Origin: Williamsia deligens
Lineage (GTDB): Bacteria; Actinomycetota; Actinomycetes; Mycobacteriales; Mycobacteriaceae
Reading direction: 5' to 3'
Length of the DNA stretch: 64,000 bases
Assembly: GCF_024171765.1 (NCBI RefSeq)
Contig: NZ_JAMTCI010000003.1
Span: 186,001 to 250,000 of the forward strand
Under the pieces are notes generated by a model, which saw only the letters and a program-made list of their open reading frames with translations, had not been told where the DNA came from and searched no databases. The translations under genes were made by a program, and so were the position numbers. Shown in pieces: positions 1-64,000 of this stretch. Numbering within the stretch: the stretch's first letter is position 1; each line of letters opens with the position of its first letter.

Positions 1-21
1 CGGCGGGGGTTCGCGGGGACG

Positions 22-870
22 TCACGCGGACATGGTGCCAGCTCGGACCGCCCGTCGTCGCGGACGCGCCGCCACGACCAGCGCGGGTACGGCGAGCACA
101 CCCATGACCACGGCGCCGTAGCCGAGGCCCGAGCGCAGGGTCCCGTCGTGCAGGAGGAAGGCCTGCGCGAAGGCGGAGCCGACCCAGGTCCACACGACCC
201 AGATCATCGGGACGAGGGGGACCGTCCGCGGTGCGTCGGGGGCTCCCGGGGATGCACGGCACAGCTCGATGACGGTCATCGCGACCACGCCGACCAACGC
301 CCATCCGGCGAAGTTCGTCAGCGGGATCTGCGCCATCCCGGGCAGTCCCGCGTCGGTGCTGCTCCAGGCCCACAGGCCGTCCGCGACCATCTGGGGGTCG
401 AGGTAGAGATCCCATCCGAGGAGGCCGACCGTGGCCAGGGCGACCCGGGGGACCGCGCGGTCGGGGACCACCAGAGCGGCGACCCGCCACACCGCCCACA
501 CGCCGATGAGCCAGGCGGCGCTGATCCACACCGGGACCCCGGCGATGTAGGGCGGGAGACGGTCACCGGCGTAGGCGTAGGTGCCGAACGGGAACCCGGT
601 GTGCGTGCCCGACCACTCCGCGGCGAACGCGAGCACCGGGATGCCGACGACGACCACGAGACCGCGCCGGGTGCCGAGGGTGACCAGGACGTCGGCGGCC
701 ATCGCGACCACGGCGGCCGCCAGGACCAGGACCGTGACGGTGTCCCGCACCCCCGGGCCGGCGAGCGGGTACGCGACCTGGGCCGCGATGGAGACGCAGA
801 CGGCGGCCACGGCGACAGGTATCAGGACGCCGCTGTGCCGCTGTGCCGCCACCGCCACCGTCCGGGTCAC
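22..870 (-). CDS. cruF: carotenoid biosynthesis protein, CruF-type carotenoid 1'-hydratase (DUF422)
   Basis: Predicted 282-residue integral membrane protein with about seven hydrophobic segments. Motifs typical of the CruF/DUF422 family are visible: GTYAYAGDRLPPYIAGVPVW near residue 105, DLYLDPQMVADGLWAW near 160 and IPLTNFAGW shortly after. Known members hydrate the psi-end of carotenoids at C-1' (gamma-carotene or bacterioruberin precursors). The start is GTG at 870, chosen because it overlaps the crtO stop as GTGA, indicating translational coupling. With CrtO next door it probably makes a 1'-hydroxy-4-keto carotenoid; that product is inference. Only 21 bases lie beyond its stop, so downstream partners such as a glycosyltransferase cannot be seen. 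Confidence 0.82.
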   Translation of the reverse strand: MTRTVAVAAQRHSGVLIPVAVAAVCVSIAAQVAYPLAGPGVRDTVTVLVLAAAVVAMAADVLVTLGTRRGLVVVVGIPVLAFAAEWSGTHTGFPFGTYAYAGDRLPPYIAGVPVWISAAWLIGVWAVWRVAALVVPDRAVPRVALATVGLLGWDLYLDPQMVADGLWAWSSTDAGLPGMAQIPLTNFAGWALVGVVAMTVIELCRASPGAPDAPRTVPLVPMIWVVWTWVGSAFAQAFLLHDGTLRSGLGYGAVVMGVLAVPALVVAARPRRRAVRAGTMSA

Positions 871-2516
871 CGTCGCCCTCCCACGGACTCCCGCAGCCCC
901 GACCACGCGCCCGCGATGACCGACTGCACGCGCTCGACCGGTCGCGTCCGCGCCGAGAGGACGGCCTGCGCGGCGATCGATCCCGAGAGGCCCGAGACAC
1001 CGCCGCCCGGGTGCGTCGACGCACCCGCGAGGAACAGCCCCTGCGTGCCGGGCACGGTGTGTCCGCCGAGGTCGGGGTGGGGACGGAAGGTGAACATCTG
1101 GTCGGCGGACATGTCGACGTGCATCACGTTGCCGCCCACCAGACCCAGTTCCGACTCGAGCCGGTCGGGCGTCTGGGCGTACACGTGCTCGATGCTGTCG
1201 GCGAAACCCGGCGCCCACGAGTCCATCTCGGCGACGACGGCGTCGGTGGCCTCCTCCCGCACCGACTCCCACGTGCGTCCGCCGGAGAGGCGGTAGGGGT
1301 GCCACTGCGTCCAGATGGTGAGCATGTGGCGATCCGGCGGCGCCAACGACGGGTCGATGGCCGAGAAGCCCATCGGCAGCACCACCGGTCGCCGCGGCAG
1401 ATCGCCGGCGCGTGCGTCGCCGTGGGCGCGGGCGAGGTGGCCACGGTCGGTGACCATGAGACCGAGGCCGGAGTGCACCCCGTGGGCGGGGAGTCCGGCG
1501 GGCAGCCCCGCGTACTCCGGCAGTGCGGTGGTACCGACGCGGATCGCGCTGCCCACACCGGGTCCCACGTCGATGCGTGCGCGCCACCGGTCGATGGTCG
1601 ATCGGTCCGGACCACCCTCGCCGAGCATGTCGAGCGTGGTGAGGATGTGGCACGCGGCGATGACCTGACCGGCGGTGAACTCGACCCCGGCCGCGGTCCG
1701 CACGGCCCACTTGTCCCCGGCGCGCGCGATCGCCACCGCCGCGTCACCGAGGGCCACGCGGCCGCCGTCGGATTCGAGGGACGAGATCAACGCGGTGGTC
1801 AGCGCGCCGCTGCCGCCGATCGCGCGCCCGGGTGGCCCGCTGTGCATCAGCGCGGCCATCCCCACCATCGGTGCGGTGCCGGGCTCGCTCATCGGCGGCC
1901 CGGACTGGGCGCCGAACCACGCGAGGGCGGCCTTGAGCCGCTCGGACGAGAACCAGCTGTCGAGCAGGGCGTCGCCGGACCGCAGGAACTCCTGCGCCAG
2001 CTCGGGGCCCGCCGTGCGCCCGGACTTCCCGTCGCGGGTGGGCATGCCCCAGAAGGCGCGCACGAACGTCGCCGGCGCGGGCCGTGCGCCGAACATGCGC
2101 ATCACCGCGGCGGAGCGCGGCCCCCAGACGCCGACGAACTCGCGGTAGGCCTGGGCGTCCCTCGCGCCGCACGACGCCTCGATGGACGCACACGTCGCGT
2201 CGAGGTCGACCCGGAAGACGATCGCGGGGGAGTCACCGACCGCGGGGGCGAACGCCCACGGGTCGCAGTCGACGTAGCGCAGCCCGTGGCGGTCGAGTCC
2301 GAGCCTCTCCACGAGGCCGGTGTGGCGGATCATGATGTGCGCACTGGAGCCGCGGTCGACCTTGTACCCGGGGAACCGCTCGACGGTCGAGACAGCGCCG
2401 CCGGGGACGGTGTCCCGCTCGACGACGACGACGTCGAGCCCCGATCGCGCGAGGAGGGCTGCCGCGACGAGCCCGTTGTGTCCCGCGCCGACGACGACGA
2501 CGTCGTGAGTTGTCAT
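867..2516 (-). CDS. crtO: CrtO-type beta-carotene C-4 ketolase
   Basis: FAD-dependent oxidoreductase of the phytoene-desaturase superfamily, 549 residues. The N-terminus carries the dinucleotide fold VVVGAGHNG. Several stretches match what I recall of Rhodococcus CrtO: GSSAHIMIRHTG, YVDCDPWAFAP, AWFGAQSGPPMSEPGTAPM and the C-terminal GASTHPGGGVSGLSG. CrtO adds a 4-keto group to beta- or gamma-type rings (echinenone, canthaxanthin, 4-keto-gamma-carotene). ATG at 2516 is chosen because the FAD motif begins four residues later; an in-frame GTG 39 bases upstream is less likely. It overlaps cruF by 4 bases. A non-ketolase desaturase-family role is possible, but the motif match argues against it. 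Confidence 0.85.
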   Translation of the reverse strand: MTTHDVVVVGAGHNGLVAAALLARSGLDVVVVERDTVPGGAVSTVERFPGYKVDRGSSAHIMIRHTGLVERLGLDRHGLRYVDCDPWAFAPAVGDSPAIVFRVDLDATCASIEASCGARDAQAYREFVGVWGPRSAAVMRMFGARPAPATFVRAFWGMPTRDGKSGRTAGPELAQEFLRSGDALLDSWFSSERLKAALAWFGAQSGPPMSEPGTAPMVGMAALMHSGPPGRAIGGSGALTTALISSLESDGGRVALGDAAVAIARAGDKWAVRTAAGVEFTAGQVIAACHILTTLDMLGEGGPDRSTIDRWRARIDVGPGVGSAIRVGTTALPEYAGLPAGLPAHGVHSGLGLMVTDRGHLARAHGDARAGDLPRRPVVLPMGFSAIDPSLAPPDRHMLTIWTQWHPYRLSGGRTWESVREEATDAVVAEMDSWAPGFADSIEHVYAQTPDRLESELGLVGGNVMHVDMSADQMFTFRPHPDLGGHTVPGTQGLFLAGASTHPGGGVSGLSGSIAAQAVLSARTRPVERVQSVIAGAWSGLRESVGGRR

Positions 2517-2527
2517 ACCCCCATGGT

Positions 2528-2546
2528 GCCGGTCGTCACGACCGGC
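2528..2546. terminator. hairpin between GNAT gene and crtO
   Basis: Perfect 8-bp inverted repeat GCCGGTCG-TCA-CGACCGGC in the 35-base gap after the GNAT stop and before the crtO start. It has no U tract. It may terminate or attenuate the upstream minus-strand transcript. Confidence 0.4.
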
Positions 2547-2551
2547 CGGGG

Positions 2552-3139
2552 TCAACGGCCCGATGGGCGCAGCGGGAGGCGACGTCCGAGCACGGCGAAC
2601 GGGCGCGGATCACCGGTGAAGCTGAAGTGTCGGAGCAGGTCGTCGAACCCGAGTCGACGGTAGAGCCGCCAGGCGCGGTTGTCGTCGGCCGCGACCTCCG
2701 GGGTCGACAGCAGGACGGAGCTCTCGAGGCGGTCGGCGAGCAACCGGGTGAGCAGACGGTGACCCAGCCCCGACCCCTGCCGGGCGGGGTCGATGTGGAG
2801 CTCGGTCAGCTCGAAGTAGTCGCGGGTGATCTCGGTGATCTGCGGGGCCGTGAACCCGGCCTGTCGCAGTCCGATGCACAGCTGCTGGTTCCACCACTGG
2901 TCCGGCGCGCCCCGATAGCCGTAACCGATGCCCACGAGGTGCTCGCGGCCCGTCCGGTCGTCGGTGTCGAGTGCGCCCACCGCCTGCCAGCCGGGTCGGC
3001 GGGTGTGTTCGGTCCACAGCGGGGCACGGTGCGCCTGGGTCCCGCGGGGGTATCCCATGGCGGCGACGTAGATGTCGAGCGCGGGGGACAGCCAGGAGTC
3101 CAGGTCCGCGACCGAGAGCTCGACGAATCGCACCGGCAC
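2552..3139 (-). CDS. GNAT-family N-acetyltransferase
   Basis: 195-residue single-domain GNAT protein. The acetyl-CoA loop is visible as RQGSGLGHRLL near residue 130, preceded by the beta-strand ELTELHIDP and followed by RAWRLYRRLGF, the usual motif-B helix. The substrate is unknown. A GNAT gene at this position next to the mraZ region is also found in mycobacteria (the Rv2170 locus, from memory). GTG at 3139 is supported by AGGAGG at 3150-3155. A perfect LexA-type box lies 54 bases upstream of the start, so damage-inducible expression is possible; no other member of the family that I know is SOS-regulated. Confidence 0.8.
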   Translation of the reverse strand: MPVRFVELSVADLDSWLSPALDIYVAAMGYPRGTQAHRAPLWTEHTRRPGWQAVGALDTDDRTGREHLVGIGYGYRGAPDQWWNQQLCIGLRQAGFTAPQITEITRDYFELTELHIDPARQGSGLGHRLLTRLLADRLESSVLLSTPEVAADDNRAWRLYRRLGFDDLLRHFSFTGDPRPFAVLGRRLPLRPSGR

Positions 3140-3456
3140 AGGTGTTCCGCCTCCTCTTGAGACCGTCGCGGGGGGTGGTTATATTGAATAGGTCGAACGG
3201 GTGTTCGAGTACTCAACCTCCGCGACGAGTGACTTCCACCCGGCGACCTCCGGTCGGCCCGGCGGTCGGACGAGGGAAGCGTCTACCGCCGGGCCGGTCC
3301 GGCATCCGACTCCGGAGACCGGTCCTCGTCCCTGCCGAGGTTGTCGGAGGTGGCCGGTATCACTGACATCGACGACGACAGACGACGGATCGACGGAACG
3401 CTCGGCACCGCGGCGGTGTTGAACAGGACAGACGACAGCCAGGAGAGGGGAGTGCG
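3140..3456. other. 317-base divergent intergenic region with SOS box
   Basis: Gap between the divergent GNAT and HEPN genes. The left part (3176-3220) is the most AT-rich DNA in the first 19 kb. It holds TTGAGT and ACCTAT hexamers 17 bases apart on the minus strand, with the SOS box in the spacer. The right part (3220-3440) is GC-rich, shows no convincing gene, and ends with the ribosome site AGGAGAGGGG of the HEPN gene. Confidence 0.6.
3193..3208. promoter_or_regulatory. LexA (SOS) box
   Basis: Sequence TCGAACGGGTGTTCGA, a perfect TCGAAC-N4-GTTCGA palindrome that matches the mycobacterial and corynebacterial LexA operator consensus. It sits between minus-strand promoter-like hexamers (TTGAGT at 3211-3216, ACCTAT at 3188-3193), so a bound repressor should block the GNAT promoter. 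The plus-strand HEPN gene starts 249 bases away and could also be affected. Confidence 0.75.
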
Positions 3457-3909
3457 ATGACCACGCGACGGTCCACACCTGATCCGAGGGCGATGTCGAG
3501 AGCGCGTGACCTCCTGGTCCGGGCGGACACGATGGCCGTGCACGCCACCGATGTCGATGACACCACCGAGCAGGTCCGTGGCCTGTACCTCGCAGCGCTC
3601 CGCGCGGCGGGCGCGGCCCTCGCCCTGGGCGAGACGACCGGTCGGCCGCGGGGCTCGCTGAGCGCATGGGCACGGTTGCCCCGCAGCGTCCCCGCCTTCA
3701 CCCACTGGGCGACCTACTTCGCCGGCCTGTCGCGCCTGCGGAGCGACATCGAGCTCGGCATCACACACGACGTGCCGCGGTCGACCGTCCTCGCCACCCG
3801 CACCGCCGTCGCCGATTTCCTCGCCGACGTCGAGGCGCTCGTCGAGGACTGTGCCCATGGCGATGTCGCACCGCAGCGGTGGTCGCGACCCGATGTACGG
3901 ACCGCGTGA
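3457..3909 (+). CDS. SAV_6107-family HEPN-domain protein
   Basis: 150-residue helical protein. Residues about 13-135 match the SAV_6107-like HEPN family: an N-terminal ARDLLVRA helix, then LYLAALRAAGAALAL and a WARLPRSVPAFTHWATYFAGL segment. I see no canonical R-x4-6-H RNase motif, so nuclease activity should not be assumed. ATG at 3457 has the strong site AGGAGAGGGG six bases upstream. Such genes are common beside DUF3040/mraZ in actinobacteria, but their role is unknown. A 12-bp inverted repeat straddles the stop codon. Confidence 0.78.
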   Translation: MTTRRSTPDPRAMSRARDLLVRADTMAVHATDVDDTTEQVRGLYLAALRAAGAALALGETTGRPRGSLSAWARLPRSVPAFTHWATYFAGLSRLRSDIELGITHDVPRSTVLATRTAVADFLADVEALVEDCAHGDVAPQRWSRPDVRTA

Positions 3910-3921
3910 GACATCGCCATG
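3856..3921. repeat. 12-bp inverted repeat spanning the HEPN stop codon
   Basis: CATGGCGATGTC at 3856-3867 and its exact complement GACATCGCCATG at 3910-3921, separated by 42 bases that include the stop codon. It could form a long-loop hairpin at the 3' end of the HEPN transcript. Confidence 0.5.
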
Positions 3922-3938
3922 TGTCCCCCGGGTAATGG

Positions 3939-3967
3939 TGGTCGGTTCGGCGAACACCTCGTACTAT
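3939..3967 (+). promoter_or_regulatory. candidate promoter of the DUF3040 gene
   Basis: TACTAT at 3962-3967 is a good actinobacterial -10. The hexamer 17 bases upstream, TGGTCG at 3939-3944, is a weak -35. This lies 107 bases before the DUF3040 start. Confidence 0.4.
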
Positions 3968-4073
3968 TGGCGAACAGGCCCGTGACGCGGGCCCGAGCCG
4001 CTCGGACACCTCAGACGGGCCAGACGACTCACAACGGATCCGGTCACCGGATCGAGTGCTGTTAGGAGGGGCG

Positions 4074-4481
4074 GTGCCACTCTCGGAGCACGAGCAGCGG
4101 ATGCTCGAACAGATCGAGAACGCGCTCTACGCCGAAGACCCGAAGTTCGCCTCGAACGTCCGTCGTCGGCGGTTCGGGGGATCGGCGGCGCGTCGTCGGT
4201 TGCAGGCCGCTGTGGTCTTCGTGGTCGGACTGGCCCTCCTCATCGGCGGGGTCGTCGTCGACGTCACCGTCGGGGGGTTCCCGATCCTCAGCCTCATCGG
4301 ATTCCTGGTCATGTTCGGTGCCGGTCTCCTCGCCCTCTGGGGCGTCGGGTCGTCGAGCGAGCCCGGTCCCGCGGGCGACGCCGGCTCGGGCGGCAGCCGC
4401 CGGGGCGGACGCGGTCGGTCGAACCGGTCGTTCAGCGAACGCATGGAGGACCGCTTCAACCGTCGGTTCGAGCAGGAGTAG
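4074..4481 (+). CDS. DUF3040 membrane protein
   Basis: 135 residues. The N-terminus PLSEHEQRMLEQIENALYAE followed by DPKFA is the hallmark of DUF3040. Two hydrophobic segments follow (AAVVFVVGLALLIGGVVV near residue 50 and LSLIGFLVMFGAGLLALWGV near 75), then a basic, Gly/Ser/Arg-rich tail. The function is unknown; the family is conserved next to mraZ in actinobacteria. GTG at 4074 is chosen because AGGAGGGG lies at 4064-4071 and the conserved motif begins at the second residue. Confidence 0.85.
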   Translation: MPLSEHEQRMLEQIENALYAEDPKFASNVRRRRFGGSAARRRLQAAVVFVVGLALLIGGVVVDVTVGGFPILSLIGFLVMFGAGLLALWGVGSSSEPGPAGDAGSGGSRRGGRGRSNRSFSERMEDRFNRRFEQE

Positions 4482-4524
4482 TCCCCGTCCGGCCGCTGCC
4501 GGACAGATCTGACGCACGACATCA

Positions 4525-4550
4525 GCCGCGTACCCGATCGGGTACGCGGC
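4525..4550 (+). terminator. hairpin terminator after the DUF3040 gene
   Basis: Perfect 11-bp stem GCCGCGTACCC / GGGTACGCGGC with a 4-base GATC loop, followed by TTCGTCGTCT. It lies 43 bases after the DUF3040 stop and separates that gene from the dcw operon. Confidence 0.75.
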
Positions 4551-4812
4551 TTCGTCGTCTGTGCGCCCGTCTTCGCCCGCGCCCGCCCGGTCTGGCGAGG
4601 GCGTACGGATGACGCCCGCCCCCTGATCCCCCACTTCCACCCACATCGGCGCCCCCATGGGCCCCGGGTGGGACTTCGGCCGCCGTGACCTGGGGAATCC
4701 GCGGGGGAGGACATGCCCGTACCCCGACCGGTCGATCTCGACGCCCCACCGGTATCTGCCCAGTTCAGACACCCTGTAGCCCATCCGATGGGAGGGTTGT
4801 CGCCTCAGGGGG

Positions 4813-4843
4813 GTGGCAAGTGGGGGGAAGTGGGGTAATGTGG
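4813..4843 (+). promoter_or_regulatory. MraZ operator repeats overlapping the mraZ promoter
   Basis: GTGG occurs at 4813 and then at exact 10-base spacing at 4820, 4830 and 4840, giving AAGTGGGGGG, AAGTGGGGTA and ATGTGGCCCG. Direct repeats of this kind are the usual MraZ box. TAATGT at 4836-4841 is a fitting -10, so MraZ bound here should shut off its own promoter and the dcw operon. Confidence 0.7.
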
Positions 4844-4900
4844 CCCGCGGAGGCAGGGAGTGCCGGACTTCCTCCTCCACCGGCGGGAGGTGTCGCGGAC

Positions 4901-5332
4901 GTGTTCGTCGGCACCCACACGCACAAGTTGGACGAGAAGGGGCGCTTGACGCTCCCCGCGAAGTTCCGCGAACAGCTGGCGGGAGGGATGTTGGTGACAC
5001 ACGGTCAGGACCGGTGCCTCACGATCTACTCCCCGGAGAAGTTCGAGGAGATCGCGCTGCGGGCAGCGGCGGCGTCCAAGGTCGACGAGAAGGCGCGCAT
5101 GTTCCAGCGCACCCTCATGTCGAGCACGGAGGAGATGGTCCCCGACGCACAGGGGCGCATCACCCTGTCGGCGGATCACCGGCGCTACGCCGGCCTGTCG
5201 AAGGTGTGCACCGTGATCGGCAACTTCGACAACGTGGAGGTCTGGGACGCGCAGTCCTGGGACTCCTATCGGTCGCAGCACGAGGAGAGCTACTCGCGCG
5301 GCGACAACCCGGCACTCGGAACGATCCTGTGA
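4901..5332 (+). CDS. mraZ: transcriptional regulator MraZ
   Basis: 143 residues with two SpoVT/AbrB-like halves: [17 protein letters not shown] at residues 8-24 and [19 protein letters not shown] near 85-103. MraZ is a DNA-binding repressor of the division and cell-wall operon. GTG at 4901 is chosen because the conserved [10 protein letters not shown] motif starts at residue 2 and GGGAGG lies ten bases upstream. The stop overlaps the rsmH start (GTGA). The GTGG repeats at 4813-4843 indicate autoregulation. Confidence 0.95.
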
Positions 5333-6483
5333 CCACGGTCCCGCCACCGGAGACGACGGCGGGACGCACCGCGACCCCGAACGGCGACACCAGGCCTTCG
5401 CCCGATCCGACCCTGACGCACTTCCCCAGCGCCAGGTGCGGACTCGGGCGGGGACCCGGTCTCACCGCTCGCCTCGACCCCCGTGGCCGCCGCGAAAGGG
5501 TGCACCACATGACCATCTCCGGCGAGCACGGGCACGTCCCCGTGATGGCGCACCGCATGCTGGAACTCGTCACCCCGTCCCTGACACGTCGGTCGACCGA
5601 CGGCGCCGGTGCCGTCTTCGTCGACGGGACGCTCGGTGCGGGTGGTCACACGGAACTGATCCTGCAGACGTTCCCGGCGGTCCACGTGGTGGCCCTCGAC
5701 CGCGATGCCTCGGCCATCGAGGGTGCACGGGAGCGGTTGTCCCGCTTCGCCGACCGCCTCACCATCGCGCACCGCCGCTACGACGCCGTGGACGAGGTCC
5801 TCGCGGAGGAGGGGATCGACGCCGTCGACGCCGCCCTCTACGACCTCGGGGTGTCGTCGATGCAGCTCGACCGTCCCGACCGCGGGTTCGCCTACGCCGT
5901 CGACGCCCCGCTCGACATGCGCATGGACACCACCGACGGGCCCACCGCCGCCGACGTGCTGAACACCTACGAGCACGGCGACCTGGCGCGCGTCCTGTCG
6001 ACCTACGGGGAGGAGCGCTTCGCCGGCAAGATCGCCTCGGCCGTCCTGCGGGAGCGCGCCGTCGAGCCGTTCACCACGAGTGGGCGTCTGGTGGAGCTGC
6101 TCTACCGGGTGATCCCCGCCGCCACCCGCCGGACCGGCGGGCACCCCGCCAAGCGCACGTTCCAGGCGTTGCGCATCGAGGTGAACCGCGAGCTGGAGTC
6201 CCTGGAATCGGCGGTACCCCGCGCGCTCGACGCACTCGGCGTCGGCGGTCGGCTCGTCGTCATGAGCTATCAGTCGCTCGAGGACCGCATCGTCAAACGC
6301 GAGTTCGCCCAGCGGACGACGTCGTCGACGCCTCCCGGCCTGCCGTTCGACCTCCCGGGAACCGCGCCGCTGTTCACCGCGGTCACCCGGGGCGCCGAGC
6401 GCGCCGACGCCGAGGAACTCGAGCGCAACCCTCGCTCGGCACCGGTCCGACTGCGCGCGGTCGAGCGGATCGCCACCCCGTGA
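5329..6483 (+). CDS. rsmH: 16S rRNA m4C1402 methyltransferase RsmH
   Basis: N4-methylates C1402 of 16S rRNA in the 30S P-site using S-adenosylmethionine. The SAM motif [12 protein letters not shown] follows HVPVM, and later motifs include [19 protein letters not shown] and [15 protein letters not shown]. Two starts are possible. GTG at 5329 overlaps the mraZ stop and gives 384 residues with a disordered 60-residue N-terminal extension containing [14 protein letters not shown] at 5509 has the site GAAAGGG and gives 324 residues. I prefer 5329 because the mycobacterial protein, as I recall it, has a similar extension with a HFP motif. Confidence 0.92.
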
Positions 6484-6544
6484 CCCGGATCTCCACCCCT
6501 TCCGCCATCCCTGCCACCGCTGTGTTCACCGAGGAGACGTGTCG

Positions 6545-7501
6545 ATGACCGTGCACGATGAAGTCGACACCGGAGAGTTCGACACCAGGGGGTTCGACAC
6601 CAGGGGGTTCGACACCGTCGAGATCGACGGGGACGGGCGCCCCCCGGGGACAGCCGTTCTCGACACGGGATCCCGTGACGCAGACCGGACCGGCACCCGC
6701 CGCGACCGCACCGGTGCGGGCGACCGCGCCCGGCCGCAGCGGTCGGCCGCTGCGCAACGCGCGATCGATCGCCGCCGCCGCCGCACCGTCCAGCGGTCGA
6801 CGGCCGAACTCGTCGGTCGCGGCCCGGTGTCCCGGTCGTGGTCCTCGCGGCTGCTGTCCTCCCCGGCGACGGCCCTGCGGCGGATGCCGTTCGCCGTGAT
6901 GGTCGCCGCGATCCTCGCCGTGGGACTCGCACTGACACTGTGGTTGTCGACCACCGCGGCCGAGGACTCCTACGGACTGTCCGACGCACGCGCCGCGAAC
7001 GCCACCCTGTCGGCGCAGCGCGACGCCCTCAACAAGTCCTACGAATTCGCGCTCAGCGCACCCGAACTCGCGAAGAAGGCGGGTCAGCGTGGGCTGATCC
7101 CGGCGAAGGACGTGGCGCGCATGGTCGTCGGCGCCGACGGTCGGGTCCGCGTCGTCGGGGACCCCACTCCCGCAGCGGGATCGCCCGCGCCGACCATGAA
7201 CGACGGATCACAGCGGACCATCGCGCCGCAGCCCGGGTCGTCGACGGACGGCAACACCGCCCAGGCGCCCGCCTCGGCGACCACCCCGGGCGCCGGTGAC
7301 CCTGCGCTCGCCCCCGCCCCGAATGTGTTGCCGGGGACCGGGACAACGCCCCAAACCGCCACCCCCCAGACCGCCACCCCGCAGACCGCCACCCCGCAGA
7401 CCGCCACCGCACCGCAGAGCCCGGCTGCCGCGACGCCGACCGCTGCGAGCGGCGCGCGTGGTGGTGCGAACGGTTCGACGGATTCCTCCGTTCCGCGATG
7501 A
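6545..7501 (+). CDS. ftsL: FtsL-type divisome membrane protein
   Basis: 318 residues in the ftsL slot. A long charged cytoplasmic N-terminus is followed by one membrane segment (FAVMVAAILAVGLALTLWL, about residues 118-136), a short coiled-coil-like region (LSDARAANATLSAQRDALNK), and a Pro/Thr/Ala-rich extracytoplasmic tail. FtsL scaffolds FtsQ-B and the FtsW-FtsI pair at the septum. ATG at 6545 fits GAGGAG at 6531-6536; the in-frame GTG at 6539 is too close to it. Both ends carry 15-bp tandem repeats (FDTRG and QTATP units), unusual in the family and probably length-variable. Assigned by position and topology more than by sequence identity. Confidence 0.8.
   Translation: MTVHDEVDTGEFDTRGFDTRGFDTVEIDGDGRPPGTAVLDTGSRDADRTGTRRDRTGAGDRARPQRSAAAQRAIDRRRRRTVQRSTAELVGRGPVSRSWSSRLLSSPATALRRMPFAVMVAAILAVGLALTLWLSTTAAEDSYGLSDARAANATLSAQRDALNKSYEFALSAPELAKKAGQRGLIPAKDVARMVVGADGRVRVVGDPTPAAGSPAPTMNDGSQRTIAPQPGSSTDGNTAQAPASATTPGAGDPALAPAPNVLPGTGTTPQTATPQTATPQTATPQTATAPQSPAAATPTAASGARGGANGSTDSSVPR
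6578..6616 (+). repeat. 15-bp tandem repeat in ftsL 5' end
   Basis: TTCGACACCAGGGGG at 6578-6592 and 6593-6607, then TTCGACACC, encoding FDTRG-FDTRG-FDT. In frame, so copy-number change would lengthen or shorten the cytoplasmic tail without a frameshift. Confidence 0.8.
7352..7411 (+). repeat. 15-bp tandem repeat in ftsL 3' end
   Basis: Four near-identical units of CAGACCGCCACCCCG (first with CAAACC, last ending GCA), encoding four QTATP/QTATA pentapeptides in the extracytoplasmic tail. In frame and likely prone to slippage. Confidence 0.85.
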
Positions 7502-9591
7502 CGGATCGGCGCCACGCCGGGCGGGCTGCCGGTCGCGACCCGTCCCGGAGGGGAGACTCGGGGGATGCCGCACCCGCATCCGACCGCTCCCGTCGGGGCC
7601 GCCCCGGTGAGGGTGTCCGCCGTCGGTCAGGTGGCGACGACATGAGCACCACCCGTACACGCCGTCCACCGGCCGGCGCCCGCGGCTCCACCTCCGGAGC
7701 GCGCAACCGCGACGACGCGCCGCCCCGTGCAGCGCGCCCGCATTCCGGGACCATCCGCGGCGACGGCCGCGCGAGTGCCTCGGCGCCGTCGCGTCGACCG
7801 AAGGTCCCGCAGTTCGTCTCGCGCACACGTCTCGGCGCGCTGGTGCTGGGGCTCGCCGTCGTCCTCGTGGCCGGGAAACTGGTGTCGCTGCAGGTCTTCG
7901 AGTCGTCGTCCCTGTCGGCGCAGGCCGCGGACCAGCGTGCGGTGACCGAGGTGCTCGCGGCCAAGCGCGGGCCGATCCTGGACCGCAACGGCAAGCCCAT
8001 CGCCTACACCGAGGAGGCGCGGGCGCTGACCTTCCAGCCGGTGAAGGAACGCGCCGCGATGGACGCCGCCCACGCCAAGGACCCCGCGGTCCCCGACGCG
8101 TCCACCCGTATCCGCCAGATCGCCGACGGCGTCTACAAGGCGCTCGGTGGCGCGGTCACCCGTGAGTCGGTGCTGTCGGAACTCCAGAGTTCGTCGCCGT
8201 TCGTCTACCTCGCGCGGTCGGTCAGCATGCAGACGGCGTCGTCGATCACCGACGAGTTCCCCGAGATCGGCGCCGAGCGTCAGGACATCCGCCTCTACCC
8301 CGGAGGGGCGTTGGCCGCCAACGTCGTCGGCGACGTCGACTTCGACGGAAACGGGCTCATCGGTCTCGAGTCGTCGATGGACTCGACCCTGCACGGCACC
8401 GACGGGTCACGTACCTACGACCGTGGCAGCGACGGCGCCGTCATCCCCGGCAGCACCCGCAACGTCCATCCGGCCGCGGACGGACGGCCCGTGCAGCTCA
8501 CCCTCGACTCCGACGTGCAGTGGTTCGTGCAGACGCAGGTGCAGAAGGCCAAGCAGCTGTCGGGGGCGAAGAACGCCTCCGCCGTCGTCCTCGACGCCCA
8601 CACCGGCGAGGTCATCGCGATGGCCAACGACGGCACCTTCGACGCGTCGAAGCCGTTGGGACAGCAGCAGAACGCCCAACTCGGCAACCTGCCCGTCACC
8701 TCACCGTTCGAGCCGGGATCGGTGAACAAGCTCATCACGGCCTCGGCCGCGATCGAGTACGGCTTGACCACCCCCACCCAAATTCACCAGGTGCCGGGGA
8801 GCATCGACATGTCCGGCGTCACGGTGCACGACGCCTGGGTGCACGGTGTCGCGCCGTACACGACCACCGGCATCTTCGGGAAGTCGTCGAACGTCGGCAC
8901 GCTGATGCTCGCCCGACAGGTGGGCGAGGACCGGTTCGCGGCCCTGGTGCAGAAGTTCGGGCTCGGTCAGCGCACGCAGGTCGGCCTCCCCGGTGAGAGT
9001 TCCGGCGAGGTCCCCGCGCGCAGTCAGTGGTCCGGTGGCACGTTCGCCAACCTGCCGATCGGACAGGGTCTCTCGATGACGCTGCTGCAGATGACGAGCA
9101 TGTACCAGGCCATCGCGAACGACGGCGTCCGCGTGCCGCCGCGCATCGTGCGGTCGACCGGGTCCGACGATCCCGCCGCACCGCCGGCCGGGGTGCGGGT
9201 GGTGAGTCCGCAGACCGCGCAGACGGTCCGCGACATGTTCCGCGCCATCGTGCAGCGCGACCCGATGGGGGAGCAGCAGGGGACGGGGTCGAAGGGCGCC
9301 ATCCCCGGCTACCAGGTCAGCGCGAAGACCGGGACCGCGCAGCAGGTCGACCCCAACTGCGGGTGCTACTCGAACTCCAGCTACAACATCACCTTCGCGG
9401 GCATCACGCCGTCGGACGACCCGCGGTTCGTGGTCGGCATCATGCTCGACAACCCCTCGCGCAGCAGCGACGGCAGCGGGGGACAGTCCGCGGCGCCGCT
9501 GTTCGAGACCATCGCGTCGTGGATGTTGCAGCGTGAGCACGTGCCCATGTCGGCCCGCCCCGCGCCCGAGATGGTCCTGCAGGCGACCTGA
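7498..9591 (+). CDS. ftsI: septal peptidoglycan transpeptidase FtsI (PBP3/PbpB)
   Basis: 697 residues. A long basic, disordered N-terminus precedes a membrane anchor (LGALVLGLAVVLVAGKLVSL near residue 110) and the dimerisation domain (AKRGPILDRNGKPIAYTEEA). The transpeptidase domain shows the three active-site motifs: SVNK within FEPGSVNKLIT near 405, SSN within GKSSNVGT near 462, and KTG within SAKTGTAQQ near 608. It cross-links septal peptidoglycan with FtsW. ATG at 7498 overlaps the ftsL stop (ATGA); ATG at 7642 is an alternative that would remove 48 disordered residues. A mycobacterial-like Asn-Cys-Gly-Cys patch (DPNCGCYSN) follows the KTG motif. Confidence 0.95.
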   Translation: MTDRRHAGRAAGRDPSRRGDSGDAAPASDRSRRGRPGEGVRRRSGGDDMSTTRTRRPPAGARGSTSGARNRDDAPPRAARPHSGTIRGDGRASASAPSRRPKVPQFVSRTRLGALVLGLAVVLVAGKLVSLQVFESSSLSAQAADQRAVTEVLAAKRGPILDRNGKPIAYTEEARALTFQPVKERAAMDAAHAKDPAVPDASTRIRQIADGVYKALGGAVTRESVLSELQSSSPFVYLARSVSMQTASSITDEFPEIGAERQDIRLYPGGALAANVVGDVDFDGNGLIGLESSMDSTLHGTDGSRTYDRGSDGAVIPGSTRNVHPAADGRPVQLTLDSDVQWFVQTQVQKAKQLSGAKNASAVVLDAHTGEVIAMANDGTFDASKPLGQQQNAQLGNLPVTSPFEPGSVNKLITASAAIEYGLTTPTQIHQVPGSIDMSGVTVHDAWVHGVAPYTTTGIFGKSSNVGTLMLARQVGEDRFAALVQKFGLGQRTQVGLPGESSGEVPARSQWSGGTFANLPIGQGLSMTLLQMTSMYQAIANDGVRVPPRIVRSTGSDDPAAPPAGVRVVSPQTAQTVRDMFRAIVQRDPMGEQQGTGSKGAIPGYQVSAKTGTAQQVDPNCGCYSNSSYNITFAGITPSDDPRFVVGIMLDNPSRSSDGSGGQSAAPLFETIASWMLQREHVPMSARPAPEMVLQAT

Positions 9592-9683
9592 CCGGCCGCC
9601 CCGCCCGCGTAGGGTGACGTGTTCGACAGGCACGCCCCGACGCGTGCGCACGCAGCGATCTGGTGTGAAGGAGTGGTGGGCGG

Positions 9684-11342
9684 GTGAGCGAGAGGTCGAC
9701 GTCCCGTCCCGGTGGTGACGGCGGACCCCCGCCGACCGGCGGTCTGCGCCCCACCTCCGTCGCCCCGAGCGCCGTGGCGACCATCGCCACCGCGGTCTCG
9801 GCCCGCCTCGACCTCCTCGGCGGCGCGACCGTCGACACCACCGTCACGGGCGCCACGCTGCGCGCGCAGGACGTCGTCGCCGGTGACCTGTTCGCCGCGC
9901 TGCCCGGCGCCCGGGTGCACGGCGCCCAGTTCGCCGTGGACGCCGTTGACGCCGGCGCGACCGCCGTGCTCACCGACCCGGCGGGTGCCGCCCTCCTGCA
10001 GTCGTCGGTGCCGCCCGGTACGTCGGTGGCCGTGCTGGTGCACCCGGACCCGCGCGCCGTGCTCGGTGCCGTGTGCGCCCGCGTGTACGGCGATCCGTCC
10101 CGGCGGTTGCGTCTGATCGGCATCACCGGGACGTCGGGCAAGACGACGACGAGCTACATGCTGGAGTCGGCGCTCATGGCGGCCGGCCACACCGTCGGAC
10201 TCATCGGCACCGTCGAGACCCGCATCGGCGGTGTGCGCCAACCGAGTTCCCTCACCACACCGGAGGCCCCCGCCCTGCAGGCGTTGTTGGCCACCATGGT
10301 CGAGCAGGGCGTCGACACCGTGGTGATGGAGGTGTCCAGCCACGCCCTCGCGCTCGGACGGGTGCGGGGGGCACGGTTCGCGATCGGCGCGTTCACGAAC
10401 CTGTCGCAGGACCACCTCGACTTCCACCCGACGATGCTCGACTACTTCGAGGCCAAGTCGCGGCTCTTCGTGCCGGTGCCGTCGGAGCTCACGTTGCCGG
10501 GATCGTCCGAGCAGGCCGCGCGCGCGGTGGTCTGCGTCGACGACGAGTGGGGTACCCGGCTGGCCGGGATGGTGGGTGACGACGCGGTGACCGTGTCGAC
10601 GCAGAACTCCGCCGCGGCCTGGTTCGCCGGCCCGTCCGAGCTGGCCGCAGACGGATCGCAGACCGTCTCGGTCCGGACGCCGTCGGGCACGGATCACACA
10701 CTGCGCGTGCCCCTGCCGGGCCGCTACAACGTCGCGAACGCGGTGGTCGCGCTCGCCGTGGCCGATGCCGCCGGGGTCGGTGTGGACGACGCCACGCGGG
10801 GCATCGCAGACGTGCGGGTGCCCGGGCGGGTGGAGCTCGTGGAGCGAGGGCAGGACTTCCTCGCCGTCGTCGACTACGCGCACAAACCTGCGGCGCTCGA
10901 CGCGGTGATCGCCACCCTGCGCGGCCAGGGTGACGGGCGACTGGCGGTGGTCGTGGGCGCGGGAGGCAACCGCGATGTGGGCAAGCGTCCGCTGATGGGG
11001 GCAGCCGCGGCGCGGGGCGCGCACCTGGTGGTCGTCACCGACGACAACCCGCGCGACGAGGATCCCGCTCTCATCCGGGCCGCGGTGCGCGCCGGGGCCG
11101 ACGGGGTCGCCGCCGACGAGCGTCCGGCCGGCGCCGACGACGTCGTCGAGATCGGTGATCGCGAGAAGGCCATCCGTCATGCGATCACCTGGGCGCGGAC
11201 GGGCGACATCGTCCTGGTCGCCGGCAAGGGACACGAGACGGGCCAGGAGGTCGCGGGTGTGAAGACGCCCTTCGACGACAGACTGGTGGTGGCGCAGGCG
11301 ATCGACGACCGCCCGACGCACGACGAGGGGGGAACCGCATGA
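9684..11342 (+). CDS. murE: UDP-MurNAc-L-Ala-D-Glu:meso-DAP ligase MurE
   Basis: 552-residue cytoplasmic Mur ligase that adds meso-diaminopimelate to UDP-MurNAc-dipeptide. The ATP loop GTSGKTTTSYML is near residue 150. The motif DNPRDEDP near 453 is the diaminopimelate-recognition signature, so the wall is meso-DAP type. GTG at 9684 has AAGGAG at 9667-9672. TAGGGT near 9610 could serve as an internal promoter in the 92-base gap after ftsI. The stop overlaps the start of the MurF-like remnant (ATGA). Confidence 0.95.
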   Translation: MSERSTSRPGGDGGPPPTGGLRPTSVAPSAVATIATAVSARLDLLGGATVDTTVTGATLRAQDVVAGDLFAALPGARVHGAQFAVDAVDAGATAVLTDPAGAALLQSSVPPGTSVAVLVHPDPRAVLGAVCARVYGDPSRRLRLIGITGTSGKTTTSYMLESALMAAGHTVGLIGTVETRIGGVRQPSSLTTPEAPALQALLATMVEQGVDTVVMEVSSHALALGRVRGARFAIGAFTNLSQDHLDFHPTMLDYFEAKSRLFVPVPSELTLPGSSEQAARAVVCVDDEWGTRLAGMVGDDAVTVSTQNSAAAWFAGPSELAADGSQTVSVRTPSGTDHTLRVPLPGRYNVANAVVALAVADAAGVGVDDATRGIADVRVPGRVELVERGQDFLAVVDYAHKPAALDAVIATLRGQGDGRLAVVVGAGGNRDVGKRPLMGAAAARGAHLVVVTDDNPRDEDPALIRAAVRAGADGVAADERPAGADDVVEIGDREKAIRHAITWARTGDIVLVAGKGHETGQEVAGVKTPFDDRLVVAQAIDDRPTHDEGGTA

Positions 11343-11830
11343 GCGACGAGACGATCTGGGTCATCGACCGGACCGGGGGCGCCATCGGACCCGACGCCGT
11401 GTCCGACGCGCTGGCCGATCTGGTCCGCGCCGCCCGAGAGCGGTCCTCCGTCCCGGGGACGGTGCGGACGTGGGCGGTCCTGGGAGAACTCGCGACCGGG
11501 GACGCATCCGACGACACCTCCGACCCCACCGGCGCCGATCGGGCGGTCGCGCACGATCGCGTGGGTCGTCGCGCCGTGCGCCTGGCGGTGGACACGGTCG
11601 TCTCGGTGGGTGACGACTCACGCTGGGTCCGCGCACTGCACCAGGGTGCGGTGATGGAGGGGTCGTGGGGCGACGAGGCGCGACTGGTCGCCGACGCCGA
11701 CGCCGCCCGCGATCTGCTCGACGAGGAACTGGGGGACGGTGACGTGATCCTGCTCGCCGGCGGCGGGGCCGAGTTGTCCCGGTTGGCGCGGACATTGTTG
11801 GATGACCAACGGTGCACGGCCCGCCCGTGA
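11339..11830 (+). CDS. MurF C-terminal-domain remnant (truncated, degenerate)
   Basis: Only 163 residues where a ~500-residue MurF is expected. Residues about 45-163 follow the MurF C-terminal domain as I know it from mycobacteria: RTWAVLGELATG, AHDRVGRRAVRL, VVSVG, ALHQGAVMEGSWG, then DADAARDLLDEELGDGDVILL. The N-terminal UDP-substrate domain and the central ATPase domain with its GKT loop are entirely missing. Key C-domain motifs are also lost: DAYNANP appears as DRTGGAIGP, and the KxSxxxGL motif as AGGGAELSRL. The frame is intact, uses normal codons, has GAGGGGGG upstream and is coupled to murE by ATGA. It cannot catalyse D-Ala-D-Ala addition. It may be a decayed leftover, a scaffold or a regulator; the complete MurF must be elsewhere unless the assembly has a deletion. 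Confidence 0.8.
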   Translation: MSDETIWVIDRTGGAIGPDAVSDALADLVRAARERSSVPGTVRTWAVLGELATGDASDDTSDPTGADRAVAHDRVGRRAVRLAVDTVVSVGDDSRWVRALHQGAVMEGSWGDEARLVADADAARDLLDEELGDGDVILLAGGGAELSRLARTLLDDQRCTARP

Positions 11831-11889
11831 CACCGCGCGGTGGATCCCGCCCGCACACGCGGGGTGGATGCAGGATGGGGACGGACTAG

Positions 11890-12987
11890 GTGACGCAGAT
11901 CTTGGTGGCCGGCGCGCTCGCGCTGGCGGTGTCGATTCTCCTGACCCCCGTGCTCATCAAGGTCTTCTCCCGCCAGGGGTTCGGGCAGGAGATCCGTGTC
12001 GAGGGTCCCGAGAGCCACAAGACCAAGCGGGGGACGCCCTCGATGGGCGGCGTCGCGATCATCGCGGCGATGTGGGCCGGGTACTGGGGGTCGCACCTCA
12101 CCGGACTCATCAACGGTGGCCAGCGCCCGAGCGCGTCGGGGATGCTCGTGCTCGGCCTCGCGACCGTGCTGGGCGGCGTCGGCTTCCTCGACGACTTCAT
12201 CAAGATCCGCAAGCAGCGCAACCTGGGTCTGAACAAGACCGCCAAGTCGGTCGGTCAGCTGATCGCGGCGCTGCTCTTCGGTGTCCTGGCGCTGCAGTTC
12301 CGCAACGGCAACGGCGACGCCCCCGCGTCGGTCAAGTTGTCCTACACCCGCGACATCAACGCGGTGACCCTCGGCACCCTCGCCTTCGTCGTCTTCTGCT
12401 GGTTGGTGGTGGCCGCCTGGTCGAACGCGGTGAACTTCACCGACGGTCTCGACGGCCTCGCCGCGGGGTCGATGGCGATGGTCCTCGGCTCGTATGTCCT
12501 GGTCACCTTCTGGCAGTACCGCAACGCCTGCGCCGGGGGACCGAAGGTGGGTGCCGAGGTCAGCGCGGGCTGCTACAACGTGCGCGACCCGCTCGACCTC
12601 GCGCTGATCGCCGTCGCCGGTGGAGGGGCCTGTCTGGGGTTCCTCTGGTGGAACGCCGCACCGGCGAAGATCTTCATGGGTGACACCGGATCGCTCGCGC
12701 TCGGCGGCATGCTCGCGGGCCTGTCGATCACCACCCGCACCGAACTCCTCGCCGTCGTCCTCGGCGCGCTGTTCGTCGCCGAGATCGTCTCGGTGGTCAT
12801 GCAGATCGCGTTCTTCCGCACCACCGGTCGACGGGTGTTCCGGATGGCGCCGTTCCACCACCACTTCGAACTCGGGGGCTGGGCCGAGACGACGGTGATC
12901 ATCCGGTTCTGGTTGCTCACCGCCATCGCGTGCGCACTGGGCCTGTCCCTATTCTACAGCGAGTTCCTCACGTCGAACGGTGGCTGA
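11890..12987 (+). CDS. mraY: phospho-MurNAc-pentapeptide transferase MraY
   Basis: 365-residue polytopic membrane enzyme that makes lipid I from UDP-MurNAc-pentapeptide and decaprenyl phosphate. Family motifs are clear: [13 protein letters not shown] near residue 44, FLDDFIKI near 100, [16 protein letters not shown] near 182, [14 protein letters not shown] near 258 and the [10 protein letters not shown] motif near the end. GTG at 11890 puts the first membrane helix at residue 3, with AGGATGGGG upstream. It is separated from the MurF remnant by 59 bases and overlaps murD by 8 bases. Confidence 0.95.
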
Positions 12988-14572
12988 CGTGCCGAACCGC
13001 CCCACCGACACCGGGGGAGCGGGGCTCCTCTCCGACATCACCCGGTTGCGCGTCGTCGTCGCCGGCGCGGGAACGGCAGGGGCCTCCGCAGCGCGGTTCC
13101 TGGCCTCCCGGGGCGCGACGGTGACCGTCGTCGACGATCGCGCCGGAGCGGGCGCGGGTCTCGCCGACTCCGGTGTCACGGTGATCCCGACGGCCGTGGC
13201 CGTCGGTGCCGACGGCACCGCCGCCCTCGACGCCGACCTGCTCGTCGTCTCGCCCGGGTTCCGCCCGGAGGCCGCGGTGGTCGCCTGCGCACGACGCGGT
13301 GGCGTCCCGGTGTGGGGTGAGGTCGAACTCGCCTGGCACGTCGACGCATCCGGGCTGCTCGGCCCGCCGCGTACCTGGGTCGTGATCACCGGGACCAACG
13401 GCAAGACCACGACGACGTCGATGGTCGAGGCCATCGTGGAGCACAGCGACCGGACGGTCGCGGCCTGCGGCAACATCGGACTGCCCGTCCTCGACGCCCT
13501 GACCGCGGAGCCCCGCGTCGAGGTGCTCGCGGCGGAGCTGTCCTCGTTCCAACTCTTCTGGGCGCCGTCGGTGATGCCGACCGCGGGTGTGGTGCTCAAC
13601 ATCGCCGAGGACCACCTCGACTGGCACGGCTCGATGGACGCCTACGTCGCCGCCAAGGCAGGCGCCCTGCGCGGTCCGCTCGCGGTGATCGGTGGGGACG
13701 ACCCGGTCGCCGGGACGATGTCGGCCACTTCCCCCGGCGCGGTCACCGTCGCGACCCGGCTGGGGGCACCGGCCGAGGGCGAGGTCGGCGTCGTCGACGG
13801 ACACATCGTCGACAGGGCGTTCGGTCCGGGGCGCGTCACCCGCAGGATCGTCGCCGTCGACGGCCTCCGTCCCCCCGGACCACCGGGTGTCGCCGACGCG
13901 ACCGCCGCCGCCGCACTGTGTCTGGGCATCGGCATCGATCCCGCGGCGGTCGCCGTCGGCCTGTCGGGGTTCGTCCCCGGACGGCACCGCGGCGAGGTCG
14001 TCGCACGCTGGGGTGCGATCGCGGCCGTCGACGACTCCAAGGCGACCAACCCGCATGCGGCGCAGGCGTCGATCGCGGCGCGCCGACGGGTCGTGCTGGT
14101 CGCCGGCGGGCAGCTGAAGGGGGCCGCGGTCGACGACCTCGTCGTCGCCGTGGCCGATCGACTGGCCGGGGTCGTGGTGCTCGGGGTCGACCGGGACCTG
14201 ATCTCGGCGGCGATCCTGCGACACGCCCCTACAATCCCAACAGTCACACTGTTCACAGGGGACGATGGCCGGGTGAACGCCATGCCCGTCCGGTCGGGAG
14301 CCGACGCCACTGCAGCCGACCGCGCTGAGCGGGCCGCCCGCGCAGCGATGCACACCCCGTCCGACGACGCCGGCACCCCCGCTGAGCAGGTGATGACGGC
14401 CGCGGTCCTCGCCGCCCACGACCTCGCGACGTCGTCGCCGGCCCCCGTCGACGCCGTGCTGCTGGCCCCGGCCGCGGCCTCGCTGGACATGTTCGGCGGA
14501 TACGGCGCCCGCGGTGACGCGTTCGCGGCGGCGGCGGTCGCCGCCGGCGCGCGGCGCGAGGTCACCGCATGA
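12980..14572 (+). CDS. murD: UDP-MurNAc-L-alanine:D-glutamate ligase MurD
   Basis: 530 residues. An N-terminal Rossmann-like domain starts at [22 protein letters not shown]. The ATP loop [11 protein letters not shown] is near residue 138, ELSSFQL near 185 and [10 protein letters not shown] near 208. The C-terminal domain shows [11 protein letters not shown] near 352 and a terminal [20 protein letters not shown]. It adds D-glutamate to UDP-MurNAc-L-Ala. GTG at 12980 lies inside the 3' end of mraY; the stop overlaps ftsW (ATGA). A few extra residues around 435-450 compared with shorter homologues look like a variable loop. Confidence 0.95.
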
Positions 14573-16140
14573 CCGACGTCGAGGCCCGCCCGGCCCGGAC
14601 GACGTCGGCCCGACGGTCCGCGACATCGGCCGGCGCCTGGTGGGACGGCCCGCGCAACGTCGTGGCCGGCGTCCTGCGTCGCCCGTTGGCGTCGTTCCAC
14701 CTCATCGTCACCCTCGCGGTGATCCTCACGGTCTTCGGTCTGGTGATGGTGCTGTCCGCCTCGTCGGTGGAGGGCTACTCGGCCAAGGGGTCCGCCTACG
14801 GCCTCTTCACCACCCAGGTCGTCTTCGCGGTCCTCGGCTCCGTGCTGTTCTACGTCGCACTGCGGGTCCCGGTGCGCCACATCCGTCGTCTCGCGGCGCC
14901 GATGATGGCGGTGACCACGGTGATGCTGGCGCTGGTGCTCATCCCGGGCATCGGCAACCTGAGCAACGGCGCGCGCCGGTGGTTCGTCGTCGCGGGGTTC
15001 TCGGTGCAGCCGTCCGAACTGGTGAAGCTGGCGCTGTGCGTGTGGGGCGCCCACCTGCTGTCGTCGCGGCTGCGCGAGCAGGCGTCCCTCAAGGAGCTCC
15101 TGGTCCCGCTGGTGCCGGTGGCCGTGCTCATCTGCACGCTGATCATCCTGGAGCCGAACCTCTCGACCACCATCACCATCGCGATCATCGTCGGCTCGCT
15201 GCTGTGGTTCGCGGGACTGCACATCCGGGTCTTCGTGATGTTCGTGGCCACCGGTGCCGCACTCGCCGTGATGCTCGCGCTCGTCGAGGGCTACCGGTCG
15301 CAGCGTGTGCAGAGCTTCCTGGGCAACATCGACGACCCGCAGGGCGCGGGCTACCAGGCCCGACAGGCCCGGTACGCCCTGGCCAACGGCGGGGTGTTCG
15401 GTCAGGGCCTCGGGCAGAGTCGCGCCAAGTGGAACTACCTGCCCAACGCCCACAACGACTTCATCTTCGCGATCATCGGTGAGGAGCTCGGTCTGCTCGG
15501 CGGGCTGACCGTCATCGCCCTGTTCATCCTGCTGGCGTTCGTGGGCCTGCGGATCGCGCTGCGCGCGGTGGACCCCTTCCTACGCATGATGACCGCCGCG
15601 ATCACGGTGCTCGTCAGCGTGCAGGCCCTGATCAACATCGGGTATGTGATCGGGCTCCTGCCGGTGACGGGCATCCAGCTGCCGTTGCTGTCCGCGGGCG
15701 GGACGTCGACGTTCACCGTGTTGGTCATGTTGGGTCTGTTGGCCAACGCTGCGCGGCACGAGCCGGAGGCGGTGGCGGCTCTGGCCGTGACCGGCGACGG
15801 TCGTCTCGGACGTTTCCTGCGCCTGCCGCAGCCGGAGTCCTATGTCCCACCGCGAGTGCAGCAGTGGCGCGCCCGTCGCGCGCAGGGCCGTCCCGACGAT
15901 GCCCGTCCCGCACGCGACCGGGTGGTCGGAGGGCATCCCCGTCCCCGCGGCCGACAGTCCGAACCCCGCCGCCGCGGTCCCGCATCGTATTTCGGCTTCG
16001 GTGCCGGCGCCGACACCTCGATGCGACGGCCGCACCCCGAGCCCGATCCGTCGTGGCGATCGCAGCAGCCCGTGCCGCGCCCCCGTGTCCGCGCAGCGGC
16101 ACCCGCAGCACGCCAGGGCCCGCCGGGGCCCCGATGGTGA
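14569..16140 (+). CDS. ftsW: septal peptidoglycan glycosyltransferase FtsW (SEDS)
   Basis: 523 residues with ten predicted membrane helices of the SEDS family between residues about 45 and 405. Recognisable motifs are [20 protein letters not shown] near 138, [20 protein letters not shown] near 261 and [19 protein letters not shown] near 298, the last holding the conserved loop. FtsW polymerises lipid II with FtsI. A long basic, Pro/Arg-rich cytoplasmic tail (residues ~420-523) is typical of mycolata. ATG at 14569 overlaps the murD stop; the 3' end overlaps murG by 7 bases. Confidence 0.95.
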
Positions 16141-17264
16141 CGGGAGACGCCCGTCCGCTCTCGGTCGTCGTCGCCGGGGGCGGCACCGCCGGACACATCG
16201 AACCCGCGCTCGCGGTCGCCGACGCCGTGCGCCGCCTCGCCCCGGACGCCCGGGTGACCGCACTGGGCACGGCGCGCGGTCTGGAGACCACGATCGTCCC
16301 GGAACGCGGGTACCCCCTCGAGCTCATCCCGCCGGTGCCGTTGCCCCGCAAGCCCGGCCGCGACCTCGCCGCCGTCCCGTTCCGGCTGCGCCGGTCGGTG
16401 AAGGCCACACGTCGCGTCCTCGACGACGTCGACGCCGACGTGGTGATCGGCTTCGGTGGGTACGTGGCGATGCCCGCCTACCTCGCCGCGCGGGAGAAGC
16501 TGTCCCGCAGGTCGCGCATCCCCGTCGTCGTCCACGAGGCGAACGCCAGTGCGGGCGTGGCCAACCGGATCGGTGCACGCCTCGCCGAGCGGGTCCTCGC
16601 GGCGGTCGAGGGGTCCGGACTCGACGCCGAGGTCGTCGGCATCCCGGTGCGGGGTGCGCTCACCACCCTTGATCGTGGTGCAACACGCGCTCAGGCGCGC
16701 CACTACTTCGGGCTCGACCCGGACGCACCGACCCTGCTGGTGTTCGGCGGGTCCCAGGGTGCGCGGACGATCAACGAGGCGGTCGCCTCGTCGGCCGATG
16801 CACTGGGGCGGGCGGGGATCGGCGTCCTCCACGCCCACGGGCCGAAGAACTCCGTCAGTCCCCGGTCGCCGGCGGGGGCACCGCCCTACGTCGCCGTCGG
16901 ATACCTCAAACGGATGGACCTCGCCTACGCCGCAGCGGATCTCGTCCTCTGCCGGTCGGGTGCGATGACCGTCGCCGAGATCTCGGCCACCGGGCTCCCC
17001 GCCGTGTACGTGCCGCTGCCGCACGGCAACGGCGAGCAGCGGTTGAACGCGCTCCCCGTCGTGACCGCGGGGGGCGGCATCCTCGTCGACGACGCGGACC
17101 TGACCCCCGACCGCGTCGCGGGGGAGATCGTCGACCTGCTCACCGATCCCGCGCGTCTGGCCGAGATGTCGCGCGCCGCATCGGGTGTGGGTCACCGCGA
17201 CGCCGCGGACGCGGTGGCACGTGCCGGACTGGAGGTCGCCGCGGCGTACCGGGGGCGTCGATGA
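16134..17264 (+). CDS. murG: UDP-GlcNAc:lipid I GlcNAc-transferase MurG
   Basis: 376-residue peripheral membrane GT28 glycosyltransferase that converts lipid I to lipid II. The N-terminal glycine loop is [36 protein letters not shown] lies near residue 132, and the donor site includes [14 protein letters not shown] near 204 and [30 protein letters not shown] near 274. ATG at 16134 and GTG at 16137 both overlap the ftsW stop and cannot be told apart. The 3' end overlaps murC (ATGA). Confidence 0.95.
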
Positions 17265-18820
17265 CCTCCCCGACACGCGACGACCAGCTGCCCGAGCACC
17301 TGCGCCGGGTGCACATGGTCGGCATCGGTGGAGCCGGGATGTCGGGCCTGGCCCGGATCCTCCTCGCGCGCGGCGCACAGGTGTCGGGGTCGGACGCGAA
17401 GGACGGGCGCGGCGTTCTGGCGTTGCGGACCCGCGGGGCGAGGATCTCGATCGGACACGATCCGTCGGCGCTCGACCTCCTCGAGGGCGGGCCGTCGGTG
17501 GTCGTCACCACCCACGCCGCCATCCCGAAGACGAACCCCGAACTCGTCGAGGCACATCGGCGCGGGATCCCGGTCATCCTGCGTCCGCAGGTCCTCGCGG
17601 ACCTGATGTCGCCCTACCGCACCACGCTCATCGCCGGGACGCACGGCAAGACCTCGACCACGTCGATGACCGTCGTCGCCCTCCAGCACTGCGGACTCGA
17701 CCCGTCGTTCGCCGTCGGTGGCGAGCTCAACGAGTCCGGGACCAACGCCCACCACGGGTCCGGCGCGGTGTTCGTCGCCGAGGCCGACGAGAGCGACGGG
17801 TCGCTGCTGGCCTACCGTCCCGACGTCATCGTGGTCACCAACGTCGAGGCCGACCACCTCGACCACTTCGGCACCGTCGCCGCCTATGTCGCCGTGTTCG
17901 ACGCCTTCGTCGACCGCCTCGGTGCGGGAGGCGCCCTCGTGGTCTGCCTCGACGACGAGGGATCCGTCGAGCTGGCCAGGCGCAACAGCGATCGTCTGAT
18001 CGCCCGCGGTGTGCGCGTGATCGGTTACGGCCGTGGGGTTCTCGCCGACCGCGTGCCGTCGGTCGACCACGCGGTGGTGCTGGACGACTTCCGTGCCCAC
18101 GGGTCGGGCGGGCGCGCCGAGATCACCGTGCGCGGCCTGGAGGCCGGCGCGGACGCAGCGCGCGAGCACCGCTACACGGTCACCGTCGGGGTGCCGGGGA
18201 TCCACATGACCCTCAACGCCCTCGGTGCGATCGCGGCGGCGGTGTGCTCGGGTGCCCCGCTCGACGACGTGGTCGCGGGCATCGAGACGTTCACCGGGGT
18301 CCACCGCCGCTTCCAGCTCCGGGGCCGCGTCGGCAGCATCGCGGTCTACGACGACTACGCCCACCACCCGACCGAGGTGGCCGCAGTGGTCACCGCCGCC
18401 CGCGAGCTCGCCACCGAGACCACCGGCGGTCGTGTGGTCGCGGTGTTCCAACCGCATCTGTACTCGCGGACCGCGACCTTCGCCGAGGAGTTCGCCGCAG
18501 CGCTCGACGGAGCGGACGAGGTGGTGGTCCTCGACGTCTACGGCGCGCGGGAGGAGCCTCTGGACGGCGTGACCGGACGCACCATCGCCGACCGTGTCCG
18601 CGCGTCCGTGCACTACGTCGCCGACATCTCCGAGGTGGCGGGGGTCGTGGCCGACCTCGCCGCCCCCGGGGACGTCGTGCTCACCCTCGGTGCCGGCGAC
18701 ATCACCATGCAGGGTCCCGAGATCGTCGCCGCGCTGACGGCCCGGACGCAGGGACCCGGCGCAGTACAGGGATCCGAGGCGGTACCGGGATCCGACGCAC
18801 AGCAGGGAGAGCACGCATGA
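17261..18820 (+). CDS. murC: UDP-MurNAc:L-alanine ligase MurC
   Basis: 519 residues. MurC begins peptide assembly by adding L-Ala to UDP-MurNAc. [17 protein letters not shown] marks the N-terminal domain, the ATP loop [11 protein letters not shown] is near residue 127, [11 protein letters not shown] near 173, [14 protein letters not shown] near 364 and [12 protein letters not shown] near the end. After about residue 495 there is a short Gly/Pro/Gln-rich tail ([18 protein letters not shown]) not needed for catalysis. ATG at 17261 is coupled to murG and the stop to ftsQ. Confidence 0.95.
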
Positions 18821-19566
18821 CCGCATCGCTGACCGACGCGCCCGACGTCGACGAGGCCGACGGCCGGGGTGCCCGGGACCCGCGGGATCGGCGCGGACGG
18901 CGGAAGGTCGCCGGGGTCAAGCGCCTCGCGTGGACCGTCGTCGCGATCCTCGCCGTCGTCGGTGCGATCGCCGTCTCCTGGTTCACGCCGCTCATGTCGG
19001 TGCGGTCGATCGACGTCTCGGGTGCCGACGTGCTCGAGCCCGCCCAGATCATCAGCACCGCCGCCATCCCGATGGGCAAGCCGCTGCTGCAGGTGGACAC
19101 GGCCCCCGCGGCCGCGCGTATCGCGGCCATCCCGCGGGTCAAGACGGTGCGGGTGCAGCGCTCCTACCCCTCCGGCATCGACATCACCATCGTCGAACGG
19201 GTCCCCGTGGCGTTCGTCGCACGCTCGGGACAGTGGCACCTGGTCGACGTCGACGGGGTCGATTTCGCCCAGCAGAAGGCGCTGCCGCGCCTGCCTCGTC
19301 TCACCGACGACCGGTCGACCGACTCCTCCGCAGACCGTGCGGCGCTGTCGGTCGTCGCCGGGCTCCCCGCCGACCTGCGCGGTCGGGTGATCGAGGTGGG
19401 CGCCGACGGTCCCGCCGGTGTCACCCTCACCCTCGCCGGCGGCAAGAAGGTCATCTGGGGCGACGACGAGGACGGGCCGGCGAAGGCGCGGACACTCGGG
19501 TACCTCCTGACCCGCGACGGCACCGAGTACAACGTGTCGGCGCCGCAGTTCCCGACCTATCGCTGA
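18817..19566 (+). CDS. ftsQ: divisome protein FtsQ
   Basis: 249 residues. A charged cytoplasmic N-terminus is followed by one membrane helix ([18 protein letters not shown], about residues 38-55) and a POTRA domain ([20 protein letters not shown], then [20 protein letters not shown]). The FtsQ beta domain follows. It links early and late divisome proteins. ATG at 18817 overlaps the murC stop. Translation of the dcw block ends here; ftsZ follows after 199 bases with its own promoter. Confidence 0.92.
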
Positions 19567-19653
19567 GTGCGGGCACCAACACGCGTGTCGCACGGCGCGC
19601 CTGCTGGCCGACACCGGGTTTCGTGCCTAGCGTTTCCCCCATCACGCCGCTAC

Positions 19654-19690
19654 TTGACATAACTCTAAGCCTGTGGTTGAGGTTGAGACT
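19654..19690 (+). promoter_or_regulatory. candidate ftsZ promoter in an AT-rich spacer
   Basis: TTGACA at 19654-19659 is a perfect -35-like hexamer within an AT-rich stretch that stands out in this genome (TAACTCTAAG and GGTTGAGGTTGAGACTTTT follow). From memory a very similar block precedes ftsZ in mycobacteria. A -10 cannot be fixed: TTGAGG at 19677 has the right 17-base spacing but is a weak match. Confidence 0.5.
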
Positions 19691-19765
19691 TTTGTCGAGC
19701 GGGGTGGAGACGTACTCCCGGCAGGCACCCGCCGGGGGGCATGACCCGAGGAGAAGGCGAGTCTC

Positions 19766-20935
<1,170 letters not shown>

Positions 20936-20939
20936 GGGC

Positions 20940-21701
20940 ATGCCCGCCCCCGGACGCGTCCGTCGGGTCACGACCACACGGGCGGGCGGTGTCTCCGCCG
21001 CGCCGTACGACTCGTTCAACCTCGGTGACCACGTCGGCGACGACCCGGCCGCGGTCGCGGCCAACCGCTCCCGCCTCGCCGAGCGCATCGGTGTCGCCGA
21101 CGACCACCTGATCTGGATGGAACAGATCCACGGCCGGTCGGTCGCCGTGGTCGACGGGCCGCGGACCGAGGCTGTGCCGGCCACCGATGCCCTCGTCACC
21201 GTCGGTCCCGGCCTCGCGCTCGCCGTCCTCACCGCGGACTGCGTCCCGGTCCTGCTCTCCGACGACGAGGCCGGTGTGATCGCGGCGGTCCACGCCGGTC
21301 GCGTGGGCGCGCGGATCGGCATCATCCCGCGGGTCCTGGACGCCATGGTCGAGGCCGGCGCCGAGATGGGCCGTATCGGCGCGTTCCTCGGACCCGCCGC
21401 GAGCGGTGAGATGTACGAGGTGCCCGCGACGATGCAGCGCGACGTGGAGGCGCACCTGCCCGGCAGTGCGACCCGCACGCGGGCGGGGACCTGCGGCCTC
21501 GACCTGCGCGCGGGGATCACCCGGCAACTGCTGGAGTCCGGGATCGCGGCCGTCGCGAGCGATCCCCGCTGCACCATCTCCGACCGCACCCTGTTCAGCC
21601 ATCGGCGCGGTGCGCCGACCGGGCGGATCGCGTCGGTCATCTGGATCGACCCCCAGGGCGTCGACCCCGGCCGTGTCGACCCCGTCGGCGGTACACGGTG
21701 A
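20940..21701 (+). CDS. pgeF: peptidoglycan editing factor / multicopper-oxidase-like family (PgeF, YfiH)
   Basis: 253-residue DUF152/PgeF protein. The three family metal or catalytic residues are visible: His in WMEQIHGRSV near 60, Cys in TADCVPVL near 101 and His in AAVHAGRVG near 119. The usual HAGWRG reads HAGRVG here. E. coli PgeF cleaves L-Ser from mis-made UDP-MurNAc-L-Ser, keeping L-Ala at position 1; other members were described as polyphenol oxidases. Placement between ftsZ and yggS is standard for actinobacteria. The stop overlaps yggS (GTGA). Confidence 0.88.
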   Translation: MPAPGRVRRVTTTRAGGVSAAPYDSFNLGDHVGDDPAAVAANRSRLAERIGVADDHLIWMEQIHGRSVAVVDGPRTEAVPATDALVTVGPGLALAVLTADCVPVLLSDDEAGVIAAVHAGRVGARIGIIPRVLDAMVEAGAEMGRIGAFLGPAASGEMYEVPATMQRDVEAHLPGSATRTRAGTCGLDLRAGITRQLLESGIAAVASDPRCTISDRTLFSHRRGAPTGRIASVIWIDPQGVDPGRVDPVGGTR

Positions 21702-22468
21702 GCGAGCCCGGCAGCGACAGCGTGTCCGAGGACGACACCGCGTCGGCCGAGCGGGTGGCCGAACTGTCCGATGCACTCGACGCCACCCGTGAGCGCCTCG
21801 CGGCGGCCGCACGGGACGCGGGGCGGGACCCCGACGACGTCGAGCTGCTCGTGGTCACCAAGTTCCATCCGGCCTCCGACGTCGTCGCCCTGCTCGAGCT
21901 CGGCTGTCGGGCGTTCGGGGAGAGCCGCGAGCCGGAGGCGGGCCGCAAGGCCGCCGCGGTCCGCGCGCGCAGCGAACGGCCGGTGCGGTTCGACATGATC
22001 GGCACGGTGCAGCGCCGCAAGGCGACGTCGGTGGCGCGCTGGGCCGATCTCGTGCAGTCGGTCGACCGGGAGTCGATCGTCGACGCCCTCGCGCGCGGGG
22101 TGGAGCAGGCCCGCGATGACGGCGACCGCGAGACCGACCTCGACGTGCTGATCCAGATCAACCTCGACGGTGACACCGGGCGGGGCGGGGTCGTCGTCGA
22201 CGACCTCGAGGCTCTGGCGGACCACGTCGCGGAGACCGACGGTCTGCGGTTGCGCGGGTCGATGGTCATCGCGCCGCAGACGCACACGCCGGGGTACTGG
22301 ATGGAGCAGGCTGCGGCGCACCACGCGCGTCTGACGGCCGCGCACCCCGACGCGGTGGAGTTCTCCGCGGGAATGTCGGGCGACCTGGAGGATGCGGTCC
22401 GACACGGCTCGACATGTGTGCGTGTCGGTACGGCGATCCTGGGAGAGCGGCCGCTACGCTCGCCGTAG
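21698..22468 (+). CDS. PLP homeostasis protein YggS (PLPBP)
   Basis: 256-residue alanine-racemase-fold protein that binds pyridoxal phosphate without racemase activity and buffers cellular PLP. The PLP lysine is in LLVVTKFHPASDVV near residue 53. FDMIGTVQRRKA near 100 replaces the more common FIGHLQxNK. The phosphate-binding end is FSAGMSGDLEDAV then VRVGTAILGER. GTG at 21698 overlaps pgeF. The ~30-residue Ser/Asp-rich N-terminal extension suggests a later in-frame start is possible. Confidence 0.88.
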   Translation: MSEPGSDSVSEDDTASAERVAELSDALDATRERLAAAARDAGRDPDDVELLVVTKFHPASDVVALLELGCRAFGESREPEAGRKAAAVRARSERPVRFDMIGTVQRRKATSVARWADLVQSVDRESIVDALARGVEQARDDGDRETDLDVLIQINLDGDTGRGGVVVDDLEALADHVAETDGLRLRGSMVIAPQTHTPGYWMEQAAAHHARLTAAHPDAVEFSAGMSGDLEDAVRHGSTCVRVGTAILGERPLRSP

Positions 22469-22469
22469 C
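22453..22469 (+). promoter_or_regulatory. hairpin with embedded -10-like hexamer at the yggS end
   Basis: GCTACG-CTCGC-CGTAGC forms a 6-bp stem across the yggS stop codon. TACGCT at 22455-22460 also resembles an actinobacterial -10, so this may be a weak terminator or the start of the sepF transcript. The two readings cannot be separated here. Confidence 0.35.
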
Positions 22470-22555
22470 CAATTCACATGAGCACCATGCGGATCACGGA
22501 CACCAGTTTTCACACGGGACTCCCGGCACCTGCCGACGGCGAGGAAGGCACATCG

Positions 22556-23299
22556 ATGACCACCATGCAGAAGTTCAAGGCATATTTCGGCATGGTCCCG
22601 CCCGGTGAGTACGAGGACGACTACCTCGACGAGGGACCAGCCCGCCACGACCGGTACGACGAGCGGTACGCCCACGACGAGCGCCCCCGCGCCCGCGGGT
22701 ACGACGTCGAGGGTGCCCGCGGGGGTTATGACGCCGCGTACGCCGACGAGCTCGAGTACGAGTACGACCGTGTCCCCGACTACGCCTACGCCGGCCCCGT
22801 CCGTGGCGCGGCTCCCGGTCGCGCGTCGACCCTCGACCACGTCGCGATGGAGCGCTCGGGTCTCGAGCGGTCGTCGATGGAGCGTCTGGGTCGCAGCGGT
22901 CGGCTCGAGCCCCTCGGGTCCCGCGGCGTCGTGCGTGGCGGGGCAGCCGGCGGACGGATGACGACGCGGGGCGCGCTCGCCATCGACTCCATGGACCGTG
23001 TCTTCGAGGAAGGCAGCCCGTTGGCCAAGATCACCACGTTGCGACCGCGCGACTACAGCGAGGCCCGCACCATCGGTGAGCGCTTCCGCGACGGGAACCC
23101 GGTCATCATGGACCTCGTCGAGATGAGCAACGAGGACGCCAAGCGCCTCGTCGACTTCGCCGCGGGACTCGCCTTCGCGCTGCGTGGTGCGTTCGACAAG
23201 GTCGCCACCAAGGTGTTCCTGCTCTCGCCCGCGGATGTCGACGTGTCCGCGGAGGATCGGCGCAAGCTGGTCGAGACCGGCTTCTACAACCAGAGCTGA
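22556..23299 (+). CDS. sepF: cell-division protein SepF
   Basis: 247 residues. The N-terminal amphipathic membrane-binding segment TMQKFKAYFGMV is typical. The C-terminal SepF domain begins near ITTLRPRDYSEARTIGERFR (about residue 160) and contains PVIMDLVEMSNEDAKRLVDF and GLAFALRGAFDKVATKVFLL. SepF tethers FtsZ filaments to the membrane in bacteria without FtsA, and none is seen here. The linker (residues ~20-150) is long and unusually rich in Asp, Glu, Arg and Tyr, with repeated RYDERYAHDER-like runs. ATG at 22556 has GAGGAAGG seven bases upstream; an in-frame ATG at 22478 lacks one. Confidence 0.93.
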   Translation: MTTMQKFKAYFGMVPPGEYEDDYLDEGPARHDRYDERYAHDERPRARGYDVEGARGGYDAAYADELEYEYDRVPDYAYAGPVRGAAPGRASTLDHVAMERSGLERSSMERLGRSGRLEPLGSRGVVRGGAAGGRMTTRGALAIDSMDRVFEEGSPLAKITTLRPRDYSEARTIGERFRDGNPVIMDLVEMSNEDAKRLVDFAAGLAFALRGAFDKVATKVFLLSPADVDVSAEDRRKLVETGFYNQS

Positions 23300-23343
23300 C
23301 AGGTGCTTCGGCGGGGGTCGGACGAATCAGGCATGGTTGACGC

Positions 23344-23634
23344 GTGACGGTTGCGCGTGAGGTCATCTATTACCTGCTGTTCCTGTTCTGGTTGTTGCTG
23401 CTCGGACGGCTGGTCATCGAGCTGGTGCGGTCCTTCGCCCGCGAGTGGCGGCCCACCGGTGCGTCGGTGGTCGTGATCGAGGGCGTGTTCACCGCGACCG
23501 ACCCGCCGATCAAGGCGTTGCGCAGGGTGTTGCCCCCCATCCCGCTCGGTCCCGTGCGGCTGGATCTCTCGTTGATGATCACGATGATCGTGGTGCTCGT
23601 GGCCATGGCGCTGGTGTCGCCGGGGCCCGGATAG
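23344..23634 (+). CDS. YggT-family membrane protein
   Basis: 96 residues with two membrane segments (VIYYLLFLFWLLLLGRLVIE at the N-terminus and LMITMIVVLVAMALV at the C-terminus) flanking the conserved PIKALRRVLPPIPLGPVRLDLS loop. YggT proteins sit between sepF and divIVA in many Gram-positive genomes; the exact role is unknown. GTG at 23344 is the only start that keeps the full first helix. Confidence 0.88.
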   Translation: MTVAREVIYYLLFLFWLLLLGRLVIELVRSFAREWRPTGASVVVIEGVFTATDPPIKALRRVLPPIPLGPVRLDLSLMITMIVVLVAMALVSPGPG

Positions 23635-23671
23635 GGGACAGGCGGCTGTGCCGACGAGCGCGGTGTCGTTA

Positions 23672-23795
23672 CTGTGACCTCTGAGTGAACTCATCGTGGG
23701 TTGTCACAGGGACCGACGACGACCGCGCTGACGCGGCGACACCGGACAGATCCGGCGCCGTACAGCGAAGGTGCGACGAACGGTTCTGCTGTGAC
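23672..23795. promoter_or_regulatory. three GTCACAG motifs and nested palindromes upstream of wag31
   Basis: The 290-base gap before wag31 contains GTCACAG on the minus strand at 23672-23678, on the plus strand at 23703-23709 and on the minus strand at 23789-23795. Between the first two lies the palindrome TGAGTGAACTCA (23682-23693). GTCACAG-like motifs are reported for the MtrA response regulator, and wag31 has been described as an MtrA target in mycobacteria (from memory). The rest of the gap shows no gene; wag31 has the ribosome site GAAGGGGA near 23910. Confidence 0.5.
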
Positions 23796-23924
23796 AGGAT
23801 GGGACGCCAGTTACTCTGACGGGTGGCACGACGTGTCGCCCGACCGAGTCAGACCGGTCCCGAAGCAGCCCGCACCGAGACCACGGACACGTCCACACGA
23901 AAATGATGTTGAAGGGGACCGACA

Positions 23925-24776
23925 ATGCGGCTCACACCGGCTGATGTGCACAACGTCGCGTTCAGCAAACCGCCGATCGGCAAGCGCGGATACAACGAGG
24001 ACGAGGTCGACCAGTTCCTGGACTTCGTCGAGGCCGAGCTGGCCCGGTTGCTGGAGGAGAACTCCGATCTGAAGGCGCGCGTGAGCGAGCTCGAGGGTGA
24101 CCTCGAGCAGGCGCGTTCCGGCGCATCGCAGCCCGCGGCCCGCACCGAGGAGTCGGCACCGGCCCCCACGCAGGCGTTCAGCGCGGCTCCCGCCGCCGCG
24201 GCCCCGGCTGCTGCGGCCGCCCCGGCCGAGTCGCAGACGTCCGGCGACGACCACCATGTCCGCGCCGCGAAGGTCCTCGGACTCGCCCAGGAGACGGCGG
24301 ACCGTCTCACGAACAACGCCCGGACCGAGTCCGAGGCACTTCTCTCCGACGCCCGCTCCCGTGCCGACTCGATGGTCGGCGAGGCGCGTCAGAAGTCGGA
24401 GACCATGCTCGCCGACGCCCGTCAGCGGTCCGAGGCCATCCTCGCCGACTCGCAGACCCGCGCCGAGGCCACCACGCGTCAGGCGCAGGAGAAGGCCGAC
24501 GCCCTGCAGGCCGACGCCGAGCGCAAGCACACCGAGATCATGGGCACCATCAACCAGCAGCGGTCGGTGCTCGAGGGACGGATCGAGCAGCTCAAGACGT
24601 TCGAGCGTGAGTACCGGACGCGTCTCAAGACGTACCTGGAGTCCCAGCTCGAGGAGTTGCAGCAGCGGGGGAGTGCGGCCCCGGTCGACAACTCTCGCGG
24701 CGGTGACGCCTTCTCGTCCGATCCCGGCAACGGTGGGTTCACCAACTCGGGTGGGTACGCCACCCCGTCGAACTGA
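23925..24776 (+). CDS. wag31: polar growth protein Wag31 (DivIVA)
   Basis: 283 residues. The DivIVA N-terminal lipid-binding domain is [20 protein letters not shown] followed by [22 protein letters not shown]. An Ala/Pro-rich insertion (residues ~60-105) follows, then a long coiled coil rich in ADARQRSEA-like heptads to about residue 245. Wag31 recruits the elongation machinery to the poles. ATG at 23925 starts the conserved MRLTPADV motif. A separate promoter region with GTCACAG motifs suggests expression independent of sepF-yggT. Confidence 0.95.
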
Positions 24777-24836
24777 ATCCGCCGAGCTGATCTGAACCGA
24801 CTGGATCCGTACAGCTGAGTCCGACCGACCGGGTCC

Positions 24837-24854
24837 GACGGCCACCTGGCCGTC
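24837..24854 (+). terminator. hairpin after wag31
   Basis: Perfect 8-bp stem GACGGCCA-CC-TGGCCGTC, 60 bases after the wag31 stop, with no U tract. The bases before it (24778-24836) hold loosely repeated CTGA-N-CCG units. Confidence 0.5.
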
Positions 24855-24886
24855 GTGCCCGGTCGTCGCTGTGAAGGGGTGTCACC

Positions 24887-25318
24887 GTGCTCGTGTCGGC
24901 GCTCGGGGCGACGCTCGTCGGTTTCGCCCTGCTCGTCCTGGCCCTTGCGACCGGCGCACTGTGGTTGGCGGTCGCATGCATCGCGATCTGTGTCCTCGGC
25001 GCGGTGCTGCTCCTCGCCGACACGCTCGGGTTCCGTCCGACGCGCCGTCGGCGTGGCCGTCCCGGCGTCGCAGCGGGGTCGACCGGTGACGAGGCTGTCG
25101 CCGACGACGCGCCCACCGAACAGTTCGACCGGGTCGTCGACGACCCTGTCGCCCTCTCCGATCCACCTCCCGCCCACCACGGTCGCCACGAACGACCCGA
25201 CGCACCTGCCGATGCGACGGCGGAGGCGGATGCGGATGCCCTGTCCGACCCCGCGCCACCCCACCGGTCCCGACACGGCGTCGACCGGTCCGGCGAGGAG
25301 CGGCCCGAGCACGACTGA
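24887..25318 (+). CDS. small membrane protein with acidic tail (Rv2144c-like position)
   Basis: 143 residues. Two adjacent hydrophobic segments (residues ~5-22 and ~24-45, ending LLLADTLGF) are followed by a basic patch TRRRRGRP and a long disordered Asp/Pro/His-rich tail. No catalytic motif is visible. A small two-helix membrane protein follows wag31 in mycobacteria too, so it may belong to the polar growth module; that link is inference. GTG at 24887 has AAGGGG at 24874-24879. Confidence 0.7.
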   Translation: MLVSALGATLVGFALLVLALATGALWLAVACIAICVLGAVLLLADTLGFRPTRRRRGRPGVAAGSTGDEAVADDAPTEQFDRVVDDPVALSDPPPAHHGRHERPDAPADATAEADADALSDPAPPHRSRHGVDRSGEERPEHD

Positions 25319-25325
25319 ACCCGGT

Positions 25326-25354
25326 CGAGGACAGGCCGCGCCCTGACCTAGACT
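25326..25354 (+). promoter_or_regulatory. ileS promoter
   Basis: TAGACT at 25349-25354 is a strong actinobacterial -10. CGAGGA-like sequence 17 bases upstream is a poor -35. Transcription would start near 25361, just before the T-box stem I. Confidence 0.55.
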
Positions 25355-25361
25355 GGTCACG

Positions 25362-25597
25362 CGTCGATCCGGCCATCACCGGGGAGCATCCGGAAGAACC
25401 GGGCGGCACGCGTCGCCCGCAGTAGACCCGGACGGGAGCGGCCCGACACAGCCGTGGCCCGCGCCGTCCACCGGGACGGATGCGGCATGAGAGGCGCCGG
25501 TCACCGGCGCAAGCGGGGTGGTACCGCGGCGAGCGTTCGTCGTCCCCGTGTCCGAGACAGACCGTGACGCACGGTCCGACCGACACGAGGAGAACCA
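25362..25597 (+). ncRNA. translational T-box riboswitch for ileS (tRNA-Ile)
   Basis: An ultrashort stem I CCGG-CCATCA-CCGG (25369-25382) presents ATC, an Ile codon, as specifier at 25375-25377. GGGGAGCATCCGGAAGAACC, the typical following element, comes next. The T-box core GCGGGGTGGTACCGC lies at 25513-25527, with TGGT (25519-25522) to pair with the tRNA-Ile NCCA end. CCCCGTGTC (25544-25552) can pair with GACACGAGG (25582-25590), hiding the Shine-Dalgarno sequence, so control is at translation initiation. Uncharged tRNA-Ile should free the site. Confidence 0.9.
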
Positions 25598-28500
25598 GTG
25601 TCCCCCGCACCGGAGTCCACCGACACCGCCGCACAGGCCGACAACCACGATGCCGTCGCGTCCGGACGACGTGTCTACCCGGTGGTCGATGTCGCCGGGA
25701 CCGGTTCGCGCGCACCGGTGTTCCCCGATCTGGAGAACGCCGTGCTGCGGTACTGGGCCGAGGACGACACGTTCCGCGCGTCGATCGAGCACCGCGACGG
25801 CGCGGAGGAGTTCGTCTTCTACGACGGTCCTCCGTTCGCCAACGGACTGCCGCACTACGGCCACCTGCTCACCGGCTACGTCAAGGACCTCGTCCCGCGC
25901 TATCAGACGATGCGCGGCCGGAAGGTGGAGCGGCGCTTCGGCTGGGACACCCACGGCCTGCCCGCCGAGCTCGAGGCCGAACGTCAACTCGGGATCACCG
26001 ACAAGTCGGAGATCGAGACGATGGGCGTCGCGACGTTCAACGACTTCTGCCGGGAGTCGGTGCTCCGCTACACGGGTGAATGGCGCGACTACGTGACCCG
26101 TCAGGCGCGCTGGGTCGACTTCGACAACGACTACAAGACCCTCGACATCGACTTCATGGAGTCGGTCATGTGGGCGTTCTCCCGCCTGCACGAGAAGGGC
26201 CTCGTCTACCAGGGCTACCGCGTGCTGCCGTACTCCTGGTACGAGCAGACACCGCTGAGCAACCAGGAGAGCAAGCTCGACGACGCCTACCGCATGCGGC
26301 AGGACCCGGCGGTCACCGTGCGGATGCCGCTGACCGGGGGCGTCCCCGACTCCCTGGTCGGGGTCAACGCGCTCATCTGGACCACGACGCCGTGGACCCT
26401 GCCGTCGAACCTCGCGATCGCGGTGAACCCCGACGTCGAGTACAGCCACGTCCGCGGTGAGGACGGTCAGGAGTACCTGCTCGCCACCGCCCGTCTCGGC
26501 CACTACGCGCGGGAACTCGGCGACAGCCCGGAGGTTTTGGGCACGCACCGCGGCGCCGACCTCGCCGATGCGACCTACACCCCGCCGTTCGACTTCTTCC
26601 TCGGCCACCCGCGCGCCCACCGTGCGCTGCTCGGCGACTACGTCACCACCGACAGCGGCACCGGGATCGTCCACCTCGCACCGGCGTTCGGTGAGGAGGA
26701 CATGGAGCTGGCGACCGCCAACGGCATAGAGGTGGTGCAACCCCTCGACCCGGGCGGCCGCTTCACGGCCCTGGTCCCGCCGTACGAGGGTCAGATGGTG
26801 TTCGACGCGAACCCCGTGATCATCGCCGACCTCAAGAAGGTCGGGCGGATCCTGCGGCACGAGACCATCGAGCACAGCTACCCGCACTCGTGGCGGTCGG
26901 GCAAGCCGCTCATCTACATGGCCGTGCCGTCGTGGTTCGTCGCGGTCCAGCCGATCAAGGAGCGGATGCTCGAGCTCAACCAGGAGATCACCTGGTCGCC
27001 GTCACACATCCGCGACGGACAGTTCGGCAAGTGGCTCGAGGGTGCCAAGGACTGGAACATCAGCCGCAACCGCTTCTGGGGCGCGCCGATCCCGGTGTGG
27101 GTATCCGACGACCCCGAACACCCGAGGGTCGACGTGTACGGCTCGCTCGACGAGCTCGAACGGGACTTCGGTGTGCGTCCGACCAACCTGCACCGGCCGT
27201 ACATCGACGAGCTGACCCGTCCGAACCCCGACGACCCGACGGGGCGCTCGACCATGCGTCGCGTCCCCGAGGTCCTCGACTGCTGGTTCGAGTCCGGGTC
27301 GATGCCGTTCGCTCAGGTCCACTACCCGTTCGAGAACGCAGACTGGTTCGACGGCGACGTCGAACACGGTGTGCCGGCGCGCAACCCGGGCGACTTCATC
27401 GTCGAGTACAACGGGCAGACCCGCGGGTGGTTCTACAACCTGCACGTCCTGGCGACCGCTCTGTTCGACCGGCCGGCGTTCCGGACCGCCGCGGCGCACG
27501 GCATCGTGCTCGGCGACGACGGGCAGAAGATGAGCAAGTCCAAGCGCAACTACCCCGACGTCAACGAGGTCTTCGACCGTGACGGCGCGGACGCGATGCG
27601 CTGGTTCCTCATGGCGTCGCCGATCCTGCGGGGCGGCAACCTCATCGTCACCGAGCAGGGCATCCGCGAGGGCGTGCGGCAGGCGATGTTGCCGCTGTGG
27701 AACGCCTACAGCTTCCTGGCGCTCTACGCCGACCGGCCCGCGACATGGCGGACCGACGCCCCGGGTGTGCTGGACCGCTACATCCTCGCCAAGTTGGCCG
27801 CGACCCGCGACGAGATGACCGTGGCGCTGGACACCTACGACGTCGCCGGGGCGTGCGAGTCGTTCCGCGAGCTGTGCGAGTCGCTGACCAACTGGTACGT
27901 GCGCCGGTCGCGGTCACGGTTCTGGGCGGGACAGGACTCCGACGGCGACGCGTTCGACACCCTGTACACGGTGCTCGAGGTGGCCTGCCGCCTGGCGGCG
28001 CCGCTGCTGCCGATGGTGACCGAGGCGATGTGGCGGGGGCTCACCGGTGGACGGTCGGTCCACCTCGCCGACTGGCCGACGTCCGACGAGGTCCCCGCCG
28101 ACCCCGATCTGGTGCGGTCGATGGACGAGGTGCGGGGCGTCTGCTCGACGGCCTCGAGCCTGCGCAAGGCGAACAAGCTGCGGGTGCGCCTGCCGCTGCC
28201 GGCGATCACCGTCGCCGGGCCGGCCGCCCGACGCCTCGCCGACTTCACGGATCTGGTCGCCGACGAGATAAACGTCAAGGCCGTCCATCTCGCCGACGAC
28301 GCCGAGGAGTTCGGTCGCGTCGAGGTGGTCGTCAACGCACGTGTCGCCGGACCGCGCCTGGGCAAGGACGTCCAGCGCGTCATCAAGGCGGTGAAGGCGG
28401 GTGACTGGGGGGTGCGCGAGGTCGACGGCGTGGAGACGGTGGTCGCCGCCGACATCGCGCTGCTCGAGGGCGAGTTCAGCCGCAAGCTCGTCGCCGTGGA

Positions 28501-28828
28501 GCCCGAGTCGACCGCCGAACTGCCCTCCGGTGAGGGTCTGGTCGTGCTGGACACCGCGGTGACCGAGCAGCTCGAGGCGGAGGGCTGGGCCAAGGACCGC
28601 GTCCGGGAACTGCAGGACGCGCGGCGGTCCGCCGGCTTCGACGTGTCCGACCGCATCGAGGTCCGCCTCGGCGTGCCGCAGGGGCGGCAGGAGTGGGCGC
28701 TGCGGCACCGCGAGCTCATCGCGGGTGAGGTGCTGGCGGTGCGTCTCGACGTGGTCGACCCGACCGATCTCGGCGACGGCGCAGCCGATCTCGGCGACGG
28801 TGTCCGCGCGGAGCTGACCCGCGTCTGA
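25598..28828 (+). CDS. ileS: isoleucyl-tRNA synthetase
   Basis: 1076 residues, class I synthetase of the long, eukaryote-like IleS type that also occurs in mycobacteria. The HIGH motif reads HYGH within [14 protein letters not shown] near residue 85 and the KMSKS motif is [14 protein letters not shown] near 645. The editing domain ([15 protein letters not shown] near 260) and anticodon-binding domain ([14 protein letters not shown] near 765) are in order. It charges tRNA-Ile. GTG at 25598 has GAGGAG at 25587-25592, which the upstream T-box can sequester. The long IleS type is associated in other bacteria with low mupirocin sensitivity. The last ~20 residues carry a duplicated DLGDG unit. Confidence 0.95.
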
Positions 28829-28846
28829 CGCGACCGCGGCGCGTCA
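28826..28846. terminator. hairpin formed by the two convergent stop codons
   Basis: TGACGCG (28826-28832) pairs with CGCGTCA (28840-28846) around a 7-base loop. The left arm begins with the ileS stop TGA and the right arm ends with TCA, the complement of the tetR stop. It likely acts in both directions. Confidence 0.65.
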
Positions 28847-29518
28847 GGTCGCGGGGAACGCCGCGTCGACGACGGACCGCAGCTGCAGGCCGAACAGCGA
28901 CGCGGTGTCGGAGAAGGTGTCGCGGCCGTACTGTCCGAACACCTCGGAGCTGATCGCGCCGACGATCACCGACCACAGCGAGAGCGCGCGCACCATCGCC
29001 GCGTCGGTGATGTCGGTGTCGAATTCGGTGCGGATGCTGTCGAAGTCGGTGTGCAGGCCGGTGGGGACCGGCAACACCGGGGCGGCGGTCAGCTGCGCGG
29101 CGCACGCGACGAGCGTGGCCATCACCCGGGTGCCCGGGCCGGTGGTCGTCTCGCCGGGTGCCTCGTAGCCGGCGACGGGTGTGCCGTAGAGCAGAGCCCA
29201 CCGTGCCGGCTCTGCGATCGCCCAGGCACGCATCGCGGTGCCCGCGTCGACGATGCGATCCCGCGGGTCGTCCGTCTCGGTGATCGCGGCGTCCACGGTG
29301 TCGGCGAGCTCGGTGTAGGCGTCGACGACGAGCAGCGTCAGCAACTCGTCGCGGCTGCGGACATAGCGGTAGACCGCCGAGGACACGACGCCGAGATCGC
29401 GCGCGACCGCCCGCAGCGACAGCCCCGCCGGCCCGTGGGCGACGAGGTGGTCGCGGGCGATCCGGAGGATGTCGGCGGCCATCTCGGCGCGCGCGTCGGC
29501 GCGGGTCGTCGGGCTCAT
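28844..29518 (-). CDS. TetR-family transcriptional regulator (WHG-type C-domain)
   Basis: 224 residues. The N-terminal helix-turn-helix is SLRAVARDLGVVSSAVYRYV followed by RSRDELLTLLV. The C-terminal ligand domain contains EPARWALLYGTPVAGYEAPG, typical of the WHG/TetR_C_13 group. It probably represses itself and the divergent Ddn-type gene through two matching palindromes in the 112-base gap. ATG at 29518 is chosen because it starts the conserved MSPTTRADAR segment and leaves the operators in noncoding DNA. The inducer is unknown. Confidence 0.88.
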   Translation of the reverse strand: MSPTTRADARAEMAADILRIARDHLVAHGPAGLSLRAVARDLGVVSSAVYRYVRSRDELLTLLVVDAYTELADTVDAAITETDDPRDRIVDAGTAMRAWAIAEPARWALLYGTPVAGYEAPGETTTGPGTRVMATLVACAAQLTAAPVLPVPTGLHTDFDSIRTEFDTDITDAAMVRALSLWSVIVGAISSEVFGQYGRDTFSDTASLFGLQLRSVVDAAFPAT

Positions 29519-29536
29519 GGGGCCATCCTCCCACAT

Positions 29537-29557
29537 TGCGAGAGCAGTGCTCTTGCA
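29537..29557. promoter_or_regulatory. TetR operator 1
   Basis: Near-perfect 21-bp palindrome with core AGAGCAGTGCTCT centred at 29547, flanked by TGCG and TGCA. The same core recurs exactly 49 bases downstream. It lies just upstream of the tetR start. Confidence 0.75.
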
Positions 29558-29585
29558 TTCTGCCCGGGGCAGGCGCACACTCATC

Positions 29586-29606
29586 TGCGAGAGCAGTGCT
29601 CTCGTA
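29586..29606. promoter_or_regulatory. TetR operator 2
   Basis: Second copy of the palindrome, core GAGAGCAGTGCTCTC centred at 29596, 25 bases before the Ddn-type start codon at 29631. It is placed to block that promoter. Confidence 0.75.
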
Positions 29607-29630
29607 ACCCCCTCGGATCAGGAGAAGCCC

Positions 29631-30083
29631 ATGACCGTCACCCATTACGCCGAGCCCACCGGTCGCATGCAGGCGTCCTTCAACCGCACCGTGCGGTGGC
29701 TGTCCGACCACGGCATCGGACTCGCCGGTGCCCGGACGCTCACCGTCGTCGGGCGGACCAGCGGTGCCCCGCGGACCACCCCGGTCAACCCCATGACGAT
29801 CGACGGGCGGACGTACCTGATCTCCCCGCGCGGCAACACCCAGTGGTCGCGCAACCTGCGGGCGGCGGGCACCTGCGAGATCCGTCGGGGACGGGACGTC
29901 GTGGCCTACGCCGCGACGGAGATCGCCGACGCCGACAAGCCGGCCCTGCTGCGGCCGTACCTGAAGCGGTGGGGCTGGGAGGTCGCGAACTACCTGCCGA
30001 CGAAGGTCTCGCACACCTCGACCGAGGACGAACTGCTGGCCGTCGCCCACGACGTCCCGGTGTTCGTGCTCACCCCGGCATGA
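29631..30083 (+). CDS. F420-dependent Ddn-family (deazaflavin) oxidoreductase
   Basis: 150 residues matching the Ddn/PF04075 split-beta-barrel family: LTVVGRTSGAPRTTPVNPM near residue 37, then YLISPRGNTQWSRNLRAAG near 62 and VFVLTP at the C-terminus. Members use coenzyme F420H2 to reduce quinones or nitro compounds. ATG at 29631 has AGGAG six bases upstream. The divergent TetR gene and twin operators point to induction by an unknown small molecule. A second family member lies at 40721. Confidence 0.85.
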   Translation: MTVTHYAEPTGRMQASFNRTVRWLSDHGIGLAGARTLTVVGRTSGAPRTTPVNPMTIDGRTYLISPRGNTQWSRNLRAAGTCEIRRGRDVVAYAATEIADADKPALLRPYLKRWGWEVANYLPTKVSHTSTEDELLAVAHDVPVFVLTPA

Positions 30084-30106
30084 CCCGGATGCCCACCCGG
30101 CCTGCC

Positions 30107-30112
30107 TAGGCT
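30107..30112 (+). promoter_or_regulatory. -10 of a leaderless dinB transcript
   Basis: TAGGCT is followed after six bases by the dinB GTG at 30119. There is no Shine-Dalgarno sequence, so the mRNA probably begins at or within a base of the start codon. Confidence 0.6.
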
Positions 30113-30118
30113 GGGCAG

Positions 30119-31636
30119 GTGAGCGAGGTGGGCCGGACGCGGGGATCGCGGTGGGTTCTGCACATCGACATGGATGCGTTCTTCGCCTCCGTCGAGCAGC
30201 TCACCCGCCCCACCCTGCGCGGCCGGCCGGTGCTCGTCGGCGGGACGGGTGGGCGCGGCGTGGTGGCCGGCGCGAGCTACGAGGCCCGGCGATACGGCGC
30301 ACGGTCGGCGATGCCGATGCACCAGGCGCGCAGGCTGATCGGGTCCGGCGCGGTGGTCGTGCCTCCCCGTGGGTCGGTGTACCGGGTCGTCAGCGCCCGG
30401 GTGTTCGCGATCGTGCGGGAGTCGATACCGGTGATCGAGACACTCTCGTTCGACGAGGCGTTCGGCGAACCGGAGGAGCTCGTCGGCGCCGACGTCACCG
30501 AGGTGACCGCCTTCGTCGAGAAGGTCCGCGCGCGGATACGCGACGAGCTCGGTCTGGCCGCCTCCATCGGTGTCGGGAGCGGCAAGCAGATCGCGAAGAT
30601 CGCATCGGGGATGGCCAAACCCGACGGGGTGCTGGTCGTCGACCCGGCCGGTGACCACGATTTCCTGCGTCCGCTGTCGGTGCGCAAGCTGTGGGGGATC
30701 GGACCGGTCGCGGGCGACAAGCTGCACCGGTTGGGCATCGACACCATCGGGGACCTGGCCGACCTCTCGCCCGTCGAGGTCGCGTCGGTGCTGGGGGCGA
30801 CGGTCGGTCCGGCCCTGCACCGCCTCGCGCAGGGCATCGACGACAGGCCCGTCGCCGAACGGGCCTCGGCGAAACAGATCAGCGCGGAATCGACCTTCGC
30901 CGAGGACATCTCGACCCTCGACCGGATGCGCACCGCGATCGATCAGGCGGCCGCGGGTGCCCATCGGCGGCTGCTGGCCGACGGGCGCGGCGCACGCACG
31001 GTGGTGGTGAAGGTGAAGCGGTCGGACATGTCGGTGCTCACCCGCTCGACCACGTTCGCCCCCGCCAGCACCGACCTCGCCGTGTTGACCGCCGCGGCGC
31101 AGCGCCTCGCGCTCGACCCGCTCGAGATCGGTCCGGTCCGCCTCGTGGGCGTCGGATACAGCGGGCTCACGGCCGACGAGCAGTTCCAGCTGTTCCCGGC
31201 CGGCGAGGACGACCTCGGCACGGTCGGTCCGTCATCGCAGGACACCACGAGGCCGGACGCCGAGCCGCCCGGGGCCGGCGAGGACGGCGGGGTGCAGAAG
31301 GGCAGTGGCCGGTCGGTGGCCGACGACGGCACGGTCGTCTGGGCGACCGGGACCGACGTCGTGCACCCGGAGCTGGGTCACGGGTGGGTGCAGGGCAGCG
31401 GACACGGCGTGGTGACGGTCCGGTTCGAGACGCGGTCCACCGGCGTCGGCCCGTCGAGGACCCTCCCTGTCGACACACCCGACCTGGCACCCGCCGACCC
31501 GCTCGACAGCCTCGACTGGGCGGACGTCGCCGTCGGGGACGTCGCGGCGGACACCGTCGGAGACGCCGGGTCGGATGGTCGCGCCGCGGAGCAGGAGCGG
31601 TTCGTCAGCCGCGACGCAGGTCGAGGAATGGGCTGA
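30119..31636 (+). CDS. dinB: DNA polymerase IV (DinB/DinX)
   Basis: 505-residue Y-family translesion polymerase. The catalytic motifs are [13 protein letters not shown] near residue 15 and [10 protein letters not shown] near 109 (usually S-[IVL]-DEAY). [19 protein letters not shown] lies near 143, and the helix-hairpin-helix is [17 protein letters not shown] near 190. The little-finger domain ends near 350. A ~150-residue C-terminal extension includes [20 protein letters not shown], a module I associate with actinobacterial DinB1-type proteins. No LexA box precedes it. Its last 32 bases overlap the 3' end of ansA on the other strand. Confidence 0.92.
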
Positions 31637-32546
31637 TCTGCTCCGCGGTCATCCCGCGGGCGATCCCCTCCTGCAGCACGATGCGCGCCTGCGGCGTCCG
31701 CAGCCACGGCGACACCAGGATCCCCGCCGCGACGAGATCCACCGCGCCACCGCCCCCGCCGTAGGTCGGCGTCACGGGTCCGGCGGGCACCCGGGTGGTG
31801 ACGATCACCGCGACCCCCTGCGACACGACCGACGCCAGTCGTGCGGCCAGGTCCGGGTGGACGTTGCCGGAGCCGTACCCCGACACCACCAGTCCGCGGG
31901 CACCGCGACCCACGACGACGTCGATCAGGTCGACGTCCATCCCGGGATGCACCGCGACGACGTCCACCCGCGGTGTCGCCACGTCGGTCGCCGCGGGCAT
32001 CACCGGGCGAGCCGGGTCGTCGACGACCGCCGCGAACGCCACCGGATCGGTGGTGTGCGCCTTCGACAGGCCGCGGGCGGGCAGCGTCGCGCCGCCGACG
32101 GCGACCAGCACACCGCGGGCGCGGGCGGCGGGATCCCGCGCGAGCGCGATCGCCGCCGCGAGGTTGGCGGGACCGTCGGGGCGGGGGTCCGACGCGGGAC
32201 GCTGCGCACCGGTCAGGACGACCGGACGGGGGTCGGCGTGGGTCAGGTCGAGGAGGATCGCGGTCTCCTCGAGCGTGTCGGTGCCGTGGGTGACCACCAC
32301 GCCGGCGACGTCGGGATCGTGCAGGGCGGCGGACACGGCGTCGCGCACCCGCCGCTGCAGCGCCGGCGTCATCGCCGACGAGTCGATCGCGAGGACGTCG
32401 ACGGTCTCCACATCGGTGGTGTCGCCGACGCCGGCACCGCCGAGCAGCTCACCGACGCCCACGCCCGGGACGGCGCCCGCGGGACCGTCGACGGCGACGA
32501 TGGTCCCGCCGGTGCCGAGGACGACGACCCGCCGTGGTGCGCTCAT
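31605..32546 (-). CDS. ansA: L-asparaginase
   Basis: 313 residues, asparaginase/glutaminase family. The first catalytic threonine motif is [12 protein letters not shown] near residue 8 and the second is [16 protein letters not shown] near 83. The C-terminal lobe contains [16 protein letters not shown] near 216. It hydrolyses asparagine to aspartate and ammonia. No signal peptide is seen, so it is probably cytosolic. ATG at 32546 is clear. The gene lies tail to tail with dinB with a 32-base overlap, the same order as in mycobacteria (dinX-ansA). Confidence 0.9.
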
Positions 32547-32733
32547 GATCCGACCACCTCACAGCCCCCACCCCGTGCTGGTCAAACCGGCCGACAACGC
32601 CGGGCGGCGGCCGGTCCGGACGTCGCCGCCGGGTCCGTTTGGCATAGTGGTGTCCGATCCGGGGGGACCACGGCCGTCACGGCCGTCTCCCCATGACGAC
32701 GACGTCATCGACCTCGACAAGGAGTTCACCCAC

Positions 32734-33267
32734 GTGAAGCTGCAGAAGATCATGACCGCGGGGCTCGCGGTCGTCGCCGCCCTGACCTTCACCGCCGCGT
32801 GCAGCGACGGGGACGACGGCGGCGCGACCGGCGGCGACGCGCCGACCTCGTCGGCCACCAGCTCTGCCACCGACACCGGGGGCACCTCGGTCACCGATCC
32901 GTCGACGCCGCCGAGCGCGGCCACGCTGAACGGTCTGCTCACCACGGCGCTGGACCCGAACGTCCCGGCGTCGAAGAAGACCGACCTCGTGCAGGGGTCG
33001 TCCGCCGACCCGCAGCTGTTCGACAAGCTCGTGAAGGCGCGCCAGGCCAACCAGGGCATCACCTACAAGCTGGTGCCGCCGGTGATCGCGACCGGCAACG
33101 GTCAGGCCACCGTCAAGGTGCAGGTGAAGCTGCCGAACGTCCCGGAGCAGACCATCGACGCCGCGATCGTCTACGACCAGGGCAAGTGGAAGCTCGCCAA
33201 GACCACCGTCTGCCCGCTGCTGGCCGCGAACAACGTCCAGAGCGCGATGTGCCCGGCCGCCAGCTGA
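32734..33267 (+). CDS. secreted lipoprotein, MTB12-like (low molecular weight antigen family)
   Basis: 177 residues. A signal peptide (residues 1-27) ends in the lipobox FTAAC, with Cys about 28 as the predicted lipidation site. A Ser/Thr/Gly-rich linker follows, then a domain with LNGLLTTALDPNVPASKKTD and KVQVKLPNVPEQ...DQGKWKLAKTTVC, the pattern of the MTB12/CFP-2 C-terminal domain of mycobacteria. The function is unknown. GTG at 32734 has AAGGAG at 32719-32724. Two Cys near the C-terminus may form a disulfide. Confidence 0.75.
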   Translation: MKLQKIMTAGLAVVAALTFTAACSDGDDGGATGGDAPTSSATSSATDTGGTSVTDPSTPPSAATLNGLLTTALDPNVPASKKTDLVQGSSADPQLFDKLVKARQANQGITYKLVPPVIATGNGQATVKVQVKLPNVPEQTIDAAIVYDQGKWKLAKTTVCPLLAANNVQSAMCPAAS

Positions 33268-33289
33268 CGTACCCCGCCGCCTGATCGAT

Positions 33290-33321
33290 CCGCCCCGTCA
33301 CCGACCTCGGTGACGGGGCGG
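33290..33321. terminator. bidirectional terminator between convergent lipoprotein genes
   Basis: Perfect 15-bp stem (CCGCCCCGTCACCGA at 33290-33304 and its complement at 33307-33321) with a 2-base nominal loop, between two convergent genes. It should stop transcription from both sides. Confidence 0.8.
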
Positions 33322-33350
33322 AGTCGTCTCCGGGCTTGGGCGGGCTGCAG

Positions 33351-34355
33351 TCAGCTCCAGGTGACGGCGAGGGACGTGCGTTGCACGAGAGGCCGGGCGG
33401 GGTCGTCGCCGACGAGCGTCCGTCCCCCTGACACCGACAGCGACCCCGAGACCGGCAACCCCCGGGTGAGGTCGACGTCGAGGGTGCCGCTGCCGGCGAA
33501 GGTGAACGAGTCGATGGTGAGCTGCTGACCCTGACCGGGCACGGTGAACGTCGAGCTCACCGGGGTCTCGTCGACGGTGACGTCGAGGGTGAGTCGTGAT
33601 CCCGTCCGGGCGCGCAGGGTCGCGGTCAGCGTCTGGGTGACGGTCGCGGCGCCGTCGATGGTCCGCACTGCTCGCCACCGCGCGCCGATTCCGACCGGCT
33701 GGGTCGGCAGGCTCACCGAGCGCTGCAGGGCCGAGATCATCGTCTGTTCGATCGCCGCCCGGGCGGCGTCGTCGGCGCCTGCCGCGGGGAGCAGGCGTAG
33801 CGACACCGGCACCGACCCCGTCGTCACGGCCAGCCCCGCGCGGGAACCCGCCACGGCGGCCAGCGATCCGGCGAGTCCGGTGTCGGGGGAGGACGGGCGG
33901 CCCAGGTCGAGTTCGACATCGGTCGGGTCGGTGCATGCGACCCGCGCGGTGAGCGGCAGCGTCACGTCCTGCGTCGACGACGACGGCTGATCGCCGGCGC
34001 GGGCGGTCGTCGAGGACGACACCACACGCAGCGACACCTGCTGCGCGGTCGTGCGATCGGGGGTGCCGGTGAGCGCTGCCTGCGGCGCGGCGCCGGGATC
34101 CTCCAGCGTCACGGCCGCCGGCGGCACCGGCAACAGCGACGCCCCCTCGGCGCCCACGGTGGTCGTCCCGGCGCAGCCGGATGCGGAACCGGAGCCGGCG
34201 GCGGCCGACGATCCCACGCCCGACGGCCCGGCGGGCGACCCTGACGACGACTCGGACGCGGACCCGCACCCGGCGAGCGCGACCAGTGCGGCGGAGACGA
34301 CCACCACGACCGCGGTCGGACGGGGGACACGACGAGCTCGACCGGCGGGATGCAC
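33351..34355 (-). CDS. lipoprotein of unknown function
   Basis: 334 residues. A basic N-terminus and hydrophobic stretch TAVVVVVSAALVALAGC end in a good lipobox (LAGC, Cys about residue 30). A Ser/Gly/Ala-rich linker of about 35 residues follows. The remainder is beta-rich with no motif I recognise; it resembles long-strand lipid- or wall-facing lipoproteins of mycolata, but that is impression only. GTG at 34355 is supported by TAGCCT seven bases upstream, a leaderless arrangement. Divergent from lspA, whose product would process it. Confidence 0.7.
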   Translation of the reverse strand: MHPAGRARRVPRPTAVVVVVSAALVALAGCGSASESSSGSPAGPSGVGSSAAAGSGSASGCAGTTTVGAEGASLLPVPPAAVTLEDPGAAPQAALTGTPDRTTAQQVSLRVVSSSTTARAGDQPSSSTQDVTLPLTARVACTDPTDVELDLGRPSSPDTGLAGSLAAVAGSRAGLAVTTGSVPVSLRLLPAAGADDAARAAIEQTMISALQRSVSLPTQPVGIGARWRAVRTIDGAATVTQTLTATLRARTGSRLTLDVTVDETPVSSTFTVPGQGQQLTIDSFTFAGSGTLDVDLTRGLPVSGSLSVSGGRTLVGDDPARPLVQRTSLAVTWS

Positions 34356-34362
34356 GCGATTC

Positions 34363-34368
34363 AGGCTA
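34363..34368 (-). promoter_or_regulatory. -10 of a leaderless lipoprotein transcript
   Basis: TAGCCT on the minus strand, seven bases before GTG at 34355, in the 41-base divergent gap shared with lspA. Confidence 0.55.
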
Positions 34369-34396
34369 GCGACGCCGGTGGGGGATGATGGTCCGC

Positions 34397-34999
34397 GTGA
34401 CCGACGACCCCCGCGCCGACCCCGCAGCCCCGCCGGTCGACGGACGCGCACCGCAGGAGACCGCCGCGACAGGCCACCCCGGCCGGTCCCGCGCGATCGT
34501 CGCGGTGCTGCCCGTGGTCGCGCTGGTCATCCTCGTCGCCGACCTGGTGACCAAGATCATCGTGGTCGCCACGATCGACCCGGGGCGTCCCGTCCACGTC
34601 ATCGGGGACACCGTCACCCTGCGTCTGGTGCGCAACAGCGGTGCGGCGTTCTCCTTCGCCACCGGCTACACGTGGGTGCTCACGATCGTCGCCGCGGCCG
34701 TCGTCGTCGGCATCATCCGGTTCAGTGGTCGACTGCGGTCGGTGTGGTGGGCCGTCGGTCTCGGGCTCGTCCTCGGCGGCGCGATCGGCAACCTCGTCGA
34801 CCGGTTCTTCCGGTCACCGGGTCCGCTGCGCGGGCATGTCGTCGACTTCGTCTCGGTGGGGTGGTGGCCGGTGTTCAACGTCGCCGACTCCGCCGTCGTG
34901 TGCGGTGCGGTGCTGCTGGTGGCGCTGACCGTGTTCGGCGTCGAGATCGACGGGACCCGCAGCGCGGGCCGCGATCGCTCGGGGTCCGCCGATGCGTGA
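34397..34999 (+). CDS. lspA: lipoprotein signal peptidase (signal peptidase II)
   Basis: 200 residues, four membrane helices. The catalytic aspartates lie in [12 protein letters not shown] near residue 135 and [13 protein letters not shown] near 160. [14 protein letters not shown] near 75 is the other conserved motif. It cleaves prolipoprotein signal peptides. Start choice is uncertain: ATG at 34385 or 34388 and GTG at 34397 are all in frame; I prefer GTG because GGTGGGGGATG lies upstream at usable distance. The 3' end overlaps rluD by 8 bases. Two lipoprotein genes lie immediately upstream. Confidence 0.9.
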
Positions 35000-35918
35000 C
35001 AGTCGGTCGATGCCGGTGCCCGACGGCATCGACGGCATGCGTCTGGACGCCGGGGTGTCGCGCATCCTGGGTCTGTCCCGCACCACGGTCGCCGCCCTGG
35101 CCGACTCCGGCGACGTCACCGTCGACGGCGCCGCGGTCGGCAAGTCCCATCGGCTGACGGCGGGGACCTGGCTCGAGGTGACGCTGCCCGAACCGCCGCG
35201 GCCGCCGGAGAACCCGGTCACCCCGGTCGACGACATGGGGGTCATCTACGCCGACTCCGACATCGTCGTGGTCGACAAGCCGGTGGGCGTCGCCGCCCAC
35301 GCCTCGGTCGGGTGGACCGGGCCGACCGTCATCGGCGGCCTGGAGGCCGCCGGTTACCGGATCTCCACGTCGGGTGCCCACGAACGGCAGGGCATCGTCC
35401 ACCGCCTGGACGTGGGCACGTCGGGCGTGATGGTGGTCGCCGTGTCCGAGCGCGCGTACACCCTGCTCAAACGAGCCTTCCGCGAGCGCACCGTCGACAA
35501 GCGGTACCACGCGCTGGTGCAGGGTCGTCTCGATCCGCCCAGCGGCACCATCGACGCCCCGATCGGACGTCACCCCGGCAGCGAGTGGCGTTTCGCCGTG
35601 ACCACGGCCGGCAAACCCAGTGTCACGCACTACGACACGCTGGAGATGTTCGCCTCGGCGAGCATGCTCGACGTCCACCTCGAGACGGGCCGGACCCACC
35701 AGATCCGGGTGCACTTCTCGGCGCTGCACCATCCCTGCTGCGGTGACCTCACCTACGGTGCGGACCCGACGCTGGCCGCGCGGCTCGGACTCGAGCGACA
35801 GTGGCTGCACGCGCGTGCCCTGTCGTTCGCGCATCCCGCCGACGGACGCACCGTGGAGTTCACCAGTCCCTACCCCGCCGATCTGACCCACGCGCTGGAC
35901 GTCCTGCGTGCGGGGTGA
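34992..35918 (+). CDS. rluD: 23S rRNA pseudouridine synthase, RluA/RluD family
   Basis: 308 residues. An N-terminal S4 RNA-binding domain ([20 protein letters not shown] then [17 protein letters not shown]) is followed by the catalytic domain with [14 protein letters not shown] near residue 137, whose Asp is the nucleophile, and [15 protein letters not shown] near 235. It isomerises uridines in 23S rRNA, probably at RluD sites. ATG at 34992 lies within the end of lspA, indicating coupling; this lspA-rluD pairing is common in Gram-positives. Confidence 0.92.
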
Positions 35919-36612
35919 CGTCGCCCGCGCCGCGCGGACCGGCGCGGTCGTCGTCGTCACCGTCCTGGTGGTCACTGCCGGGTTGTACTGGCTGGGCGCC
36001 ACGCACCCACCGCGGCGGTCGGTCGTCGGCACCGACAGGCTCGGCCCGGACAGCGGGCAGTCGGTGCAGGACTACCGCGCGTCCGCGTCGCGGGGGCTCG
36101 CCGCCGCGATCGGGACCCGGTGGGCCCTGGTGACGCTGGGCACCCCCCTGGACGACTCCGCCGCGCGGTCGCTCGTCGCGGGGACGACCCCGGCGCGGGT
36201 GGCACTGCACGTCCCGATCGACGGGGTCGCCACACCGACCGCGGTGGTCCCCGTGACACCGGACGCGCGGTCGTCGCAGACCGCGCGGGTCCTCGCGGTG
36301 GCCCTGCTCGACGGCGCAGCGTCGCCCGGCGGCGGTACCGGCGGGATCGTCGCGCAGGACGGCCGGCGCGGTGACGAGGTCGCCTCGGTCGTCACCACCC
36401 GGCTGCTCGGGGGGTGCGCGTGCGTCGTCGGTGTCGTCGTGCGCGGACCGGCCGACCGTCTGCGGGCGATCGCGACCGATCGGCGTGTCCGGGTGGTCCA
36501 GGTGCTGCCCGCCGACGCCGCGGGGGGTCTCGTCACCGTGGTCCCGCTGCTGCCCGGGCAGGGTGCCGGTGGGGAGCCGCTCGCCGACGACGGCGCGGTC
36601 CCGGCCCGGTGA
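35908..36612 (+). CDS. membrane-anchored protein of unknown function
   Basis: 234 residues. One N-terminal membrane segment ([20 protein letters not shown], residues ~11-30) anchors an extracytoplasmic domain. I recognise no family. The middle contains a Gly-rich segment ([19 protein letters not shown]) and a CAC motif, and the C-terminal part is Val/Gly-rich. GTG at 35908 overlaps the rluD end by 11 bases, so it is co-translated with lspA-rluD. Codon usage is like its neighbours, supporting a real gene. Confidence 0.6.
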
Positions 36613-36678
36613 CCAGCGGGGGTCCGGCCGATCGTCGCCGCCACCGCGTGGGACCACGATCCTGTGGGTGCCCCCGCC

Positions 36679-36684
36679 TAGACT
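36679..36684 (+). promoter_or_regulatory. dnaE1 promoter -10
   Basis: TAGACT, identical to the ileS -10 hexamer, 68 bases before the dnaE1 start. The 140-base gap holds nothing else recognisable apart from the GGGAGAGG ribosome site at 36738-36745. Confidence 0.45.
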
Positions 36685-36752
36685 GAGCGGGCCGCCGGGT
36701 CGTGTCGAGACCCCGTGTCGCGGGTCGTGAATGCTGTGGGAGAGGTCGTCGA

Positions 36753-39700
36753 GTGCCGGGTCAGTTCGTTCATCTGCACAACCACACCGAGTACTCCATG
36801 CTCGACGGTGCGGCCAAGGTGGCGCCGCTGTTCGCCGAGGCGAAACGGTTGGGGATGACCGCGATCGGCATGACCGACCACGGGAACATGTTCGGCGCCA
36901 GCGAGTTCTACACCGTCGCCAAGAAGCACGACATCACCCCGATCATCGGCATCGAGGCCTACATCGCGCCGGCCTCCCGGTTCGACACCAAGCGCGTCCT
37001 CTGGGGTGACCGCGACCAGAAGTCCGACGACGTCTCGGGCTCGGGTGCCTACACCCACATGACCATGGTCGCCGAGAACGCGACCGGTCTGCGCAACCTG
37101 TTCAAGCTCTCCTCGCTGGCGTCGATCGAGGGGCAGCTCGGCAAGTGGTCGCGCATGGACGCCGACATCATCGCCGAGCACGCGTCCGGGATCATCGCCA
37201 CCACCGGGTGCCCGTCGGGCGAGGTGCAGACCCGCCTGCGGCTCGGGCACGAGCGGGAGGCGCTCGAGGCCGCGGCGAAGTGGCAGGACATCTTCGGCAA
37301 GGAGAACTTCTACCTCGAGCTGATGGAACACGGGCTCGAGATCGAGCGCCGCGTCCGCGACGGACTGCTGGAGATCGGTCGCAAGCTCGGCATCAAGCCC
37401 ATCGTCACCAACGACTGCCACTACGTGCACAAGACCGACTCCGTCACCCACGAGGCGCTGCTGTGCATCCAGACGGGCAAGACGCTGTCGGACCCGACGC
37501 GCTTCAAGTTCGACGGTGACGGCTACTACCTGAAGTCCGCCGACGAGATGCGGGCCCTCTGGGACGACGTCGTGCCCGGTGCCTGTGACACGACAGTCGA
37601 GATCGGCGAGCGCATCGGCGACTACTCCGAGGTGTTCACCCACCGCGACCGCATGCCGGTGTTCCCGGTGCCGGAGGGCCAGACGCAGGACAGCCACCTG
37701 CGCCAGGAGGTCGCGGCGGGCCTGAAGCGGCGCTTCCCGGACGGCCCCGTGCCAGAGAACTACCTCTCCCGTGCGGAGTACGAGCTCGACGTCATCATCC
37801 AGATGGGGTTCCCGGCCTACTTCCTCGTCGTCGGTGATCTGATCCGGCACGCCCAGGAGGTCGGCATCCGTGTCGGCCCGGGACGAGGATCGGCCGCCGG
37901 GTCACTCGTCGCATACGCGCTGGGCATCACCAACATCGACCCCATCCCGTACGGGTTGCTGTTCGAGCGGTTCCTCAACCCCGAGCGCGTGTCCATGCCC
38001 GACATCGACATCGACTTCGACGACCGTCGCCGCGGCGACATGGTCCGCTACGCCACCGAGCGGTGGGGCAGCGACAAGGTCGCCCAGGTCATCACCTTCG
38101 GCACCATCAAGACGAAGGCGGCCATCAAGGACTCCGCCCGCGTCCAGTTCGGGCAGCCCGGCTTCTCCATCGCCGACCGCATCACCAAGGCCCTGCCGCC
38201 GCCCATCATGGCCAAGGACATCTCGGTCAAGGGCATCACCGACCCCGACCACGAGCGGTACGGCGAGGCGTCGGAGGTGCGCGGTCTCATCGAGACCGAC
38301 CCCGAGGTCAAGAAGATCTACGAGACCGCCCTGGGACTCGAGGGTCTGATCCGCAACGCGGGCGTCCACGCCTGTGCGGTCATCATGTCGTCGGAGCCGC
38401 TCACCGACGCCATCCCCGTGTGGAAGCGCGCACAGGACGGCGCGATCATCACCGGCTGGGACTACCCGTCGTGTGAGGCCATCGGCCTGCTGAAGATGGA
38501 CTTCCTCGGGCTGCGGAACCTCACCGTCATCGGCGACGCGATCGAGAACATCAAGATCAACCGCGGCATCGACTTCGACATGGACGCCGCACCCCTCGAC
38601 GACCCTGCGACCTACGAGCTCCTCGCGCGCGGCGACACGCTCGGTGTGTTCCAGCTCGACGGCGGCGCCATGCGCGAACTGCTCAAGCGCATGCAGCCCA
38701 CCGGTTTCGAGGACATCGTCGCGGTCCTCGCGCTGTACCGCCCGGGCCCGATGGGCATGAACGCCCACAACGACTACGCCGACCGCAAGAACGGTCGTCA
38801 GCAGGTCACGCCGATCCACCCCGAGCTCGCCGAACCCCTGAAGGAGATCCTGGGCGACACCTACGGCCTGATCGTCTACCAGGAGCAGATCATGCAGATC
38901 GCGCAGAAGGTGGCGGGGTACTCGCTCGGTCGAGCCGACATCCTGCGCCGCGCGATGGGCAAGAAGAAGGCCGAGGTCCTCGCGGCCGAGTTCGAGGGCT
39001 TCGAGGCCGGCATGAAGGCCAACGGGTTCTCGGCCCCGGCCATCAAGGCGTTGTGGGACACGATCCTCCCGTTCGCCGGATACGCGTTCAACAAGTCCCA
39101 CGCCGCCGGCTACGGCCTGGTGTCGTTCTGGACCGCCTACCTCAAGGCCAACTACCCGGCCGAGTACATGGCGGGACTGCTGACGTCCGTCGGCGACGAC
39201 AAGGACAAGGCGGCGATCTACCTCGCCGACTGTCGCAAGCTCGGGATCACGGTGCTCCCACCGGATGTCAACGAGTCGCAGCGCAACTTCGCCGCGGTCG
39301 GCCACGACATCCGCTTCGGGTTGGCCGCGGTGCGCAACGTCGGCACCAACGTGGTCTCCGCGGTCCTGCGCGCCCGCGAGGAGCGCGGCAAGTTCACCAG
39401 CTTCTCCGACTACCTCGGCAAGATCGAGGTCGTCGCCTGCAGCAAGAAGGTGACGGAGTCGCTGATCAAGGCCGGTGCCTTCGACTCCCTGGGTCATCCG
39501 CGCAAGGGTCTGTTCCTCATCCACTCCGACGCCGTCGACGCGGTGCTCGGCACCAAGAAGGCCGAGGCCGTCGGCCAGTTCGACCTCTTCGGCGACGCCG
39601 GTGGCGAGGACGTCGTCGACGACGTGTTCGCGGTGCCCGTCCCCGACGAGGAGTGGGACACCAAGCACAAGCTCGCACTCGAACGGGAGATGTTGGGGCT

Positions 39701-40292
39701 CTACGTGTCCGGGCATCCACTCGGTGGGATCGAGCACATCATCTCGGCCCAGACGGACACGTCGATCACCAGCCTGCTGGAGGGCAATGTCCCCGACGGT
39801 GCGCAGATCGTCATCGGCGGCATCATCTCCGCGGTCACCCGCCGGGTGAACAAGAAGGGCGAGCCGTACGCGGTGGTCACCCTCGAGGACATGGTCGGTG
39901 GCGTGGAGGTCTACTTCTTCCCGCGGGCGTTCCAGGCCTACGGCATGGACATCACCCCGGACGCTGTGGTGCTGATCAAGGCGCGCATCAACAAGCGCGA
40001 CGACTCGACGATGATCAGCGCCAACGATCTCGCCGTGCCCGACCTGTCCCACGCCGGTGAGTCCCGTCCCGTGGCGGTCAGCCTGTCCACGCGGTTGTGC
40101 ACGCGGGATCGGGTCGGTGAGCTCAAGCGCGTCCTCGCGCGGCACCCGGGCACGTCCGATGTGCACGTGCGTCTGATCAGCGGTGACTCGGCGACGCTGC
40201 TCCGCCTCGACGACACGTTCCGCGTGACGCCGAGCTCGGCGTTGATGGGTGACCTGAAGGCGCTGCTCGGTCCGAGCTGCCTGGCCGGCTGA
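36753..40292 (+). CDS. dnaE1: DNA polymerase III alpha subunit DnaE1
   Basis: 1179 residues, replicative polymerase. The N-terminal PHP domain begins [17 protein letters not shown] and carries MTDHGNMFG, the metal-binding pattern linked to proofreading in mycobacterial DnaE1. The polymerase active site is [18 protein letters not shown] near residue 414, with [18 protein letters not shown] near 376. The helix-hairpin-helix and OB-fold region ([19 protein letters not shown]) follow near 1015. GTG at 36753 is chosen from GGGAGAGG eight bases upstream and the conserved [11 protein letters not shown] start. Length fits the family (~1180). Confidence 0.96.
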
Positions 40293-40297
40293 GCGGG

Positions 40298-40334
40298 ACC
40301 GCCGCCGGCGGTGTCCGGACGCCGTCGGGCGTCC
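40298..40334. terminator. tandem hairpins between convergent dnaE1 and a small gene
   Basis: ACCGCC-GCC-GGCGGT at 40298-40312 followed by GGACGCC-GTCG-GGCGTCC at 40317-40334, filling the 42-base gap between the two stops. Likely a bidirectional terminator. Confidence 0.6.
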
Positions 40335-40556
40335 TTACGTGCGCAGGTGTGCGGCGCGCAGGCCCCACCAGAGTGCGGTGGTGATCGCGGCGGCGGCGAG
40401 CACGGTGGTCTCGGCCGACTGCGTCGCAGCGGCGAGGACCAATGTGGCCAGCAGGCCGATCAGCAGGGCGTGCACCTTGTAGGCGGGCCAGGGGACACCG
40501 GCGACGTCGACCGACGGGACCTCGCGCACCCCGTGAACGGTGTCGACTGTCGTCAT
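40335..40556 (-). CDS. small two-helix membrane protein
   Basis: 73 residues. A soluble 25-residue N-terminus ends in WPAYKVHA, then two hydrophobic segments ([16 protein letters not shown] and [20 protein letters not shown]). ATG at 40556 has AGGAGAGG a few bases upstream, a strong ribosome site that supports a real gene despite the size. No family recognised. It is convergent with dnaE1 and divergent from the Ddn-type gene at 40721. Confidence 0.6.
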
Positions 40557-40660
40557 CGGCCTCTCCTGTCCTCGGTCCGTGCCACCATGGTGATGTCGCC
40601 TCGATGCCCGGCACGACGTGTGTTCGGGCCCTGACGACGCCAGTGTATGCCATCCCGTGT

Positions 40661-40687
40661 CGAGAAGTTCGGACGACCGAAATCTCG
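40661..40687. promoter_or_regulatory. imperfect inverted repeat before a Ddn-type gene
   Basis: CGAGA-N2-TTCGG, ACGA, CCGAA-N-TCTCG: a 10-pair interrupted palindrome centred near 40674, 34 bases before the start codon at 40721. It could be an operator or a 5'-leader hairpin in the divergent gap. Confidence 0.4.
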
Positions 40688-40720
40688 TGTCGCGGGGACC
40701 CGAGCAGGAGGAGACCGCAC

Positions 40721-41164
40721 ATGCCGTTGCAGGGTGAGTACGCGCCGAGTTCGAGCGACTGGGCACGCGAGCAGGCCGAGAAGATCGAGGCGTCCGGCGG
40801 GACCGAGGCCACCGAGATGAACGGGATGCCCGTCGTCCTGTTGACCACCGTCGGCAACAAGTCCGGGAAGCTGCGCAAGACACCGTTGATGCGCGTCGAG
40901 CACGACGGGAAGTACGCGGTGGTCGCCTCGCTGGGCGGCGCCCCCAAGCACCCCGTCTGGTACCACAACGTCGTCGCAAACCCGCACGTCGAACTGCGCG
41001 ACGGCGAGCAGGTGTTCGACATGACCGCGCGCGAGGTGTTCGGCGGCGAGAAGGCGGAGTGGTGGGAGCGTGCGGTGGCGGCCTACCCGCCCTACGACGA
41101 CTACCAGGCGAAGACCGACCGCGAGATCCCGGTGTTCGTGCTGGAGGCCACCCCGCAGGAGTGA
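40721..41164 (+). CDS. F420-dependent Ddn-family (deazaflavin) oxidoreductase
   Basis: 147 residues of the same PF04075 family as the gene at 29631 but a different subtype: [20 protein letters not shown] near residue 39, then [20 protein letters not shown] near 68 and [16 protein letters not shown] at the end. The conserved KSGxxRKTPLM and PxWYHN motifs form the F420 phosphate and deazaflavin site. ATG at 40721 has CAGGAGGAGA upstream. A family member also precedes ilvA in mycobacteria, as I recall, so the gene is ancestral to the locus. The physiological substrate is unknown. Confidence 0.87.
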
Positions 41165-41216
41165 ACGCCGTGCACGCGGGTTCGCCGCACCGTGGTGCCG
41201 GTGAGACGATGGGGCC

Positions 41217-42605
41217 GTGAGCACAGCAGCGCGCGCGGATGTCGGGTCGGTCGGTGACACCGGTCCGGACCCGATCCCGTCGGTTCCCCGGCTGACCGCC
41301 GACGACGTCCGTGCCGCCGCCGAGCGTGTCCGCGACGTCGCCGACCTGACGCCGCTGCAGCCCAGCGCACGACTCTCGCGGACCACCGGTGCGCAGGTCT
41401 ACCTCAAGCGTGAGGACCTGCAGCGGGTGCGGTCGTACAAGATCCGCGGTGCGTACAACACGATGGCGCAGCTGTCCGCGGACGAGTTGTCCGCGGGGGT
41501 CGTCGCCGCCAGCGCCGGCAACCATGCGCAGGGTGTCGCCTACGCCTGCCAGGCGATGGGTGTGCGGGGTCGGATCTATGTCCCGACGACCACGCCGAAA
41601 CAGAAGCGCGATCGCATCCTGTGGCACGGCGGTGACGCCGTCGAGTTGATCGCTGTCGGGGACACCTACGACGCGGCGGCCGCCGCGGCGCAGGCCGATG
41701 TGATGCGCACCGGGTCCACGTGGATCCACGCGTTCGACGACCCGCGCACCGCCGCCGGGCAGGGGACGATCGCGGCCGAGATCGTCGAGCAGCTCGGTGC
41801 CGTCCCCGACGTCGTCGTCATCCCCGTGGGCGGCGGCGGATGCCTGTCCGGGATGGTGACCTTCCTGCGGGACGCGAACCCCGACGTGATCGTCGTCGGC
41901 GTGGAACCGGCCGGGGCGCCGTCGTTGTCGGCCGCGGTGATCGAGGGCGGACCCGTGACCCTCGCCGACATCGACCCGTTCGTCGACGGCGCCGCGGTCA
42001 AGCGGGTCGGCGAACTCGTCCTCGAAGTCATGGCGCCGCTGGATCCCGCGATCGCCGCGCATCCGGAGCTGTCCTCGTCGGCGACGGTCGACTCCGCGGA
42101 CCGGGTCCTGTCGCGGGGGTCGACGCACATCGTCCACGTCGACGAGGGTGCGCTCTGTTCGACGATGCTCGAGCTGTACCAGGACGACGGGATCATCGCC
42201 GAGCCCGCCGGGGCCCTCGCCGTCGCCGCCCTCGAACTGCTACCGCTACACCCGGATTCGACGGTCGTGTCGCTGCTGTCGGGCGGCAACAACGACGTGT
42301 CCCGGTACGGCGAGATCATCGAGCGATCGCTGGTGCACCGGGGGCTCAAGCACTACTTCCTCGTCGACTTCCCGCAGGAGCCCGGCGCGCTGCGCGGCTT
42401 CCTCGACCGGGTCCTCGGTCCCGAGGACGACGTCACGCTGTTCGAGTACGTCAAGCGCAACAACCGCGAGACGGGCGCCGCGCTGGTCGGCATCGAACTC
42501 GGGAGGGCCGACGGCCTGCCGTCGCTGCTCGAGCGCATGGAGGCCTCGAACCTGGGGACCGAACAGCTACGCCCGGACTCGCCGGCGTACCGCTACCTCA
42601 CCTGA
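41217..42605 (+). CDS. ilvA: threonine ammonia-lyase (threonine dehydratase)
   Basis: 462 residues. PLP-fold type II enzyme converting threonine to 2-oxobutanoate, the first step to isoleucine. The PLP lysine is in RSYKIRGAYN near residue 78, SAGNHAQGVA is near 99 and the glycine-rich phosphate loop GGGGCLSGM is near 203. A C-terminal ACT-like domain (KHYFLVDFPQEPGALRGFLD, near 378) binds regulatory isoleucine or valine. GTG at 41217 follows GACGAT after six bases, so it may be leaderless. The 3' end runs into an inverted repeat array. Confidence 0.93.
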   Translation: MSTAARADVGSVGDTGPDPIPSVPRLTADDVRAAAERVRDVADLTPLQPSARLSRTTGAQVYLKREDLQRVRSYKIRGAYNTMAQLSADELSAGVVAASAGNHAQGVAYACQAMGVRGRIYVPTTTPKQKRDRILWHGGDAVELIAVGDTYDAAAAAAQADVMRTGSTWIHAFDDPRTAAGQGTIAAEIVEQLGAVPDVVVIPVGGGGCLSGMVTFLRDANPDVIVVGVEPAGAPSLSAAVIEGGPVTLADIDPFVDGAAVKRVGELVLEVMAPLDPAIAAHPELSSSATVDSADRVLSRGSTHIVHVDEGALCSTMLELYQDDGIIAEPAGALAVAALELLPLHPDSTVVSLLSGGNNDVSRYGEIIERSLVHRGLKHYFLVDFPQEPGALRGFLDRVLGPEDDVTLFEYVKRNNRETGAALVGIELGRADGLPSLLERMEASNLGTEQLRPDSPAYRYLT

Positions 42606-42634
42606 TCCGGTACCTCATCTGATCCGGGCGGCAC

Positions 42635-42856
42635 CCTCGACGGGCAGACCCGTCGACTGGGCGGTTGTGGACGTCGACCGGGCGTTTACAAACGTCGACT
42701 GGGCGGTTGCAGACGGGCAGCTCGATGCGACGCCCACTCGACGTCTCTACCCGCCCACTCGACGTCTCTACCCGCCCACTCGACGTCTCTACCCGCCCAC
42801 TCGACGCCTGTATCCGCCCACTCGACGTCTCTACCCGCCCACTCGACGGGTGCAGG
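42635..42856. repeat. inverted array of 21-bp repeats at a convergent junction (site A)
   Basis: Three forward units of 21 bp start at 42651, 42672 and 42693, each beginning CGTCGAC(T/C)GGGCG. After a 17-base centre, five full reverse-oriented units start at 42731, 42752, 42773, 42794 and 42815, each beginning CGCCCACTCGACG, with a partial sixth at 42836. Reverse-complemented, the second set matches the first family, so the two arms can pair in several registers. It fills the 276-base gap between convergent ilvA and the LLM gene. No gene is likely within it. A related array lies at 53772-53978. Confidence 0.85.
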
Positions 42857-42881
42857 AAGACCGGTTGTGGACCGTGGCGGA

Positions 42882-43895
42882 TCAGGCGTGGGCGGGAGCG
42901 AGGATGTCCGCGACGATGCGGTGCGACTCCAGGCGGGCGTCGAAGTCGGCGAGCATCGAACTCACCATGATCTCGTTCGCGCCGGTCGAGTCGATGAGCG
43001 AGCGCAGCTCGGCGGCGACGCGGTCGCGGCCCCCGACGATCCAGGCCGACGCGGAGTCACCGATGGTCGCCTCCTGCCGGGCCGTGAGGGGTTCGGCGAG
43101 CGCCTGCGCGACGGTCGGGTAGCGGCCCGGCCGTCCGCCCTCGCGCAGGCGGGCCATGGCCAGCCGATGCGGTGCGGCCTGCTCGCGAGCGGTGGCGTCG
43201 TCGCCGGCGGCGACGACGGTCACGGTGACCATGGCGTAGGGCTCGTCGAGCACGCCGGGCCGGAACGAGTCGCGATAGACGGCCAGCGCGTCGTAGGTTG
43301 CCGCCGGTGCGAAGTGGCGCGCGAAGGCGAACGGCAGACCGAGCAACCCGGCGACCTGGGCGCTGTAGGTCGACGACCCCAGCATCCACATCTGCAGCTC
43401 GGCGCCCTCGCCGGGGACGGCGGTGATCGCGGAGTAGGGGTGCTCGGGCGGGAACTGCCCGGACAGGAACGCGCGGAGCTGCGCCAGTTCCTGCGGGAAG
43501 TCGTCGGCCGAGAGTGCGGCCGCGGCGCGTCGCAGGGCGTGCGCGGTGACCTGGTCGGTGCCGGGGGCACGCCCGATCCCCAGGTCGATGCGGTCGGGGA
43601 AGAGCGCGTCCAGGGTGCCGAACTGCTCGGCGACCACGAGCGGTGCGTGGTTGGGCAGCATGACGCCACCCGATCCGACCCGGATGGTCGACGTGGCGCG
43701 GGCGACCTGCCCGATCATCACCGCGGGGCTCGAGCTGGCGATGCCCGGCATGTTGTGGTGCTCGGCCAGCCAGAACCGCCGGTAGCCCATCTCCTCGACG
43801 GCGACGGCCAGGGCGATGGACTGGTTCAGGGCCTGCGAGACGGTGGACCCGTCGACGACGGGGGCGAGATCGAGAACGGAGAACGACACACTCAT
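42882..43895 (-). CDS. LLM-class flavin-dependent oxidoreductase (luciferase-like)
   Basis: 337 residues. The bacterial-luciferase fold is indicated by [21 protein letters not shown] near residue 37, [42 protein letters not shown] spanning about 70-110, and a C-terminal [16 protein letters not shown]. It resembles the small FMN-utilising, MsnO8-like subgroup, so FMN rather than F420 is more probable. The substrate is unknown. ATG at 43895 starts the conserved [19 protein letters not shown] lies 13 bases upstream. It lies 38 bases downstream of treZ on the same strand, possibly co-transcribed. Confidence 0.85.
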
Positions 43896-43933
43896 ACCGG
43901 AGTCAACACCTCCACTTGTGTGGCTATTTCCCA

Positions 43934-45673
43934 TCACGGGAGAAGGCGGCGCCCGACGACGACGTTGTGTCCGGGCGACGAGATGCCGTCGGCCGATGTC
44001 TCCACCGGCTCCCAGGCGAGCAGGGGTTCGATCGCGATGGGGACCGATGTCGTCCGGTCGCCGAGGATGCAGATGGTGCTCACCGCACCGCGGTGCAGGG
44101 CGAACCACCCACGGTCGACGTCGTAGGACGCCGAGACCGACTCCCATCGGTCGTCGGTGAGGTCGGGCACGCTGCGGCGCAGGCTGATCAGTGCCCGGTA
44201 GAAGTCGAGGAGCCGTGCGTGTGCGGGCTCCGTCGGTTCCGTCCAGTCCAGCTTCGACCGCCGGAACGTCTCGGGGTCCTGCGGATCGGGGATCTCCGCG
44301 GCGTCCCACCCGTGGTCGGCGAACTCGGCCTTGCGTCCCTCGGCGGTGGCCTTGCCGAGGTCGGGTTCGGGGTGCGACGTGAAGAACTGGAACGGGGTCG
44401 ACGCGCCCCACTCCTCGCCCATGAACAGCATCGGGGTGTATGCCGAGGTGAGCACCAGCGCCGCCTTGATCGCCAACTGTCCGTGGTCGAGGTACGCCGA
44501 CGGTCGATCGCCGATCGCCCGGTTGCCGATCTGGTCGTGGTCGCAGGTGTAGACGACCATCTGCGACGGCGACACCGTGCGCGGGTCGATGGGCCGGCCG
44601 TGGCGGCGTCGCCGGAACGAGGAGTAGGTCATCGCGTGGAAGAACCCGCGGGTGAGCGCGGTGGCGAGGCAGTCCAGGCTGCCGAAATCGGCGTAGTAGC
44701 CCTGACGTTCACCCGAGACGGTCGTGTGGATGGCGTGATGGACGTCGTCGTCCCATTGCGCCGCGAGCCCGTAGCCGCCGTCGCCGCGACCGGTCACCAG
44801 ACGCGGGTCGTTGAGGTCGCTCTCGGCGATGAGTGACAGTGGTCGCCCGACCGAGGTGGCCAGCGCGTCGGTCGCGACGGCCAGTTCCTCGAGCACATGG
44901 ACGGCGGTGTGGTCGACGAGTGCGTGGACGGCGTCGAGGCGGAGGCCGTCGACGTGGAAGTCGCGCATCCACCGCAGCGCGTTGTCGATGATGTGGGCGC
45001 GGACCGCGTCGGAGTCGGCCTGGTCGAGGTTGAGTGACTGGCCCCAGGTGTTGGCCCCGTCGGTGAGGTACGGGCCGAACCGGGGGAGGTAGTTGCCCGA
45101 CGGTCCGAGGTGGTTGTAGACGACGTCGAGGATGACGCCGATCCCCGCGGCGTGGGCCGCGTCGACGAGGCGACGGAAACCCTCGGGACCGCCATAGGGA
45201 TCGTGCACGGCGTACCAGGCGACCCCGTCGTATCCCCAGTTGAGGGTGCCGTTGAAGCCGTTGATCGGCATGACCTCGATGAACTCCACACCGAGGTCGG
45301 CCAGATGTCCCAGTCGGTCCGCGGCCGCGTCGAAAGTGCCCTGCGGGGTGAAGGTCCCGATGTGCAGCTCGTAGATGACCGCGCCACCGACATGGCGCCC
45401 CGACCATGCCTGGTCGGTCCACGCGAACGCGGACGGGTCGTCGAGGGCGCCGGGTGCGTGGACGCCCTCGGGCAGACGGGGGACCCGCGGGTCGGGCAGG
45501 ACCTGGTCGGAGTCGCCGTCGACGACGTAGCCGTACCGTCCGGTCTCGCCGTCGATGTCGGCGACGGCGCTCCACCACTGACCGTCGCGACTCATCGGGG
45601 TCACCGAACCGTCGTGCCAGAGGCCGACGGTCTGCGCCGAGGGTGCCCACACCGAGAACGTCTGCTGCGCCAC
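43934..45673 (-). CDS. treZ: malto-oligosyltrehalose trehalohydrolase TreZ
   Basis: 579 residues, GH13. It releases trehalose from maltooligosyl-trehalose made by TreY. An N-terminal E-set domain (residues ~1-90) precedes the barrel. Catalytic regions are [14 protein letters not shown] near 250 (nucleophile Asp), [12 protein letters not shown] near 282 (acid/base Glu) and [11 protein letters not shown] near 375. GTG at 45673 is preceded by TAGGCT with six bases between, a leaderless promoter of its own. In mycobacteria treX, treY and treZ adjoin; here a ~9.7-kb polyol locus separates treZ from treY. Confidence 0.93.
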
Positions 45674-45679
45674 GGGGTC

Positions 45680-45685
45680 AGCCTA
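45680..45685 (-). promoter_or_regulatory. -10 of a leaderless treZ transcript
   Basis: TAGGCT on the minus strand, six bases before the treZ GTG, the same layout as dinB. Confidence 0.55.
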
Positions 45686-45750
45686 CGGACCGCTGGAAAC
45701 CCCCGCGCGGCGGCGATGCGCACGCCGCACGGGGGTGGTCGGGGGAGCCG

Positions 45751-46863
<1,113 letters not shown>

Positions 46864-46916
46864 GGGGTTCTCCTTGTGCGAGAGACGGTCTGAACGGATG
46901 AGGGGTGGTCAGGCGG

Positions 46917-47795
46917 TCACTTGATCGCCCCGAAGGACAGGCCGCGGACCAGCTTGTTCTGCGCGATCCAGCCGCAGATGACGACCGGCAGCGCGGCCAG
47001 GACCGACGCGGCCGAGAGCTGCGCCCAGAAGAGCCCCTGCCCGGACATGAAGCCGGTGAGGAAGACCGGCATGGTCTGCGCGTTGACCGCGGTCATGTTC
47101 ACGGCGAAGAAGAACTCGTTCCACGAGAAGATGACGCAGATCAGGGCGGTGGCGGCGATGCCGGGCGAGATGAGCGGCAGGATGACCTCACGCACCGACG
47201 TCCACAGGCTCGCGCCGTCGATGCTGGCCGCCTCCAACAGTTCTCCCGGCACCTCCAGGAAGAACGACCGCATCATCCACACCGCGATCGGCAGGTTCAT
47301 CGCCGTGTAGAGGACGACCAGCGTCCACACGTTGTCGAGCATGCCGATCTTCCCGACGATCACGTACAGCGGGATGATCGCGGCGACGATCGGCAGCATC
47401 TTCGTGCTGAGGAAGAAGAACAGCGCGTCGGAGGTCTTGCGGACCGGTCGCAGTGACAGCGCGAACGCCGCCGGCACGCCGAGCAGCAGCACCAGGATCG
47501 TCGACGCGACCGTGGCGAACACCGAGTTCAGCAGGGGCGTCCCGATCCCCGCGTCGAACACGTTGCGGAACTGCTCGAGCGTCGGGGAGAAGAAGAACGT
47601 GGGGGGGTTGGTGTTGGCGTCGCTCTCCTTCTTGAACGCCGTCAACACCATCCAGAGCACGGGGAAGAAGAACCCGATGGCCAGGATCCACGTGACGGCG
47701 GTGAGCAGGCCCGCCTGCGGGCGCCGCTTGCGACGGACCGTCGGGGTGGGCGTGGTGTCGGTCGTGACGGGGCGGGCGGGGGTCGCGGTGGCCAT
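46917..47795 (-). CDS. ABC polyol/sugar permease, MalG/SmoG type
   Basis: 292 residues with six membrane helices. The cytoplasmic EAA loop is EAASIDGASLWTSVREVILP then LISPGIAAT, near residue 190. It pairs with the MalF-type permease encoded directly before it; its ATG at 47795 overlaps that gene's stop as ATGA. A Thr/Pro/Arg-rich cytoplasmic N-terminus of about 30 residues precedes the first helix. Likely substrate is a hexitol or pentitol, judged from the dehydrogenase and kinase genes nearby. Confidence 0.9.
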   Translation of the reverse strand: MATATPARPVTTDTTPTPTVRRKRRPQAGLLTAVTWILAIGFFFPVLWMVLTAFKKESDANTNPPTFFFSPTLEQFRNVFDAGIGTPLLNSVFATVASTILVLLLGVPAAFALSLRPVRKTSDALFFFLSTKMLPIVAAIIPLYVIVGKIGMLDNVWTLVVLYTAMNLPIAVWMMRSFFLEVPGELLEAASIDGASLWTSVREVILPLISPGIAATALICVIFSWNEFFFAVNMTAVNAQTMPVFLTGFMSGQGLFWAQLSAASVLAALPVVICGWIAQNKLVRGLSFGAIK

Positions 47796-48748
47796 CAGAC
47801 CGCCTCCTGGGTTCCGCTGAAGGACTTGAAGATGAGCCGCAGGGCCAGGGTCGCGACGACCATGGTCCCGACGACGGTGACGACGCCCATGGCCGCGGCC
47901 TGACCGATGTCGAAGCCGAGGAACGCGCGCTGGTAGATGTAGAACGGCAGGTTGGAGCTCGCGACACCCGGTCCGCCCGAGGTCATCATGTAGACGGCGT
48001 CGAAGGTGTTGACGAGGTAGATCGCACCGAGGACGGTGCCGAGTTCGATGAACCGACGCAGGTGGGGGAGTGTCAGCTCCCGGAACAGGCGAAAGCTGGT
48101 GGCGCCGTCGACCTTCGCGGCCTCGGAGATGTCCTTGGGCATCGACTGCAGGCCGGCGAGGATCAGCAGCATCATGAACGGCGTCCACTGCCAGACGAGT
48201 TCCCCCATCACGCTCGCGAGGGGGTACTCGCTGAGCCAGTCGGTCTCGACGCCGAACGGGCTCAGCGCGTAGTTGAGGAGACCGCTGGTGGGGGAGAGCA
48301 GGCTCGTCTTGAACAGCAGAGCCGACGCGACCGGGGTGACGAGGAACGGTGTGATCAACAGGGTGCGGACGATGCTGCGGCCGATGAACTTCCGGTCGAG
48401 CAGCAACGCGAAGATCAGACCGAACACGACCGAGATGATCACGGTGCCCACGATGAGCAGCACCGTGTTGAGCGTGACGGTCCAGAACTGCGTGTCCTTG
48501 AACACCTGCACGTAGTTGTCGAGCCAGGTGAACTCCCGGGAACCCGGGCGGACCAGGTTCCAGGACTGCGTCGAGTAGTAGAGCGTCACCACGAACGGGA
48601 TCTGGGTGACGACGACCATGAAGATCAGCGCCGGGAGCAGCGGACCCCGTCGGCGCCACCCCTCGGCGCGGCTGATGTGATCTCTACCGGAGGTCAGCGG
48701 CGCCGGTTCGCGCGGCGCCTGTGCCGGTTCGACGAGTGCGGTGGCCAC
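47795..48748 (-). CDS. ABC polyol/sugar permease, MalF/SmoF type
   Basis: 317 residues with six membrane helices. The EAA motif is EAAKVDGATSFRLFRELTLP near residue 210. It forms the channel with the MalG-type partner. GTG at 48748 has GGAGGGG six bases upstream. It begins 3 bases after the stop of the binding-protein gene, and its stop overlaps the next gene, so the operon order is regulator, binding protein, MalF, MalG, ATPase. Confidence 0.9.
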   Translation of the reverse strand: MATALVEPAQAPREPAPLTSGRDHISRAEGWRRRGPLLPALIFMVVVTQIPFVVTLYYSTQSWNLVRPGSREFTWLDNYVQVFKDTQFWTVTLNTVLLIVGTVIISVVFGLIFALLLDRKFIGRSIVRTLLITPFLVTPVASALLFKTSLLSPTSGLLNYALSPFGVETDWLSEYPLASVMGELVWQWTPFMMLLILAGLQSMPKDISEAAKVDGATSFRLFRELTLPHLRRFIELGTVLGAIYLVNTFDAVYMMTSGGPGVASSNLPFYIYQRAFLGFDIGQAAAMGVVTVVGTMVVATLALRLIFKSFSGTQEAV

Positions 48749-48751
48749 AGG

Positions 48752-50152
48752 TCACCCCTCCTTCTGGTAGGTCTTGCCGACGGTCTCGGCGTAGGTCTGT
48801 GACTGCTTCAGCGCGTCCTCGACACTGATCTGACCGGCGATCGCGGCCGAGATCTGTTGGCTGACGCGGGTTCCGAGGTCCTGGAACTCCGGGATGGCGA
48901 GGAACTGCACGCCGGTGTAGGGCACCGGCTGCAACGACGGCTTGAGCTGGTTCGCCGCCGTCATCGCCGAGAGTGTGGGCTGTGCGTACGCCGACGACAC
49001 CGCCTTGTAGGCGGGGAGTTCGTAGGTCGAGAGCCGGCTGCCCGGGGGGACGTGGCTGGCACCGAGCTTGTCGGCCACGTACGCGATGTACTTCTTGTCC
49101 GTCATCCAGTTGATGAACTTCCAGGCGTCGTCCTTCTTCTTGCTGCTCGACGGGATGCCCAGGGACCACGTGTACAGCCAGCCGTTGTCGCCCTTCGCCA
49201 TGCTCGGTGCCTGTGCATAGCCGACGTCGCCGGCGATGGTCGAGGTGTCGGGGCTCTCCAGCACCGAGACGGCGGACGTCGCGTCGTACCACATCGCGGT
49301 CTGGCCCTGCGACAACAGGTTTCCGCACTCCTGGAAGCCCGACGAGGCGGCTCCGGGTTCGCCGTGCTCGCGGACGGTGTCGACGTAGAACTTCACCGCC
49401 GCGGTGACCTGGGGGCTGGTCAGCTGCGCGTTCCAGTTCTCGTCGTACCACCGGCCGCCGAAGGCGTTGATGACGGTGTCGAGCGGTGCGAGAACCTCGC
49501 CCCATCCGGGCTTGCCGCGCAGGCAGATCCCCGAGACGCCGGGCTTGTCGAGCCTGGCCGCGGCCTCGGCGACCTGCGGCCAGGTCGGCGTGGAGGGCAT
49601 GGTGACGCCGGCCGCGGCCAGCATCTTCTTGTTGTACATCAGGAACGACGACTCGCCGTAGAACGGAGCGGAGTACATGCCGCCCTTGTAGGAGAGAGCG
49701 TCTCTCAGGGTCGGGATGAAGTCGTTCGCGTCGTAACCGGGGGTCGAGTCCATGTACGGCGTCAGGTCGACCAGCCAGCCGTTCTCGGCCCACTGCTGCG
49801 TCTCGTAGTTGCTGATCATCACCACGTCGAACTCGCCGCCTCCTGTCGCCACCGAGGCGGTGATCTTGGCGCGGGCCTCGTTCTCCGACAGGGTGACGAA
49901 CTTGAGTGTCACACCGGGGTTGTCCTTCTCGAACTGCCCGGACAGCGAGATGGCGTCCTTCATCTGGGAGTTGGAGACCAGGGCGATCGTGACCGCCTTG
50001 CTGCCGCCGTCGGTGAACGACCCGGCGCCGGCGCATCCGGTCGCCGTGAGTCCGACCGCGGTCGCGATCGCGACACCTGCCGTCCTGCGGCGCCAGGACC
50101 GCCGTGCGAATGTGCGCAGAGTCGCCCCTGCGGTGGCGAGATGTGCAGTCAC
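48752..50152 (-). CDS. extracellular polyol/sugar-binding lipoprotein (SmoE-like)
   Basis: 466 residues. A twin-arginine-like basic N-terminus (RRSWRRRTAGVAIATAVGL) is followed by the lipobox TATGC, so the protein is probably membrane-anchored. The mature part has the extracellular solute-binding family 1 pattern: DVVMISNYETQQWAENGWL near residue 115, FLMYNKKMLAAAGV near 165 and WKFINWMTDKKYIAYVAD near 350. GTG at 50152 overlaps the regulator stop as GTGA and has GAAGGG upstream. It resembles sorbitol/mannitol-binding proteins, and the catabolic genes nearby fit; the exact ligand is inferred. Confidence 0.88.
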   Translation of the reverse strand: MTAHLATAGATLRTFARRSWRRRTAGVAIATAVGLTATGCAGAGSFTDGGSKAVTIALVSNSQMKDAISLSGQFEKDNPGVTLKFVTLSENEARAKITASVATGGGEFDVVMISNYETQQWAENGWLVDLTPYMDSTPGYDANDFIPTLRDALSYKGGMYSAPFYGESSFLMYNKKMLAAAGVTMPSTPTWPQVAEAAARLDKPGVSGICLRGKPGWGEVLAPLDTVINAFGGRWYDENWNAQLTSPQVTAAVKFYVDTVREHGEPGAASSGFQECGNLLSQGQTAMWYDATSAVSVLESPDTSTIAGDVGYAQAPSMAKGDNGWLYTWSLGIPSSSKKKDDAWKFINWMTDKKYIAYVADKLGASHVPPGSRLSTYELPAYKAVSSAYAQPTLSAMTAANQLKPSLQPVPYTGVQFLAIPEFQDLGTRVSQQISAAIAGQISVEDALKQSQTYAETVGKTYQKEG

Positions 50153-51162
50153 CGTTGACCCTTCTGTTCCGTCAGCAGCCACTGCGCGGTGTCGAGGTCG
50201 GTGACCAGGATGGTCGCGAACCCGCCGCGCAGTGCCCCGAGAATCGACTCCTGGCGATGCGATCCGCCGGAGACGAGGATTGTCGTCGCGCAGGCGCGCA
50301 CGCGATCGAGTGACACCGACACGGTCCGCGCGACGAGCGAGGAGTCGACCGGCGTGCCCGCTATGTCGTAGAAGCGGCCGCCGATCTCGCCCACCGCACC
50401 GAGGGCGGTGAGCTCGTCGAGGACGGCGCTGTCGATGTAGGCGCCCTCGAACAACGTGGTCGAGGTCGAGACCGAACCGACTCCGAACAGCATGATCTCG
50501 GCGTTCTCGGCGGCGATGAGCGCCTGGGACATGATCGAGTCACGCCGCATCGCCGCGACGGTGTCGACGTCGGCGTAGAGCGGCGCGATCAGCCGCATCG
50601 GTTGTGCGTGCAGCTGTTCGGCGAATCGCGTCAGCGCGTGGTCGACGCCGGTGTGGTAGTCGACCGATGTCATGGACCCGTCCATCTGGACGACCCTGCG
50701 GCAGGACGCGTTCCGGGCGGACAGCGCGTCGGCCACGGCGACCTGCTCCGGACCCCAGGTGAAGGCGAGGGTGTCGGTGGGGTGGATGCGGCGGGCCAGG
50801 ATGGATGCCCCTGCGCGGCCGAGTGCGGCGTCCCCGAAGGTGGTCCCGTCGGCGGGTTCGTCCATGACGAACACCTCGTCGAGGCCGAACGCCGTCTCGA
50901 CCGCGCGCTCGGTGTCCGGGTGCAGGGACCCGCCGAGGTGATCGGGGGCGGCCACGGTGACGGTGACCAGTCCCTGGGCGCGGGCCCGGGCGACGAGCCG
51001 GCCGGCGGTGGGCCGCGAGACACCCAGACGCGACGCGATCTCGGCCTGGGTGGCGCCCTCGAGGTGGTACATCGTGGCGGCGCGCAGGAGCAGGCGGATG
51101 TCCTGTCCCGAGTCGGGGACGCCGGACTGCTGGGACTGGCGAGGCGACTGCGGCGCGGTCAT
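50149..51162 (-). CDS. SorC-family transcriptional regulator of the polyol locus
   Basis: 337 residues. The N-terminal helix-turn-helix is GATQAEIASRLGVSRPTAGR followed by LVARARAQG, near residue 40. The C-terminal sugar-binding domain contains ILARRIHPTDTLAFTWGPEQ, FGVGSV and VSGGSHRQESILGALRGG, the SorC/DeoR sugar-phosphate-binding pattern. ATG at 51162 has AAGGGGG upstream. It is the first gene of the importer operon and divergent from the dehydrogenase genes. A perfect 16-bp palindrome in the shared promoter region is its likely operator. SorC proteins usually respond to a phosphorylated sugar. Confidence 0.88.
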   Translation of the reverse strand: MTAPQSPRQSQQSGVPDSGQDIRLLLRAATMYHLEGATQAEIASRLGVSRPTAGRLVARARAQGLVTVTVAAPDHLGGSLHPDTERAVETAFGLDEVFVMDEPADGTTFGDAALGRAGASILARRIHPTDTLAFTWGPEQVAVADALSARNASCRRVVQMDGSMTSVDYHTGVDHALTRFAEQLHAQPMRLIAPLYADVDTVAAMRRDSIMSQALIAAENAEIMLFGVGSVSTSTTLFEGAYIDSAVLDELTALGAVGEIGGRFYDIAGTPVDSSLVARTVSVSLDRVRACATTILVSGGSHRQESILGALRGGFATILVTDLDTAQWLLTEQKGQR

Positions 51163-51188
51163 CGTCGCCCCCTTCTCGTCGTCGAGAC

Positions 51189-51204
51189 GTGAGCAAATGC
51201 TCAC
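51189..51204. promoter_or_regulatory. operator palindrome in the divergent polyol promoter region
   Basis: GTGAGCAAATGCTCAC, a perfect 7-2-7 palindrome, 27 bases upstream of the regulator start and 86 upstream of the dehydrogenase ATG. TCATATGA (51212-51219) follows. It is placed to control both divergent transcripts and is the only such palindrome in the gap. Confidence 0.65.
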
Positions 51205-51289
51205 TGGCGGGTCATATGATCAGTACGCTAGCATCCTGAGTGTGACCCACACAACACTTTCGGCCCGAATCCCGGTCATTCCCGACACG

Positions 51290-52300
51290 ATGAGAGCGTC
51301 GGTGCTCGTCGAGACCGGTCGCGTCGAGGTCGAAGAGCGCTCGGTGCCGACGCCCGGTGACGGCGACGTGCTCGTCGCCGTGAGCGCGGTCGGTGTCTGC
51401 GGATCCGACGCGCACTACTACCGTGAGGGGCGGATCGGGGACTTCGTCGTCGAGGAGCCGATGGTCCTCGGGCACGAGGCCGCGGGCCGGATCGTGGCCG
51501 TCGGCCGGGGGGTCGACGACGCCCGGATCGGTCAGCGGGTGTCCATCGAGCCCCAACGCCCAGACCCCGCCTCCGCCGAGACCCTGCGCGGCGTCTACAA
51601 CCTGTGCCCGCACATGCGCTTCTACGCCACCCCGCCCGTCGACGGCGCACTCGCCGAGTTCGTCACCATCGGGTCCGCGTTCGCCCACGAGGTGCCCGAC
51701 TCCGTGAGCGACACCGCCGCCGCGCTCCTCGAGCCGACGTCCGTCGCGATCGCCGCCCTCCGCAAGGCGGGCACGGGGGCGGGTTCGTCGCTGCTCGTGG
51801 CGGGGGCGGGACCGATCGGTGTGATGTGCGCGCAGGTCGCCCGCGCGATGGGTGCGACGCGGATCGTCGTGTCCGACCCCGATGCGCTGCGTCGCGACAA
51901 CGCCGACCGGTTCGGCGCGACCGACGTCGTCCGTCCCGACGAGGTGGCCGGGGTCGACCCCGTCGACGCGTTCGTCGACGCCTCCGGCGCCGAACCCGCG
52001 ATCGTCGACGGGCTGCGTCGCGTCCGACCCGCGGGTCGGGTGGTGTTGGTGGGCATGGGATCCGACAGCATCGCGGTGCCGCTCTCGGTGATCCAGAACC
52101 GCGAGCTGTGGGTGACCGGGGTGTTCCGCTACGCCAACACCTGGCCTGCCGCCATCGCGCTGGCCGCGTCGGGGTCGATCGACCTCGACGGGATGGTCAC
52201 CGGTCGGTTCACGCTCGAGCAGACCGCGCAGGCACTCGACGCCGACCGCGAACCCGGCAGCATCAAGGCCGTCATCGACGTCGCCGGGGCACAGCGGTGA
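51290..52300 (+). CDS. zinc-dependent polyol (sorbitol/xylitol-type) dehydrogenase
   Basis: 336-residue medium-chain dehydrogenase. Catalytic zinc ligands are seen in VCGSDAHYY (Cys near residue 38) and LGHEAAGRIVAVG (His-Glu near 63). NLCPHMRFYATPPVDGALAE is typical of sorbitol dehydrogenases. The NAD site is VAGAGPIGVMCAQVARAMGA near 165. The four-Cys structural zinc lobe is absent: only one of those cysteines remains. ATG at 51290 is preferred; in-frame GTG at 51242 would add 16 residues. The stop overlaps the next gene (GTGA). It probably oxidises a polyol to a ketose. Confidence 0.85.
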   Translation: MRASVLVETGRVEVEERSVPTPGDGDVLVAVSAVGVCGSDAHYYREGRIGDFVVEEPMVLGHEAAGRIVAVGRGVDDARIGQRVSIEPQRPDPASAETLRGVYNLCPHMRFYATPPVDGALAEFVTIGSAFAHEVPDSVSDTAAALLEPTSVAIAALRKAGTGAGSSLLVAGAGPIGVMCAQVARAMGATRIVVSDPDALRRDNADRFGATDVVRPDEVAGVDPVDAFVDASGAEPAIVDGLRRVRPAGRVVLVGMGSDSIAVPLSVIQNRELWVTGVFRYANTWPAAIALAASGSIDLDGMVTGRFTLEQTAQALDADREPGSIKAVIDVAGAQR

Positions 52301-53766
52301 CCGGGTCGGACCTCGCGGTGGCGGGATGGGCCGCGGCGCAACCGCCCTACCCGCGCCACGGCCGGACGTCGGGGATCGTCCACATCGGGGTGGGCGGGTT
52401 CCACCGCGCCCACCAGGCGATGTACGTCGACAGGCTCCTGCGACGGGATCCCGACGCGCCGTGGACGATCTGCGGTGTCGGCGTCCTCGACGGCGACCGT
52501 CGGATGCGCGACGCCCTGGCCTCGCAGGACCACCTCTACACGCTCACGCTCAAACATCCCGACGGTGCCGTCGAGACCGAGGTGCTGGGCGCCATCGTCG
52601 ACTTCCTCGTCGCCCCCGACGACCCGGAGGCGGTGATCGAGGCGCTCGCCGCCCCGACCTCGCGCATCGTCTCGCTCACGGTCACCGAGGGCGGCTACAA
52701 CATCTCGTCGACCACCGGCGAGTTCGACCTCGAGAACCCGGCCGTGGCCGCCGACCTGGCGCCGAACGCCGTTCCGCGCACGGTGTTCGGGCTCGTGGTG
52801 GAGGCACTGCGCCGGCGCAGGGAACGCGGCACCGCGTCGTTCACGCTGATGTCGTGCGACAACATCCCCGGCAACGGGCACATGGCGCGACGGGTGTTCA
52901 CCACGTTCGCCCGAGCCCTCGACCGTGACCTCGCCGACTGGATCGAGCTGCACACCGCGTTCCCGAACAGCATGGTCGACCGCATCACCCCGGCCACTCC
53001 GCCGGACCTGGCCGCGGAGGTCCGTGAGCGGACCGGTGTCGACGACGCCTGGCCCGTCGTCGCCGAACCCTTCACACAGTGGGTGCTGGAGGACGACTTC
53101 GTCGACGGCCGTCCGCCGTTCGAGGACGTCGGTGTGCAGATGGTCGCCGACGTCGAGCCGTATGAGTTGATGAAGCTCCGGCTCCTCAACGCCGGGCACC
53201 AGACCCTGTGCTACGCAGGCCATCTGCTCGGGTATCGGGCTGTCGCGGACGCCACGCGGGATCCGCTCGTCGCGGCACTGCTGCGTGCGTACATGCAGAC
53301 CGAGGGGCGCCCGAGCCTGCCGCCGGTCCCCGGTGTCGATCTCGACGACTACATCGACACACTCGTCGAGAGGTTCTCCAACGACGCGATCGGTGACACG
53401 ATCGCCCGGCTGTGCGCGGAGTCGTCGGACCGCATCCCGCAGTGGATGGTGCCCGTCGTGCGCGAACGCCTGGCGGCCGGTGGGTCGGTGGACGTGTCGG
53501 CCGCTGTCATCGCGTTGTGGACGCGATACGCCGAGGGCGTCGACGAGCAGGGCGACCCGATCGACGTCGTCGACCGCCGTCGCGATCAGCTGATGCCGCT
53601 GGCCAGCGCGACGCGCGAGGATCCCCGCGCGTTCGTCGGTGTGCGAGAGCTGTTCGGCGACATCGTCGACGAGCCGCGGTTCATGGAGCCCTACACCCGT
53701 GTCCTGACGGCGCTGCGCGAGAACGGGACCCGCGCGACCCTCGAGGAGCTCCTCCGCGACCGCTGA
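52297..53766 (+). CDS. mannitol 2-dehydrogenase-type polyol dehydrogenase
   Basis: 489 residues, long-chain mannitol dehydrogenase family. The N-terminal NAD fold is HIGVGGFHRAHQAMYVDRLL near residue 28. The catalytic Lys-Asn-His set is visible in MKLRLLNAGHQTLCYAGHLLGY near 292-303. SMVDRITPATP near 225 is the family nucleotide/substrate motif. It oxidises D-mannitol or D-arabitol to fructose or xylulose with NAD. GTG at 52297 is coupled to the upstream dehydrogenase. With xylulokinase nearby, arabitol to xylulose is a sensible alternative to mannitol. Confidence 0.9.
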   Translation: MTGSDLAVAGWAAAQPPYPRHGRTSGIVHIGVGGFHRAHQAMYVDRLLRRDPDAPWTICGVGVLDGDRRMRDALASQDHLYTLTLKHPDGAVETEVLGAIVDFLVAPDDPEAVIEALAAPTSRIVSLTVTEGGYNISSTTGEFDLENPAVAADLAPNAVPRTVFGLVVEALRRRRERGTASFTLMSCDNIPGNGHMARRVFTTFARALDRDLADWIELHTAFPNSMVDRITPATPPDLAAEVRERTGVDDAWPVVAEPFTQWVLEDDFVDGRPPFEDVGVQMVADVEPYELMKLRLLNAGHQTLCYAGHLLGYRAVADATRDPLVAALLRAYMQTEGRPSLPPVPGVDLDDYIDTLVERFSNDAIGDTIARLCAESSDRIPQWMVPVVRERLAAGGSVDVSAAVIALWTRYAEGVDEQGDPIDVVDRRRDQLMPLASATREDPRAFVGVRELFGDIVDEPRFMEPYTRVLTALRENGTRATLEELLRDR

Positions 53767-53771
53767 CCCCT

Positions 53772-53978
53772 CGCCGAGTGGGCCACAAACACCCGCCGAC
53801 TGGGCAGAAACCCCCCGCCGAGTGGGCGGTAGATCCCGCCCACCGTGCACTCGTTCGAGCGGGTCGCGAAAGTGCGCCCGCTCGACGGGCAGTTCTGGCC
53901 CGGTCGGCGGGCAGTTTCGGCACGCTCGGGGGTGGGTTGTGGCCCACTCGGGGGTGGGTTTGGGCCCGCTCGGGGGGT
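53772..53978. repeat. inverted repeat array at a convergent junction (site B)
   Basis: Units of about 22 bp starting CGCCGA(G/C)TGGGC occur at 53772, 53795 and 53817. In the right half, reverse-oriented units carry GCCCGCTCG or GCCCACTCG. GAGTGGGCCACAA at 53776-53788 is exactly complementary to TTGTGGCCCACTC at 53937-53949. The array fills the 216-base gap between convergent mannitol dehydrogenase and xylulokinase genes. It is related to the array at 42635-42856 in unit sequence and position. No coding potential is apparent. Confidence 0.8.
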
Positions 53979-53982
53979 GGGG

Positions 53983-55377
53983 TCAGCCGTGGAGCTGTGT
54001 CCGCGCCGCCCGGTAGCGCTCCATGACAGCCGGGTCCTCGTCGCCCTCGACGGTCTCGGTGACGGGAGCGGCCCACGACGGCGGGGTCGTGCCACCGGAG
54101 AGTGCCCACGCGGCCTGGCGGGCGGCGCCGTCGGCGACGTACTCCCCGGGCGCCGGGACCGCCACGGGCACGCCGAAGACCACCGGCGCGATCGCACGGA
54201 CGGCCGCCGATCGCACCCCGCCGCCGACGAGAAGGATGCGGCGTGCCTCGACGCCGCAGTCGCGGATGTAGTCGAGGCCGTCCCGCAGCGAACACAGCAG
54301 GCCTTCGACGGCCGCCCGCGCGATGGTCTCGGGGCGGGTCGACCGCAGTGTCAGTCCCGTGAAACTCGCCTGCGCCTCAGGGAGATCGGGTGACCGCTCG
54401 CCCTCGAAGTACGGCACGAGGACGACGCCGTCGGCACCGGACGGCGCGGCGAGCGCCAGCTCGGCGAGGCGATCGAGGTCGACGCCGAGCATGCGCGCGA
54501 CGGCGGTGAGGACGGGCGCACCGTTCAGCGTGCACACCAGCGGCAGGTGCTGACCGGTCGCGTCGGCGAAGCCGGCGACGTAGCCGCTGCCGTCGTGGGT
54601 GGGCGACACCGACACCGCCGAGACGACGCCGGAGGTTCCCAGGGACACGACGATGTCGCCGGGTCGCGCGTCGACCGCCAGTGCCGCCGCGGCGTTGTCG
54701 CCCGCACCGGGTGCGACGACGGCCCCGGACGCGATCGTGCCGACGGTCTCCGCGGGCCGTGCGACGCGGGGGAGGTGCGGCGCGCGATCGCGGAACGCCA
54801 GCCGCAGCAGCCCGTCGTCGTAGGCGTCGGTCGCAGCCGCGAAATACCCCGTGCCGCTGGCGTCGCTGCGGTCCGTGACCAGTGCGTCGAGTCCCGGCGC
54901 ACCCCGCAGTCGCCACGAGAGCCAGTCGTGGGGGAGACACACGGCCGCTGTCGCGTCCGCGTGGTCCGGTTCGGTGTCGGCGAGCCACCGCAGCTTCGTC
55001 GCGGTGATCGACGCCACCGGGACGACGCCGACGCGGTCCGCCCAGGCCTGTGCGCCGCCCAACTCGTCGACGAGGTCTCTCGCCGCGGGGGCGGACCGGG
55101 TGTCGTTCCACAACAGGGCATCTCGGACGACGGCGCCGGTGTCGTCGAGGCAGACCATCCCGTGCTGTTGACCTCCGACGGCCACGGCGGCGACATCGTC
55201 GAGACCACCGGCGTCGGTGACGGCGGTGGTCAGCGCATCCCACCACCGGTCCGGGTGGATCTCGGTCCCGTCGGGGTGGGATGCGCGACCCGACCGGACG
55301 AGGGACCCGTCGTCGGCGTCGCGGATCACGACCTTGCAGGACTGGGTCGACGAGTCGATCCCGGCCACCAGCGTCAT
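53983..55377 (-). CDS. xylB: xylulokinase (FGGY family)
   Basis: 464 residues. FGGY carbohydrate kinase: [15 protein letters not shown] at residue 6, [12 protein letters not shown] near 68, LLWNDTRSA near 88, [12 protein letters not shown] near 258 and the ATP-site [20 protein letters not shown] near 385. It phosphorylates D-xylulose to xylulose 5-phosphate, feeding the pentose phosphate pathway. ATG at 55377 starts the conserved motif; AAGGAG lies upstream within the treY end. Only 7 bases separate it from treY, so it is probably transcribed with treX-treY although its role fits the polyol genes. Confidence 0.9.
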
Positions 55378-55384
55378 CGCCGAC

Positions 55385-57682
55385 TCACTCCTTCGTGTGT
55401 CGCTCCAGCACCGTGATCGGCGTGGCCCCCACGTCCAGTGTGCCCGAGACGATCTCGCCGGTCTCGTGATCGCGCCAGGTGCCCTCGACATCGAGCGACG
55501 CACGCAGACCGGGCCGTGTCGCGACGACCACGACGACCTCGGCTGCGTCCGCACCCACCGTGAACGCGACGACGCGGTCGGCGTCGGCACCGTCGGCGAC
55601 GAGCGGGCCGTACCCGCCGGCGGAGGTGAAGGCCGATGCATGGTCACGCCGTGCCGCGAGCGCCGACCGCACCAGGCGCACCTTGGGGTGATCAGTCGAT
55701 GCGTCCCACTCGATCGGACGCCGGTTGTCGGGGTCGACGAGGGAGTCCTCGAACCACTCGGTGCCCTGGTAGACGTCGGGCACGCCGGGAACCAGCAGCG
55801 ACAGGCCCTTGTGGGCGAGCACGACCCACTCGATCTCCGCGGCCAGATCGCCGACCAGGCGGGCGATCTCCGCACCGACCCGCCCGTCGACCACGTCGTC
55901 GATCCACCGGTGCACGGCGGTCTCGGCGGCCTCGTCGACGTCGGTCCAACCCGTGATGAGCCCTGCCTCGCGGATCGCCTTGGTGGCGTAGTCGTGCAGG
56001 CGGGTGCGCAGTCCGTCGCCGACGGCGCCGGTGGTGGGCCACACGCCGATGATGTTCTGCAGCAGGAACAGTCCGGTGACCCCGTCGGGAGGGGGTGTCT
56101 GCGACCGCATGGTCTCGACGAGATCGCGCCACCGGTCGGGATGGGCGGTGAGGGCGATGATCCGTGCCCGCACGTCCTCGCCGCGTTTGGTGTCGTGGGT
56201 CGACGACGTCGTCATCGCGCGCGGGTGGCTCGAGGCCCGTGCGGCCACCCGCGTGTGGAACTCGTCCGCGGTGACCCCGAAGCGACCGGGATCGCCACCG
56301 ACCTCCTGGAGGGCGACGAGCCGGGCCGTCCGGTAGAACAGGCTGTCCTCGACGCTCTTGGCCGTCGTGGCCCCGCACACCTGGGCCAGTCGGACGGCGG
56401 GTTCACCGTCGGTGAGGACCGTCGCCGCGAGCAGACGGACCGCACCGGCGAGGTCGGGACGAGCGTCGCGGACGGAGTCGAGGGTCGACGCCAGGAGCCC
56501 CTCGAGCACGGGATAGTCGGCGCGGTAGACGCCGAGTCGGCCGATCACCTCGGCGATCGCGTCGTCGAGTTCGGGGCGCGGCACCGCCGTGGGGTCGACA
56601 TCGCCCGCATCCCGGGCGGCTGCCCGGATCGCCCGCGAGAGCCGCGCGCGTTCGGCGGGGAACAGCGTGTGCAGCGTGTCCCGCTTGCGCCGGTGTTCGG
56701 CCCCGTGGAGCCATCCCGCGTCGCCGGTGTCACCCGTGATCGCCTGGTGGACCTCGGTGAACGTGGTCTCGGCGGCGGGGTCGACGAAGACGCCGTCCAC
56801 CCACCGCAGGGCGTCGTACCCGGTCGTGCCGTCGACCGGGAGGACAGGATCGAGCTGCTCGTCGGTGGCGAGGATCTTCTCGACCCACAGCACACGGTCG
56901 TCGCCGATGTCGGAGCGCAGGCGCTGCAGGTATCCGACGGGATCGACGAGACCGTCGGGGTGGTCGACGCGGATGCCGTCGACGAGGTCCTCGGCGACGA
57001 GGGCACGCACGAGCTCGTGGGTGGCGGCGTAGACGTCGGGGTCCTCCTGACGCAGGCCGGCGAGCCCGTTCACCGCGAAGAACCGTCGATAACCGATGAC
57101 GCCGGAGTCCCACGGCACCAGCCGATAGGCCTGGGCGTCGTGCGCCGCACGGGCGTCGTCGTGTGGTGTCCCGGGGGCGAGGGGGAACCGGTGTTCGTAG
57201 AACACGAGTTCGTCCGCCTCGGCGTCGATCTCGAGCGCGTCGACGTCGTCGGGTCCGCCCAGCACCGGCAGGGCGATCTTCCCGTCCGCGCCGTTGTCGC
57301 CGTCCCAGTCGATGTCGAAGAAGTGCGCGTACGCCGACTGTGCGCCGTGGGTGAGAACGTCCCACCACCACGCGTTCTGCCGCGGGTCCTCCACGCCGGT
57401 GTGGTTGGGCACGATGTCGACGACGATGCCCAGTCCGCGCTCGGCGGCAGCCCGGCGCAGGCTGCGCAGGGCGTCGATCCCGCCGAGGACGGGCGCGACG
57501 GCGATCGGCGGGATCCAGTCGTAGCCATGGGTGGAGCCGGCGGTCGCGGTGTTGATCGGCGACAGGTACAGATGGCTGACCCCGAGGTCACGGACGTGGT
57601 CGAGGACGTCGAGCGCGTCGGTGAGGGTGAAGTCGGCGGTGAGCTGCAGTCGATAGGTGGCGACGAGCGCGGGGCGGGTCAC
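55385..57682 (-). CDS. treY: malto-oligosyltrehalose synthase TreY
   Basis: 765 residues, GH13_26. It rearranges the reducing-end alpha-1,4 bond of maltodextrins to an alpha,alpha-1,1 bond. Motifs are [20 protein letters not shown] at the N-terminus, [13 protein letters not shown] near 88, [13 protein letters not shown] near 240 (nucleophile Asp), [11 protein letters not shown] near 269 (acid/base Glu) and [17 protein letters not shown] near 488. GTG at 57682 directly abuts the treX stop with no gap. The C-terminus includes the LGRHT-like final strand variant VLERHTKE. Confidence 0.94.
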
Positions 57683-60061
<2,379 letters not shown>

Positions 60062-60155
60062 TCCCACGCTCGTGACGTCATGTGATGACCCTATCGGCCC
60101 ACGACGTCGCCCTCATCCCCGCGCGAGCAGGTCACACCGGGCAGACCGCGGGCCG

Positions 60156-62444
60156 TCAGGCCCAGGGGAGTGCCGCGCGCATCTGTCGCTGCAGCTCGGG
60201 GGCCAGGCTGCGGACGAACGTCGCGCTCAGGTGGTGCCAGTCGTGATAGACGGTGATGTTGCCGATGACCGCGGGGCAGAAGGTGTCGGTGCACCAGCCC
60301 TTCGAGAGGTCGATCGGGTGCAGATCCGGATACCGCCCGACGAGGTCCTCGGTGGGATTCGTCGGGCCGTAGCTCGACGCGCGGTCGGTGCCGCAGGACC
60401 GGGCGTCACCTCCGTCGGCCAGGCAGGTGGGGGTGTCGATCGCACCCTTGGCGTTGTGCGGCCAGACGGAGTCGCGCACACCGAACACCGGGATGTCCGC
60501 ATCGCGGAAGCGGTCGAAGATGCCGAGGTAGTCCGGGGGCACCCAGTCGTCGGTGATGCCGTAGCGCGGGCGGGTGGAGTTCGTGAACACCGCGTCGGGA
60601 CGGGTCGCGACGATCCGGTCCATCACCCGCCGTACCCAGTCGGCGCACTGGGGATACGGCACGCCGTCGGAGGTGGGGGCGGGATCGGTCGAGAGCGGGC
60701 ACCCCATCTTCAGGTAGGTGACGACCTTGAAGTCGTTCTGTTTGCCGAGGAGGTCGAGCGCGGAGATCCAGTACTCGGCGTGCGAGCCCCCGGCGAGCGC
60801 GATGGTGCGGGTCGCCGTCGGGTTGCCGTAGACGCCCTCGTGGATCGCCGGGTCTGTGAAGTTGGAGATGTGACCGTTGTACGACGTCTCCGGGAGGTCC
60901 TTGAGCACCTCCAAAGCGCTCGGGACGGCGTCGACCTTCGGCACGGGAGCCCCGTCGAGGAAGGCGCGCGCACCGGGATAGATCTTCGCGTCGAGGTTCG
61001 TGGTGTCGACGACGATGCCGTCCACGTGGCGCTGCCACGCGGTGATCCCGACGCCGGTCGCCAGGGTCCCGACGACCAGCAGGATGGTCAGCACACCGGC
61101 GTACCCGGGTGTGGCGAGGCGCAGGTGCGGCCGACGCGTCGGCACGACGGGATCCGCGAGCGACTCCGCGGTGGCGGCGCCGTCGGCGTGGGAGTGGTCG
61201 GCGACGCGATGTCGGCCGGTGGTGCGGACGGCCGACCCGGTCGGGGCGGCCGAGCGCGGCGCGCGCAACGGGTCCTCGACGTAGCGCTTGGTCAGCCAGG
61301 CCAGGCCGAGCGACACGGCGATGAGCCCGACACCCTCGACGAACGAGGCGTGGTTCTTGTCCCGCCAGGCCAGATAGAAGATCAGCAACGGCCAATGCCA
61401 CAGGTACAGGGCGTAGGAGATCGATCCGAGCCACACCGGGAAGCGACCCGCGAGGGCGCGGTTGACGGCCGGCTGCGCGACCGGGGTACCGCGTTGCGTC
61501 GCCGTCGCGCCCGCCCAGATCAGTGCCAGCGTCGCGAGGACGGGGACCAACGCCATCGGGCCCGGGTACTGCTCGACACCGACGATCCACCACCCGCAGG
61601 TGATGATCAGTCCCAGGGCGACGACCCCGACCAGCACGCGGATGGCGTTGGGGACCCGCCACCGCGGCATCCACACCGCGAGCAGGCCGCCCGCCAGTGG
61701 CTCCCAGGTGCGGGCGATGGTGTCGTAGTAGTTGAACTGCTGGTTGACGGGCATCCGCATCTGCGCCCAGTAGAACGAGACCGCGGCGACACCGATGATG
61801 GCCAGCGCCACCAGCGCGCGCAGCACAGCAGGACGGGTGAGCGCGGGAATCCACCGTGCGGCCACCTTGACGAGACCGCAGAACACCAGCGCGGTGAGCA
61901 TCGTGACCACGAAGAACTGGCCCTGCACCGACATCGACCACAGGTGCTGCAGCGGGCTGTTCGCCGAGCTCGCCGCGGTGTAGTCCTGGCTGTTGAACGC
62001 CAGATGCCAGTTCTGGTAGTACAGCGCGCTCGCGACGACCTCGCGGCCGACGGCGACCCAGCGGGTCTGCGGCAGGACCAACACCGTCAGCACGGTGATC
62101 GCCAGCAGGACGGTGATCAGGGCGGGCAGCAGTCGTCGCAGCAGTCGGGTGAGACGGGTGCGCGGGTCGACCGCGGCCCACAGCGTCACCGACGGGGACC
62201 GGCTCACCATCACGTGCTTCAGCAGCGACCCCACGAAGAAGTAGCCGGAGAGGGTGAGGAAGACGTCGACGCCGCCCGAGACCCGGCCGAACCAGATGTG
62301 GAAACACGCCACCAGGGCGATCGCGACGCCCCGGAGACCGTCGAGATCGACGCGGTACGCGGTCGCCCGATCGGCCCGGGAGGGCTGTGTCCGCTCCGTC
62401 GAGCGGGTCGGGGCGGTCACCACCGCACGTAATCTACCGGCCAT
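60156..62444 (-). CDS. acyltransferase-3 / SGNH membrane O-acyltransferase
   Basis: 762 residues. Residues ~20-400 form the acyltransferase-3 membrane domain with about ten helices ([20 protein letters not shown] near 35 and [19 protein letters not shown] near 60). [17 protein letters not shown] near 335 is typical. After one more helix comes an extracytoplasmic SGNH domain with [13 protein letters not shown] near 545 and a C-terminal [13 protein letters not shown] catalytic Asp-His pair. Such proteins O-acylate surface glycans or glycolipids. An equivalent follows treX in mycobacteria (Rv1565c, from memory). ATG at 62444 is chosen over GTG at 62459; the ribosome site is weak. Confidence 0.87.
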
Positions 62445-62560
62445 CTCCGCCGATTCCACGTCGCAGGCTCTGCGCGTCGCCCTCGCGTGCCGTTCACGAA
62501 GCGTTCGCCCGACGCTCGTGCCGCTGTCCCGCCCGTCGGTGAGGCTGCCGGGTCACGGAT

Positions 62561-62566
62561 TAGCGT
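62561..62566 (+). promoter_or_regulatory. -10 of a leaderless bioA transcript
   Basis: TAGCGT followed after seven bases by GTG at 62574. The 129-base divergent gap with the acyltransferase also holds an imperfect palindrome CACGAAGCGT / ACGCTCGTG (62495-62520) that could bind a regulator. Confidence 0.55.
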
Positions 62567-62573
62567 GGCCGGT

Positions 62574-63914
62574 GTGCACAGCCCCACGGAGACCTCGTCG
62601 CGACCCGCGCGTCGGCTGGACGCCGCCGAGATCGCGGCGATCGACGCCGCCTCGATCTGGCACCCCTACGGCTCCGCCCGTCCGGGGACACCGCCGATCG
62701 TCGTGGACTCCGCCGCCGGCACGCGCCTGCACCTCGCCGACGGTCGGTCGGTGGTCGACGGGATGAGCTCGTGGTGGGCGGCCATCCACGGGTACGCCCA
62801 CCCCGTCCTCGACGACGCGGTCCGCGAGCAGCTCGGGTCGATGGCGCACGTCATGTTCGGTGGCCTGACGCACGAGCCCGCGGCCCGGTTGGCCGCAGCG
62901 CTGGTGGAGATGACCCCCGACCCGCTGCGACGCGTGTTCTTCAGCGACTCCGGGTCGGTGGGCGTCGAGGTGGCCGCGAAGATGGCCCTGCAGTACTGGC
63001 GCGGTCAGGGTGTGCGCGGGCGGACCCGTCTGCTGACCTGGCGCGGCGGCTACCACGGCGACACGGTCACACCGATGAGCGTCTGCGACCCCGACGGCGG
63101 CATGCACGCGCAGTGGACCGGTGTCCTGCCCGACCAGGTCTTCGTCCCCGCGCCGCCACGTGTGCGCGACGCCGACTACGTCGCCGGAGTGGAGGAGACG
63201 CTGGCACGTCATGCCGACGAGGTGGCGGCGGTCATCGTCGAGCCGGTCGTGCAGGGCGCGGGTGGCATGCGCTTCCACGATCCCGAGCTGCTGGTGGATC
63301 TGCGACGGATCTGCGACGCCCACGGTGTGCTGCTGATCTTCGACGAGATCGCGACCGGGTTCGGGCGGACCGGCGAGCTGTTCGCCGCCGACCATGCCGG
63401 TGTGTCCCCCGACATCCTCTGCCTGGGCAAGGCGCTGACCGGCGGCTACATGACCATGGCGGCGACGCTGTGCACCGACCACGTCGCCCAGGTGATCAGC
63501 GACGGCGAGATGGGTGTGCTCGCCCACGGGCCGACGTTCATGGCCAACCCGCTGGCGTGCGCGGTCTCCAGCGCGTCGTTGTCGCTGATCGCGACAGGAC
63601 GGTGGCGGGCCCAGGTCGCCGGCATCGCCGAGCACCTCCGTGTCGGGTTGGAGGACCTGCGGGACCTCCCACAGGTCGCCGACGTCCGCGTCCTCGGGGC
63701 GATCGGCGTCGTGCAGTTGACGCGTCCGGTCGACATGGCACGGGCCACCGACGCCGCCGTCGGAGCCGGTGCCTGGCTGCGGCCGTTCCGCGATCTCGTC
63801 TACACGATGCCGCCCTACATCAGCTCACCCCACGACCTCGACACCATCGTCGCCGGCGTCCGCGCGGTCGTCGCGGCCCACGGTGACGGGCCCGGGGCGC
63901 ACGACCGCGTGTGA
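62574..63914 (+). CDS. bioA: adenosylmethionine-8-amino-7-oxononanoate aminotransferase
   Basis: 446 residues, class III PLP aminotransferase that makes 7,8-diaminopelargonic acid in biotin synthesis. [20 protein letters not shown] near 27, the Trp-Trp of [15 protein letters not shown] near 63, and [20 protein letters not shown] near 123 are BioA features. Asp of [15 protein letters not shown] near 254 contacts PLP, and the Schiff-base Lys is in [13 protein letters not shown] near 283. GTG at 62574 is chosen from TAGCGT seven bases upstream (leaderless) and correct length. It is divergent from the acyltransferase gene. Confidence 0.93.
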
Positions 63915-63928
63915 GACGCTGGCCGACG

Positions 63929-64000
63929 ATGATCGACAGCCCCGACACGCCCGCCCCCGACGGCTCTGACACCGACGGGTCCGACCCGGGCGGCTCCCCG
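63929..64000 (+). CDS. 5' end of a gene after bioA, possibly bioF (partial)
   Basis: ATG at 63929, 14 bases after the bioA stop, opens a frame that runs to the window edge (24 codons), rich in Asp, Ser, Pro and Gly. In mycobacteria bioF follows bioA, so this may be its start with a disordered N-terminal extension, but no bioF motif is within view. Assignment rests on position only. Confidence 0.35.
   Translation, partial: MIDSPDTPAPDGSDTDGSDPGGSP

Follow-up and report, generated by a model that had tools for sequence, protein, structure and literature searches.

What has become of murF in the dcw cluster of Williamsia deligens? The window that we analysed, a stretch of 64,000 nucleotides from a genome of 4.41 Mb, carries an intact murE and an intact mraY (Table 1), and the 547 bases between the stop of the former and the start of the latter hold a single same-strand frame of interest. 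The original prediction, made from the letters of the window alone, held that this gap is too short to encode a full MurF, which is correct, although its count of 548 bases was not. It further proposed that the small frame, hereafter the remnant, encodes an isolated and degenerate MurF C-terminal domain, and that a complete MurF must exist elsewhere. The frame itself is as it had described, open, preceded by a likely ribosome site and coupled to murE through an ATGA overlap. Its closest named relatives in our scan are from Williamsia (W. serinedens, W. herbipolensis, W. maris and three others).

Table 1. Features of the murE–mraY region, with the murF/ddl pair found elsewhere in the genome. 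Positions are those of the window unless a locus or contig is named.
Feature	Position	Strand	Basis or remark
murE	9684..11342	+	intact; profile match and ORF list
Purine-rich Shine-Dalgarno-like stretch, GAGGGGGGAA, 5′ of the remnant start	11325..11334	+	sequence reading
ATGA, remnant start overlapping the murE stop	11339..11342	+	sequence reading
Remnant ORF, 163 aa, ATG start; complete isolated MurF C-terminal domain as predicted	11339..11830	+	profiles, model, structural realignment
Former YNANP loop site, remnant residues 11-20, DRTGGAIGPD	11369..11398	+	by eye; motif absent by pattern
Kept HDxxGRxxVRL segment, remnant residues 72-82	11552..11584	+	column comparison
Kept HQGAVMEGSWGDEA segment, remnant residues 101-114	11639..11680	+	column comparison
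Former KAS motif site, remnant residues 140-142, AGG	11756..11764	+	column comparison
mraY, 3′ neighbour	11890..12987	+	intact; profile match and ORF list
murF/ddl pair, head to head	L024:9362-10696 and 10771-11898; G000:C1 about 1288361-1290897	- and +	

Profile searches and a predicted structure confirmed that the remnant is one complete MurF C-terminal domain devoid of the substrate-binding and ATPase domains. In the HMM search that the original prediction had called for, it scored 28.3 bits (E 3.5e-6) with Pfam Mur_ligase_C (PF02875), whose gathering cut-off is 28.4, and 28.6 bits when taken together with its neighbours in frame. With the NCBIfam murF profile TIGR01143 it reached 29.5 bits (E 3.5e-7) over positions 338-411 of 418, far under the curated cut-off of 288.6, so that it does not qualify as a MurF ligase; the only other NCBIfam match was to the MurF end of the MurE/MurF fusion model (E 0.0048). 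As had been expected, the two other domains are missing and the catalytic motifs rewritten. There was no Pfam match to Mur_ligase or Mur_ligase_M up to E 10, a pattern search of the frame found neither a P-loop nor a YNANP-type motif, and the catalytic and ligand motifs looked for in the MurF C-domain (YNANP, xELG, KAS/KGS) do not meet their definition, the KAS site reading AGG.

The AlphaFold2 model of the remnant (70 alignment rows) is a single domain with a pLDDT of 90.9 and a pTM of 0.89. Mur ligases ranked first when it was searched with Foldseek, with one match at E ≤0.001, MurE 2xja. Structural realignment of the Foldseek candidates gave Z 14.2-16.1 and rmsd 1.8-2.5 for the top eight chains, over 112-132 aligned residues; seven of these chains are titled MurF and the eighth is 2am1, which we take to be MurF as well. 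The aligned span, from model residue 3 or 4 to 154-158, corresponds to about the whole MurF C-terminal domain, and the model and its structural matches together satisfy the definition of the Rossmann-like C-domain fold (PF02875). This evidence rests mainly on the realignment, which was limited to Foldseek's own candidates: a sequence search of alignment A3, from which 10 of 79 candidate rows had been left out, gave 0 matches at 0.001 among solved structures.

The arrangement is not peculiar to one strain. The MurF C-domain remnant was present in 8/8 sampled genomes of the Williamsia genus and in all 64 chosen genomes of five related genera of the family sample, labelled g7 (Gordonia jinhuaensis), g9 (Gordonia), g11 (W. 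limnetica and W. faeni), g13 and g17 (W. sterculiae). It was placed after murE at the loci read, for a total of 72/72 genomes of Williamsia, Gordonia and near genera, and a motif search of the 72 frames found the MurF ATPase domain in none. About 1 kb missing from the assembly at this point would have refuted the original prediction; nothing is missing by comparison with the sister genomes, and an assembly gap is ruled out by the same arrangement in all 72. Chance occurrence is likewise ruled out by the presence of the domain in 8/8 and 64/64 genomes. The G. jinhuaensis remnant (L240:2970-3621) carries a long low-complexity C-terminal tail.

From which murF does the remnant descend? In 55 of the 58 loci where the genes are unfused, a start codon in the remnant frame overlaps the murE stop by 4 bases, and in native operons the murF start can overlap murE likewise in all nine in which both frames were found (ten were tried, one giving no result). 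This shared overlap indicates that the remnant seems to keep the native murF start, its first two domains having been lost by internal deletion. In blastp it matches a full MurF from Mycolicibacterium at 49% over 125 residues and shows no significant match to the full MurF of its own genome (best E 1.3). The C-domain tree groups all 27 remnants used in a single clade (100/96), which falls on the native side; the branch joining remnants and natives has a support of 91/91 and is not starred, and the acquired MurFs described below form a separate clade (100/100). We rejected the possibility that the remnant is a duplicate of the working MurF, as it lacks a significant blastp match to it and stands apart from it in the tree. 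Profiles, structure and tree, this last with the reservation just made on its joining branch, bear out the reading of the product as a MurF C-terminal domain, and we infer with strong support that both the substrate-binding and the ATPase domain were deleted in place from the native murF, which survives as a C-terminal domain overlapping murE.

The complete MurF expected elsewhere exists. A single frame of the genome passes the murF cut-off of 288.6 (G000:C1:1288385-1289614, 387.4 bits over TIGR01143 positions 1-418), on a different contig from the window and head to head with the genome's only frame over the Ddl cut-off. With a score over the cut-off and intact motifs, this acquired copy meets the criteria for a functional MurF, its activity being inferred; all 32 acquired MurFs read have YNANP and VKGS, and EGSW occurs in 0/32. 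Of the 401 genomes of the family, 72 scored at least 506 bits with this MurF type, and all of them belong to g1, g7, g9, g11, g13 and g17. The remaining genomes scored at most 278 bits, 9/401 having no match at 1e-40. The same 72 genomes carry the remnant. A survey of Ddl in 61 relatives gave at least 508 bits in 13 genomes of those six genera (with one each of g9 and g11), 470 and 477 bits in two genomes of family f3, and at most 302 elsewhere. The ddl and acquired murF genes are head to head in 13/13 genomes tested, by coordinates and, for three of them, by direct reading; in the f3 genomes read, the sole murF over the cut-off also adjoins ddl head to head.

The original prediction had suggested that the complete copy was perhaps horizontally acquired, and its lineage is indeed foreign to the family by the family, class and phylum surveys and by the tree. 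Outside the order, the best MurF of the acquired type in the class survey (394 genomes) had 332 bits. In the phylum survey, 18 of 296 genomes had a match at the threshold of 1e-95, and scores of 339-454 bits came from f81, f96 and f122, families of another class, perhaps Acidimicrobiia, although this name is our guess. An origin in other Actinomycetes is disfavoured by this comparison of scores, from which the source of the acquired MurF appears to lie nearer to the class of f81, f96 and f122. A quick MurF tree, which included 13 of the 32 acquired MurFs and for which 4/13 other-class loci yielded no single frame with the motif, places the acquired MurFs, f3 and eight other-class rows on one side of a branch with support 99; the native MurFs are set apart with support 100, and the ninth other-class row (L324, f121) falls on their side. 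In 11/13 other-class loci, the 1.5 kb flank of murF contains ddl in head-to-head orientation, as in f3, and an intact divergent pair was therefore most likely transferred. In one tree (15 of the 32 acquired MurFs used), f3 is nested among the acquired MurFs with support 82; in the other MurF tree, it sits within an unresolved fork, so that the direction from donor to recipient is not fixed. These observations suggest that Ddl and MurF, both acting on D-Ala-D-Ala, were replaced as a linked pair. We have very little doubt about this evolutionary part of our account, in which a foreign pair took over and the native murF was reduced to its C-domain.

Is the remnant then simply decaying in place? 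The dN/dS check that had been proposed gave a median of 0.12 (range 0.04-0.25; Nei-Gojobori, 22 pairs), and the remnant is under purifying selection. The medians for murE and mraY in the same pairs, which come from related genomes with unfused genes only and are not independent, were 0.09 and 0.011. A frame without catalytic motifs under purifying selection satisfies one half of the definition of a conserved pseudoenzyme; the other half, a non-catalytic function, is here inferred.

To describe what is kept, we compared column by column 75 distinct remnants (72 from the genomes of the surveyed genera, all of which were read, and 3 from a pattern scan) with 66 native C-domains. Seventeen of the natives were gathered by similarity to the remnant and 49 by a scan including the pattern QGA[VI]MEGS, which inflates the motif frequency among them, 65/66. 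The xELG loop, the VPD turn, the KAS motif and GLW are lost or variable in the remnants; the YNANP loop precedes the compared columns, and its absence comes from the pattern search. On the other hand, R43, W45, H72, D73, G76, R77, V80, R81, L82, V90, G91, R95, Q102, G103, A104, M106, E107, G108, S109, W110, G111, E113 and D135 are each at 91-100% in both sets. The term "degenerate" used in the original prediction is thus apt for the catalytic positions, which have decayed, but not for these others, which are nearly invariant. The two segments HDxxGRxxVRL and QGAxMEGSWGxE, nearly invariant in the remnants, are also present in the native MurFs read.

EGSWG is found in 75/75 remnants, six of which, all from g9 (L108, L113, L163, L169, L171 and L173), have QGTVMEGSWG in place of the QGA form. 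Among full MurFs, EGSW(G) is absent from the two f3 rows, from nine other-class rows and from five rows of f27, f31 and f42, and EGSWG is absent from 4/4 sequences of a small-genome genus, g3 (L325-L328), perhaps Corynebacterium by our guess, which keep the catalytic motifs. Two f33 rows have EGSWG and the f43 row EGSWN.

By their place in the model's order of strands, the lost segments come after strands 1, 2, 4 and 5, and in Mur ligases the edge after these strands forms the active site. Most kept residues sit where strand 2 begins, within helix 66-81, where helix 95-106 ends, in the loop that leads into strand 4 and immediately ahead of strand 5; V90, G91 and R95 are exceptions to a placement on the opposite edge. 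Most invariant residues would accordingly occupy the edge opposite the active site, an argument from the topology of the model for which no coordinates were measured. Their invariance could be partly due to fold stability.

What could such a domain be kept for? As its chemistry is lost, and as it shares with the native MurFs a group of residues that the replacement lacks (EGSWG), a docking domain is the simplest explanation. In the scheme that we propose, the foreign ddl-murF pair would have taken over the chemistry in an ancestor of Gordonia and Williamsia, and the native murF would have lost its substrate and ATPase domains by internal deletion, its C-domain staying beside murE. The kept residues of HDxxGRxxVRL and QGAxMEGSWGxE may constitute a docking surface of the old MurF that takes no part in catalysis, and the remnant, as a single-domain pseudoenzyme, would present this surface next to MurE. 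It would most likely bind MurE, and hold it near MraY or the growth machinery.

MurE is the first candidate partner on account of the position directly after murE and of the MurE fusions. While 58/72 remnants are separate frames, the other 14, all of them in g9, extend MurE at its end as in-frame fusions; 14/52 Gordonia genomes thus carry the domain at the MurE C-terminus, among them, for the named records, G. sihwensis, G. malaquae, G. asplenii, G. liuliyuniae and G. spumicola. On a quick tree of 64 MurE rows, 4 changes of state are required for the fusion, at least 3 of them forced by starred branches, which indicates that one chain and two chains were swapped repeatedly. The AlphaFold2 model of the G. 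malaquae fusion (49 rows) has both parts folded (pLDDT 90.4), and with a pTM of 0.76 we claim no interface between MurE and the remnant; it was built on alignment A5, after alignment A4 had been dropped because separate remnant rows were aligned to MurE's own C-domain. Overlapping genes may however fuse easily, and fusion is therefore weak evidence of binding. The fusions, the foreign ddl of the same type beside the acquired murF, and the split between decayed and invariant positions had not been foreseen by the original prediction. The role that it did suggest, binding of neighbouring Mur ligases or MraY, remains hypothetical: it is compatible with the recurrent fusion to MurE, but the published M. 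tuberculosis screen described below saw no Mur-Mur contacts.

We consider it probable that the actinobacterial MurF C-domain bears a second, non-catalytic function separable from catalysis, kept alone as a scaffold after the foreign takeover and, in Gordonia, repeatedly joined to and cut from MurE. Our preference for docking as this function, with MurE as first candidate, is only slight: binding is inferred and no partner has been shown. The function also appears dispensable in some actinobacteria, as both f3 genomes read contain the acquired pair without the remnant. In these genomes (G038 and G053; loci L309 and L310), neither murF nor a remnant lies between murE and mraY, which are direct neighbours. 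The lack of EGSWG in the four g3 MurFs likewise speaks against our reading.

Docking onto something other than MurE, namely a NamH homologue, or the division or elongation proteins or kinases bound by mycobacterial MurF, is the alternative that best survives, and we regard it as unlikely without being able to set it aside. In a published M-PFC screen in M. tuberculosis, no Mur ligase bound another Mur ligase; the partners reported were DdlA and the NamH homologue for MurF alone, and FtsZ, FtsW, FtsQ, Wag31, a SepF homologue and PknA/B for the Mur ligases (PMC3605390). On these published contacts, MurE may be the wrong partner, and the remnant is indeed separate from it in 58/72 genomes; the repeated fusion and the location directly after murE argue the other way. 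The NamH version would be weakened if f33, which has EGSWG in two MurFs, is Streptomyces, as we guess. Muramic acid is not known to be glycolylated in Streptomyces.

The remnant could also be a regulatory domain, binding D-Ala-D-Ala, nucleotide or UDP-MurNAc-pentapeptide and sensing precursor level. Its fold is predicted to be complete and Mur C-domains bind the amino acid or dipeptide and part of ATP, but the strand-end loops of native MurFs that are lost or variable here (YNANP, xELG, KAS) make this reading quite improbable. We give still less credit to a role as helper subunit of the acquired MurF or Ddl: their co-occurrence with the remnant (72/72 genomes for MurF, 13/13 tested for the foreign Ddl) is set against the f3 genomes, which have the pair alone, against the complete C-domain with catalytic motifs that the acquired MurF already possesses, and against the location of the pair on another contig in the window's genome. 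A frame that merely passes ribosomes from murE to mraY would explain why the start overlapping the murE stop is kept in 55/58 loci, and has just as slim a chance, since a simple spacer accounts neither for a dN/dS of 0.12 nor for the nearly invariant residues, and murE and mraY adjoin directly in the two f3 genomes; purifying selection and these genomes without the frame disfavour a spacer-only reading. That it is a decaying pseudogene or an assembly error, for which only the loss of the catalytic motifs speaks, is hardly tenable, being already contradicted by the open frame in 72/72 genomes and by purifying selection.

How does a docking remnant of MurF compare with known systems? It resembles the native dcw MurF of Mycobacteriales, the UDP-MurNAc-tripeptide--D-Ala-D-Ala ligase, in the C-domain fold, the start overlapping murE and the HDxxGRxxVRL and QGAxMEGSWGxE segments, and differs from it in being without the substrate and ATPase domains, YNANP and KAS/KGS, so that ligase activity is not expected. 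A MurE-MurF fusion is known in Bordetella pertussis and is reported to bind MurG (PMC6420597). The Gordonia fusions are like this bifunctional protein (PRK11929) in joining MurE and MurF material in one chain, but have only the MurF C-domain after MurE, MurF catalysis being elsewhere; in the window, murE and the remnant are separate overlapping genes, and the order of a complete MurE followed by a complete MurF is not met. MurT, in the MurT/GatD complex, is comparable as a Mur ligase fold that serves in a complex and not in stem-peptide addition. Unlike the remnant, MurT is catalytic, with its ATPase domain retained.

That an essential gene can be displaced by a transferred, non-orthologous copy is a known general phenomenon, and here too a foreign-lineage ddl-murF pair stands in for the native enzymes; the difference is that, in 72/72 genomes, selection has maintained one domain of the displaced enzyme at its old site. 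In one collection of open-access literature, we found no paper joining murF or Mur ligase with Gordonia, or murF, Gordonia and Williamsia, and no description of a retained MurF C-domain in the titles and abstract starts among the matches listed. What is apparently new is not the displacement but the conservation of one old domain as a pseudoenzyme after it.

The roles of Mur ligases beyond catalysis, for example in a multienzyme complex, are hard to test as the enzymes are essential. The remnant amounts to a natural loss of the catalytic half with the other half kept in every one of the 72 sampled genomes, and experiments that remove it, mutate it or use it as bait would leave the ligase reaction untouched; their outcome would be informative on the same surface of the full-length MurF of Mycobacterium, Nocardia and Rhodococcus. 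If our reading is true, the isolated domain is a naturally occurring separation-of-function form of an enzyme that is essential, and it indicates that the MurF of mycobacteria and their relatives has a conserved interaction surface.

Two further observations concern other Mur ligases. In genus g22, three genomes have second MurF copies (G244:C42, G400:C8 and G412:C1) that are 45-46% identical to the acquired type, and the motif pattern found no frame at these loci. The Williamsia genome itself contains a second complete MurE-like Mur ligase outside dcw (L003:1063-2703, near 1549274 of G000:C1), in which RGSD replaces the KGHE of MurE.
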